Positions 1-43,878 of a stretch of 43,878 nucleotides of DNA are shown one piece after another (the first letter of the stretch is position 1; the number at the start of each line of letters is the position of its first letter). Below the pieces are notes generated by a model. It was not told where the DNA came from and searched no databases. It saw only the letters and a list, made by a program, of their open reading frames with translations. Both the position numbers and the translations under genes were made by a program. Source of the DNA: Oscillibacter sp. (GTDB lineage Bacteria; Bacillota; Clostridia; Oscillospirales; Oscillospiraceae); the NCBI GenBank assembly GCA_017446225.1, contig JAFSRH010000015.1:1-43878 (forward strand), written 5' to 3'.

Positions 1-107
1 AAACGGTCCGTACGGCGTTTTAAAGGGCCTGTGACGGCGTTTTACGCCCGGGCGGTACCGGGACCCTTCCGGACGGCAAAAACGCGTCGGAGGGCGTTAA
101 ACGCCGT

Positions 108-1223
108 TTACGAGGGGTTCGGCGTCAGGGAGCCGTTGCGGACCCGGAACACCTGTCCGGGGGGCATATCCGACAGGCGGTCCTCTTCGCAACAGGTGAG
201 AAAACGTTGTCCGCCGTCAATTTCCCGGAGTACGTACGACTGCCGCGCGGGGTCCAGTTCGCTGAGGACATCGTCCAGCAGGAGCACGGGATACTCCCCG
301 GAGGCGTTGCGGAGAATTTCGCGTTCGGCGAGTTTGAGGGCCAGCGCGGCGGTACGTGTCTGGCCCTGTGAGGACCACGCGCGGGCGTCCCGGCCGTCAA
401 TCTCAACCGTCAGGTCGTCCTTGTGGGGGCCGGAGAGGCACTGTCTGGCGGCCAGTTCGGCGCGTTCGTGGGCGGCCATATGTTCCCGGAGATGTGTTTC
501 CACAACGTCCCCGGGGGCGTACGGGTCCGTGACGGCGGAGACCGTGCGGTAGGATACGGACAACTGTTCGTTTCCCCCGGCGCAGGCGGCGTGGTGGCGG
601 GCGGCGTACTCGCGCAGGCGGCGGACGTACCGGGCGCGGTAACGGACCAACAACGCGCCGTGACGTATCATTTGTTCGTTGAAATCGGGGAGGGTACGCA
701 AAAGTCCGGGGTATTCGGCGGAATCGCGAAGAATGCGGGTTTTCCGGACGAACGCGCTTTGATACCCGGCGAGCGCGGCGGCGTAACGCGGACGGAGCTG
801 GCACAGGGCGGTATCTAAAAAGCGGCGTCTTGCGGCGGGTCCGTCCCGGATGAGGAGCAGGTCTTCCGGGCGGAACAGGACCACGTGGAACAGTTCCCGG
901 AGCGCGGCGGACGTCCCCACGGGCACGCCGTTGACGGACATCCGCCGCCGTCCGTTGCGAAACAGGCGGATTTCCACGGAAAACGTCCGGTTTCTTGCGC
1001 GTATTTGCGCGCGGACGGACGCGTTTTCGGCGTCAAACTGAATCAGGTCGCGGTCGGCGCGGACGCGCGGCGGCTTCATGCCGGACAGACATACCAACGC
1101 TTCCAGAAGATTGGTTTTGCCTTGCGCGTTGGGTCCAACGAGAATGTCGCAGGCGGGATGAAACGTGGTTTCCACGCCGGAATAGTTGCGGAAATGGCGC
1201 AAAGTAAGCGTTTCAACGTCCAT
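108..1223 (-). CDS. recF: RecF, DNA replication/repair ATPase
   Basis: RecF binds gapped DNA and, with RecO and RecR, loads RecA during recombinational repair. The 371-residue product has the family's usual length. The N-terminus MDVETLTLRHFRNY is typical, followed by a Walker A motif (GPNAQGKTNLLEA) near residue 30. The SMC-like signature (SSQGQTRTAALALKLAE) and Walker B (PVLLLDDVLSELD) lie in the C-terminal third. An upstream in-frame ATG exists, but the ATG at 1223 matches the family N-terminus and overlaps the end of yaaA by 11 bases, as expected for translational coupling. It is the last gene of the leftward dnaA-dnaN-yaaA-recF origin cluster. The remaining 107 bases to the window edge hold no gene, only short GC-rich inverted repeats. 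Confidence 0.97.
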   Translation of the reverse strand: MDVETLTLRHFRNYSGVETTFHPACDILVGPNAQGKTNLLEALVCLSGMKPPRVRADRDLIQFDAENASVRAQIRARNRTFSVEIRLFRNGRRRMSVNGVPVGTSAALRELFHVVLFRPEDLLLIRDGPAARRRFLDTALCQLRPRYAAALAGYQSAFVRKTRILRDSAEYPGLLRTLPDFNEQMIRHGALLVRYRARYVRRLREYAARHHAACAGGNEQLSVSYRTVSAVTDPYAPGDVVETHLREHMAAHERAELAARQCLSGPHKDDLTVEIDGRDARAWSSQGQTRTAALALKLAEREILRNASGEYPVLLLDDVLSELDPARQSYVLREIDGGQRFLTCCEEDRLSDMPPGQVFRVRNGSLTPNPS

Positions 1224-1434
1224 GGCCGATGGTATAGCGATGTTCCCGGAAAGAGACGGCATCGCCGGGACGGAGTTTTTTACCGCGCTGGGTGCAGGGC
1301 TGTCCGTTCACGGCGGCTTCCCCGTTTTGGATACGGATTTTGGCTTCTCCGCCGGTGTCCACGGCTCCGGTCAGCTTCAAAAGTTCCTGTAGGGTGATGA
1401 AATCGGTGTGAATGCGTACGGTTTCTGTAGGCAT
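1213..1434 (-). CDS. yaaA: YaaA/RlbA-type S4-domain RNA-binding protein
   Basis: This 73-residue protein is a stand-alone S4 RNA-binding domain of the YaaA family found between dnaN and recF in Firmicutes. It begins MPTETVRIHTDFITLQELLK and has the S4 core, including the GEAAVNGQPCTQRGKKLRPGD stretch seen in S4 folds. A strong AAAGGAGG site sits just upstream of the ATG. Its stop overlaps the recF start, so the two are probably co-translated. The role is not settled in the family; a link to ribosome assembly has been suggested. The 428-base gap on its upstream side is unusually long and is filled by a tandem duplication. Confidence 0.9.
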   Translation of the reverse strand: MPTETVRIHTDFITLQELLKLTGAVDTGGEAKIRIQNGEAAVNGQPCTQRGKKLRPGDAVSFREHRYTIGHGR

Positions 1435-1862
1435 AGGCCCTCCTTTCGGGACATGGGGAAGGTTTCAACGTTGTATGGGAAACCCGCGGAAACGTTTCCA
1501 CAGTGTTTGAAACATTGTGGAAAACGGGTGTCCGTTGGCGGGGAAATTTCCGCAGGGTTTGAAACGTTGCGGAAAACCGGCTCAGGCTTTCGGCCGGACG
1601 GGAAGAAAAACCGGTTCCGTCTGTTCGCGGACGCGGAAAAGTTTCCACGTTTTCTTGAAACGCTGTGGAAAACTTCCGCGGAGAGGTTTCCGCAGGGTTT
1701 TGAAACGTTGCGGAAAACCGGCTCAGGCTTTCGGCCGGACGGGAAGAAAAACCGGTTCCGTCTGTTCGCGGACGCGGAAAAGTTTCCACGTTTTCTTAAA
1801 ACGCTGTGGAAAACTTCCGCGGAGAAGTTTCCGCAGGGTTTGAAACGTTGCGGAAAACCGGC
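1435..1862. other. Non-coding dnaN-yaaA gap with DnaA-box-like sites
   Basis: No gene is supported here. The gap contains exact TGTGGAAAA (reverse TTTTCCACA) sites at 1516-1524, 1664-1672 and 1805-1813, matching the DnaA-box consensus TTWTNCACA. Several one-mismatch forms (GTTTCCACA, TGCGGAAAA) are interspersed. Much of it is made of a roughly 141-bp tandem repeat listed separately. It is plausibly a secondary DnaA-binding region flanking dnaN, forming a bipartite origin with the dnaA-dnaN gap. The site matches are seen; the function is inferred. Confidence 0.6.
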
Positions 1863-1887
1863 TCAGGCTTTCAGCCGGACGGGAAGG
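1551..1887. repeat. 141-bp tandem repeat, 2.4 copies, derived from the dnaN 3' end
   Basis: The segment starting GCAGGGTTT at about 1551 recurs at about 1692 and again, truncated, at about 1832. The period is 141 then 140 bases, the difference being one T in a T-run. Within each unit a stretch beginning CTCAGGCTTTC matches the last eight or so codons of dnaN. In the third copy that stretch is the true dnaN end at 1863-1887. The other two are therefore relics of the dnaN tail. Copies 1 and 2 are nearly identical, so the duplication is recent or maintained. Each full unit carries one exact DnaA box. Confidence 0.88.
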
Positions 1888-2972
1888 ACCATGTACAAAA
1901 ACTGGTCCTGTCCGTCCGCGGGGACGATGATGGCGGGGGATACGCCGGTATTGAGCTGTATTTCCACGGTGTCGGCGGGGGCGTGGCGGAGGGCGTCAAT
2001 CAGGTAGCGGTTATTGAAGCCGATTTCCAGATTCCCGCCGTCCCCGGCAATCGGGCAGACGTCCCGGGCCTCGCCGCTCCCGGTCCGCGCCGAGAGAAAC
2101 ACGCGGTCCCGTTCAAAGCGACAGCGTACCGGCGCCTTGAGCTTTTCGGAAATCACGACCGATACCCGGTCCAGACTGTTGAGCAGGTCCCGGCATTCCA
2201 CGTTTACGCGGGTGGGATTGTCGCGGGGAATGGCCGTGCGGTAGTTGAGGAACTCCCCTTCCAGACGGCGGCAAATCAGCTCCGTTTCGCCGATTTCAAA
2301 CAAAATATGACGCTTTCCGACCGTAATGGCGGCGGGTTCGTCCGTGTCGGCGCAGATATTCTTCACTTCGTTGAGGGCGGAGCCGGGCACAATAAACGAC
2401 ATGGCGTTTCCCGCGGCGGAAAGCAGTTCGTCCCGGCGCAGGGCGAGCCGGAAGCCGTCCACGGCAACGATTGTCAGCTTTTCGGCGTCCGTCTCGAACA
2501 AGGCCCCCGTGTGGACGGGCCGGGCCTCGTTCGTGGAGACGGAGAACACGGTCTGGTCGATCATATCGCGGAACAGGTTCTGACGGATTGTGAGAGACGA
2601 TTCCTCTTCCACGTTCGGCAGTTCGGGGAAGTCGGCGGCGTCCAGACCGCTGATTTCAAAATCGGCGTCCCTGCATGTCAGGCGGACGAGCAGATTGTCA
2701 TTGACGGTAACCCGAATCATGTCATCCGGCATTCGCCGCACGATGTCGCCGAAGAGCCGCGCGGACAAAACCACACGTCCCCTCTCTTGTACGTTTGCCG
2801 GAACGGAAGAACGAATGCCCGTGTTCATGTTGTAGCCCGAAAGGGTGATACCGGTTTCCGCTTGGAGAAGCAGTCCCTCAAGGGCCGGTATGGAACTCTT
2901 GGGGGAGACTGCCCGCCCGGTCAGATTGATGGCGTTTTGCAACAATACTTTTTCACATTCAAAAAGAATCAT
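1863..2972 (-). CDS. dnaN: DNA polymerase III beta clamp
   Basis: The sliding clamp holds the replicative polymerase on DNA. The 369-residue product is the normal length, with three similar clamp domains. It begins MILFECEKVLLQNAINLTGRA and contains the family stretch SSIPALEGLLL near residue 26. It ends in VLPVRLKA, the position of the usual MP(V/M)R(L/I) C-terminus. A GGAGG site lies eight bases before the ATG. It is the second gene of the origin cluster. Its 3' end has been copied twice into the downstream gap. Confidence 0.98.
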   Translation of the reverse strand: MILFECEKVLLQNAINLTGRAVSPKSSIPALEGLLLQAETGITLSGYNMNTGIRSSVPANVQERGRVVLSARLFGDIVRRMPDDMIRVTVNDNLLVRLTCRDADFEISGLDAADFPELPNVEEESSLTIRQNLFRDMIDQTVFSVSTNEARPVHTGALFETDAEKLTIVAVDGFRLALRRDELLSAAGNAMSFIVPGSALNEVKNICADTDEPAAITVGKRHILFEIGETELICRRLEGEFLNYRTAIPRDNPTRVNVECRDLLNSLDRVSVVISEKLKAPVRCRFERDRVFLSARTGSGEARDVCPIAGDGGNLEIGFNNRYLIDALRHAPADTVEIQLNTGVSPAIIVPADGQDQFLYMVLPVRLKA

Positions 2973-3078
2973 GGGAAGGTCCTCCGAAAAGTTTTGGATT
3001 CAAAAAAAACGGAAAGGCGGTTGGCGGGGGGGCCGATTTTCGCGAAAAAGGCCCCGCGGAAGAAAAGAAAGGATCTTT

Positions 3079-3117
3079 TAGTAGTAGTAGTAGTAGGGAT
3101 GTGGAAAATGTGGAAAA
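3079..3117 (-). promoter_or_regulatory. DnaA-trio basal unwinding element
   Basis: Read from dnaA toward dnaN on the minus strand, two head-to-tail TTTTCCACA boxes are followed by TCC and then six CTA triplets. The opposite strand therefore reads 3'-GAT-5' six times, the DnaA-trio motif on which DnaA assembles on single-stranded DNA to open the origin. The six trios are perfectly regular. Motif positions are seen directly; the assignment rests on the described B. subtilis element. Confidence 0.82.
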
Positions 3118-3307
3118 GTGCCTCAAACCCGCTTGGCGCCGGCAAAAGTTTTCCACATGGCCTTGTGGAAAACTTGTGGAAAGTGTGGAAAACTTCTTTA
3201 CTAAAAAGTTTTCCACAGGTTTTTATTCCACATTCCACATTTTTTTTGTGGAAAAGTAGAAAAACTTCTTTACTAAGCCTCAAATTTCGGGCCTCCGAAT
3301 TGCCCCT

Positions 3308-3378
3308 GAAAAGTTGCGAATTTTGAAAAAACGCGATTTTCGCCGTTTTTCCGGAAAACGCGGTTTTCGCAACTTTTC
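3308..3378. other. Long inverted repeat just after dnaA
   Basis: The 13-bp arms GAAAAGTTGCGAA (3308-3320) and TTCGCAACTTTTC (3366-3378) are perfect reverse complements. They enclose 45 bases that contain smaller palindromes such as GAAAACGCGGTTTTC (about 3354-3368). It lies 24 bases downstream of the dnaA stop. It could act as the dnaA transcript terminator, since runs of T follow inner stems on the minus strand, or as a structural element at the edge of oriC. Confidence 0.6.
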
Positions 3379-3401
3379 GCGCAGGTTCCGCGGCGGCGGT
3401 C

Positions 3402-4748
3402 TCAGAGGGCGTTCTGCCGCTCGGCGTCAAACTCGGACAGCAGATTGGTCTTGATCTCCCGGACCGTGTCGGCAAAGGCGGGGTCCTGCCGCATCCGGAT
3501 TTCGGTTTGACGGAGCGAGTAAATTACTGTGGAGTGGTCCCGGCCGTTGAAGCACTGCCCGATTTCGTCCTGTGACAGGTTCGTCATGTTGCGGATCAGG
3601 TACATGGCCACCTGTCGGGCGGTGGCGGCGCTCCGGTTGCGGGACTGCCCCGTGACCACATCGGGCGTGAGGTCGTAGCAGTGGCTGACGTACTGTATGA
3701 TGGCCTGCGGCGTGGGGACGTACTCGGCGGTGGTCTGCTTGAGGATGTCCTGCATGGCGCGGCGGACGGTGGCCTTGTCGGTGTGGTCGTTGAGCAAGTC
3801 CCGGTAGGCGAGAACCTTGTTGACGGTCCCCTCCAACTGCCGGACGTTGGACGTCACGTTTTCCGCGATATAGGACGAGACCGTGTCCGGAAAGGTGATT
3901 CCCAGACTGGCCGCCTTGGAGCGGATAATAGCGACCCGCGTTTCAAAGTCGGGCGGCTCCACGTCCACAATCAGCCCCCACTCGAAGCGCGTCCGGAGGC
4001 GTTCTTCCAGAAGCGTGATTTCGTGCGGCGGGCGGTCGCTGGTCAGCACGATTTGCCGCCCGGACTCGTAAAGGCTGTTGAAGGTGTGGAAAAACTCCTC
4101 CTGCGTCTGCTTCTTCCCGGCGATAAACTGCACATCGTCCACAAGCAGTACGTCCGCCTTGCGGTACTTGTCCCTCATTTCGGCGGTGGCGGTGCGTCCG
4201 GCCTGTATGGCGTCCACCAGTTCGTTGGCCAGCTCGTCGCCCTTGACGTAGATGGTGTGGTAGCGGGGGAAATTCTGGTGGATTTCGTTGGCAATGGCGT
4301 AAATGAGATGTGTTTTCCCCAGCCCCGATTCCCCGTAGATGAGAAGGGGGTTGTAATTACGGGTGGGGTACATGGCCACGGATTTTGACGCCGCCCACGC
4401 CAGCTTGTTGGACGGCCCGACAACGAACGTGTCAAAGGTAAAGCGTTCACTGGTATGCACGCCGAAGGTATCGGCGTCTTTGCCCTGAAATTTGCGGTAC
4501 TCCTCATCGTCCAGCACCTGAACCTCGAAAGAGCGGGAGAACAGATTTTTCATGGCGTCCTGAATGTTTTCCGTAAACAGGCTCTTGATGTAGCCCCGCT
4601 TGAAGCTGTTGCCGCAATGCAGAATCAGGGTGTTGCCCTGAATGTCCACGGGGTCCAGCTCATCGAACCACGTGTTGATCGTGGTATCGGAGAGCGCCCC
4701 GCGCATTTGTGTCAGGACGTTCTCCCATACGTCCGCGACTGAGTTCAA
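3402..4748 (-). CDS. dnaA: Chromosomal replication initiator DnaA
   Basis: DnaA is the AAA+ initiator that binds DnaA boxes and melts oriC. The product is 448 residues. It has an N-terminal DnaB-interacting domain (VWENVLTQMRGALSDTTINTWF) and the AAA+ core, with Walker A GESGLGKTHL and Walker B DVLLVDDVQFIAGK. The C-terminal helix-turn-helix carries the signature GRDHSTVIYSLRQTE. The open frame extends to an ATG at 4802, but the homologous N-terminus NSVADVWEN begins directly after a TTG at 4748. That TTG has a GAGAGGTG site six bases upstream, so TTG is chosen as the start. A promoter lies about 45 bases further up. Confidence 0.97.
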   Translation of the reverse strand: MNSVADVWENVLTQMRGALSDTTINTWFDELDPVDIQGNTLILHCGNSFKRGYIKSLFTENIQDAMKNLFSRSFEVQVLDDEEYRKFQGKDADTFGVHTSERFTFDTFVVGPSNKLAWAASKSVAMYPTRNYNPLLIYGESGLGKTHLIYAIANEIHQNFPRYHTIYVKGDELANELVDAIQAGRTATAEMRDKYRKADVLLVDDVQFIAGKKQTQEEFFHTFNSLYESGRQIVLTSDRPPHEITLLEERLRTRFEWGLIVDVEPPDFETRVAIIRSKAASLGITFPDTVSSYIAENVTSNVRQLEGTVNKVLAYRDLLNDHTDKATVRRAMQDILKQTTAEYVPTPQAIIQYVSHCYDLTPDVVTGQSRNRSAATARQVAMYLIRNMTNLSQDEIGQCFNGRDHSTVIYSLRQTEIRMRQDPAFADTVREIKTNLLSEFDAERQNAL

Positions 4749-4792
4749 ATAAAACACCTCTCTTCCCGGATGGGGCCTGAATTTACATGGAG

Positions 4793-4821
4793 AGTATACC
4801 ACGTTTCGCGGACAAGCACAA
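4793..4821 (-). promoter_or_regulatory. dnaA promoter
   Basis: On the minus strand, TTGTGC (4821-4816) is separated by 17 bases from TATACT (4798-4793). Transcription would begin near 4786, giving a leader of about 38 bases before the TTG start. No exact DnaA box overlaps it, so the common DnaA autorepression at this site is not evident. Confidence 0.65.
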
Positions 4822-4977
4822 TCCCGTTTTTTCCGGCCGGGGAGTATGGGCGCGCCGGATTTTGTCGAAAAGGCGCGGCGCGCCGGGAGGCGGGAACGTT
4901 TCCGGCCTGCCGGACCCTGCGGAGCGGGACGCGCTGGGAAAAAATGTAACCGGGCTGACTCTTTTTGCGCCGTTCCG

Positions 4978-5096
4978 TTACCGTCTGTTACGCTTCTGTC
5001 ACTCTGTTACGCGATTTTTACGCATGGAAAAGGCCGGAATCCGCCTTATTACGCCAATATTACGGTATTTCCGGACAATGTTACACTTTCATTACA
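4978..5096. promoter_or_regulatory. Helically phased TTAC motif array (putative operator)
   Basis: TTAC motifs start at 4978, 4988, 5007, 5018, 5049, 5060, 5081 and 5092, with a TCAC variant at 4999. Spacings are 10, 11, 8, 11, 31, 11, 21 and 11 bases, mostly one to three helical turns. The array ends 20 bases before the -35 box of the S-layer promoter. Direct repeats with 11-base periodicity are typical of OmpR/PhoB-family response regulators (B. subtilis PhoP uses TTAACA-like repeats). The regulator is not identified; the operator role is inference. Confidence 0.5.
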
Positions 5097-5111
5097 AGTG
5101 GAAAAAAGGCC

Positions 5112-5140
5112 TTGCATTTCCCTTTGGAATCTGTTATTAT
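5112..5140 (+). promoter_or_regulatory. Sigma-A promoter of the S-layer gene, with long leader
   Basis: TTGCAT (5112-5117) and TATTAT (5135-5140) are separated by 17 bases. Transcription would begin near 5147, leaving an mRNA leader of about 255 bases before the start at 5402. Long leaders are common on S-layer transcripts and can stabilise them. No gene is supported in the leader. An open frame there reads as low-complexity Pro/Ser/Arg sequence. Confidence 0.75.
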
Positions 5141-5401
5141 GCCAACCGTGAAGCACAGAAGGCCTCTTTCCTCCCCGGCGCCAACGCCAAAGGGACAGGG
5201 GAAGATGCCTCCGGATGACCGGGGCAGAAAGAAGTCTTTCGTGTCTTCACAAACGAACTTCTCAATGCCCAAGCCGGACCCGTCCGGGGCCGCTCACAAC
5301 GTCTCAGAGCCGTCGGGCGCGCCCGTCCTCCCCGGGAACGCGGCGCGTGACACGGCCGGACCCGTCCGGCGGAGGCAAATCTGTAGCAAGGAGGAATTGC
5401 A

Positions 5402-8400
5402 ATGAAGAAGTTCATTTCCATGGCGTTGGCTCTTGTGATGACGCTTTCCCTGTATACGTTCATCGCGCCCGAAGCCAGCGCCGAGTTCACGGACGCCGAC
5501 CAGTTGTCCAGCAAGTACGCCCAACAGGCCGCGGACGTTATCCAGACCATCGAAGTCATGGACGGCTATGACGACGGTTCCTTCCGTCCGGCCGCCGGTC
5601 TGACCCGTCAGGCCGCCGCCAAGATCATCTGCAACATGGTCCTTGGCCCCACGACTGCGAAAGCCCTGCCCACTAACGCCAATCCCTTCCCGGATGTGCT
5701 CGCGGGCAACCAGTTCTCCGGTTACATTTCCTACTGCTCCCAGAAGGGCATTATCTCCGGTTACAGCGATGGCACGTTCCGTCCCGGTGACCCCCTGAGC
5801 GGCTACGCCTACCTCAAAATGCTGCTCGGCGCGCTGGGTTACGACTCCGTCAAGGAGAGCTTCACCGGACCCAACTGGAAAGTCAACGTTGCCAAGCTGG
5901 CGCTCGGCAAGGGCCTGAACAAAGGCATTAACGAGAACGAGCCGGGCGAACGTCTGGACGGACAAGTTACCCGTGAAGACGCCGCTACCTACGCCTTCAA
6001 TACCCTTCAGGGCGATATGGTGGAATACGCCAGCTCCAACAGCATTGAAGTCAACGGCGTAAAGGTCAACGTGGGCGGCGGCGAGGCTGTCCCGCAGACG
6101 TGGAACACGTCCAGCACCAGCGCCAACAACATCAACAACGAAACCAGTGACGGCGCCAACAACCGCCCCATCGTGCAGTTCGCGGAACGTTACTTCGACA
6201 AACTCGAGCGCTTCCCCAAGGCGTGGGACACTTATACCGCTGACGCGTTCGGCCGTCCCTCCATCCGCTGGTCTTGGAAGGGCGTTGACATTGATACCTA
6301 TCCGGAAGAGCCTGACGTGGTCTACAACCACAATGTCTCCGCCAACACCATCTACACCGACCTGAACATGGGCAGCGCGGACCCCGCCGCCGCTTTCTTC
6401 CTGAACGGCCGGAACGCCGGTACCATCAACATTTCCCGCGGCAACGGCGATGATATCGACTCCCTGAGCGCCATTACCGCCGGCAAAATCGGCGACGGCA
6501 CCATCGTGGAAGCCTACCACAATGACGCCAACAACACGGTAACGGTCTGCGTCATCAACGTCTGGGCCGGCAAGGTCACGGGCCACAAGGCCGCCACCAC
6601 CAAGAAGGACGAGTGCGTAGTCATTGACGTTGGTCAGTATGACGAAAACGCCGGCGGCCCCGTCATTGACGCCCCGCTCGGAATCAACGCGCTGTCTGAG
6701 CGCAGAGAGTTCGAGAGCACCGACTTTGAAGAAGACGATGTCGTGTGGTACACCTACTCCGAAGCGGACCGCGAAATTAAAGACATGGGCCTGCTTGAGA
6801 GAGTGGAAGGCAGTTTGACCCGCCGTTACGCCGACAAGAGCGTTGTTCTCGGCAGTGACACCTATCCGTACGCGAAGAACGTTGTCTTTAGCCTGAACAA
6901 CGGTCAGGACAGCCTCGCCAACAAGAGCGAGTATATTGTATACCTCAATGACGAGGGTCAGGTAATGTGGATTGAGGAATCCGACTTCAGCGTTGACCAG
7001 TACGCCCTCATTGAGCGGATTTGGATTGAAAACACCGCCGCCACCCGTACGCTTTCCAGCATTATGGCCAACGGCGTTGTCACGGACGCCCCGGACACCC
7101 TCGCGGTCAGTTATCCGCGCGCGGTTCTGCGTCTGCCCAGCGGCGTACAGCGTACCGTCACCCTGAACGAGTCCAAGGCTTACCGCAATGACTCCACAGA
7201 CTCTATCGGCGCCAACTACAAAGCCGGTAAGATTATCCGCTTCTCCATCACCAGCGACAACACGTACCGTCTCTACTCCGCCAACACGGTGAACTACGTT
7301 GCCCCCGCCTCCTCCAACAGCACCCTTAACGGCGTGACGGTGGACGAGATGGTCAAGAACAACAGAATCTACGGCTTCACTGGCGTGACCGCCGATTCCA
7401 ACACCCGTTTCGTGGTCAACGATAACGGCACGTACAAGACCTACACCGGCGTCCGCAACGCCCCCGATATCACCGGCAACACCACCGGCACCCCGGCTAC
7501 CGCGGTAACCCCCGTTGCGTTCGCGTACGCGAAAGATGGCGTGGCAAAGGTTATCTACTGCGTACGTTGCCATTCCAGCAACACCAGCAAGGATATCACC
7601 TTCATTGCGGCTCCCTCCGTTTCCAAGGAAGTCCGCGAAGACGATACCAGAGCGCACTATGAGTACAACGCCGTTGTAAAGAACAACATTACCACCATTC
7701 TGGTCGCCTCCAGAGATGACAACAACAACAAGTTCACCTTTGACATGAGCGCTACCACGGCCTATCCCAGCACGGTGGAAGCCGGTAACGATGGTAAGGA
7801 CAAGTGCGTGATTCTGAACACCACCGAGTATAACGGCGATGATATCATGACCAGCGGCAGTTTCACCACCGGCGATGTGGAAGCGGTCCGCGCGCGTGGT
7901 ATCAAGCGTGTCTCCGGAACGTTGCTTGAACTCAAGCTCAACACCTATCAGGGCCGTCAGGAAATCACCATGGACGTGTCCGACAGCGTCAAGGTTTACT
8001 TCTCCGATGGCGACGGCAACATTGAAGCCATTGATATGGAAGATATCGTTACCGACAGCAACGACTGGATCTACTACACCGTGGACGAAGGCGAAATCAC
8101 CAACCTGTTCATCCAGCAGGTGGATGACGATGACGGCCCCACCACTGGCCCGGTCGAGTACACGGACGGCTATATGACCTATGACGCCGATGGTCTGAAC
8201 TGGGTCTACCACTACTATGGCAGCGCCCCCACTCAGATTACCGTTGAAAACGCCCTCCTGAATGGCCTGAGAAGCCTCGGCTCCAACGCCACCGTCAACA
8301 ACATTACCAACTCTTCCAAGACTGGCAATGTCTACACCTTCACGATCGCCGGCACGAACTATCACGTGACCGTCTCCTCTGACGCTTCCGTGACCAACTA

Positions 8401-8692
8401 TGTGACCGCCGGCACGATTACCGCCGCCAACGCTTCGATCGCGTTGCCCGACAGCGCGACCTCTCTGGCAGTGGTACGCGGTAGCGAGGTCCGCTTTGTG
8501 GTACAGGTCAGCGGCACGGCGCTGGACGGCTCCAACGCCAACACCGTCACCGTGAGAGCGCGCTACACGGACGTGGACGGACTGCCCCAGACGGCGACTG
8601 TGACGGCCCCGGCCGTTGGCAGCACCACTTGGACCCTCGTCACGCCGAACAACGCGCGGCCCGGCTCCACGATTTATATCGATGTGACCTGA
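5402..8692 (+). CDS. S-layer homology (SLH) domain surface protein
   Basis: This is a 1096-residue secreted surface protein. A signal peptide covers about residues 1-27 (MKKFISMALALVMTLSLY, cleavage near ASAEF). Three SLH modules follow: about 29-82 (DGYDDGSFRPAAGLTRQAAA), 94-146 (SGYSDGTFRPGDPLSGYAY) and 157-207 (TREDAATYAFNTLQ). SLH triplets anchor proteins to pyruvylated secondary wall polymers, so the rest is displayed outside. The remaining 890 residues are rich in Asn, Thr, Asp and Val, look beta-rich, and I recognise no catalytic domain. The start has a strong AAGGAGG. A promoter, long leader and terminator frame it as a single highly expressed gene. It is probably the major S-layer protein, which is inference. 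Confidence 0.88.
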   Translation: MKKFISMALALVMTLSLYTFIAPEASAEFTDADQLSSKYAQQAADVIQTIEVMDGYDDGSFRPAAGLTRQAAAKIICNMVLGPTTAKALPTNANPFPDVLAGNQFSGYISYCSQKGIISGYSDGTFRPGDPLSGYAYLKMLLGALGYDSVKESFTGPNWKVNVAKLALGKGLNKGINENEPGERLDGQVTREDAATYAFNTLQGDMVEYASSNSIEVNGVKVNVGGGEAVPQTWNTSSTSANNINNETSDGANNRPIVQFAERYFDKLERFPKAWDTYTADAFGRPSIRWSWKGVDIDTYPEEPDVVYNHNVSANTIYTDLNMGSADPAAAFFLNGRNAGTINISRGNGDDIDSLSAITAGKIGDGTIVEAYHNDANNTVTVCVINVWAGKVTGHKAATTKKDECVVIDVGQYDENAGGPVIDAPLGINALSERREFESTDFEEDDVVWYTYSEADREIKDMGLLERVEGSLTRRYADKSVVLGSDTYPYAKNVVFSLNNGQDSLANKSEYIVYLNDEGQVMWIEESDFSVDQYALIERIWIENTAATRTLSSIMANGVVTDAPDTLAVSYPRAVLRLPSGVQRTVTLNESKAYRNDSTDSIGANYKAGKIIRFSITSDNTYRLYSANTVNYVAPASSNSTLNGVTVDEMVKNNRIYGFTGVTADSNTRFVVNDNGTYKTYTGVRNAPDITGNTTGTPATAVTPVAFAYAKDGVAKVIYCVRCHSSNTSKDITFIAAPSVSKEVREDDTRAHYEYNAVVKNNITTILVASRDDNNNKFTFDMSATTAYPSTVEAGNDGKDKCVILNTTEYNGDDIMTSGSFTTGDVEAVRARGIKRVSGTLLELKLNTYQGRQEITMDVSDSVKVYFSDGDGNIEAIDMEDIVTDSNDWIYYTVDEGEITNLFIQQVDDDDGPTTGPVEYTDGYMTYDADGLNWVYHYYGSAPTQITVENALLNGLRSLGSNATVNNITNSSKTGNVYTFTIAGTNYHVTVSSDASVTNYVTAGTITAANASIALPDSATSLAVVRGSEVRFVVQVSGTALDGSNANTVTVRARYTDVDGLPQTATVTAPAVGSTTWTLVTPNNARPGSTIYIDVT

Positions 8693-8801
8693 TTCCAAAG
8701 TTCCCCCGCCCGTATGACGGAAGTCCGCCCTCCGGATACTCCGACAACGGTTTCCTGTGACGAAAGTCCGGTTGCCCCGGAAACTGCGTCAGAGAACTTA
8801 A

Positions 8802-8836
8802 CACGGCTCCCGGTTCGCCGGGGGCCGTGCCTTTTT
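8802..8836 (+). terminator. Rho-independent terminator of the S-layer gene
   Basis: A 12-bp stem (8802-8813 with 8818-8829, one G-T pair) has the stable loop TTCG and is followed by CCTTTTT. It lies 110 bases after the S-layer stop and just before the promoter of the next operon. Confidence 0.9.
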
Positions 8837-8848
8837 GCGTCAAGGCCC

Positions 8849-8877
8849 TTGCAATTACGCCGCGGATCGTGTACAAT
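8849..8877 (+). promoter_or_regulatory. Promoter of the peptide ABC importer operon
   Basis: TTGCAA (8849-8854) and TACAAT (8872-8877) are separated by exactly 17 bases. Transcription would start about 77 bases before the first gene at 8961. It lies immediately after the S-layer terminator. Confidence 0.75.
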
Positions 8878-8960
8878 ACGGCCCTGTGGAACCGTGCGGT
8901 TCCGGAATATGTCATACGGCACACTGACCCTACGCGGCAGTGATGGAAAGGAGTCATGAC

Positions 8961-10472
8961 ATGAAAAAAACGTTTCTGGCGCTCGTCCTGAGCGCCGCCA
9001 TGTTCTGCGCCCTTCTGAGCGGTTGCGGAAGCGGCGAACCTCCCGCGGCCGGTCCGGAGCTTTCGGTCGGAATCGCGCAGGACCTCGACAGTCTTGACCC
9101 CCACAAGATGGTGGCGGCAGGAACAAAAGAGATCATGTTCAACGTCTTTGAGGGCCTCGTGAAGCCCTCCCCGAGCGGCGACTTGCTCCCCGCGCTCGCC
9201 GAAAACTGGACCGTTTCCGATGACCGCCTGACGTACACGTTCAACCTCCGCCCGGACGTGAAATTTCATAACGGGTCCATTGTCACGTCCGCGGACGCGG
9301 TCTACTCCCTCGAACGCCTCTCCGCTACCGCCGACACCCCCGCGGATATCGTCACCGTGGACGCCTTCTCCAATATCGCTTCCATGGAAACGCCCGATGA
9401 AATGACGCTCATACTTCGCCTGAAAGAGCCGTCCAACGAGTTCCTCTCCTACCTGACCGCCGCCGTGATTCCGGCCGGTTACGAGGAACAGGAGACCATG
9501 CCCGTGGGAACCGGTCCGTTCCGCTTCGTGTCCCGTACGGCGCAGGAGTCGGTCGTGCTCGAACGCTTCGATGACTACTGGGGCGGTCCGGCGGCGATCA
9601 AAACCGTGACTTGCCGCGTCATTGAAAACGCCGACGGCATTTTGATGAGCCTTCAGAGCGGGGCCGTGGACCTCTTCGCGCACCTCACCATCACACAGGC
9701 CCAACAGCTTACGGACGACTTCCGCATCGAACAGGGCGCGATGAATCTGGTACAGGCGCTCTACCTCAACAACGCCGTGGAGCCGTTCAACGATCTGCGC
9801 GTCCGTCAGGCCCTTTGTTACGCGGTCGACAAACAGGCCGTGATTGACCTTGCCTTTGACGGCTTCGGCTTCCCGATCGGGTCCAGCATGTACCCCGCGT
9901 TCGGCAAATACTTTGACGAGACCTTGATCGACTATTACCCCCACGACATCCAAAGGGCCAAAGAACTGCTCGCCGAGGCCGGATACCCGGACGGATTCTC
10001 CATGACCATTACCGTACCGTCCAACTACCAGCCCCACCTTGACACGGCGCAGGTGCTTGTCGAACAGTTAAAGGAAATCGGCGTCAACGCGGAAATTCTG
10101 CCCGTGGAGTGGGAAACGTGGCTCAATGACGCCTACATTGGCCGGAATTTTGAATCGACCGTAATCGGCGTGGACGCCTCCACCATGACCGCCCGCGCCC
10201 TCTTGGAACGCTTCACTTCCTCCGCGGGCAACAATTTCATCAACTACAATCACGAGGACTACGACCGCCTCTTTACGGAAGCCCAGTCCTGTACGGACGA
10301 TGACGAGCAGACCGCGCTTTACCGCGCTATGGAGCGTAACTTAACCGAAAACGCCGCGAACGTCTACATTCAGGACATGGCCGACCTGCTGGCCGTACGG
10401 AACAACCTTACCGGCGTGCGATTCTACCCGATTTACGTACTTGACCTCTACGGCCTCCGGTGGGAAAGCTGA
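8961..10472 (+). CDS. Peptide/nickel-type ABC importer, substrate-binding lipoprotein
   Basis: This is an extracytoplasmic solute-binding protein of the SBP_bac_5 (OppA/DppA/NikA) family. The 503 residues begin with a lipoprotein signal peptide ending in the lipobox LLSGC near residue 24. Family stretches include LDSLDPHKM, NVFEGLVKPSPSGDLLPALA with the WTVSDDRLTYTFNLR block, and LRVRQALCYAVDKQAV. The frame opens at 8940, but the ATG at 8961 has AAAGGAG seven bases ahead and gives a proper signal peptide. Four transporter genes follow with tiny gaps or overlaps. The substrate (oligopeptide, dipeptide, metal chelate) cannot be read from the sequence. Confidence 0.93.
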   Translation: MKKTFLALVLSAAMFCALLSGCGSGEPPAAGPELSVGIAQDLDSLDPHKMVAAGTKEIMFNVFEGLVKPSPSGDLLPALAENWTVSDDRLTYTFNLRPDVKFHNGSIVTSADAVYSLERLSATADTPADIVTVDAFSNIASMETPDEMTLILRLKEPSNEFLSYLTAAVIPAGYEEQETMPVGTGPFRFVSRTAQESVVLERFDDYWGGPAAIKTVTCRVIENADGILMSLQSGAVDLFAHLTITQAQQLTDDFRIEQGAMNLVQALYLNNAVEPFNDLRVRQALCYAVDKQAVIDLAFDGFGFPIGSSMYPAFGKYFDETLIDYYPHDIQRAKELLAEAGYPDGFSMTITVPSNYQPHLDTAQVLVEQLKEIGVNAEILPVEWETWLNDAYIGRNFESTVIGVDASTMTARALLERFTSSAGNNFINYNHEDYDRLFTEAQSCTDDDEQTALYRAMERNLTENAANVYIQDMADLLAVRNNLTGVRFYPIYVLDLYGLRWES

Positions 10473-10473
10473 A

Positions 10474-11418
10474 ATGAAGTACGCATTCAGGCGCGTTTCG
10501 GCCCTTCTGCTGACGATGTTTCTGGTGTCGCTGTGCGCCTTCGCGGCCTTCTCCGGGATATCCGGGAGCGCCGCGGAAGCGCGTCTGGGCACACAGGCCA
10601 CGGCCGAACGCGCGGCCGCGCTCCGGGAAGAACTCGGGTTGAACCGTCCCTTTCTGTTCCGTTACGGCGAATGGCTTTCCGGTTTTGTCAGCGGCGACTT
10701 GGGACAGTCCCTGACGTACCGGCAGAATGTCGGCGAACTTCTGCGCGACAAAGCGCTGGCGTCGCTTCTGTTAAGCGGCATGAGTTTCGCGCTGATTGTC
10801 CTGTGCGCGGTGCCGCTGTCCTTACTGGTCGTCCGCGCCGCGGACGGCCCGCTGGACGTGGCGCATACGCTCTTTAATCAGTTCCTGATGTCGGTCCCGC
10901 CGTTTTTTGTGGGCCTGCTCCTGTCGTGGATCTTCGGCGTTACGCTCCGCTGGTTCACGCCGGGGGCCTTCCCGGGACTGTCGCGCCCCGGCGAGGCGGT
11001 ACGCTTCCTGCTCTTCCCCGCCGTTGCGATTGCCGTTCCGCGCGCCGCCATGACCGTGCGCATGCTCCGCGGAACGCTCCTGCGCGAGCTGAACCGGGAC
11101 TACGTCCGGACCGCGATTTCACGCGGCAGTGACCGCAATTCCGTGCTCCGGCGGCACGTCCTCAAAAACGCCCTGACGCCAACGGTCGCCTTTCTCGCGC
11201 AGATGATGGCCGAAATCGTGGCGGGCGTCATTGTCGTGGAACAGGTCTTTGGCGTCCCCGGACTGGGCCGTATGCTGGTGGTGTCCATTTCCAACCGGGA
11301 TTACCCGGTTGTACAGGCGATTGTGGTTATACTGGCCTTCTGGGTCGTGGCCGCGAACACGGCCGCCGACCTGATCAACGTCCGTATCGACCCGCGCCTT
11401 GCCTTACGGGATGAGTGA
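10474..11418 (+). CDS. ABC importer permease, OppB/DppB type
   Basis: This 314-residue inner-membrane permease has a first transmembrane helix at the N-terminus (ALLLTMFLVSLCAFAAFS) and about six helices in all. The cytoplasmic EAA loop is seen in LNRDYVRTAISRGSDRNSVL. The N-terminal motif ALREELGLNRPFLFRYGEWL is characteristic of OppB/DppB. It starts one base after the stop of the binding-protein gene, so translation is coupled. It would pair with the next gene's product to form the channel. Confidence 0.92.
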   Translation: MKYAFRRVSALLLTMFLVSLCAFAAFSGISGSAAEARLGTQATAERAAALREELGLNRPFLFRYGEWLSGFVSGDLGQSLTYRQNVGELLRDKALASLLLSGMSFALIVLCAVPLSLLVVRAADGPLDVAHTLFNQFLMSVPPFFVGLLLSWIFGVTLRWFTPGAFPGLSRPGEAVRFLLFPAVAIAVPRAAMTVRMLRGTLLRELNRDYVRTAISRGSDRNSVLRRHVLKNALTPTVAFLAQMMAEIVAGVIVVEQVFGVPGLGRMLVVSISNRDYPVVQAIVVILAFWVVAANTAADLINVRIDPRLALRDE

Positions 11419-11421
11419 ACC

Positions 11422-12228
11422 ATGAGACGTAACTATTACCTTTTCGCCGGACTGCTTCTGACCGGCGTTCTTGCGGCGTTCGCGCTGTTGGGCGTGTTCT
11501 GGACGCCGTACGATGGCGCCGCTATGGGCGCGGAAAAGTTCCTTCCGCCTTCCCCCGCCCACCTCTTCGGCACCGATAACTTCGGACGCGATATCTTTTC
11601 CCGTGTCATGGAAGGGGCCGGGACGTCCTTCCTGATCGCCCTTTGCACGATCGCAATCGGCGCGGGGGGCGGGATTCTGCTGGGAGCCGTGACGGGCTAC
11701 TTCGGCGGACTGGCCGATGAGGCCCTCATCCGCGTTGGGGACGCGCTCACGGCGTTTCCGAGTATCTTACTGGCCTTGGTGGTCATCAGTCTGCTGGGAC
11801 CGGGGAAACCGGTCAATCTTGTGTTATCGCTGGGACTGGTGTTTATCCCCAGTTTCGCGCGGGTCACGCGGGCCGCGTACGCGGAGGCCCGGGAGGCCAA
11901 TTACGTAAAGAGCGTACGCCTGATGGGGGCCTCTCACGCGCGCGTCATGCTCGTGCACATCCTGCCGAATACGATGCCCGTACTGCTCAGCGCGCTGACG
12001 ATTGGCTTTAACAACGCCGTTTTGGCGGAGGCGTCCATGAGCTATCTTGGAATCGGCGTCACGCCGCCGGACGCCTCTTTGGGCTATATGCTCTCGGAGG
12101 CGCAAAGCGTATTCGGGCGCGCGCCGTGGTACGCGCTCAGTACGGGCGGCGTGATGATTTCCTTTCTGTTCGGCGTGGGGCTGATCGGGGAGGGGCTTCG
12201 TTTCCGGGAAGGAGGCCCGGCTTTATGA
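11422..12228 (+). CDS. ABC importer permease, OppC/DppC type
   Basis: This is the second permease, of 268 residues. It has an N-terminal helix (YLFAGLLLTGVLAAFALLG), then the periplasmic motif HLFGTDNFGRDIFSRVMEG that marks the OppC/DppC family. The EAA loop is REANYVKSVRLMGASHARV. It starts three bases after the preceding stop, and its end overlaps the next start by four bases (ATGA). Confidence 0.92.
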   Translation: MRRNYYLFAGLLLTGVLAAFALLGVFWTPYDGAAMGAEKFLPPSPAHLFGTDNFGRDIFSRVMEGAGTSFLIALCTIAIGAGGGILLGAVTGYFGGLADEALIRVGDALTAFPSILLALVVISLLGPGKPVNLVLSLGLVFIPSFARVTRAAYAEAREANYVKSVRLMGASHARVMLVHILPNTMPVLLSALTIGFNNAVLAEASMSYLGIGVTPPDASLGYMLSEAQSVFGRAPWYALSTGGVMISFLFGVGLIGEGLRFREGGPAL

Positions 12229-13055
12229 ATCCTAAAAATTTAACGGTTCCCGCTTCGGAACCGCTGTTGACCATTACCGGTTTACGGGTCCGCTTCCGCA
12301 ACCGGGACCGGGACGCCGTGGCGGGCGTTTCTCTCTCCATTGGACGGGGGGAAATTGTCGGACTGGTCGGGGAATCCGGCTCCGGCAAGACCGTCACCGC
12401 CATGAGCGTGGCCGGACTGCTCCCCCGGAAGCGTTGCGATTACGCCGGGACGATTCATCTTGACGGCGTGGAACTGCTCCACGCGGACCGGCGGACGTTG
12501 CGCCGAATACAGGGGCGTTCCGTTGGTGTGGTCTTTCAGGACCCGTTAAGCTGTATGGACCCGCTGATGAAAGTCGGCGCGCAGGTGGAGGAGACGCTGT
12601 TACTGCACACGGACCTGTCCAAAGCGGAACGCCGCCGCGCGGCCTTGGAGGCGTTGGCGGCGGCGGAACTGCCGGACCCCGAACGCGTGTACGCGAGCTG
12701 GCCGCACGAACTCTCCGGCGGAATGCGGCAACGGGCCTGTATCGCGGCGGCGATGGTCAGCCGTCCGGCCTTACTGCTCTTGGACGAGCCGACAACCGCG
12801 CTGGACGTCACCGTACAGGCGCAGATTCTTGCGCTCCTGAAAAAGCTGAACCGTGAAAACGGAATTTCCATGCTGTTCATCTCCCACAACTTGGGCGTGG
12901 TACGGAAACTGTGTACGCGCGCGGCGGTCATGAGTCAGGGCGTGATTGTGGAGGAGGGCGACACGGAACGCATATTCCATTACCCGCGCCACCCCTACAC
13001 CCGCCGCCTGATTGACGCCATCCCGAAACGTCCCGGAAGAAGGGAGAGCGCATGA
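12225..13055 (+). CDS. ABC importer ATPase, OppD/DppD type
   Basis: This cytoplasmic ATPase has 276 residues, with Walker [10 protein letters not shown]-loop [10 protein letters not shown], signature LSGGMRQR and Walker [13 protein letters not shown]. The C-terminal [14 protein letters not shown] segment is the oligopeptide/dipeptide-transporter extension. The frame extends upstream to 12126, but the ATG at 12225 overlaps the preceding stop as ATGA, follows GGAGG, and fits the family N-terminus. It would form a heterodimer with the next gene's product. Confidence 0.93.
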
Positions 13056-13789
13056 CGGCCAAAGAACCGGTCCTTTCCCTTCGGAACGTCACGGCCGGAT
13101 ACCGGGAGGGCGGACTGTTCGGGAAGCGTGCGTTTCACGAGGTACTGCACGATGTGTCCTTTGACGTGGGGCGGAATGAAATTGTCGGGCTGGTCGGGGA
13201 ATCGGGCACGGGCAAGTCCACGCTTGCGCGGGTGATACTGGGCATGTTGAAACCGGCGCGCGGAGAAGTCACGCGCCGGACGGAGTACCCGCAGATGATT
13301 TTTCAGGACCCGTACAGTTCCCTGAATCCGGCCTACCCGGTCGCGTGGATATTAGAGGAGCCGCTACGGCTGGACGGCGTGCGGGACGTGCCCGAACGGC
13401 GGCGGCTGGTCCGGGAAATGCTCGCGCGGGTCGGACTGCCCGATGAGTGTCTGACGGCCAGACCGGCGGAACTCTCCGGCGGACAGCGGCAGCGGGTCTG
13501 TATCGCGGCGGCCCTGTTGCGGCGGCCGAAGTTCCTGATCGCCGATGAGCCGGTCTCCGCGCTGGACGTCACGATACAGGCGCAAATTCTGACGCTTTTA
13601 AAGACATTGCGGGACGAATTCGACTTGAGTTTCCTGTTTATCTCGCACGATTTGAACGTTGTCTACCAGCTCTGTGACCGGGTACTGGTGATGAAACAGG
13701 GGCGGCTCGTGGAAGAGGGGACGGTCGCGGAAGTGTTCGCGCGTCCGCGCCACCCCTACACCCGCGAACTGCTGGCCGCCGCGGACTGA
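13052..13789 (+). CDS. ABC importer ATPase, OppF/DppF type
   Basis: This is the second ATPase, 245 residues, somewhat shorter than the usual 300 or more. Walker A is GESGTGKS, the Q-loop [10 protein letters not shown], the signature LSGGQRQR and Walker [12 protein letters not shown]. It ends in the family segment [13 protein letters not shown] but lacks most of the usual C-terminal tail. It overlaps the preceding gene by four bases. It completes a five-gene importer (binding protein, two permeases, two ATPases). Confidence 0.93.
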
Positions 13790-13806
13790 CTCGGGAGGGA
13801 AACGTC

Positions 13807-14895
13807 ATGCGCACCATGTCACGCGAACGGAAAACCGCGCCTTTTCGCTGGCTGTTGCCGCTGTGGCTGTCGCTGGACGTATGCGCGATCGCGGCGTTCG
13901 CAACGTGCCGGGGAAACCGCGCCCTTATGAACGCGTGGACGGGGCGCGTGGCCGGTCCGTTACAGGCCGCGTTGGGGCGTATGTGCGCGCGCGTCCCGTT
14001 CTCGGTCATGGAAGCGGCGATTACGGCTCTGGTCCTGTGCGCGGCTGTCCGCGCCGTGCGCGGGGCCGTACGCGGACGGTTTGCCGTGACGCTGTTCGGC
14101 GGCGTGTGCGCGGGACTGTGCCTGACGGCCCTGTTTTGCTGGATGTGGGGCGTTTATTACTGGTCGGACGGCTTTCAGGACAAATCCGGACTGTACGCCG
14201 TGCCGGTTTCAGCGGAACAACTCCGCGCCACGGCCGAAGCGTTCGCGGCGGGCCTCTCCCGCGCCGCGGACGCCGTGCCGCGTGACGAATACGGGGCCTT
14301 TGCGCTCTCCCGGACGGAGATTCTGGCAAAGGCCCCGCGTATTTATGACAATCTCGAACGCGCCTACCCCTGTCTGGCGTTTGACGACACGGGCGTAAAG
14401 CCGATGGCGTATTCCCGTCTGATGAGCCGCATGGACTTCACGGGCTTTTACTGCGCCTGCACCGGGGAGGCGAATGTCAACGTGGACAGTCCGGCGTGTC
14501 TGCTGGCGTCCACGGCCGCGCACGAAATGGCGCATCAGCGCGGGTTCGCCTCGGAACAGGAGTGCAATTTTCTGGCGGTGCTGGCCTGCGTCACCAGCGG
14601 CGAGCCTGTGTACGCGTACTCCGGCTGGCTGATGGGCTGGATTTACCTTGGAAACGCGCTCTACTCCGCGGACCCCGATACATACGCGCGGATCCGTGAC
14701 ACGCTCCCGGCCACGGTCCGCACGGACTTGGCGCGGAACAACGCGTACTGGGACCAGTTCCGGAACGGCGTTGTACGGAAGGCCTCCACCGCGGCCTATG
14801 ACCGTATCCTCAAGGGCTACGGGGACGGGCGCGGTATGCGTTCCTACGGGGCCGTGGTCGATTTACTCGTTGCCTATCACTGCGCCCTGCGCTGA
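13807..14895 (+). CDS. DUF3810-type membrane protein with HExxH motif
   Basis: This 362-residue protein has two or three N-terminal membrane segments (WLLPLWLSLDVCAIAAFA; AAITALVLCAAV; GVCAGLCLTALFCWMWGVYY) and a large soluble domain. The domain holds HEMAHQRGF followed by SEQECNFLA, a zinc-metalloprotease-like HExxH plus downstream Glu. The arrangement fits the DUF3810 family, whose substrates are unknown. It starts 18 bases after the ABC operon with a GGAGGG site and no terminator between, so it may be co-transcribed. Its last 33 bases overlap the convergent queH gene. The catalytic role is inferred from the motif only. Confidence 0.8.
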   Translation: MRTMSRERKTAPFRWLLPLWLSLDVCAIAAFATCRGNRALMNAWTGRVAGPLQAALGRMCARVPFSVMEAAITALVLCAAVRAVRGAVRGRFAVTLFGGVCAGLCLTALFCWMWGVYYWSDGFQDKSGLYAVPVSAEQLRATAEAFAAGLSRAADAVPRDEYGAFALSRTEILAKAPRIYDNLERAYPCLAFDDTGVKPMAYSRLMSRMDFTGFYCACTGEANVNVDSPACLLASTAAHEMAHQRGFASEQECNFLAVLACVTSGEPVYAYSGWLMGWIYLGNALYSADPDTYARIRDTLPATVRTDLARNNAYWDQFRNGVVRKASTAAYDRILKGYGDGRGMRSYGAVVDLLVAYHCALR

Positions 14896-15462
14896 AAGAA
14901 GCGCGTCATACTTGGCGCGGTCGCGGGCAATGGCTTTCCGGTAGCGGTCCTCCTCGGAGAATACGCACCCGCAATATTTCTGCATATAGAACCCCAGTTC
15001 CCGCGCGCGGCGGTTGCCCTCCCGGAAGTTCTCCCGGAAATCGCGGTACAGAAACTCCACGCCGTATTGCGCGGCGTACCGCCTCCCGGCGTTGGCAATG
15101 CCCTCGTGATCCTGATACGTGCTGGCCAACAGTGTGGACGTGAACGCGGAAAAGCCGTGTTCGGCGGCAAACCGCGCGGTTTCCTCCATACGGTGTTCGT
15201 AACAGTACCGGCAACGGCGTTCGATGTCGTCCGCCACGGCGCGCGCAAAGTCGCGTAAGCCGTACTCGTCCTTGACCATGAGCGCCATTCCGATGGTCGG
15301 CGCGTACCCCGCCAGACAGTCCCGGCGCGCTTCGTACTCCTTCCACGGGTGAATGTTCGGGTTGTACCAGAACGCCGTTGGCTCCAGTCCTTCGGCGCGC
15401 AAGGGGTCAATACAGCTCAGCGAACACGGCGCACAGCAACAGTGTAACAGTACGCGGTCCAT
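14863..15462 (-). CDS. queH: Epoxyqueuosine reductase QueH
   Basis: QueH makes queuosine from epoxyqueuosine in the last step of tRNA wobble-base modification and replaces QueG in many Firmicutes. The 199-residue product has the conserved cysteine motifs HCCCAPCS near the N-terminus, RCRYCYEHRM mid-protein and QKYCGCVFSEEDRY toward the end, which supply metal and iron-sulfur ligands. It begins four bases after the malQ stop, so it is probably read from the malQ promoter. Its 3' end overlaps the convergent DUF3810-type gene. Confidence 0.92.
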   Translation of the reverse strand: MDRVLLHCCCAPCSLSCIDPLRAEGLEPTAFWYNPNIHPWKEYEARRDCLAGYAPTIGMALMVKDEYGLRDFARAVADDIERRCRYCYEHRMEETARFAAEHGFSAFTSTLLASTYQDHEGIANAGRRYAAQYGVEFLYRDFRENFREGNRRARELGFYMQKYCGCVFSEEDRYRKAIARDRAKYDALLSAQGAVIGNE

Positions 15463-15466
15463 GGCT

Positions 15467-17008
15467 TTACGCCTTAGCCTCTTTGACCGCTTTGGTTGCT
15501 TTCGCCTTCTTTTCCGGTTTGCGCGGCGCGCAGCGTCCGTACGTCTCGGTTAAGGCGCGGATGTCCTCGGCCGTTTTCTTTGTCGCGGCGTCCGGGAGCA
15601 TACGCCAGCGCCAGTTTCCGTCCGCCACGCCCGGGACGTTCGTCCGCGCCTCCGTGCCCAATGCAAGGTAGTCCTGCATTTGCGCCACGAACAGGACCGC
15701 CACGCTTCCCTGTCCGGCCCGGAGCATGGCCTTCCGCATGGACTCCGCGCCCTTGACGCCCAGATAGCTTTCCGCGTACGCCTTTTCCGCTCTCTTCACG
15801 GACGAACACCAGCCCATGAGGGTATCATTGTCATGGGTGCCGGTGTAGCAGATACAATTCGGATCGGTGTAGTTATGGGGCAGATAGTTGTTCGTGGGGT
15901 CAGAGAAGGCGAACTGCAACACTTTCATACCGGGCAGGCCGGAAGCGTCGCGCAGTTCATGCACGGCGTCCGTCAGGATGCCCAAATCCTCCGCGATGTA
16001 GGTCAGGTTCGGGAACCAGTTGATCAATACGCGCAACAAGTCCATACCCGGCCCCTTGAGCCATTTTCCGGTCTTGGCCGTCTTGGATCCGGCCGGCACC
16101 GCCCAGTAGCTTTCCAGTCCCCGGAAGTGGTCAATCCGGACGGCGTCAAAGAGGCGGGACGCGCCCTCAATGCGGCGGATCCACCAGCCGAAACCGTCCT
16201 CTTTCATGGTTTTCCAGTCATAGAGCGGATTTCCCCAGAGCTGGCCGTCCTTGGAGAAGTAGTCAGGCGGCACGCCCGCCACGTGCGTGGGGTGCCCTTC
16301 GGGGTCTAACTGGAACTGCGTCCGCTCCGCCCATACGTCCGAGGAATCGAGGGATACGTAAATCGGCAGGTCGCCAATGAGCTTGATTTCCAGTTTGTTG
16401 ACGTACGCCTTGAACGCCTCCCACTGCCGGAAGAAACAGTATTGCTCCCACGTGTAGTAGGCGATTTCCGGCTCAAGATCGCGGTGCCACTTCTCAATGG
16501 CCTGATGTTCATGCTGACGGAGCGCCTTTTCCGGCCAGTCGAACCACGCCTTTCCATCAAAGCGTTCTTTCAGGGCCTGATAGAGGGTGTAGTCACGGAC
16601 CCACGGGTATTGGTCGCGGAACTCCCGCGCGGCGCGCGCGGTCTCCGGCGTGATACGGGAAAAGGCCTTCCGCAGTAACGCCGGACGCGTTTTGAAAAGT
16701 TCCGCGTAGTCAACTTTATCACTGTCGGGTACTTTCGCGGCGTCCAGTTCGGCGGGCGTCAGCAGGCCCTCTTCCGCGAGGGAGTCGAGGTCGATAAAGT
16801 ACGGATTTCCGGCGAAGGTGGACAGCGAGGTATACGGCGAGTTGCCGCCGCCGGTCGGGCCAAGGGGCAGAATCTGCCACCAGCTTTGACCGGCTTCCTT
16901 GAGGAAGTCGGCGAAGGCGCGGGCCTCCTTCCCGATGGAGCCGATTCCGTAGGGCGAAGGCAGGGAGAAGATCGGCAACAGAATGCCGGCGGAACGTTTG
17001 ATCATCAT
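15467..17008 (-). CDS. malQ: 4-alpha-glucanotransferase (amylomaltase, GH77)
   Basis: MalQ transfers alpha-1,4-glucan segments between maltodextrins. The 513-residue product starts with the family signature RSAGILLPIFSLPSPYGIGSIG and has GGGNSPYTSLSTFAGNPYFID. Catalytic regions are visible: the nucleophile Asp in DAVRIDHFRGLESYW, the acid Glu in YIAEDLGIL and the transition-state Asp in YTGTHDNDTLMGW. The C-terminal tail is Lys/Ala-rich (KPEKKAKATKAVKEAKA) and unusual. The first of two adjacent ATGs is chosen because AAGGGGA sits seven bases ahead. No other glycogen or maltose gene is nearby. Confidence 0.95.
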   Translation of the reverse strand: MMIKRSAGILLPIFSLPSPYGIGSIGKEARAFADFLKEAGQSWWQILPLGPTGGGNSPYTSLSTFAGNPYFIDLDSLAEEGLLTPAELDAAKVPDSDKVDYAELFKTRPALLRKAFSRITPETARAAREFRDQYPWVRDYTLYQALKERFDGKAWFDWPEKALRQHEHQAIEKWHRDLEPEIAYYTWEQYCFFRQWEAFKAYVNKLEIKLIGDLPIYVSLDSSDVWAERTQFQLDPEGHPTHVAGVPPDYFSKDGQLWGNPLYDWKTMKEDGFGWWIRRIEGASRLFDAVRIDHFRGLESYWAVPAGSKTAKTGKWLKGPGMDLLRVLINWFPNLTYIAEDLGILTDAVHELRDASGLPGMKVLQFAFSDPTNNYLPHNYTDPNCICYTGTHDNDTLMGWCSSVKRAEKAYAESYLGVKGAESMRKAMLRAGQGSVAVLFVAQMQDYLALGTEARTNVPGVADGNWRWRMLPDAATKKTAEDIRALTETYGRCAPRKPEKKAKATKAVKEAKA

Positions 17009-17058
17009 GACAAGTCCCCTTTCCGTACGCGGCGCTTATCCGCGTGTCTGTGCCTATG

Positions 17059-17087
17059 ATTATAATACGGATTCCGCGGACAGGCAA
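17059..17087 (-). promoter_or_regulatory. malQ-queH promoter
   Basis: On the minus strand, TTGCCT (17087-17082) and TATAAT (17064-17059) are separated by 17 bases, about 50 bases before the malQ start. It shares the 336-base divergent gap (17009-17344) with the promoter of the L,D-transpeptidase gene. I see no gene in that gap. Confidence 0.7.
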
Positions 17088-17171
17088 GGCGTGGCGCGTA
17101 AATTTTCATGATTTTGTCGCGATGGGAGGCGGCGTCCGGCGCGTACGCCCTGAAAAAAATGATTTTGGGCC

Positions 17172-17200
17172 TTTACAGGCAAAAGAGACTGTTTTATAAT
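17172..17200 (+). promoter_or_regulatory. Promoter of the L,D-transpeptidase/PAP2 genes
   Basis: TTTACA (17172-17177) and a perfect TATAAT (17195-17200) are separated by 17 bases. The leader would be about 138 bases. Just before the gene, AAGGAG (17327-17332) is 12 bases from the ATG at 17345. A two-codon ATG-ATT-TAG lies between them, an unusually wide spacing. Confidence 0.75.
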
Positions 17201-17344
17201 GACTTTCATCGGACGGGCGGCGCGGGTTACGGCCCGGACAGCAAATTGGAAAGTTACACAAAGAAAAGCCCGTCCGCGACAAGGCGGTTTTGTGTCATCC
17301 GACAGTCCGCCCATTTATAAATAGCGAAGGAGTGATGATTTAGG

Positions 17345-18130
17345 ATGAACAAAGCATTGAAAGTCCTTGCGCCGGTTGTCCTTGCGGCGGCGGTTCTCGC
17401 CGTTACGCTCTCCGGCTGCGGAGGGACGCCCTCACAAGCCGAAAACGGCGGGGCCTTGACTGGCGACCTGTACGCGGCCATTCAGCGGGAGGAACCTTCC
17501 CCGGACTGGGTGGCGGCCCTTCCCGCCGCGCGGAACCCGGATACCGCGCAGCTGTTTGTCGTGGCGGGGATGGGGATGGACAAGACTACGGCCTCGGTAT
17601 CCATGCACGAACGGGACGGCAACGGACAGTGGAAGCAAATCCTCTCCACGCCCGGTTATGTGGGGAGAAACGGCCTTTGCCTTGACGCGGATCACGCGGA
17701 AGGCTGCGGTCAAACGCCGGTTGGCGTCTACCGTTTCAACAAGGCCTTTGGCATCGCGGCCGATCCCGGCTGCGCGATTCCCTACACGCAAGCCACGGAT
17801 GACCTGTACTGGTCCGGCGACCAGAGGGAGGGAATGCGCTATAACGAGATGGTCAGTCTGAAGGACCTTCCGGACCTGAACAAGGAAGACAGCGAGCATA
17901 TTGTAGACTACGAATACCAGTACCAATACTGCCTCAATATCAGCTTTAACGAAGAGGGGACCATCGGGAGAGGTTCGGCCATTTTCCTGCATTGTCTTGG
18001 ACCCCAAAAGCCGTATACCGGAGGCTGTGTGGCGATTCCGGAATACATCATGAAACAGGTCATGCAAAAAGTGCGGCCCGACTGCGTTGCGGTCATTGAC
18101 ACGCTGGAAAACATGGGCGGAAGCCTGTAA
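17345..18130 (+). CDS. L,D-transpeptidase (YkuD-type) lipoprotein
   Basis: This 261-residue exported protein has a lipoprotein signal peptide ending in the lipobox TLSGC near residue 25. The catalytic domain shows HCLGPQKPYTGGCVAIP near residue 220, the His and Cys motif of YkuD/ErfK transpeptidases. It also has QTPVGVYRFNKAFGI, a typical substrate-loop stretch. Such enzymes cross-link peptidoglycan by 3-3 bonds or attach proteins; the lipid anchor would place it on the outer face of the membrane. The next gene is a PAP2-type lipid phosphatase, so both may serve the cell envelope. Confidence 0.85.
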   Translation: MNKALKVLAPVVLAAAVLAVTLSGCGGTPSQAENGGALTGDLYAAIQREEPSPDWVAALPAARNPDTAQLFVVAGMGMDKTTASVSMHERDGNGQWKQILSTPGYVGRNGLCLDADHAEGCGQTPVGVYRFNKAFGIAADPGCAIPYTQATDDLYWSGDQREGMRYNEMVSLKDLPDLNKEDSEHIVDYEYQYQYCLNISFNEEGTIGRGSAIFLHCLGPQKPYTGGCVAIPEYIMKQVMQKVRPDCVAVIDTLENMGGSL

Positions 18131-18189
18131 GCGAACCGGGAGGCTGTTTGACTTGGACAAATACAGCTTCCCGGAGAAAGACGGAGACT

Positions 18190-19161
18190 ATGGACATTCA
18201 ATATTTGCTCGTTCTGCAAGAATTTCGCAACAGTATTCAAGATTCGCTGACCCCGTTCATGGAATGGGTGTCTATGTTCGCCATAACTTACCTGATTCTG
18301 ATTCCCGTATTTTACTACTGGAACCGGGATAAGAAGGGCGGACTTTACACGCTGGTGTCCTACTATTTCTGTATGGTCGTAAAGCCGCTCATTAAACTGA
18401 CCGCCTGCGTGTATCGTCCGTGGATTCGTGACAGCCGCATTCTGCCCGCGGGCGATTCCATCACCACCGCGACGGGGTACTCCTTCCCCAGCGGACATAC
18501 AACGACCGCCGCATCGCTGTCTGGCGGCACAGCCGTCAACACATGCAGAGATCGCCGTACCCGCTGGATTTCGATCGTACTGCTCCTCTACATTCCGCTG
18601 ACCGCGTTTTCCAGAAACTATCTGGGCGTACACACCCCGCAAGATGTGCTGGTCGCTCTGCTTCTGTCCGCGCTCAGCCTGATTTTGACGGCCCGGCTCT
18701 TCGGGTATCTGGCGGAACATCCGGAAAAAGAGGACCTGCTTTTACTGGGAGGCTTTCTTTTCTGCTGGGCGGGCCTTGCGTATATCACGCTCAAGCCCTA
18801 TCCCATGGATTTGAACGCCGCGGGAGAACTGATTGTGGACCCTCAGAAGATGATGAATGACGGTTACGGAGATTTGGGCAAGATGATTGGCTTCATCATG
18901 GCCCGTTTCATTGAAAAGAAATGGGTTCAGTTTCGTCCGTTGCCCAACGGCTGGAAAAGCGTTGTGATTTGTCTTTTGGGGCTGATTCCGATGGTACTGT
19001 TGCAGAACTATTTCAGCCCGTTCATGATTCAGCGTTTCGGCTCCCACTGGGGAAAGCTCTACTTTTCCATCCTCTATACCGCTTATTATATCGCGCTGTT
19101 TCCGTTCGTCCTGAAAATGTGCGGACAGCATTTCATGAGCAAAACGCCGCAAATTCAATGA
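18190..19161 (+). CDS. PAP2-family membrane phosphatase
   Basis: This 323-residue integral membrane protein has the three PAP2 phosphatase motifs: K and RP in KLTACVYRPW, PSGH in GYSFPSGHTTT, and SRNYLGVHTPQD. Members dephosphorylate lipid phosphates such as undecaprenyl pyrophosphate or phosphatidic acid. About seven or eight membrane helices continue after the motifs, a longer C-terminal part than in minimal PAP2 enzymes. The frame opens earlier at 18148, but the ATG at 18190 follows a GGAG site and gives a sensible N-terminus (MDIQYLLVLQEF). It lies 59 bases after the L,D-transpeptidase gene, likely in one transcript. Confidence 0.88.
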   Translation: MDIQYLLVLQEFRNSIQDSLTPFMEWVSMFAITYLILIPVFYYWNRDKKGGLYTLVSYYFCMVVKPLIKLTACVYRPWIRDSRILPAGDSITTATGYSFPSGHTTTAASLSGGTAVNTCRDRRTRWISIVLLLYIPLTAFSRNYLGVHTPQDVLVALLLSALSLILTARLFGYLAEHPEKEDLLLLGGFLFCWAGLAYITLKPYPMDLNAAGELIVDPQKMMNDGYGDLGKMIGFIMARFIEKKWVQFRPLPNGWKSVVICLLGLIPMVLLQNYFSPFMIQRFGSHWGKLYFSILYTAYYIALFPFVLKMCGQHFMSKTPQIQ

Positions 19162-19260
19162 GGCTGACAGGACCGGCCTTTGTTCCCGGTTACCTTGGCT
19201 TTTTCCTGATGGGATATGATGTCCGCTGAGTACGGCGTCAATATGGCAAGTTACCCGGCT

Positions 19261-19278
19261 TTTTCCGCGCGCGGAAAA
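19261..19278. repeat. 18-bp perfect palindrome in the PAP2-stalk gap
   Basis: TTTTCCGCGCGCGGAAAA reads the same on both strands. No T-run follows on the plus strand, so it is a poor terminator. It may be a protein-binding site or transcript hairpin ahead of the gene at 19357. Confidence 0.45.
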
Positions 19279-19356
19279 CAGAAAGGCCGACCATACACAA
19301 GAAGAACGGTCCTGTATTGGACGCGTTCGCAGATGTTCGTAGAGGAGGAACACTAA

Positions 19357-20115
19357 ATGAAAGCGCTGAAAAGTTACGCGGCGGGGGTTTTTACCACGCT
19401 TCTGATTTTCGGCCTCATTGGGAGCGTATCCGCGAAAGTCGGAAAAGTGACGCGGGAATTGGAATACCGAAACATTCAGGTTTCCCTTGACGGAAAAACG
19501 CTGGATTTACGGAACGCGGCCGGGGAGAAGGTGGAGCCGTTTATGTTTGACGGTACCAACTATCTGCCGGTACGCGCGTTGGCGGAAGCGCTGGGTCTGC
19601 GCGTCAGTTGGGACGGCGCGCACGCCACCGTTGTGCTGACCACGCCCGCGGCCGCCGCCGCAATTACGGAAGCCGAGGCGAAGCGTATCGCGCTGGCGCA
19701 CGCGGGACTGTCGGAAAGCGCGGTCACGTTCGTTTCCGTGCGTCTGGACAACGAAAACGGGAAAACCGTGTACGAAGTGGAGTTTTACAGCGCGCAGAAG
19801 GAATACGACTATGAAATTGACGCTTCCAGCGGGGAAATCCTCTCCTTTGACCGGGAGGCCGAATATCGCTCCGCCGCGGAAAGTCAAAACGCGGCCGCTT
19901 CCGGCGCGCAGATTGGAGCGGAACGGGCCAAGGCCATTGCGCTGGCGCACGCGGGACAGAGTGAAAGTCAGGTAACGGGCTTGCGGGCCAAGCTGGAACG
20001 CGAGGACGGACAGATGATCTATGAGGTGGAATTCCGCGTTGGTCGCACGGAATATCATTATGACATTGACGCTTCCGGCGGCAAAGTCGTCAGTTACGAA
20101 ATAGACAATGACTGA
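19357..20115 (+). CDS. Stalk domain plus two PepSY-like repeats, exported
   Basis: This 252-residue protein has an N-terminal membrane/signal segment (SYAAGVFTTLLIFGLIGS). A 'stalk' domain of the copper-amine-oxidase N-terminal type follows at about residues 30-100 (FDGTNYLPVRALAEALGLRV). Two PepSY-like repeats come next. Each begins with an Ala-Lys helix then IALAHAG(L/Q)SES and ends in (Y/H)YDIDAS(G)G, at about 103-165 and 184-250. PepSY domains are often protease inhibitors or processing modules; stalk domains are extracytoplasmic adaptors. A GGAGGAA site precedes the ATG. The specific role is unknown. Confidence 0.82.
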   Translation: MKALKSYAAGVFTTLLIFGLIGSVSAKVGKVTRELEYRNIQVSLDGKTLDLRNAAGEKVEPFMFDGTNYLPVRALAEALGLRVSWDGAHATVVLTTPAAAAAITEAEAKRIALAHAGLSESAVTFVSVRLDNENGKTVYEVEFYSAQKEYDYEIDASSGEILSFDREAEYRSAAESQNAAASGAQIGAERAKAIALAHAGQSESQVTGLRAKLEREDGQMIYEVEFRVGRTEYHYDIDASGGKVVSYEIDND

Positions 20116-20120
20116 ACTAC

Positions 20121-20150
20121 GCCCCGCGCGGAAAGATTCCCGCGCGGGGC
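20121..20150. terminator. GC-rich hairpin between convergent genes
   Basis: An 11-bp perfect stem (20121-20131 with 20140-20150) has an 8-base loop. It lies between the convergent stalk/PepSY gene and gpsA, where a bidirectional terminator is expected. Neither strand has a T-run after it, so termination would be weak or factor-dependent. Confidence 0.55.
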
Positions 20151-20158
20151 TGTGATGT

Positions 20159-21163
20159 CTAAAGCCACGTACTGCCTAAAAGCTCGTCTTTCCGGGCGCG
20201 GCCCATCAGTTCGCCGGTCACGGTGTGGATGTCGCGGCCCTGATAGAGTACCTCCCACGCGCAATGGCAAATCGGCATATCAATTTCTTCCCGTTCCGCG
20301 AGCTGGTGTACGCTTTCGGCGGCGTAATACCCCTCCACGACCGCGCCAATGGATTCCAACGCCTCTTGGACGGGCATTCCCTGTCCGATCAGGATACCGG
20401 CGCGGCGGTTGCGGGAGTGCATGGAAATGCACGTCACAATCAGGTCGCCCATACCGGCCAGTCCGCTGAACGTGCGGCGGCTTCCGCCTAATTGTTCGCC
20501 CAGACGCGTAAGTTCGGCCATGGCGCGGGTCATGAGCAGGGCCTTCGTGTTGTCCTGATAGCCCAGCCCGTCACACATCCCGCACGTCAGGGCCACCACG
20601 TTTTTCATGGCCGCGGAGAGTTCCACGCCCACGATATCGTAACTGGTGTACACGCGGAAATAGGCGTTCATAAACGCGTCCTGTACGGCCCGCGCGATGC
20701 CGCCCGACAGGGACGCCGCCACGCACCCCGCGGGCAGACGCAGTCCGACTTCTTCGGCGTGCGTTGGACCCGACAGCGCCGCGATTCCGCATACGCCCCC
20801 GGTCGACTCCCACAGAATTTCGCTCATCCGCTTGCACGTCCCGGCCTCTATCCCCTTCGACACGGAGACCAGAATTGTGGACGGCCTGAGATACGGCGCG
20901 ATGGCGCGTCCGGTCTCCCGGACCGCGAACGATGGCGCGGCACATACGACCAGTTCCGCGCCGTCCAGACACTCCAAAGAAGCCGTCACGCGCAACGCGT
21001 CCGGGAGTTTCACGCCGGGAAGCAGAGGGTTTTCCCGGCTTTGTTCCATTTTTGCGGCCTTGGCCGGGGTACGGGACCATAAAAACGTCTCGTGGCCGTT
21101 GTCACACAGGACCTGTGCCAGCGCGGTACCCCAGCCGCCGCTCCCGACAACGACCGCTTTCAT
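20159..21163 (-). CDS. gpsA: Glycerol-3-phosphate dehydrogenase [NAD(P)+]
   Basis: GpsA reduces dihydroxyacetone phosphate to sn-glycerol-3-phosphate, the backbone for phospholipids. The 334-residue product starts with the Rossmann motif VVGSGGWGTALAQVL. It has SVSKGIEAGTCKRMSE, SGPTHAEEVG and the catalytic-Lys region AAMKNVVALTCGMCDGLGY. It overlaps the plsY stop by four bases (ATGA). Together they make and then acylate glycerol-3-phosphate, so pairing them in one operon is functionally sensible. Confidence 0.97.
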   Translation of the reverse strand: MKAVVVGSGGWGTALAQVLCDNGHETFLWSRTPAKAAKMEQSRENPLLPGVKLPDALRVTASLECLDGAELVVCAAPSFAVRETGRAIAPYLRPSTILVSVSKGIEAGTCKRMSEILWESTGGVCGIAALSGPTHAEEVGLRLPAGCVAASLSGGIARAVQDAFMNAYFRVYTSYDIVGVELSAAMKNVVALTCGMCDGLGYQDNTKALLMTRAMAELTRLGEQLGGSRRTFSGLAGMGDLIVTCISMHSRNRRAGILIGQGMPVQEALESIGAVVEGYYAAESVHQLAEREEIDMPICHCAWEVLYQGRDIHTVTGELMGRARKDELLGSTWL

Positions 21164-21843
21164 GACGCGTCCCCCCGGTCCGATGGCCCGGAAGGTTTGT
21201 CCGTACGCTTCCGGCGGAAGGAGAACTTGTTTTCATTGCCGTGGAGCAGTCGCCCGATGTTGGCGCGGTGTTGCCAGACGACCAGTCCGCCGGTAACGAA
21301 CGCCAGTACGACCGCCAGCGGAAAGCGCGGGTAGCAGTACCACGAGGCAAACGGGAAACTGCCGCCGGCCCACAGCGAACCCAGCGAGACGTAACGCGTC
21401 AGGGCTGTAAGCAGAAGGAAGCCGCCCCAGACGATGACGGCAATCCGCCAGTCAATCATAATGGCCAGCGTCCCGCCGGAGAGAATGCCCTTGCCGCCCC
21501 GGAAACGGAACATACACGGGAACATATGCCCCAGCAGACAGAACAGCCCCGCCCAGTATTTGGCCACGACCGTTTCCCCGATCAGGAGCGTGACCACGCG
21601 GACGGCTACGATCATCTTGAGCACATCGCAGAGGATCACGACCAGCGTCAGGACGCCGCCGAACGTACGGTAAAAATTGGTCAAACCGGCGTTTCCGCTC
21701 CCGTGGCCGCGCACGTCATCCCGGAGGATGTACTTCGAGACCACCACGGCCCCGTTGAAACAGCCGCAGAAATAGGACAGAATCGCGGTCGGAAGCAGAA
21801 AGACCGCGAAATATAACAGCCAATCAAGCAAACTGACGGGCAT
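21160..21843 (-). CDS. plsY: Glycerol-3-phosphate acyltransferase PlsY
   Basis: PlsY transfers an acyl group from acyl-phosphate to glycerol-3-phosphate in the membrane. The 227-residue product has about five membrane segments and the three conserved loops: SGNAGLTNFYRTFG, FRFRGGKGILSGGT and a GNENKF-type C-terminal region. A TTG at 21852 would extend the frame by three residues. However, AAGGAGG ends one base before it and ten bases before the ATG at 21843, so the ATG is chosen. It starts five bases after the der stop. Confidence 0.94.
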   Translation of the reverse strand: MPVSLLDWLLYFAVFLLPTAILSYFCGCFNGAVVVSKYILRDDVRGHGSGNAGLTNFYRTFGGVLTLVVILCDVLKMIVAVRVVTLLIGETVVAKYWAGLFCLLGHMFPCMFRFRGGKGILSGGTLAIMIDWRIAVIVWGGFLLLTALTRYVSLGSLWAGGSFPFASWYCYPRFPLAVVLAFVTGGLVVWQHRANIGRLLHGNENKFSFRRKRTDKPSGPSDRGDAS

Positions 21844-21848
21844 ATTTC

Positions 21849-23174
21849 TCAAACCTCCTTGTCACGCTTCTGACGGACGGTCAGGACCAGCGGCGTACCG
21901 TCCAGCCCGAACGTGTTGCGGATACAGTTTTCGAGATAGCGCCGGTAGGAAAAATGAAACAGTTTGGCATCGTTGCAGAACGCCACAAAATGGGGCGGAT
22001 ACGTGCCGACCTGCGTCATATAGTAGATTTTGAGGCGGCGGCCCTTGTCCGTGGGGGGCTGTACGCGGGTTTGGGCGTCCGCGAGCACGCTGTTGAGCGC
22101 GCCCGTGGTCACACGCGTTCCCGCCTGCCGCCACACTTCCCGGATGGCCGGAAAGAGTTTCGGCACCCGCTGTCCGGTTTTCGCCGATACAAAGACAATG
22201 GGCGCGTACGGCATATACGCCAGTTCGTTCCGGATGTCCTTCGTCACGCGGTCCATGGTCTTGTCGTCCTTGTCCACAAGGTCCCACTTGTTCACGACAA
22301 TGACGCTTGCTTTTCCAGCGTCATGGGCCAGTCCGGCTACCTTGCTATCCTGTTCCGTGACGCCCTCCGAGGCGTCAATCAGAATCAGGCAGACGTCCGC
22401 GCGTTCCACGGCCATGGTCGCCCGTAAGACGCTGTAACGCTCCACCGATTCCTCAATCTTCGATTTGCGCCGGATTCCGGCGGTATCAATGAAAATATAG
22501 GACCCTTCCGCGCCGGTAAACGGCGTGTCGATGGCGTCACGGGTTGTCCCCGCCACGTCCGAGACAATCACCCGTTCCTCTCCCAGAATCCGGTTGACCA
22601 GCGATGATTTCCCGGCGTTGGGCTTCCCGATGACCGCCACCCGTATGGACTCCGGCCGCGGCTCCTCTTCGTCCTCCGGCGGGAAGTTTTTCAGACACGC
22701 GTCCAGCAAATCGCCGGTGCCGTGGCCGTGGACGGCGGAAATCGGAATCGGTTCTCCGAGGCCCAGATTGTAGAACTCGTACACGTCCGGATTTGTGGGG
22801 CCGGTCCCGTCCACTTTGTTGACGGCCAAGACGACCGGCTTGCCCGACTTGCGCAACATCTCCGCTACGTCCTCATCCGCCGCCGTCATGCCGGTGCGGA
22901 TATCCGTCAAAAAGACAATCACGGTCGCGTTGTCAATGGCAATCCGCGCCTGTTCGCGCATAAAGGCCAAGATTTCGTTATCGGTATTGGGTTCGATTCC
23001 GCCGGTGTCCACGACTGTAAACGCCCGTCCGTTCCAGTCGCCGTCCCCATAGATACGGTCACGCGTCACGCCGGGCGTATCTTCCACAATGGACAGCCGC
23101 TGTCCGATCAGGCGGTTGAACAACAGGGACTTTCCCACATTGGGCCGCCCCACAATCGCGATAATGGGCTTCAC
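21849..23174 (-). CDS. der: Ribosome-assembly GTPase Der (EngA)
   Basis: Der is an essential double-GTPase for 50S subunit maturation. The 441-residue product has two G domains. The first has GRPNVGKSLLFNRL, DTPGVTRD and NKVD; the second has GKPNAGKSSLVNRIL, DVAGTTRDAID and NKWD. A C-terminal KH-like domain follows, ending in FGLDGTPLVLTVRQKRD. The start codon is GTG at 23174, preceded by GGAAGGAG. A hairpin with a T-run separates it from rpmF, so it may be partly insulated from that gene. Confidence 0.97.
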   Translation of the reverse strand: MKPIIAIVGRPNVGKSLLFNRLIGQRLSIVEDTPGVTRDRIYGDGDWNGRAFTVVDTGGIEPNTDNEILAFMREQARIAIDNATVIVFLTDIRTGMTAADEDVAEMLRKSGKPVVLAVNKVDGTGPTNPDVYEFYNLGLGEPIPISAVHGHGTGDLLDACLKNFPPEDEEEPRPESIRVAVIGKPNAGKSSLVNRILGEERVIVSDVAGTTRDAIDTPFTGAEGSYIFIDTAGIRRKSKIEESVERYSVLRATMAVERADVCLILIDASEGVTEQDSKVAGLAHDAGKASVIVVNKWDLVDKDDKTMDRVTKDIRNELAYMPYAPIVFVSAKTGQRVPKLFPAIREVWRQAGTRVTTGALNSVLADAQTRVQPPTDKGRRLKIYYMTQVGTYPPHFVAFCNDAKLFHFSYRRYLENCIRNTFGLDGTPLVLTVRQKRDKEV

Positions 23175-23196
23175 GCGCTCGTCTCCTTCCTCAGAG

Positions 23197-23225
23197 AAAA
23201 AAACAGAGGGAAGACGCGCTTCCCT
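23197..23225 (-). terminator. Terminator or attenuator between rpmF and der
   Basis: On the minus strand a 7-bp stem (AGGGAAG with CTTCCCT, 23225-23219 and 23213-23207) is followed by TCTG and seven T (23203-23197). It lies 16 bases after the rpmF stop and 22 before the der start. It probably lowers expression of der-plsY-gpsA relative to rpmF. Confidence 0.7.
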
Positions 23226-23240
23226 TCCGTATCCGCAGAT

Positions 23241-23435
23241 TCATTGCTTCGCCGCAGACTGGGCGGACTTGATTTCGCGTCCGTTGTACGTGCCGCACTC
23301 CGGGCACATCCGGTGCGGCAGACGCATCGCGCCGCATTTCGGGCACTTGACCAGCATTGGAGACGCAAGTTTCCAAGTCGCGCTGCGGCGTTTGTCGCGC
23401 CGGGCCTTGGAGACTTTTCCTTTCGGAACAGCCAT
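23241..23435 (-). CDS. rpmF: 50S ribosomal protein L32
   Basis: This 64-residue protein starts [19 protein letters not shown], the L32 hallmark. It has a CPKC and a CPEC pair typical of the zinc-binding form. A GGAGGAG site precedes the ATG. It follows yceD directly, the order conserved across bacteria. It may act in zinc-responsive ribosome remodelling as in other bacteria with two L32 forms, but only this copy is in the window. Confidence 0.97.
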
Positions 23436-23466
23436 GTTTTTTCTCCTCCTCTATGTTTTTCTTCGT

Positions 23467-23964
23467 TTACGATTCCTCATCCGGCGCGTCCAGCAGAGCC
23501 GACAGCGCCGCCCATCGGGGGTCAGGTTCGGGGGCACAGCCGCACGGCCCCTCGTTCAGATTCGCCCCGCAACGCGGACAAAGCCCCTTGCAGTCCTCGG
23601 AGCACAGGATTTTGGTGTCCATGTCCAGCACAAACGCGGTCCGGGCGAGTTCGCCCACATCGACCTGTCCGTCCCGCAAGAGGACCAGTTCCTCGTTCTC
23701 TTCCTCCTGTACGGTCTCCACGAGCGCGCAATGAAACGCCGCCGTCTTGGGGAGCGGGAAGCGTTTCCCGCAACGGTCACAGGACGCGTCCAGCGTGGTG
23801 CGCGCGGTAAGGTCCAGTGAGAGTACATCGGCGCGGTTGCGGACCGTCCCGGAGACCTCCACGGGGCGCGTCACGGGACGGCGCCCGCCAAAGTCCAAGT
23901 CGGACAGGTCCAGCGGAAACCGGAAGGAAATCGACCGGCCGGGCGTGTAGAGAATCGGCCTCAC
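23467..23964 (-). CDS. YceD/DUF177-family protein upstream of L32
   Basis: Members of this family sit next to rpmF and have been linked to 23S rRNA metabolism. The core FPLDLSDLDFGGRRP, the CDRCGKRF pair and the C-terminal cysteine cluster (CSEDCKGLCPRCGANLN) suggest zinc binding. An ATG at 24039 would add 25 residues. However, a near-perfect promoter (TTGACA, 17 bases, TATAAT) lies inside that extension and transcription would start near 23991. The translated start must be later. GTG at 23964 gives MRPILYTPGRSISF; CTG at 23970 is the alternative. With GTG the protein has 165 residues. Confidence 0.85.
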   Translation of the reverse strand: MRPILYTPGRSISFRFPLDLSDLDFGGRRPVTRPVEVSGTVRNRADVLSLDLTARTTLDASCDRCGKRFPLPKTAAFHCALVETVQEEENEELVLLRDGQVDVGELARTAFVLDMDTKILCSEDCKGLCPRCGANLNEGPCGCAPEPDPRWAALSALLDAPDEES

Positions 23965-23997
23965 GTCCAGCGTTCCGGCGTCAGGGCAACATTGGTT

Positions 23998-24026
23998 ATT
24001 ATACGGGATATCGGCGCCCTTGTCAA
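23998..24026 (-). promoter_or_regulatory. Consensus promoter of the yceD-rpmF-der-plsY-gpsA cluster
   Basis: On the minus strand, a perfect TTGACA (24026-24021) and a perfect TATAAT (24003-23998) are separated by exactly 17 bases. This is the strongest promoter in the window by consensus, fitting a ribosomal-protein operon. Transcription near 23991 decides the yceD start. Confidence 0.88.
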
Positions 24027-24035
24027 ACATTTTTT

Positions 24036-24305
24036 TCACCTTTTTCCGTGGGAAGCGGACGCGTCCTGCAAATAGGAGCGCAGGAGCGTTTGTAACAGCT
24101 CGTCCCGGTCGATTTTACGAATCAGGGTCCGGGCGTTGTTGTGGTTGGTAATGTAGGTGGGGTCCTCGGAGAGAATGTAGCCCACAATCTGGTTGACGGG
24201 ATTGTATCCCTTTTCTTCTAACGCCTGATAGACAATCGAGAGGATACGGTGAATTTCCGCGTCCTTCTCCTTGGCAATACTGAACTTTCTGGTAAACTCG
24301 TCCAT
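24036..24305 (-). CDS. IreB-family regulatory phosphoprotein
   Basis: This 89-residue protein begins [15 protein letters not shown] and contains [20 protein letters not shown] and [17 protein letters not shown], hallmarks of the IreB (UPF0297) family. In enterococci IreB is phosphorylated by the PASTA kinase IreK and affects cephalosporin resistance. The usual partners ruvX and a DUF1292 gene are not downstream here; yceD follows instead. An AAAGGCGG site precedes the ATG. Confidence 0.93.
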
Positions 24306-24358
24306 TCCGACACCGCCTTTCCCACGCCGCCCCGCTCGGAGCAGACATCATTCTCTAT

Positions 24359-24387
24359 AGTATACCCGTTTTTTGTCGGTGTGTAAA
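24359..24387 (-). promoter_or_regulatory. ireB promoter
   Basis: On the minus strand, TTTACA (24387-24382) and TATACT (24364-24359) are separated by 17 bases, about 55 bases before the ireB start. The rest of the 218-base gap up to pheT holds only the pheT hairpin. Confidence 0.75.
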
Positions 24388-24487
24388 GCGTTTTCTGTCG
24401 AATTTCACAAAAGTTTTGCGCTTTCCGGCCCGCTCTTGGAAAAAAGCTCCACCTTTCCGGGAATGCGGTTTCTTACTTCCCGTTCAC

Positions 24488-24517
24488 GGACGCCCTCCCC
24501 GTACGGGGAAGGCGTCT
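24488..24517 (-). terminator. Hairpin after pheT
   Basis: A stem of about 12 bp (GACGCC and TCCCC arms with one mismatch, loop GTAC) lies about eight bases after the pheT stop. No T-run follows on the minus strand, so termination efficiency is uncertain. Confidence 0.45.
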
Positions 24518-24523
24518 TTCGGT

Positions 24524-27214
24524 TCAGCGTAAAACGGCGTTCAGACGTTCTTTGAGGGCGTCTAAAACGTGCGTGACGGCCTCCTCCACTTCGGCGGCGG
24601 TCAAACTGCGTTCCTCGGAGCGGAACGTCAGATTAAAGGCCACGCTCTTCTTGTCGGGCGGAATCCCGGGGCCGGTGTAGATGTCGAACAGGGCCACGGA
24701 CTTGAGAAGGTCCGTACCGGACTGGCGGATAGCGTCCCGCAGTTCGGCGACCGTGATCGACTTGTCGCACACCAGCGCAAGGTCACGCGGCACGGACGGG
24801 AAGCGCGGCAAAGGCTGATAGACCGGCTCCGGCCCAATGGCGTCCGACAAAGCCTCCAGCGACAACTCCGCGGCATAAAGTTCGGCGTCAATGCCGTAAG
24901 TCTCCGCGACCGCGGGGTGAATCTGTCCCAGCACGCCCAGACAGCGCGCCCCGGCGTACACGTCCGCGCACCGTCCCGGATGATAGGACGGGTTCACGGT
25001 TTGCGCCGTAAAGGCGGCGTCCCGAATACGAAGGCCGTTCAGAATGGCCTCGACCGCGCCTTTGAGCGTGAAGAAGTCCATATCCGGCCCGTACGCGCCC
25101 AGACAAAGCGTTTTCGGCTCATCGGCCAGACCGTCCCCGCGCGGAAAGTAGGTGCGGCCCAGCTCGTAAAGTTTGACGGCTTTGTTTCGATAGTTCCAGT
25201 TGCGGGTCAGGATTTCCAGCATGGACGGCAGAACGGTCGTACGCATGATGGAACGGTCCTCGCCCAGCGGGTTCAGGATTTTCAGGGACTTTCTCAAGGG
25301 GGAATCGTCCGGCAGACGGATTTTGTCGTAGGCGGACGGACTGATGAAGGAATAGGTGATGATTTCACTGTAGCCGCAGGACCGGCAGAGACTGCCTAAC
25401 AGGCGTTCCGTTTTCTGTTCGGGCGTGAAGCCCCGGCGGGCGTTGAGGCCGGAAGAGAGCGTGTCGGGGATTTCATTGTAGCCGTGAAAACGGGCCACTT
25501 CCTCCGCCAAGTCGGAATAATGCTCCACGTCCCCGCGCCAAGAGGGTACCAGTACGCTGTTCCCGTCCAGTTTGAACTCCAAAGATGTCAGAATCCGGCG
25601 CATTTCGTCCCCGGAAATCTCCGTGCCGAGCAGACGGTTGATTTTATAGGGTTCGAGTTTGAGCGTGACCGGGGGCCGGTCGGCGGCAATGACGTCAAGC
25701 AGACCTTCCACGACTTCCCCGGCGTCCAGTTGTTCGACCAGTTCGCAGGCGCGCTGGACGGCGCGGAACGTGTTCATGGGGTCCAGCCCCTTTTCGTACC
25801 GGGACGAGGCCTCCGTACGCATATTCAGCGCCAGCGCGGTACGGCGCACGGACGCGCCGTTAAAGTTCGCGGACTCGAAGAGTACCATGTCTGTGTCGCC
25901 TATAATCTCACTGTTCGCGCCGCCCATGACGCCCGCCACACAGACGGGTTTTTCGGTATCGCAGATACACAGCATTTCGGGCGTCAGGGCGCGGAGCGTG
26001 CCGTCAAGGGTCCGGATGGTCTCCCCCTCCCGGGCCGGACGGACCACGATTTTCCCGCCGTCCACACACGCAAAGTCAAAGGCGTGCATGGGCTGGCCGT
26101 ATTCCAGCATGACATAGTTCGTAATGTCCACGATGTTATTGATGGGCCGCACGCCGGAATTGCGGAGCCGTTCGCGCATCCACTCCGGGGACGGACGAAT
26201 TTTCACGTTCCGGACGAGCCGCGCCGTGTAACGCGGGCACAAATTGCCGTCCTCAATCTCAATATCGAGCAGTTCGGCGATATTTCCGCCGCTTCCGCGG
26301 ATTTCCGGGGTATGGTGAAGCAACGGCTTGCGGAACGTTGCCGCCGCTTCGCGCGCCAGTCCGATGACGCTTAAGCAGTCGGGGCGGTTGGGCGTGATTT
26401 CAAACTCTACCACGTGGTCGTCCGCGCCAATCAGGGCGGCGACATCATCCCCGGGCTTGTGTTCGCCGGACAGAATCCAGATACCGTCCGGGATACAGTG
26501 CGGAAACTCCCGCTGTTCGGCGCGCAGGTCCGACAGCGTACAAATATCGTGCCGTTCCGTGTCCCACGCCACAAAGTCGCCGATGTGCAGATTCCGGAAG
26601 CGGGACTCGTCCATCTCCATTTCCGCCGCCCCGACATTCAGCGTGGCGCGCCAGCAGCCGTACGCGTAACGTTCCAGTACCGACACCTTCGCCACAATCA
26701 CCGGCCCGTAAATTTTCATACCGGGCGACAGTTCCTCCGGAAGGGACCGCTTCGCCGGGTCTATGGGGCGGTAGTCGTTCAGAATCGCGGCGGGATTGAT
26801 AACCGCTTCGGGGTAATCGTGTTCGGCGGTCAGGCCAAGCTCCTTCAGGGAACAGTACATTCCTTCGGAAGCGACGCCGCGCAGTTTGCCGCGCTCAATC
26901 GTCTTTCCGCCGGGGAGTACGGCCTTGTGCAGGGCCACCGGCACGAAATCGCCCTTGTGAACGTTCCAAGCGCCCGTGACAATCTGTACCGGCTCCTTCT
27001 GCCCGACATCCGTCTGACAGACCCACATATGGTCGGAATCCGGGTGACGCTCCATGGACAGGACCTGTCCCACGACCACGTTTTTCAGGGATTCATTGAG
27101 AATCTCCGTGCCCTCTACTTTCGAGCCGGAGAGCGTCATAGCGTCCGAAAATTCGCGGTCTCCCACGTCCGACAGGTCCACGAATTCATGCAGCCATTTT
27201 CTTGAGAGTTTCAA
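24524..27214 (-). CDS. pheT: Phenylalanyl-tRNA synthetase beta subunit, with insertion
   Basis: With PheS this forms the tetramer that charges tRNA-Phe. Domains in order: a tRNA-binding (EMAP-like) domain at about residues 42-130 (HPDSDHMWVCQTDVG), the B3/B4 editing and B5 regions (FEITPNRPDC, RPINNIVDITNYVML), and a core domain. A C-terminal anticodon-binding FDX-ACB domain starts near YQPLPRFPSVPRDLALV. At 896 residues it is about 100 longer than usual. The excess is a block at about 133-241, between ELGLTAEHD and IPDGIWIL. The start is TTG at 27214, with AGGAGG nine bases ahead and MKLSRKWLHEFV as the family N-terminus. Confidence 0.95.
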   Translation of the reverse strand: MKLSRKWLHEFVDLSDVGDREFSDAMTLSGSKVEGTEILNESLKNVVVGQVLSMERHPDSDHMWVCQTDVGQKEPVQIVTGAWNVHKGDFVPVALHKAVLPGGKTIERGKLRGVASEGMYCSLKELGLTAEHDYPEAVINPAAILNDYRPIDPAKRSLPEELSPGMKIYGPVIVAKVSVLERYAYGCWRATLNVGAAEMEMDESRFRNLHIGDFVAWDTERHDICTLSDLRAEQREFPHCIPDGIWILSGEHKPGDDVAALIGADDHVVEFEITPNRPDCLSVIGLAREAAATFRKPLLHHTPEIRGSGGNIAELLDIEIEDGNLCPRYTARLVRNVKIRPSPEWMRERLRNSGVRPINNIVDITNYVMLEYGQPMHAFDFACVDGGKIVVRPAREGETIRTLDGTLRALTPEMLCICDTEKPVCVAGVMGGANSEIIGDTDMVLFESANFNGASVRRTALALNMRTEASSRYEKGLDPMNTFRAVQRACELVEQLDAGEVVEGLLDVIAADRPPVTLKLEPYKINRLLGTEISGDEMRRILTSLEFKLDGNSVLVPSWRGDVEHYSDLAEEVARFHGYNEIPDTLSSGLNARRGFTPEQKTERLLGSLCRSCGYSEIITYSFISPSAYDKIRLPDDSPLRKSLKILNPLGEDRSIMRTTVLPSMLEILTRNWNYRNKAVKLYELGRTYFPRGDGLADEPKTLCLGAYGPDMDFFTLKGAVEAILNGLRIRDAAFTAQTVNPSYHPGRCADVYAGARCLGVLGQIHPAVAETYGIDAELYAAELSLEALSDAIGPEPVYQPLPRFPSVPRDLALVCDKSITVAELRDAIRQSGTDLLKSVALFDIYTGPGIPPDKKSVAFNLTFRSEERSLTAAEVEEAVTHVLDALKERLNAVLR

Positions 27215-27228
27215 TGCCGTTCGCCTCC

Positions 27229-28254
27229 TCAGAACTGTTCCAGAAAGCGGATATCGTTTTCAAAAATCAGCCGCAGGTCGCTGATTTTGTACCGCGCCAT
27301 AGCCATGCGTTCGAGTCCGAACCCGAACGCGTAACCGGAGTACGCTTCCGGGTCAATGCCGCACCCGGACAGCACTTTCGGATGGACCATGCCCGCGCCC
27401 AAAGCTTCGATCCAGCCCTCCCCCTTACAGGTCGGACAGCCTTTCCCGCCGCATTTGTGACACTGTACGTCCACTTCGCAACTCGGTTCCGTGAACGGGA
27501 AGTGGTGCGGACGGAAACGCGTCTTGGTACCGGAGCCGTAAATCTCCTGAATGACGGCGTTCAAGGTGCCTTTCAAGTCCGCCATGGTCACGCCCTTGTC
27601 AATGACAAGTCCCTCAATCTGGTGGAACATGGGCGAGTGGGTCGCGTCCACCTCGTCCTTCCGGTACACGCGCCCGGGGGAAATCATACGGATGGGCACG
27701 CCGTAGCGTTCCATGGCCCGGATTTGCATGGGGGAAGTCTGGGTACGAAGCAGGGTACGGGAATCGGCGTCCAGATAAAAGGTGTCGGACCACTCCCGCG
27801 CGGGATGGTCTTCCGGCGTGTTCAGTTTCGTGAAATTGTACTCCGACAGCTCCACTTCCGGCCCGTCCATGACTTCAAAGCCCATGTTGATAAAAATTTC
27901 CTTGAACTCGTCCAGCGCGATATACATGGGGTGCTGATGGCCCGTTTCCACCGGCTTTCCGGGGATGGTCACGTCCAGCGTTTCCAGCGCGAGACGCGTT
28001 TCCATGGCCTTTTTCGTCAGCACGGCGGTTTGTTCCTCAATGGCCGTTTCGAGCGCGGCGCGGACCTCATTGGCCATTTTGCCCATGGCCGGACGCTGGT
28101 CCGCCGTCAGCTTGCCCATTTGTTTGAGAATCGCGGTCAGTTCGCCCTTCTTGCCCAGATACCGGACCCGCAACGCCTCCAAATCCTGTGCGGCGGCGCT
28201 GTCCCGGATGGCCTCCGTAGCGCTCCGGAGAATCGCTTCCAGTTGTTCCTTCAT
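27229..28254 (-). CDS. pheS: Phenylalanyl-tRNA synthetase alpha subunit
   Basis: The 341-residue product has the normal family length. It has an N-terminal coiled-coil arm, then the class II catalytic core: HPARDMWDTFY-like EDHPAREWSDTFYLD, LLRTQTSPMQIR, RVYRKDEVDATHSPMFHQIEG and FGLGMERLAM-like FGFGLERMAM. The open frame starts at 28332, but the ATG at 28254 has AAGGAGTG upstream and matches family starts. pheT follows 14 bases on. Only 50 bases separate it from the upstream gene and no T-box leader is visible, unusual for pheST in Firmicutes. Confidence 0.96.
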   Translation of the reverse strand: MKEQLEAILRSATEAIRDSAAAQDLEALRVRYLGKKGELTAILKQMGKLTADQRPAMGKMANEVRAALETAIEEQTAVLTKKAMETRLALETLDVTIPGKPVETGHQHPMYIALDEFKEIFINMGFEVMDGPEVELSEYNFTKLNTPEDHPAREWSDTFYLDADSRTLLRTQTSPMQIRAMERYGVPIRMISPGRVYRKDEVDATHSPMFHQIEGLVIDKGVTMADLKGTLNAVIQEIYGSGTKTRFRPHHFPFTEPSCEVDVQCHKCGGKGCPTCKGEGWIEALGAGMVHPKVLSGCGIDPEAYSGYAFGFGLERMAMARYKISDLRLIFENDIRFLEQF

Positions 28255-28304
28255 ATTGTCACACTCCTTATGGTATGCCCTATCAAACAGAGCTTTCGGG
28301 GAAA

Positions 28305-28847
28305 TTACGCTCCCCATATGCGCGGAATCCATGTCGCCACAAATTCCGATTTGGGAATCGTATGTACCTCACGGTACAGCTTCCCCTCGATTTTGCGCAA
28401 TTCCCAATAGACGGGATATTCTTTTTTCGCATAACCGGCCATTTTTTGTTTGAAAGCGTCCAGTCCTTTTTCCTCTTCGTCCTGAAACACTACAAAAAAC
28501 TCGGCGTTCCGACATAAATCGTCCAGTGTGATGGTCTGGTCAATCGCCATTCTAACGGTCGAAATACTGTCACAGGCTTTCCGCCAAATCTGTTTTCTAT
28601 CCACGTTTTTGGATTTTTGATACTTAAACTCCATAAACCAGTGGGTTCCGTTTGCCAGTAAATAAGCGTCACAGCCCGCCAATGGCTGTGCGTCCCGGAG
28701 TTCTTCGCATATCCGTTTCGTCAAATCGTCCAGTTTGCACGCCGCGCGCGTATCATCGTCTATGAGCGGCAGTTTTTTGTTGTCGTCCAACGAGGCCTTG
28801 GAAAGAGGCTTGTTATAATCCTCTTTTCTAAATTTGCTGATTTCCAT
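28305..28847 (-). CDS. Putative PD-(D/E)XK nuclease, partner of ATPase
   Basis: I do not recognise a named family for this 180-residue protein. Residues D60, E73 and K75 in GCDAYLLANGTHWFMEFKYQ form the D-x(12)-E-x-K pattern of PD-(D/E)XK nucleases, placed on predicted beta strands. A downstream helix with RKQIWRKACDS resembles the conserved Lys-Asp-Ser helix of such folds. The start could be GTG at 28853, but the ATG at 28847 has GAGGAA nine bases ahead. It starts two bases before the stop of the ATPase gene upstream, so the two are one translational unit. The DNA is visibly richer in A/T than its neighbours, suggesting transfer. The nuclease activity is inferred. Confidence 0.65.
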   Translation of the reverse strand: MEISKFRKEDYNKPLSKASLDDNKKLPLIDDDTRAACKLDDLTKRICEELRDAQPLAGCDAYLLANGTHWFMEFKYQKSKNVDRKQIWRKACDSISTVRMAIDQTITLDDLCRNAEFFVVFQDEEEKGLDAFKQKMAGYAKKEYPVYWELRKIEGKLYREVHTIPKSEFVATWIPRIWGA

Positions 28848-28849
28848 AG

Positions 28850-30058
28850 TCACAGTTCCTCAAGGGGCATATAAAAATCATGGTAAATCAAGTTCGTGTT
28901 GCCGTCCACGTTCCGGACGTAAAACAGATTTTCCGCGCCGTCCGCGGGTTGTGTCTGGTAATAGTGACAATGGTCCGACAGTTCGTATTTGTCGGCGTAA
29001 ACCTCAATAGCGCGGAGAAAGTACGTGCTGTGGGTGTTCAGGAACAGCCGGACGCCCAATTCCTTATGCAGAAGCACGAGAGTTTCCGCTAATTTCAACT
29101 GCCATTCGGGATGTTGATTGTTTTCCGGCTCGTCAATGATCAGGACCGTGTTTTCACGCAATGCGCCGTTTTGAATGAGGCGTTGCAGGACGGCGAACGT
29201 CTTGTTGCCGGACGCAATATTCCGCAGGGAAACAGGCTCGTTGAAATGGTCGTCCGTAAACGTGAAGTTTCCGAAAGAGGAGGTAGTCAGTCTGCCGTGA
29301 ATGACGGAAGCAATCAGTTCCTGAACGTGTTCCCGGCTCTTGTATTCCTCAAATGTCGGTTCGGAGGCGGATTCTTTTAGAAGCGTATACAAATCGGAAT
29401 TGTACGCGGGTTCGCTGAATCTATCTAATACATGACGCGTGTCAAGGTAGATCGGCTTACGCACATGGATTTCCTGTACGCTACACTCTGTAATTGCGTT
29501 TCCCGTGATTTTCATCCATGCAAGGCGCGTGTTTTTCGTCCCGGTCAAAGACACTTCCCCCGGCTCCGGGGAATGAATGGTATTGATTTGGCTATCAAAT
29601 ACGGATTTCATCGTTTTGTCCGCCAAATATTGAACGTATTCCGTATTCGATCGATTTACAGCGGTCCGCAGTTTTTCAAGGAATTTCGGAAAAGACTCGC
29701 TGTCACCGTTCTTCAGATACTCCGGAAGTAAACGAACCCAATCCTCATATTGTTCCGGAATGGGACACGCGCCAGTAACAAAGTCGGAAGTTACTTGCGT
29801 TATGTGGTTAAGCAGTTTGCGATCTATGGAAAGCGTTTTTGCGGCCCGCATTAAAAAATCCATGACGATCAGCAAGACACTGTTCGTTCGTTCTTCAAGA
29901 ATTTTTTCCTCCAAATTCACATAGGACGCAATCACGCCGTAAAGGGCTTTACTGGTCGTACTTTTGCCGGTGCCGTTGTAACCGGCCAGAACCGTGATTC
30001 CGTCCAGTTCAATTTCCGCGTCCCGAATGACGCCAATGTTTTTCATGGTCAGTTTCAT
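28850..30058 (-). CDS. OLD-like/AAA_21 ATPase without TOPRIM domain
   Basis: This 402-residue ABC/SMC-like ATPase has Walker A GYNGTGKS at about residues 26-33. It has a degenerate signature (NIASGNKTFAVLQRLI), Walker B VLIIDEPENNQHPEWQ at about 305-320 and an H-loop NTHSTYFLRAIE near 330. These are the features of overcoming-lysogenization-defect (OLD)-like and Septu-type ATPases. The C-terminal TOPRIM nuclease of OLD proteins is missing; the protein ends about 70 residues after the H-loop. The upstream frame is spurious: ATG 30058 has AGGAGG eight bases ahead. Base composition is A/T-richer than the flanks. With the following gene it forms a candidate ATPase-nuclease defence pair. Confidence 0.82.
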   Translation of the reverse strand: MKLTMKNIGVIRDAEIELDGITVLAGYNGTGKSTTSKALYGVIASYVNLEEKILEERTNSVLLIVMDFLMRAAKTLSIDRKLLNHITQVTSDFVTGACPIPEQYEDWVRLLPEYLKNGDSESFPKFLEKLRTAVNRSNTEYVQYLADKTMKSVFDSQINTIHSPEPGEVSLTGTKNTRLAWMKITGNAITECSVQEIHVRKPIYLDTRHVLDRFSEPAYNSDLYTLLKESASEPTFEEYKSREHVQELIASVIHGRLTTSSFGNFTFTDDHFNEPVSLRNIASGNKTFAVLQRLIQNGALRENTVLIIDEPENNQHPEWQLKLAETLVLLHKELGVRLFLNTHSTYFLRAIEVYADKYELSDHCHYYQTQPADGAENLFYVRNVDGNTNLIYHDFYMPLEEL

Positions 30059-30099
30059 GTCAAAACCTCCTAAGACGTTACGCGGGACGCGGAAGCGCG

Positions 30100-30933
30100 T
30101 CAGAACAGATTGTAGACGGGTTCCCACATGGTGACGGTCCAGCGCGGCATACGCGCCGTGCCGTTGTACAGGTCCGCGGTGTCGGACCACGTCAGCAGGG
30201 AGACCGGAAAGAGTTCGTCAACGAGCGGGTCGGCGGCGGGTTCGCGCGCCCCGAACGGGTAGGCGAAACAGGTCGGCGGCACGCCTAATTCTTCCGTCAG
30301 GCGGTCGTAACTCTTCCGGATGTCGTCCAGCACGCGGACTTGAAACGCTTCGTCCGTTTCGCCGTCCAGACGCTGAATCCCGTTCGGCTCCCCGGGCTTA
30401 TAGGAGCCGTTGACGTCCAGATTGTGGAGTTTGTACGTGTGGGAGCCGATTTCGACCAGTCCGGACGCGATCATCTCCCGGTACATATCCCACGAACAGA
30501 ACTCCGTTGCCAGCAGGTCCGGCATACAGACAATCGGAGAAATTAACGCCTTGAAGCCGTATTCCTGTAAAATCGGGTACAGAAGCGTGTAATTGCTCGT
30601 GTATCCATCGTCAAACGTAATGAGGATGGGCTTATCGGGCAGGGAAGCGGGGTCAAGGAGTTCGCGCGGGAGTACGGGCGTGTAGCCCTGTTTCCGGATG
30701 TAGTCGAAGTCCTGACGGAGTTTGGAGGGCGTCACGGTCATGTCGTTGCATTCGGAGCCGTCCGGGAGCATATGGTGGTACATCAGAATCGGCATAGGGT
30801 CGCGGTAGGGGTCGAGCTTGAACTTCCATATCACCTTGTCGCCGTAAAAGACGCCGAAGAGCAGGCACAGCGCGAACAACGCGAACAGACCGAAGCCAAA
30901 CAGAGGACGCGAGGAGGCCGGTTTCCGTATCAT
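30100..30933 (-). CDS. Membrane-anchored polysaccharide deacetylase
   Basis: This 277-residue NodB-type (CE4) deacetylase has an N-terminal membrane anchor (PLFGFGLFALFALCLLFGVFYG) and an extracellular catalytic domain. Motifs seen are PILMYHHML, the metal/base motif ILITFDDGYTSNY and GSHTYKLH. The late motif TCFAYPFGAREP is also present. It probably removes acetyl groups from peptidoglycan or another wall polysaccharide. An ATG at 30954 is possible. The ATG at 30933 was chosen because AAAGAAG lies ahead of it and the promoter leaves only about 11 bases for the earlier one. The ATPase gene follows 41 bases after its stop. Confidence 0.88.
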   Translation of the reverse strand: MIRKPASSRPLFGFGLFALFALCLLFGVFYGDKVIWKFKLDPYRDPMPILMYHHMLPDGSECNDMTVTPSKLRQDFDYIRKQGYTPVLPRELLDPASLPDKPILITFDDGYTSNYTLLYPILQEYGFKALISPIVCMPDLLATEFCSWDMYREMIASGLVEIGSHTYKLHNLDVNGSYKPGEPNGIQRLDGETDEAFQVRVLDDIRKSYDRLTEELGVPPTCFAYPFGAREPAADPLVDELFPVSLLTWSDTADLYNGTARMPRWTVTMWEPVYNLF

Positions 30934-30971
30934 AAAGCATACTTCTTTCTTCATCAAGGTTAATCCGACAC

Positions 30972-31000
30972 ATGATAACACAGGAAATCCGAATTGTAAA
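30972..31000 (-). promoter_or_regulatory. Promoter of the deacetylase gene (and perhaps the ATPase-nuclease pair)
   Basis: On the minus strand, TTTACA (31000-30995) and TATCAT (30977-30972) are separated by 17 bases. Transcription would start near 30965. No clear terminator lies between the deacetylase and the ATPase gene, so this promoter could also serve the latter. Confidence 0.7.
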
Positions 31001-31013
31001 TACGCGATTTGCC

Positions 31014-31052
31014 AAAAAAACGCCTCCGCGTGCCGAAAAGACAGCGGAGACG
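31014..31052 (-). terminator. Rho-independent terminator of the CstA-type gene
   Basis: On the minus strand, a 9-bp stem (31052-31044 with 31029-31021, one G-T pair) and a 14-base loop are followed by seven T (31020-31014). It lies about 25 bases after the cstA stop. Confidence 0.85.
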
Positions 31053-31076
31053 GGAGCAAGATTTACTTGACGGAAG

Positions 31077-32774
31077 TCACGCCTTGACGCCTTTCCGCTG
31101 GCGCATCATGGTTTGTACGCCCTCAACGGCCAGAATGACGGCAAGGATAATCATGGCAACGGCGAAAACAAGCTGGAACCAGTCGCCCCACATGGCGCCG
31201 TCCGCGCCAATCAGGCCGATTTTCGCCTTGACCGTCAGGCACAGACTGCACAGTGTGGCAATCAACATAAAGCACATGGGGAAGTAGAACATTTTGTTGT
31301 TTTTGCCGACATTGCCCAGCCACGCCGCGACCGCCAGCAGGGCCAGTCCGGAAAGCAACTGGTTGGCCGCGCCGAAAAGCGCCCAGATTTGCGAGAGTTT
31401 CAGCGCGCCCAGCGTGCCGCCGATCACGACCATAATCAGCGTACCCACCAGAGGATGGGTCAGGATTTTCCGGACGCCGGTGGCATCGCGCCAAGACGCT
31501 TCCCCTTCCGCAAGGAAGAGTTCCGAGAACATAAAGCGGCTCAGGCGGGTGGCGGTGTCCAGACTGGTCAGCGCGAACACGGAGACCGCCAGCGTCAGCA
31601 ACGCGCGGACCGTGGAGTAGACCGCGGACGTCTCCGCCCCGAACATGGTCGCGATTCCGGAGGCGAACGCCACGGACGGCGAACCGAATTCCCCGGCCAC
31701 GTACTTGTTGAACACCATGCCCACGGCGATGAGCGACACCACGCCCAAGGCGGATTCAATCAGCATGGCGCCGTAGCCAATGGGTTTCGCGTCCGCCTCG
31801 CTGTTCAACTGTTTGGAGGTGGTGCCGGTGGCGACCAGCGAATGGAAGCCCGAACACGCGCCGCAGGCCACCGTAATGAACAGGGCCGGGAAAAGCGTAC
31901 CGATTTTCGTACTCCAGCCGGTAAAGGCGGGGATTTCAAAACTCGCGTTCCCGGTGACGGCCGAAATGACAATGCCCGCCAACGCCAGAAGCATCATCCC
32001 GTAGAGCAGGAAACTGGAGAGGTAGTCACGCGGCTGCAAGAGAATCCACACCGGCACGAGGGACGCCACCGTGATATAGGCGCAGATGAACACAATCCAT
32101 GGCAGAGTGGGCATAGCAACGCCGACATTCAGGCCGAGTACCAGCATAAGGCAAATACACACGATACCGGCAACGGTCGCGGGCATAACGCCCAGTCCAA
32201 AGCGGTTTGTCGCGACGCCGTACACGACCGCCAGCACGATGAAGAGGATGGAAATCATGGCCGTGGTCTCGTTGCCGGACGGGTTCGCGCTGATTCCGTA
32301 ATGGTCACTGGCAAACGTCCCGGCGACCACGTTGACGAAGGACGCGATGACCAGAATCAGCACCAGAAGCGCGAACACAAGGAAGAGGCGTCCGGCGCGT
32401 TTGCCCATGTTGTCCTTGATGATTTCGCCCATGCCCTTTCCGTCATGCCGGATGGAGGCGAACAGGGAGCCGAAGTCGTGAAGGCCGCCGAAGAAAATGC
32501 CGCCCAGCACGCACCAGAGGAATACCGGCGCCCAGCCGAATACGGACGCCTGAATCGGTCCGTTAATGGGACCGGCTCCGGCAATGGAGGAAAAGTGATG
32601 TCCCATCAGGACGGCGGGTTTCGCCGCGACATAGTCCACGCCGTCTTCCATGGTCTGGGCGGGCGTTTTCCGGGACGGGTCAATGCCCCACTGTTTGGAA
32701 AGCCAGTTGCCGTACGCCACGTAACCGATGAACAGGATTACAATGGCGGCGGCAATAATCAATACAGCCTGCAT
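31077..32774 (-). CDS. cstA: CstA-family carbon-starvation carrier
   Basis: CstA-family proteins are multi-helix membrane carriers for peptides or pyruvate. The 565-residue product has many hydrophobic segments. Family stretches include GHHFSSIAGAGPINGPIQ, LHDFGSLFASIRHDGK, PVWILLQPRDYLSSFLLYG and CGACSGFHSLVATGTTSKQL. The frame opens at 32849, but the ATG at 32774 begins at the first helix (MQAVLIIAAAIVILFIGY), with AAAGGATG somewhat upstream. It is shorter than E. coli CstA (about 700), as is common in Firmicutes. Its own terminator follows. Confidence 0.93.
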   Translation of the reverse strand: MQAVLIIAAAIVILFIGYVAYGNWLSKQWGIDPSRKTPAQTMEDGVDYVAAKPAVLMGHHFSSIAGAGPINGPIQASVFGWAPVFLWCVLGGIFFGGLHDFGSLFASIRHDGKGMGEIIKDNMGKRAGRLFLVFALLVLILVIASFVNVVAGTFASDHYGISANPSGNETTAMISILFIVLAVVYGVATNRFGLGVMPATVAGIVCICLMLVLGLNVGVAMPTLPWIVFICAYITVASLVPVWILLQPRDYLSSFLLYGMMLLALAGIVISAVTGNASFEIPAFTGWSTKIGTLFPALFITVACGACSGFHSLVATGTTSKQLNSEADAKPIGYGAMLIESALGVVSLIAVGMVFNKYVAGEFGSPSVAFASGIATMFGAETSAVYSTVRALLTLAVSVFALTSLDTATRLSRFMFSELFLAEGEASWRDATGVRKILTHPLVGTLIMVVIGGTLGALKLSQIWALFGAANQLLSGLALLAVAAWLGNVGKNNKMFYFPMCFMLIATLCSLCLTVKAKIGLIGADGAMWGDWFQLVFAVAMIILAVILAVEGVQTMMRQRKGVKA

Positions 32775-32845
32775 AAGTTTGCTTTCATCCTTTCTGATTG
32801 TGAAATATGCGATTCCGGACAGCGTCCGCCCGGACAACGCCAATG

Positions 32846-33343
32846 TCAAAGCGCAAGGTTCCGCTTTAGAAACCCGCGCATTGTGCGGGCCTGACGGTTA
32901 CAAAACACCTTTCCGGTCTCCGCCTCCACGACCGCCAGCCGGTAATGCGTCCAGCCCTGAAACCCGAAATGATAACTCCGGTAGTGTTTGAGTTTGGGAA
33001 TGAGGGCGGCGGCGTCCGGCTCCACGCGGGAGGCGAGAAGCAGTAGCGTAACGTCACTGTTCCGGTGGTCCTTGTGCGGGACGATCCGGGCGGTTCCGGC
33101 GTTCCACGCGGCGCCGTCCAGCGCGCGGAGCAACGGCGCGGTCAAGACGTCCTCCAAGGCAAAGTAGACGTACTCGTTGGATTCCGATTCGGCCAGACGC
33201 GCCCGCCGGACCAGAAAGTATTGCTCCGTATGCGACCGGAACACGGCTTCCGCCGCAAACGGCGGGGCCGGATGGTTCCGGTTCACGTCATAATAGACGC
33301 CGTAAGCCCGGAGCAGTTTTTCCAGCGTTTCCCCGGCGGTCAT
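32846..33343 (-). CDS. Conserved hypothetical protein
   Basis: The 165-residue product is soluble, with no signal or membrane segment. Notable stretches are YDVNRNHPAPPFAAEAVF, ESNEYVYFALED, IVPHKDHRNSDVTLLLLA and LKHYRSYHFGFQGWTHYRL. I have seen similar unannotated Firmicutes proteins (possibly the family called DUF8052, name uncertain) but know no function. The long frame starts at 33496, but the ATG at 33343 overlaps the preceding stop by four bases. It is thus coupled to the next-listed gene. Confidence 0.78.
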   Translation of the reverse strand: MTAGETLEKLLRAYGVYYDVNRNHPAPPFAAEAVFRSHTEQYFLVRRARLAESESNEYVYFALEDVLTAPLLRALDGAAWNAGTARIVPHKDHRNSDVTLLLLASRVEPDAAALIPKLKHYRSYHFGFQGWTHYRLAVVEAETGKVFCNRQARTMRGFLKRNLAL

Positions 33344-33753
33344 GAGGCGTCCCCCCTTTGCGCGGCCGGACACCCGGCGACAGCGTCCGGGGCAAGTCGG
33401 GCCAGTTCCCGCATAACGGCTTTCGCGGCCCGTTCGCCGGGAAGCTGAATCTGCGCCAGTTCCTGTTCCACGCGGTCCGCGGCGGATGTATGGCACAGGA
33501 CAAGGTGCTCAATGCGGAGTTCGCCGCCCGCACAGCACCCGATTCGGGCCGGAACCGACAGCACCCGCCGGAAATACCGGCTCAGCCGCGCATAGGGAAG
33601 GACGTAGACCGTCCAGCCCTTCCGGAAGAAGAGATTCCGCGCGCCCAGAGAGAGGACGCCCACACGGCGCCCGGCGCGGTACTCGGCGCGCCAGTCGCGG
33701 GAGACCTCCGGGGACGGTGGTCCGGATTCCGGCAACGCTTGCGCAAAACGCAC
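33340..33753 (-). CDS. Hypothetical protein, possible PH-like fold
   Basis: I do not recognise this 137-residue protein. The stretch RRVGVLSLGARNLFFRKGWTVYVLPYARLSRYFRRV looks like strands of a small beta-barrel such as a pleckstrin-homology-like fold, followed by an alpha-helical end. The start is GTG at 33753, with AAAGGAGCG seven bases ahead. The adjoining gene overlaps by four bases. Its upstream region carries a 21-bp-periodic DnaA-box array. Confidence 0.72.
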   Translation of the reverse strand: MRFAQALPESGPPSPEVSRDWRAEYRAGRRVGVLSLGARNLFFRKGWTVYVLPYARLSRYFRRVLSVPARIGCCAGGELRIEHLVLCHTSAADRVEQELAQIQLPGERAAKAVMRELARLAPDAVAGCPAAQRGDAS

Positions 33754-33787
33754 AGCAAACGCTCCTTTCCTGTACGTCTATACAGAC

Positions 33788-33838
33788 TTTCTACAATGTT
33801 TTCCACAATTTCCACAAGATTTTCCACAATTTTTACAG
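33788..33838. repeat. 21-bp tandem repeat of DnaA-box-like sites
   Basis: Two 21-bp units, 33788-33808 and 33809-33829, match at 18 of 21 positions, and a partial third follows. Exact TTTTCCACA boxes lie at 33799-33807 and 33820-33828. CTACA, CCACA and TTACA cores recur at 33791, 33803, 33812, 33824 and 33833 (spacings 12, 9, 12, 9). It lies in the 111-base gap upstream of the gene starting at 33753. It is about 30 kb from oriC and may bind DnaA as a reservoir or regulator. Confidence 0.65.
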
Positions 33839-33864
33839 AAACGCGCCAAGAGTAGAACATACGT

Positions 33865-34632
33865 TCACGGGCGCGGGAACAACACGGTACCGTCCGGCAG
33901 TGTGAAGGCGTCCGCGGACGGCTCTTCCGGTTCGCCCGCCTCCATCCAGTAAATACTGTTCCCGTCCAGTAGCGTTTCCGCGGCCACCAGCAGTCCCGTG
34001 GAGACGCCAATCCAGTAACGTTCTTTCCGGTTCTCCTCCTGCGTGGTTTCCACGTAAACGCAGTCAATCCCCGACTCAATGCGGTGGTAATCGGCCAGCG
34101 CAATCCGTTCTTTTGGCAGACGCAGTACGTCCTCATAGGTGGGAATCAACTGTTCGTTGTCGGCGCTGACGGACCCGGCCGGGACTTTCAGCGCTTCGGG
34201 ACCGTCTCCGTACCACAGATACGTGGTCACGCCGTTGGTCACGGCGTGCCGGAGCGTCCCGTTGGGAAGGGTACGGTCAACCCGCGTCCAGCCGGCGGAG
34301 ACGCTGACCACAAGACGGGTATCCTGTCCGCCGCCGCTCCACGTACGGCGTACGGTGACCGTACGCCGGTAGCGCGGAGAGCGGGAAAGCGTGGCAATTA
34401 CTGACTGCACGGTGTCGGGGGTGACCTCAAGCGGGACCGCCGCCGTAAAGCCTCCCGCGCCGTCGCGGCCGCCGGTTCCGCTTAATCCGATACTGTCCGG
34501 AAGCGTAATATGTGCGGTACGGCGGAAAATCAGTCGTACGCTGAGCGACAGCGCAAGCGTCACCACACACAGCAGTCCCATAGCCAGCCAGTAGTGCCGC
34601 CAGCCGCGCCGTACGGATAGAATTTTTTTCAT
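33865..34632 (-). CDS. Membrane-anchored protein, LolA-like fold suspected
   Basis: This 255-residue protein has one N-terminal membrane helix (HYWLAMGLLCVVTLALSLSV) and an extracellular domain. The pattern RYWIGVSTGLLVAAETLLDG, followed by an acidic linker and AFTLPDGTVLF, resembles the lipoprotein-carrier (LolA-like) fold used by Firmicutes sporulation and envelope proteins. I cannot name the family. An AGAGG site precedes the ATG, and a promoter lies about 60 bases further up. It is the last host-type gene before the phage module. Confidence 0.75.
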   Translation of the reverse strand: MKKILSVRRGWRHYWLAMGLLCVVTLALSLSVRLIFRRTAHITLPDSIGLSGTGGRDGAGGFTAAVPLEVTPDTVQSVIATLSRSPRYRRTVTVRRTWSGGGQDTRLVVSVSAGWTRVDRTLPNGTLRHAVTNGVTTYLWYGDGPEALKVPAGSVSADNEQLIPTYEDVLRLPKERIALADYHRIESGIDCVYVETTQEENRKERYWIGVSTGLLVAAETLLDGNSIYWMEAGEPEEPSADAFTLPDGTVLFPRP

Positions 34633-34699
34633 AGCGTCAACCTCTCCGGAGGCTTATTTCGACAAATTCCGACATCCGCGCGCCGGAACATCTCCCCGT

Positions 34700-34729
34700 A
34701 TGATAGCACCGGGGCCGTTTTTCTGTCAA
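34700..34729 (-). promoter_or_regulatory. Promoter of the LolA-like gene
   Basis: On the minus strand, TTGACA (34729-34724) and TATCAT (34705-34700) are separated by 18 bases. Transcription would start near 34693. It lies in the 309-base divergent gap 34633-34941, which otherwise holds the phage-side terminator and tandem promoters. Confidence 0.75.
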
Positions 34730-34817
34730 GGCTTTCGGAAGGCATTGCATAAAAAAGTACGGGCACGGAAACGCGGAAAAGGGAAACCGGCTCTCCCTGC
34801 CGGACGCGTTTCTTGTC

Positions 34818-34846
34818 AAATCGCGCAAAAATCGCGGTTTTTTTTT
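34818..34846 (+). terminator. Terminator insulating the phage promoters
   Basis: The arms AAATCGCG (34818-34825) and CGCGGTTT (34833-34840) pair over eight bases, with one G-T, and the T-run continues to 34846. It faces rightward just ahead of the phage promoters, so it would block readthrough into the phage operon. Confidence 0.6.
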
Positions 34847-34860
34847 GTAAAATCCGCCGG

Positions 34861-34920
34861 TTGACAGAAATAGAACATTTGTGCTATTCTTTGACAAGAA
34901 TCAAACGTTTGTTCTATTTT
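34861..34920 (+). promoter_or_regulatory. Two tandem 30-bp promoter/operator units with LexA-like boxes
   Basis: Unit 1 (34861-34890) is TTGACA, 18 bases, TATTCT; unit 2 (34891-34920) is TTGACA, 18 bases, TATTTT. The units agree at 23 of 30 positions. Each spacer contains a box one base off the Gram-positive LexA core GAAC-N4-GTTC: GAACATTTGTGC at 34873-34884 and AAACGTTTGTTC at 34903-34914, exactly 30 bases apart. A repressor bound there would block the promoter. LexA or a phage repressor are the candidates. Confidence 0.68.
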
Positions 34921-34941
34921 CCGGCAAAGGAGGTGTGCCAT

Positions 34942-35250
34942 ATGTGCGCCCTTGGGGAGCGTCCGGACCTGCGTCCGGAACTGATGGAGCGTTTGAGCGA
35001 CCCGTCCACCCGTCAACGGATCGCCGATGCCCTCATCACGGAGGCCACCGGGGGGCCGCCGGACCCGAAAACCGGCGCACCCAAAGGCGGCGCGACCGTC
35101 ATTCGCGCCTTTGAGCTTATCCGGGAAATCGCGCTCGAACAGGCTCCGGAACCCGCCGCTGACTGGGATTTGTCCCGCTACACAGACGCCGAACTGACCG
35201 CAATGCTGACGCGTCTGGAAGTCGGCCCCGCGGACTGTGGCGCGCCTTGA
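34942..35250 (+). CDS. Small phage protein in the terminase-small-subunit position
   Basis: This 102-residue protein is the first gene after the phage promoters, immediately before the terminase large subunit and overlapping it by four bases. Sequence features are weak: an N-terminal helical part (ELMERLSDPSTRQRIADALI), a Pro/Gly-rich middle (GGPPDPKTGAPKGGATV) and a C-terminal helix (YTDAELTAMLTRLE). Its position suggests a small terminase subunit, but no DNA-binding motif is clear. The ATG at 34942 follows AAAGGAGG; an earlier in-frame ATG at 34813 lies upstream of the promoters and is rejected. Confidence 0.7.
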   Translation: MCALGERPDLRPELMERLSDPSTRQRIADALITEATGGPPDPKTGAPKGGATVIRAFELIREIALEQAPEPAADWDLSRYTDAELTAMLTRLEVGPADCGAP

Positions 35251-36725
35251 CCCGCGCCGGACAAATCCGCGCGGAACTGCTCCGGCGCGAATTAGCCCGC
35301 CGCAATTACGCCGCGTGGTTACGTCTGACGGGCGGCCCGCTGTGGATTCCCACCCGCTTTTCCGGCTTTCTGGCCCGGGAGGCCCAAGCGTTTCTGGAAG
35401 CCGATACCGGAAACGCCTATGACATCCTGATTCTGGAAACGCCGCCCCAGCACGGGAAATCCATGGCGGTCACGGAAGCCCTCCCGGCGTGGGTCCTGCT
35501 CCGCGCCCCGGAGACCCGCGTCATCCTCGCGTCCTACAATGAGGAAAGCGCCGAACGCTTCGCGCGGCGTAACCGGGAAAAACTCAGCCGCTGGGGGCCG
35601 CTTCTCGCCGGCGTTACGCCGGGAGGCGTGAACCGCGCCACGGAGTACGAGCTGTCCGGACACCGCGGACGCCTCATCAGCCGGGGCATTATGTCGGGCA
35701 TTACCGGCAACGCCGCCGACCTGCTGATTGTGGACGACCCCGTCAAGAACCGGGAAGAGGCGGACAGTCCCGCCTATCGTAACAAACTTTGGGGCGAATG
35801 GCTCAACAGTTTAAAGTCCCGTCTGGCGGCGAAAGCGAAAGTCATTGTCATCATGACGCCGTGGCACGAGGACGACTTGGCCGCGCGCATTCTCCGCACG
35901 GAAACGAATGTCCGTCTGCTGCGTCTGCCCGTGGAGGCGGAGACGTCCGACCCCATGGGCCGCGCGCCCGGGGAGCCGCTCTGTCCGGAACTCGGCAAGG
36001 GGGCCGGCTGGCTCGCGCAGTTCCGCCGCGCCTACCTCAGCGACCCTTCGGGCGGACAACGCGCGTGGCTGGCCCTGTACCAGTGCCGCCCCCGCGCCGA
36101 ACGCGGGAACCTGATCCGCCGCGACTGGTGGAAGTTCTACGATGGCCCCCCGGACGCGTTCGGGACCTGTTGCGTCAGCGTGGACGCGGCCTTTAAAGGC
36201 GGGGAACAAAACGACTTTGTCGCCGTCACCGTCTGGGGACGCCGGGACGAAAACTACTACCTGCTCGAATGCGTCAACCGCCATCTGGACTTTGTCGGCA
36301 CGCTCGCCGTCATTCGGGACGTCCGCGCGCGCTTTCCCGCCGCTTACGCCGTTCTCATAGAGGACAAAGCCAACGGAAGCGCCATTTTAGACGTCCTGCA
36401 ACGGGAAATGTTCTGTATTCCCGTGGACCCGCGCGGCGACAAGCGTTCCCGCGTCTACGGGGCCTCGCCCGCCATTGAGAGCGGACACGTCTTTTTACCG
36501 CGTTCCGCGCCTTGGCTGGAAGCGTATCTGGACCAGTGGAGCGCGTTCCCGTCCGGACAGCATGACGACATGGTGGACAGTTCCACACAGGCGTTACACT
36601 GGCTCTTCGGCAAAAGCGGGACCGTTCCCGCGCCGCCTGAAGAGGATGACGACTCCCCGCCGCGTGAGGAGCGATACCGCGCCGCCCTGACGGATAACGA
36701 CCGTTACAATGTTTACGGATGGTGA
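35247..36725 (+). CDS. Phage terminase large subunit
   Basis: The terminase motor packages DNA into the phage head. The 492-residue product has an ATPase domain, with Walker A PPQHGKS near residue 70 and Walker B LLIVDDPVKN near 158. The coupling region follows with VIVIMTPWHEDDLAARIL. The RNaseH-like nuclease domain shows SVDAAFKGG (first Asp), IEDKANGSAI and HDDMVDS (last Asp). All catalytic positions appear intact. The start is TTG at 35247, overlapping the previous stop as TTGA. Confidence 0.93.
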   Translation: MTRAGQIRAELLRRELARRNYAAWLRLTGGPLWIPTRFSGFLAREAQAFLEADTGNAYDILILETPPQHGKSMAVTEALPAWVLLRAPETRVILASYNEESAERFARRNREKLSRWGPLLAGVTPGGVNRATEYELSGHRGRLISRGIMSGITGNAADLLIVDDPVKNREEADSPAYRNKLWGEWLNSLKSRLAAKAKVIVIMTPWHEDDLAARILRTETNVRLLRLPVEAETSDPMGRAPGEPLCPELGKGAGWLAQFRRAYLSDPSGGQRAWLALYQCRPRAERGNLIRRDWWKFYDGPPDAFGTCCVSVDAAFKGGEQNDFVAVTVWGRRDENYYLLECVNRHLDFVGTLAVIRDVRARFPAAYAVLIEDKANGSAILDVLQREMFCIPVDPRGDKRSRVYGASPAIESGHVFLPRSAPWLEAYLDQWSAFPSGQHDDMVDSSTQALHWLFGKSGTVPAPPEEDDDSPPREERYRAALTDNDRYNVYGW

Positions 36726-36747
36726 AAGACAACGGAAAGGAAGGTCT

Positions 36748-36954
36748 ATGTATTTCGTAATTGGATTCTGCGGGGCGCTGGCCTGTCTGGCCCTCTTCGG
36801 ACTGGGGGCCGCGACCGGATGGAGACTGCACCGGTACGCGCGCCGCCCGGACGCCGTCCCCGCGCCGGAAGCCCGCGATGAGCTGGACGCCTTCCGCAGA
36901 CTGCAAAACTACACCGTGGAGGACGCCTACGGGCGGAACCGACAGGAGGAATGA
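36748..36954 (+). CDS. Small single-span membrane protein
   Basis: This 68-residue product has one N-terminal membrane helix (YFVIGFCGALACLALFGLGA) and a charged cytoplasmic tail ending in DAYGRNRQEE. It lies between terminase and portal with three bases before the portal start. A GGAAGG site precedes the ATG. I do not know a function; small membrane proteins at this place in Firmicutes phages are usually unassigned. Confidence 0.7.
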   Translation: MYFVIGFCGALACLALFGLGAATGWRLHRYARRPDAVPAPEARDELDAFRRLQNYTVEDAYGRNRQEE

Positions 36955-36957
36955 CCT

Positions 36958-38517
36958 ATGACGCAACGCGCCCGTACGCGGGCATGGACCCTCTACGAGA
37001 GCGGCCGGGAGTACAACTGCCGCCAGAACCCCAACCAGTACAGCCTCGTGAAAACCAACACCGAATTCTTCATTGGAAACCAGTGGCTGAACCTGCCCGA
37101 CACCCCGGCCATGCGCGCGCTCCCAAAGCCTACGTTTAACATCTTGAAACGCGTGGCAAGTCTGTTTATCGCGTCTCTGACCGGGAACGCGTTCCGGCTC
37201 CGGGTCGGGCCGCTCCTTGACGCTTCCGATACGGACGCCGCCGCCTTCGCGGACGCGGAGTTATCCAGTCTGCTGGAAAAGTTCCACTTTGAATACCGTA
37301 TCCGCGACGCCCTCTTTGACGGGGCGCAGACCGGCGATTACTGCGCCCATTTCTGGTTCGACCCGGACGCGCGTCCCTACGGCGGTACCGGCGCCTTCCG
37401 CGACTACCGGGGCGAAATCCGGATGGAACTGGTAGACGGTATCAACGTCATGTTCGGCAACCCCGCCGACCGTCAGGTTGAACGACAGCCTTGGATATTG
37501 CTGGTCGGCCGTGACCGCGTGGACAATCTCCGCCGGGAGGCCCAGCGTTTCCACGGGCCGGGCGGACCCGTAGAACCGATTTTCGCGGACACGGAAGCCG
37601 CCGACATCCCCGGCGAAGAGGAAAGCGCGCTCTATGTCTTGCTCTACACCAAGGCCGACCGTATGCGCAACGGTACCCGCGAAACGACCGTACGCGTCAC
37701 CAAGGCCACCCGGGACGCCGTCATTTACGAGAATATCGACACCGGACTGTCCGTCTACCCCATCGCGTGGGGCAACTGGGAGCGTCAGCGCGGACAGTAC
37801 CACGGACGCGCGCTCGTTACGGGCCTGATTCCCAACCAGATCTTTATCAACACTCTGTTCGCCACCGCCATGCGCCATATCCAGCTAATGGCCTTCCCGC
37901 GCACCGTCTACAACGCGGACCTCATTTCCACGTGGACCAACGAAGTCGGACAGGCTATCGGCATTCGCGGCCTGCAACCCGGGCAGAATGTCACATCCGT
38001 GGCCGGTACGCTTCCCGCGTCCGAAATGAGCGCGCAAATTTTCACGCTCATTGACAAGGCCATGTCCTACACAAAAGAATGTCTCGGCGTGTCGGACGTA
38101 CAGCTCGGAAACGCCCGTCCCGAAAATACTTCCGCGCTGGCCCTCTTACAGACCAATGCCGAAATCCCGCTGGAAAACATCCGCGCCGGCCTGCACGAGT
38201 GGATCGAGGACATCGGCCGTATTCTGCTGGACATGATGGGCACCTGTTACGGCACGCGCCCGGTCGTGAGCGGCGGCTCCGTCACAACGGACTTCGACTT
38301 CCGCGTCTTTAAACATCTCTGGCTGAACCTCCGCGCGGACGTGGGAAAAACGACTTCCTACAATGAGGCGGCCCTGCTGGATATGCTGAACGAACTTCGC
38401 CGTGACGGTTTCCTGACCGCCATACAGTATCTCGAACGCGTCCCGGAGCATTTGTTTCCCCGTAAGGCCGAACTCTTGGACGAACTCCGCGCGACATCTA
38501 TGTCCGTAAAGGCGTGA
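36958..38517 (+). CDS. Phage portal protein
   Basis: The portal is the dodecameric ring through which DNA enters the capsid. The 519-residue product sits directly after terminase, the expected place. It has a long alpha/beta body. Typical parts are FNILKRVASLFIASLTGNAF, the clip-like WILLVGRDRV region, and the late helical stem with PENTSALALLQTNAEIPLENI, common in portals of P22-like and related phages. AGGAGG lies seven bases ahead of the ATG. The family was judged by order, length and these stretches rather than a diagnostic motif. Confidence 0.82.
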   Translation: MTQRARTRAWTLYESGREYNCRQNPNQYSLVKTNTEFFIGNQWLNLPDTPAMRALPKPTFNILKRVASLFIASLTGNAFRLRVGPLLDASDTDAAAFADAELSSLLEKFHFEYRIRDALFDGAQTGDYCAHFWFDPDARPYGGTGAFRDYRGEIRMELVDGINVMFGNPADRQVERQPWILLVGRDRVDNLRREAQRFHGPGGPVEPIFADTEAADIPGEEESALYVLLYTKADRMRNGTRETTVRVTKATRDAVIYENIDTGLSVYPIAWGNWERQRGQYHGRALVTGLIPNQIFINTLFATAMRHIQLMAFPRTVYNADLISTWTNEVGQAIGIRGLQPGQNVTSVAGTLPASEMSAQIFTLIDKAMSYTKECLGVSDVQLGNARPENTSALALLQTNAEIPLENIRAGLHEWIEDIGRILLDMMGTCYGTRPVVSGGSVTTDFDFRVFKHLWLNLRADVGKTTSYNEAALLDMLNELRRDGFLTAIQYLERVPEHLFPRKAELLDELRATSMSVKA

Positions 38518-38560
38518 TGAATACAGCGAAAACGCTTTACAGTCAGAAAGGAGCTTCCCA

Positions 38561-38968
38561 ATGAACGAACAGCCTGTTTCCCCCGCGCCCCCTGTCACGG
38601 CGGCGCCCGCGCCCGTTACGGAACCCGCGCAAGCCGCGCCCGTGCCCGTATCCGCCACGCAAGCCGTACCCGCGCCCATGCCGCAAACCGTACCCGGCCC
38701 CGTTACGCCCGCTCCGCAAACCGTACCCGCGCCCGTACCGCAAACCGTACCCGCCCCGCAAGCCGTACCCGTTACGGAACCCGCCGCGCCCGCGGGCGTG
38801 GAACCGGATTACCGCGCCATGTATGAAAGCCTCCGCCGGGAAAACGAACTCCTTCGCCACAACGCCGAAATCACACAGCATTCCCCCGTACAGGGCGTCT
38901 CCGGGGGCGGGAGCGTCACAGCCCCCGCGGACGACTTCGTACGCGGCTTCGATTCCGACACGTGGTGA
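38561..38968 (+). CDS. Proline-rich, repeat-containing scaffold-like protein
   Basis: This 135-residue protein lies between portal and capsid, where scaffold proteins usually are. Residues 1-80 are almost only Pro, Ala, Val, Thr and Gln, built of QxVPxPV-type repeats. The DNA shows the 16-mer CCGCAAACCGTACCCG three times. The C-terminal part has a short coiled coil (YRAMYESLRRENELLRHNAEI) and an acidic end (DDFVRGFDSDTW). Scaffold function is inferred from position and coiled coil; the Pro-rich half is unusual for scaffolds. Confidence 0.68.
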   Translation: MNEQPVSPAPPVTAAPAPVTEPAQAAPVPVSATQAVPAPMPQTVPGPVTPAPQTVPAPVPQTVPAPQAVPVTEPAAPAGVEPDYRAMYESLRRENELLRHNAEITQHSPVQGVSGGGSVTAPADDFVRGFDSDTW

Positions 38969-38990
38969 ACGCAGAAAGGAAGAATGAGCT

Positions 38991-39839
38991 ATGCCGACTC
39001 CCAATGTAAACTTGGCCTCCCGCTACGCCGGGAAAGTCGATGAACGCTTTGCGATTGCCTCTCAGGCCACGCTCGCGCTCAATCAGGACTACCGCTTTGC
39101 CGGGGTCCGTACCGTGAACGTCTACTCCATTCCCACGGTCCCGCTCAACAATTACACCCGCTCCGGGCAGTCCCGTTACGGCACCCCCGCCGACCTCGAA
39201 AACAGCCTTCAGGAGTTGACCGTCACGCGGGACCGCGCCTTTTCCTTCATCATTGACCGCGCCGACCGTAACCAGACCCAGATGGCCATGGACGCCGGAC
39301 GCGCCCTCTCCCGTGAAATCCGGGAAGTCGTGGTCCCCGAGTACGACACGTACGTGTTCCGTACCATGGCCCTGACCGCCTGTACGAAAGGCAACACCGC
39401 CACGACCGCCGCCACAAAGAACAACGCCTATGAACTGTTCCTCAACGCGCAGGAATCGTTAGGCAACCACAGCGTACCGGACACCGGACGCGTTTGCTTC
39501 TGTTCCTACAAGTTCGCGAATCTGTTGAAACAGGACCCCGCGTTTATGCGTTACGGCAACGCCTCCCAACTGATGCTCGCCAAGGGCGTGATGGGGGAAG
39601 TGGACGGAACCCGGATTGTAAAAGTCCCGGCTTCGCGTCTGCCCACGGGCGCGGAGTTCATCCTGACGCACCCCGTGGCCGCCTGCGCGCCGAAACAGTT
39701 GGAGGATTACAAAATTCACGACAACCCGCCCGGCATTTCCGGTTGGCTCATTGAGGGACGCGTCCTCTATGACTGCTTCATCCTCAAGGAGAAGGCGAAC
39801 GCGGTGTGGTACCACGGCACGGCGGTCACGAACAGTTAA
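38991..39839 (+). CDS. Major capsid protein
   Basis: This 282-residue protein occupies the capsid position after the scaffold-like gene. It has an N-terminal segment, then SFIIDRADRNQTQMAMDAGRALSREI-type helix and strand elements. The late strands include RIVKVPASRLPTGAEFILTH and GWLIEGRVLYDCFILKEKAN. These resemble HK97-fold capsids of Firmicutes phages that lack a protease domain. A strong hairpin (39845-39864) follows the stop, common after capsid genes. No protease gene is present, so the head probably matures without a separate protease. Confidence 0.82.
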   Translation: MPTPNVNLASRYAGKVDERFAIASQATLALNQDYRFAGVRTVNVYSIPTVPLNNYTRSGQSRYGTPADLENSLQELTVTRDRAFSFIIDRADRNQTQMAMDAGRALSREIREVVVPEYDTYVFRTMALTACTKGNTATTAATKNNAYELFLNAQESLGNHSVPDTGRVCFCSYKFANLLKQDPAFMRYGNASQLMLAKGVMGEVDGTRIVKVPASRLPTGAEFILTHPVAACAPKQLEDYKIHDNPPGISGWLIEGRVLYDCFILKEKANAVWYHGTAVTNS

Positions 39840-39844
39840 TTGCG

Positions 39845-39864
39845 CGGGGGCCTGCCGGCCCCCG
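39845..39864 (+). terminator. GC hairpin after the capsid gene
   Basis: An 8-bp perfect stem (CGGGGGCC with GGCCCCCG) and a TGCC loop lie five bases after the capsid stop. No T-run follows, so it is more likely a partial terminator or mRNA-stabilising hairpin that keeps capsid expression above the downstream tail genes. Confidence 0.6.
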
Positions 39865-39889
39865 TAACGGGAACATAAGGAGGACTTGC

Positions 39890-40483
39890 ATGCAATACCG
39901 TAACATCAAGCGGGCCGTCCTCGAACTGATGGACCAGTACAGCATAGCGGGAGAACCGATTTCCCCCGCGTATAATCACCAGTCCGACACGATCCGGAAG
40001 ATTCCGGGCCTCGTCAATCAGGCGCTTTTGGATATCCGCACCGGACCCTGTCCGGAACGGGGCGTGTGTCGTCTGGAGCACGGCGAAACGCTCTCCAACG
40101 GCTGGAGACAGCATACGCTCCCCGGCGACTTCTGGCGGCTCTGTTCCGGCGGGGTGCGGAAACTCTCCGATGACGGCCCGGAGCTGACCAACGAATACCA
40201 GCTTGTCGGGGGCCGCGCGCTCCTGACCCCGGAGGGCGCGTACATGGTGGAATACTACCACTACCCGGAACAGCTCCCCGATGATCCGTCCGATGAGTAC
40301 GAATGCGGCGAGAGTCCGGAGGCCATCCGGATTGCGTGTCTGTACGCGGCGGCCTGTCTCATGCGTACGGAGGACGAGTTCGCCTATACGACCCTGTTCC
40401 ATGAGTACGAATCCCGGCTCAGCCAACTGACCCCCGCACTGGTCGCGACAGTCCGGCCGGTCCGGGATGTCTACGGCTTCTGA
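39890..40483 (+). CDS. Head-tail connector/adaptor protein
   Basis: The 197-residue product directly follows the capsid gene with AAGGAGG ahead of its ATG. The mostly helical sequence has AVLELMDQYS, IPGLVNQALLDIRTG and EAIRIACLYAAACLMRTED. It also has a beta section around LPGDFWRLCSGGVRKL. This mix is typical of adaptor (gp6/gp4-like) proteins that bind the portal. The frame extends upstream to 39806 only as a shadow. Identity is inferred from order and composition. Confidence 0.65.
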   Translation: MQYRNIKRAVLELMDQYSIAGEPISPAYNHQSDTIRKIPGLVNQALLDIRTGPCPERGVCRLEHGETLSNGWRQHTLPGDFWRLCSGGVRKLSDDGPELTNEYQLVGGRALLTPEGAYMVEYYHYPEQLPDDPSDEYECGESPEAIRIACLYAAACLMRTEDEFAYTTLFHEYESRLSQLTPALVATVRPVRDVYGF

Positions 40484-40497
40484 CGGGAGGTGACGCT

Positions 40498-42600
40498 ATG
40501 CGCTCCGCCAATCGGGAACGGACGTACCGTTTCCCCGCGCTCAACGGGGGCTTGAATCTACGTGACGCGGAAATCAACCTCAAAGACAACGAGTCCCCGG
40601 AAATTGTCAATCTCTGGTGGGAGGACGGCGTGTTACAGGCTCGTCCCGGACAGGAACGGGCGACTTCCGGATGGGGCGGCGGCTCCTATTCCGGGTACGC
40701 CTTCCCCGCGTCCGATGCGGTCTACGCCGCCACAACGTTTCAGGAAGGCGTGGTGGTCCACGTTGGGGCGTCCCTGTACACGTGGCACGGCAATTTCCGG
40801 GAACTGCGCCGCGTCACCTCCCCCGGAAACGCGAGCATTGCCACCGGCGTGCCCCGCAACGCCGGGACCTTCTTCCGGTTCGGAAACGACCTGTTTTACA
40901 AAAACGCGGGCGGCTTCTATCGCCTGACTTACAACGCTTCCCATGGTCCGCTGACTGCCCCGCTTACGATTTCCCGCGTGGCCGACAACGCCTTTATTCC
41001 GACCGTCCTTGTCAACGCCGACCCCGCCACCGGACAGGGGGACCCGTATCAGTCGGAAAACCGCCTGTCCCCTCAAAAACGCGTCCGCTATGTTGCCTTG
41101 TCTGTGCCGGAAAACGTGGTCCGTACCGGAAACGGACTCACCCGGGTTTTCAGTATGGGCGTCACGGCGTCCGAAAACCTTCGCGGCGTCTCCGCCGTCT
41201 ACGTTGATACCGCCCTGCTGAAACCCGCCCTGTATTCGGTGGACGTACGCTCCGGAAGCGTACTTTTCAACACCGCGCCGGCCGAAAATTCCGTACTCAC
41301 CTTCACGCTGGATATCGGACAGTTGGAATACCACCTCCCCGCGGACAGCGTGGAGGCGGTGACACAGGTCCGCGTGGACGGCCTGACCATGGTCCAGAGC
41401 CGGGACTATGCCGCGGACCCCGTGACCGGAACCGTAACCTTTACACAGGCCCCGCCCGCCGCCGCTTCCGTGGAAATCACCTACCGCCAACAGAACGCCG
41501 CCGCGCTCGCGGAAATCATGGCCTGTCCGTACGCGCTGGCGTGCGGGACCGGGGAACGCTTATGTATTGTCACGGGCGGCGCGGAACAGTGTCCGGAGGC
41601 CGTGTACTGGTCCGGCGTCACGGAGTCCGGGCCTGACCCGTCCTACTGGCCGGAGGAATCGCGGAATCTGATCGGGGGCGATGTCACCGGCTTCGGCGGG
41701 CAGTACGACCAGATCATTGTGTTCCAGTCGCGGCGCATTGGGAAGCTCAGCCTCTCCAACAAAACGCTCAACGGCCGCGACAGCATTTCTTTGACCTATT
41801 CCGGCGTCCATGACAAAATCGGCTGTGATCTGCCCCGTTCGGTACAGCTCATTGGAAACAACCTGACGTTCGCCAACACATCCGGCGGCGTCTATCAGGT
41901 GCTGTCCTCTTCCGCCGCGCGGGAAAATAACGTCCGCTGTCTGTCCGGCAAAATCAACGGCTCCGATACCCGCCCCGGACTGCTCCACGATATGCGCGTT
42001 GCCGGTACCGGACCCGTCTGCTCCCTTGACGATGGGCAACGCTACTGGCTCGCCGTCAATGACCATGTCTGGCTTTGGGATTATTCCTTGTCCGACAGCG
42101 CCGACCCGGTCTGGTTCTTTTTTACGGGGTTAAGTCCCCGCGCGCTGTCCATGCGTGACCGGGCGCCGTGTCTGGTCAACGCCGCCGCCCAGACGGTCCG
42201 CCTTGGCCCGGTACTGAGCGACTTTGGGGAAGCGGTCCGGAAAGTGTACCAGTTTCCCGTGCGGAACTTCGGCGGGTACGACCGCCTCAAAGACGTGCGC
42301 GCCGTCCTGTTCTCTCTCCGCGCGGACACGCCCTCGGATGTCGCCGTACTCTATGAGACCGACTACGAAACCCGGGCCGACCTGCTCAGTCTCCATGTCG
42401 CGGGCTACGACCGGCTCACGGACCGGAATCTGGAAGTACGGGACCTGAGCGTACCGCGTCACGCGGCCGTGTTCCGGCGGCGGCCGAAATGCCGACACGT
42501 CCGCCACTTTTCCTTACGGTTGGAGAATAACGCCGCCGGACAGAACCTCGCGCCGTATTCCGTGGAAATTCAAATCCGTTATCAGGGGAGGGACCGCTAA
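40498..42600 (+). CDS. Large beta-rich tail/hub protein
   Basis: The 700-residue product starts TYRFPALNGGLNLRDAEINL and continues with NLWWEDGVLQARPGQE, a start shared by tail-hub proteins of short-tailed phages. The rest is beta-rich, with repeats of FTLDIGQLEYHLP- and DYAADPVTGTVTF-like strands. No enzyme motif is seen. It replaces the usual tail-tube and tape-measure genes in this order. GGAGGTG precedes the ATG. The next gene starts at the stop (TAATG). Confidence 0.6.
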   Translation: MRSANRERTYRFPALNGGLNLRDAEINLKDNESPEIVNLWWEDGVLQARPGQERATSGWGGGSYSGYAFPASDAVYAATTFQEGVVVHVGASLYTWHGNFRELRRVTSPGNASIATGVPRNAGTFFRFGNDLFYKNAGGFYRLTYNASHGPLTAPLTISRVADNAFIPTVLVNADPATGQGDPYQSENRLSPQKRVRYVALSVPENVVRTGNGLTRVFSMGVTASENLRGVSAVYVDTALLKPALYSVDVRSGSVLFNTAPAENSVLTFTLDIGQLEYHLPADSVEAVTQVRVDGLTMVQSRDYAADPVTGTVTFTQAPPAAASVEITYRQQNAAALAEIMACPYALACGTGERLCIVTGGAEQCPEAVYWSGVTESGPDPSYWPEESRNLIGGDVTGFGGQYDQIIVFQSRRIGKLSLSNKTLNGRDSISLTYSGVHDKIGCDLPRSVQLIGNNLTFANTSGGVYQVLSSSAARENNVRCLSGKINGSDTRPGLLHDMRVAGTGPVCSLDDGQRYWLAVNDHVWLWDYSLSDSADPVWFFFTGLSPRALSMRDRAPCLVNAAAQTVRLGPVLSDFGEAVRKVYQFPVRNFGGYDRLKDVRAVLFSLRADTPSDVAVLYETDYETRADLLSLHVAGYDRLTDRNLEVRDLSVPRHAAVFRRRPKCRHVRHFSLRLENNAAGQNLAPYSVEIQIRYQGRDR

Positions 42601-43878
42601 TGCCCGATACCAACGAAACGCCCGAACTGATTCCGCGTCTTTTCTACTCCAAAAACTGGGAGGACCCCGCCGACTACGCCACCCATCAGCACAACGAAAT
42701 ACAGAACCGCCGCGACTTGCAGAGCCTTTTTACCGAAATCGCCACTTATATTAACAACGTCATGCTCCCCCGCGCCGAACAGCTCCTGACGGAAAACGGC
42801 GGCGCAAGCGGCGAAGGCGGCGGAAGCGTTACGGGCGGCGTGTCCGGCGACTATCTGCCGCTGGACGGCGGGACCATGCGCGGCGTACTCCGCCTCTTCC
42901 GTGACCCGGTACTGGACGCCGAAGCCGTCACAAAGCGTTACGCGGATGCGCTGGCTACCGGAATCCGCGCGGATATGAACGGCAATTTCAGCGCAATCCG
43001 GCAGGACGTGGACGCAATCGAACTTCTTGTACAGGACCCCGACGGGATTGCCTCCCTTTTAACCCGGGCGGACGCCAGTGAGGGACGCGTCACAGACACG
43101 GAAGGCGACATTGGAGCCTTGACCGTCCGCGCGGACGGGATTGCAACGTCTGTTTCTACCATGGACGGCAGAGTGTCCACGCTGGAACAGACGGCGAACG
43201 GTATGGAAACCCGTGTCGCCAATGCGGAAGGCGACCTTTCCAGCATCCGTCAGAAAGTGGACGGAATCGCGCTCAACGTGTCCACCGTGACGGAAAACGG
43301 GGAAGTGTTCGCGCGGCTGACGCTTACCATTGGGGAACATGACTTGTATGGCTACATCAAACTGGACGGCAACGTGGACGTGTCCGGACAGCTCTCCGCA
43401 AACGCGCTGTACGCCGGTTACGGAGAAGTGGCCAATCTGGCCGTTGACCGGCTGGTTACCACGCGCCGTATCGTCAAGTATCTGCAAGGCGACCGGTCGG
43501 ACGACAATTTCATCCGGGCGTACGAACAGAACATGGAGTGGGTCACGGGGACCTGTACCGGCGGAACCGTACAGGCCAAAACGCCGGACGGCTCCCCGCT
43601 CTACTGGCCCGTGGACGTCTCCGGCCTGTCGCGCGGCGCGGACGGATACCCCGTCAACGCGCAACAGGAGCGTATCTTTACCACGACCACGCCGACCGGT
43701 TACCCCGTACAGGTCTACACGTACACGGAAGCCGTTAAGCGTTCCATTTCCTTCGAGGCCGTCAACGGCATTTACTCGCCCATTGACCGCTTCGGCGCGG
43801 GAAACGCGCAGGGCAACAACAAGGCGTGGATACTCAAGACCGCGGACGGGTTCGACATTCGTTACCTGACGCCCGACA
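42600..43878 (+). CDS. Tail fibre/spike protein, 3' end beyond the window
   Basis: The ATG at 42600 overlaps the preceding stop as TAATG, with GGGAGGG six bases ahead. The frame stays open to the window edge (426 codons), so the product is incomplete. Residues near 85-115 (LPLDGGTMRGVLRLF, then AVTKRYAD) match the tail-fibre hinge motif LDGGTM(x)G...AVTK(x)Y. Long heptad-like stretches with repeated VSTxDGRVSTLEQTANGMETR follow (about 120-235). A beta region comes after these. It is probably the receptor-binding fibre. Confidence 0.78.
   Translation, partial: MPDTNETPELIPRLFYSKNWEDPADYATHQHNEIQNRRDLQSLFTEIATYINNVMLPRAEQLLTENGGASGEGGGSVTGGVSGDYLPLDGGTMRGVLRLFRDPVLDAEAVTKRYADALATGIRADMNGNFSAIRQDVDAIELLVQDPDGIASLLTRADASEGRVTDTEGDIGALTVRADGIATSVSTMDGRVSTLEQTANGMETRVANAEGDLSSIRQKVDGIALNVSTVTENGEVFARLTLTIGEHDLYGYIKLDGNVDVSGQLSANALYAGYGEVANLAVDRLVTTRRIVKYLQGDRSDDNFIRAYEQNMEWVTGTCTGGTVQAKTPDGSPLYWPVDVSGLSRGADGYPVNAQQERIFTTTTPTGYPVQVYTYTEAVKRSISFEAVNGIYSPIDRFGAGNAQGNNKAWILKTADGFDIRYLTPD

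Follow-up and report, generated by a model that had tools for sequence, protein, structure and literature searches.

The nearest tested system to the locus described here is WonAB, encoded by the WASA-1 prophage of Vibrio cholerae, in which WonA, accession AWB73975.1, is an OLD-ABC ATPase and WonB, accession AWB73976.1, a PD-(D/E)xK protein (PMC12137116). According to the available text of that report, protection against phage requires both genes, depends on residues K34, R182, E300 and H333 of WonA and K71 of WonB, and proceeds by abortive infection through translation arrest. Overproduction of WonB was toxic solely in the presence of active WonA and left genomic DNA undegraded, and under WonAB the replication of phage DNA continued with a 2.7-fold defect; in the authors' view, a nuclease that is harmless without its ATPase rules out simple sequestration (PMC12137116). 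The same source places all WonAB in an operon class termed "OLD-ABC ATPase + Novel REase", found in 0.96% of bacterial genomes by the authors' count and exemplified by the SHI83489.1/SHI83462.1 pair of Anaerovibrio lipolyticus, describes WonAB homologues as mainly Gram-negative and notes a likeness to PD-T4-4. The class placement is repeated in the accessible portion of PMC12409358, and, in the literature consulted, the prophage-borne WonAB is the class member with a described mode of action (PMC12137116).

Other described systems share part of this design. PD-T4-4, found on an ICE-like element (PMC9519451, as excerpted), has AAA_15 and a PD-(D/E)XK nuclease as its listed components in the available part of PMC10952713. 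Septu, PARIS and Gabija share a split or fused ATPase and nuclease-effector logic built on an AAA_15/AAA_21 ATPase, the effector being HNH in Septu and TOPRIM in Gabija, with a weaker score for PARIS AriB (PMC10952713, same part).

The two genes analysed in this study, gene A and gene B, lie in a 43,878-nt stretch of Oscillibacter DNA, referred to as the window. Their features and surroundings are as follows.

28850..30058, minus strand: gene A, OLD/ABC-type ATPase of 402 aa (AAA_15/AAA_21 and PADLOC matches, 75-row family alignment)
29960..29983, minus strand: Walker A of gene A, GYNGTGKS, with K32 (G26, N28, K32 and T34 invariant in 75 aligned ATPases)
29123..29143, minus strand: Walker B of gene A, LIIDEPE, with D309/E310 (D309, E310, P311 and E312 invariant in the 75 rows)
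29027..29035, minus strand: H-loop of gene A, THS, with H343, 33 residues past E310 (H343 invariant in the 75 rows)
28305..28847, minus strand: gene B, predicted PD-(D/E)XK nuclease of 180 aa, its ATG two bases past the stop of gene A
28623..28676, minus strand: motif of gene B, G58-C-D60...M-E73-F-K75, residues 58-75 (67-row alignment)
28275..30098, no strand: accessory insert of about 1,824 bp, G+C 0.48, ends uncertain by a few bases, empty in two congeners
30100..31059: polysaccharide deacetylase gene (PF01522)
start at 28254: pheS, taken from the congener comparison

Both open reading frames were recovered at the positions given in the preliminary description, as were the three ATPase motifs that it had read in gene A, including a Walker B that runs on as PENNQHPEWQ. 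Its view of gene A as an OLD-like ATPase devoid of TOPRIM agrees with the Pfam results. Indeed, gene A matched AAA_15 (4.3e-15) and AAA_21 (6.2e-14), no TOPRIM was present among the 14 Pfam families listed for it, and TOPRIM and DUF4435 were absent from all Pfam matches of gene A and gene B. The protein ends 59 residues beyond H343. After the Walker B, gene A reads NNQHPEWQ, whereas most relatives read IHLHPEWQ, position 314 being N in 4 of the 75 rows (gene A among them) and H in the other 71. The distance from the Walker B glutamate to the H-loop was 32 or 33 residues in five other ATPase members examined. The search against PADLOC models that had been proposed gave a mixed outcome, since gene A found matches, led by HEC-02A (8.5e-28) and PD-T4-4_A (1.6e-24) among the best 25 of 125, but gene B found none. 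Matches of gene A to AriAB and to the retron Eco8 effector correspond to the ATPase part, residues 274-350 and 209-352 (best 25 of 125 matches in PADLOC and best 25 of 37 in NCBIfam).

The start of gene B two bases beyond the ATPase stop, as previously described, corresponds to the ATG at 28847, and an alternative GTG at 28853 would overlap gene A. The D60/E73/K75 pattern was likewise present as first described, and is kept in relatives. Among the rows kept in the 67-row alignment, D40, D60, E73 and K90 do not vary, and position 75 is K in 66 of 67 nucleases and R in one (G079), so the motif goes beyond chance. Position 74 is F in 65 of the 67, and position 58, two residues ahead of D60, is S in 61 and G in gene B. 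Library searches with gene B gave no useful match in Pfam (best 0.11, under that family's cut-off), PHROGs (best 0.14) or PDB (best 0.18), and none at all in NCBIfam; a profile search of PDB with the nuclease alignment returned no relative, the best E being 1.3, to capsid proteins. When the family was compared with a profile of 30 Cas4 sequences, the best local match aligned the D and E-x-K motifs with one another, although 35 of 60 shuffles of the columns reached as high a score. When nuclease members were searched singly in PADLOC, one weakly matched Cas4 and one a CARF-PDDEXK model (best 0.00088), matches that were not relied on; a search for the Shedu domain PF14082 matched no genome, nor any control. 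Gene B is described here as a predicted PD-(D/E)XK-fold nuclease, on the strength of its motif order and of the published model of WonB.

The preliminary description was right about a true two-gene module and close on its logic, but had not recognised the pair as a named type of system; that last point did not hold, as a described class fits it by architecture, motifs and residue spacing (PMC12137116, available text). As in WonAB, a TOPRIM-less OLD-type ABC ATPase is the first gene of a two-gene operon and is followed by an adjacent small protein with a D...E-x-K motif. K34 of WonA has its likely counterpart in K32 of gene A and K71 of WonB in K75 of gene B, and the spacing between E300 and H333 of WonA, 33 residues, equals that between E310 and H343 of gene A. 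In contrast with the mainly Gram-negative homologues of WonAB, gene A groups on a quick tree with one Lachnospiraceae and one archaeal ATPase; a Mitsuokella pair (L061), from the Selenomonadaceae, the family of the Anaerovibrio exemplar, is among the relatives collected. Taking architecture, motifs, spacing and relatives together, with WonAB and the class exemplar compared by their descriptions, the pair looks like a member of the WonAB, or OLD-ABC ATPase + Novel REase, class. This kind of system thus already has a published description, others having tested one member, and the present pair is newly added; no description of this particular Oscillibacter pair was found in the available parts of the literature on WonAB, PD-T4-4 and OLD-ABC ATPases.

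The co-occurrence of the two genes, suggested earlier as a check, was largely borne out around the best 80 of 236 confirmed loci from a GTDB scan with the ATPase alignment. An independent nuclease profile, made from 5 sequences that lie outside the 80 loci and share no more than 42% identity with the tested proteins, placed the partner, whole or in pieces, adjoining the ATPase downstream in 69 of the 80, with no further match among 3,600 ORFs. A 67-row profile, mostly from the same loci, placed it in 73 of the 80 and gave one additional match elsewhere, in L050. In both counts, a partner present as a fragment of a broken or cut gene (L027, L039, L055 and L068) was accepted. The partner was absent from 11 of the 80 loci by the small profile and from 7 by the large one; among these 7, L072 looks like a lone ATPase, the ATPase of L086 is truncated by the start of its contig and has no visible partner after it, and L084, L085, L088, L090 and L096 carry other small genes downstream of the ATPase. 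Searching from the nuclease side with the 67-row profile, 8 of 398 genomes of the phylum were matched, the source genome being included by construction, and the ATPase lies directly upstream in all 8 (in two pieces in G453). Relatives of gene A at E <=1e-15 were found in 7 of 394 genomes of the order; besides the source, five have, immediately downstream, a small ORF bearing S-x-D...E-F-(K/R), and the sixth match is cut by a contig end. Pairwise distances between ATPases and between nucleases were correlated (r 0.745 over 62 pairs), with none of 2000 permutations as high.

The position of the pair between pheS and a deacetylase gene, and its A/T-richer composition, also stand as initially reported: the insert has a G+C content of 0.48 (0.478-0.479) versus 0.597 for the window. 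In two congeners, G793 and G803, whose PheS is 92% identical, the deacetylase gene is joined directly to pheS, with no gene pair between. Two adjacent bases in each of these genomes align with positions 28274 and 30099 of the window, where the alignment breaks off and resumes. A third congener, G811, carries a diverged copy of the pair at the same junction. Because the junction is empty in two congeners and occupied by a diverged copy in a third, the pair is regarded as an accessory insert. The copies of gene A and gene B in G811 are 67% and 69% identical to those of the window, with dN/dS of 0.16 and 0.18, and from these values both genes look to be real and under purifying selection. Within the genus, gene A was found at E <=1e-20 in 2 of 31 genomes (the source and G811), some of the other genomes being incomplete. 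These congeners provide a natural comparison with and without the pair, and G811 a second occupied allele.

Synonymous divergence from G811 was about twice as high for the pair (1.63 and 1.28) as for the flanking pheS (0.70) and deacetylase (0.65) genes, so the two copies would have arrived separately or one of them would have been replaced by recombination. Alternatively, the difference may reflect codon bias of the flanking genes and near-saturation of the sites of the pair. A broader idea, which we regard as possible but doubtful, is that a single OLD-ABC ATPase scaffold serves as a sensor platform for different, exchangeable small nucleases, most copies carrying the D...E-F-K protein and others the variants of L084, L085, L090, L096, L034, L078 and L050 described below, and that the pheS-deacetylase junction is a slot for allele swapping among congeners; swapping at this slot, if true, would explain the doubled synonymous divergence.

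The acquired cassette envisaged in the preliminary description is consistent with the empty site and also with the distribution of relatives. Named members among the best 80 of 236 loci belong to Bacillota, Actinomycetota, Spirochaetota, Planctomycetota, Bacteroidota, Pseudomonadota and Campylobacterota, and include a Desulfovibrio, Mucispirillum and archaea (Methanosarcinaceae and Thermoplasmata), many relatives coming from metagenome bins, where foreign contigs may be included. In a quick tree of the ATPases, 19 changes of phylum label are required, the minimum being 10 and the mean in shuffles 25.6 (0 of 200 as low), so phyla are mixed, yet less than in shuffles; the archaeal ATPase that groups there with gene A and the Lachnospiraceae one has a long branch. 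Pairs were found on a 35-kb Acinetobacter plasmid, on a 5.9-kb Klebsiella plasmid and on an unannotated gut "phage" scaffold. A scan of virus-collection contigs, run with the ATPase alignment since the 67-row nuclease alignment lacks a sufficiently conserved stretch, found 13, of which 4 carry whole pairs (L158, L159, L160 and L162), one beside terminase-subunit-like genes and another after an amidase-like lysin, as named by reading translations. In the remaining contigs, the ATPase of L161 has no partner match, the genes of L163 and L164 are broken, L165 is truncated by the end of its contig, and the five ATPases of L166-L170, which are more distant, had no match to this nuclease profile; scanning the viral contigs for close relatives of gene B returned none. 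The pair and its relatives suggest that this two-gene design has a wide reservoir in nature, and the relatives supply a diverse alignment from which members can be picked for testing.

Genes matching defence models are also found beside the relatives. The nearest neighbours, 118 genes lying within 2.5 kb and encoding proteins of 120-650 aa, came from at most 71 of the 80 loci (best 80 of 236), and among the matches listed at 1e-15 (25 of 53 families) were PARIS AriAB, AbiLi (3), a DRT reverse transcriptase, ThsB of Thoeris, pAgo and methyltransferases. Since a set of 82 genes lying beyond 5 kb also includes matches to defence models (25 of 35 families listed), defence-gene company is claimed here, and not enrichment.

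The pair is, with good probability, a WonAB-like two-gene defence cassette in which an ATPase-licensed nuclease stops growth on infection. Phage defence, by analogy with WonAB, is the part of this reading held to be very probable, and licensing of the nuclease by the ATPase is a likely one. In this scheme, gene A would form an ABC-type dimer able to sense a product of the infecting phage or a change caused by it, and its ATP cycle would stabilise and license the gene B nuclease; once released, gene B would cut host or phage nucleic acid, and growth would stop before progeny are made, amounting to abortive infection. The target would be tRNA or rRNA rather than DNA, because WonB arrests translation without genome degradation (PMC12137116, available text). 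An RNA target is proposed tentatively, by that same analogy, and is the weakest step of the scheme.

A restriction-like system, whose complex would cut invading DNA directly with no abortive infection, is an unlikely reading of the pair. The PD-(D/E)XK fold is commonest in DNA nucleases, which counts for it. OLD-family relatives such as GajA also cut DNA, according to the available part of PMC10568477. Nevertheless, under WonAB phage DNA is still replicated, genomic DNA survives overproduction of the nuclease and translation stops (PMC12137116), and a scan of ten genes in the window revealed no methyltransferase.

The tight pairing with a small predicted nuclease, the patchy presence within the genus and the copies on plasmids and virus-collection contigs would also suit a toxin-antitoxin module, with gene B as a toxin checked by gene A and persistence through post-segregational killing. 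This is improbable, as the would-be antitoxin is a complete ABC ATPase whose catalytic residues are invariant, the nuclease of WonAB is non-toxic without its ATPase (PMC12137116, available text), and the partner is absent from 7 of the 80 ATPase loci (best 80 of 236).

It is very improbable that the pair is PD-T4-4 proper, even though the composition of that system, AAA_15 plus PD-(D/E)XK (PMC10952713, available part), and its gene order, an OLD-like ATPase and then a small nuclease, are the same, the C-terminal half of gene A is related to the PD-T4-4 ATPase, and all 75 aligned ATPases match PD-T4-4_A at 1e-5, gene A reaching the score reported above. The PD-T4-4 models give 8e-232 and 2.1e-94 with a genuine pair of that system, carried by E. 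coli plasmid pCUVM53-4, whereas gene B matches no PD-T4-4_B model in PADLOC. Profile comparison detected no similarity between the PD-T4-4 nuclease and the gene B family (probability 0.5%), and related the partner on the Acinetobacter plasmid to that family (97.5%).

A DNA-repair pair with a housekeeping role, like RecF or SbcCD, rather than a defence system, would accord with the RecF/SMC-like P-loop domain and with a relative in G005 that adjoins genes reading like SbcC and SbcD in translation, but is hardly credible for genes found in 2 of 31 genus and 8 of 398 phylum genomes, missing from the empty site of close relatives, spread broadly but patchily over bacteria and archaea, and carried on plasmids and virus-collection contigs.

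The WonAB-like reading was also set beside the other systems suggested by the searches. HEC-02, a PADLOC candidate system, provides the top PADLOC match of gene A; HEC-02A is a shorter ATPase (model of 337 positions), the HEC-02B model was weakly matched by 11 of 62 nucleases (best 8.4e-07), and gene B gave no match to any HEC-02 model. One surveyed neighbour gene scores 3.7e-124 with HEC-02A, versus 8.5e-28 for gene A, which places the pair outside the HEC-02 core. Gene A scores more weakly to PtuA (6e-13) and AriA (1e-15) than to HEC-02A or PD-T4-4_A. The motif of gene B is D...E-x-K, differing from the HNH of Septu, and gene B had neither a PADLOC match to PtuB nor HNH in Pfam; the TOPRIM of PARIS and Gabija (AriB or the C-terminus of GajA) is absent from the Pfam matches of gene A and gene B.

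As to the alignments themselves, the nuclease alignment (A3) takes in 61 of the 80 loci, and invariance holds for the rows kept. It omits L022 (on the contig of L006, already in) and L058 (a near copy of L048); L027, L059 and L068, which are short; L039 and L055, with no intact partner ORF; L034, L071, L074 and L078, which are long; L087; and L072, L084, L085, L086, L088, L090 and L096, with no like partner. The ATPase alignment (A5) omits L058, L068, L085, L086, L088 and L090. A fourth match of an early search (G130) was dropped as a chance one, in a long frame reading as a type I restriction R subunit. Among individual loci, the small proteins of L084, L085, L090 and L096, outside the gene B profile, have a D...(E/D)-x-K stretch of their own, the nucleases of L034 and L078 have long C-terminal additions, and L050 carries a second ATPase-nuclease pair in tandem.

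Compared with its diverged copy in G811, a congener carrying it at the same pheS-deacetylase junction, the ATPase-nuclease pair (window 28275-30098) exhibited a synonymous divergence approximately twice that of the flanking pheS and deacetylase genes.

Variation in partner and architecture was found among loci with related ATPases. In L084, L085, L090, and L096, the ATPase gene is followed by one encoding a small protein that falls outside the nuclease profile built from relatives of the window's nuclease, and each of these proteins bears its own D ... (D/E)-x-K stretch, a possible case of ATPase partner exchange. Two other partners, in L034 and L078, carry a long extension C-terminal to the nuclease, and L050:3038-6800 holds two ATPase-nuclease pairs in tandem, the second consisting of a shorter ATPase (343 aa) and its own small E-x-K partner.

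L084:2140-2679, small protein downstream of ATPase, outside nuclease profile
L085:9256-9735, small protein downstream of ATPase, outside nuclease profile
L090:2262-2786, small protein downstream of ATPase, outside nuclease profile
L096:9245-9826, small protein downstream of ATPase, outside nuclease profile
L034:2899-4134, extended partner, 411 aa
L078:9400-10698, extended partner, 432 aa
L050:3038-4835, family pair, first of the tandem

The ATPase or partner gene is broken in the records of L039, L055, L068, L163, L164, and genome G453 (in L113), which may reflect either assembly error or decay.

A gene pair of PD-T4-4, a distinct named ATPase-nuclease defence system, occupies just under half of the 4.5-kb E. 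coli plasmid pCUVM53-4 (L103:497-2555), and the same partial ATPase match was detected in eleven small Klebsiella plasmids.

Elsewhere in the window, a prophage-like region (34813-43878) begins approximately 5 kb from the pair, with further ORFs past the portal gene reaching the contig end, one of them with a weak DUF2460 match.

35247-36725, terminase large subunit
36958-38517, P22-like portal
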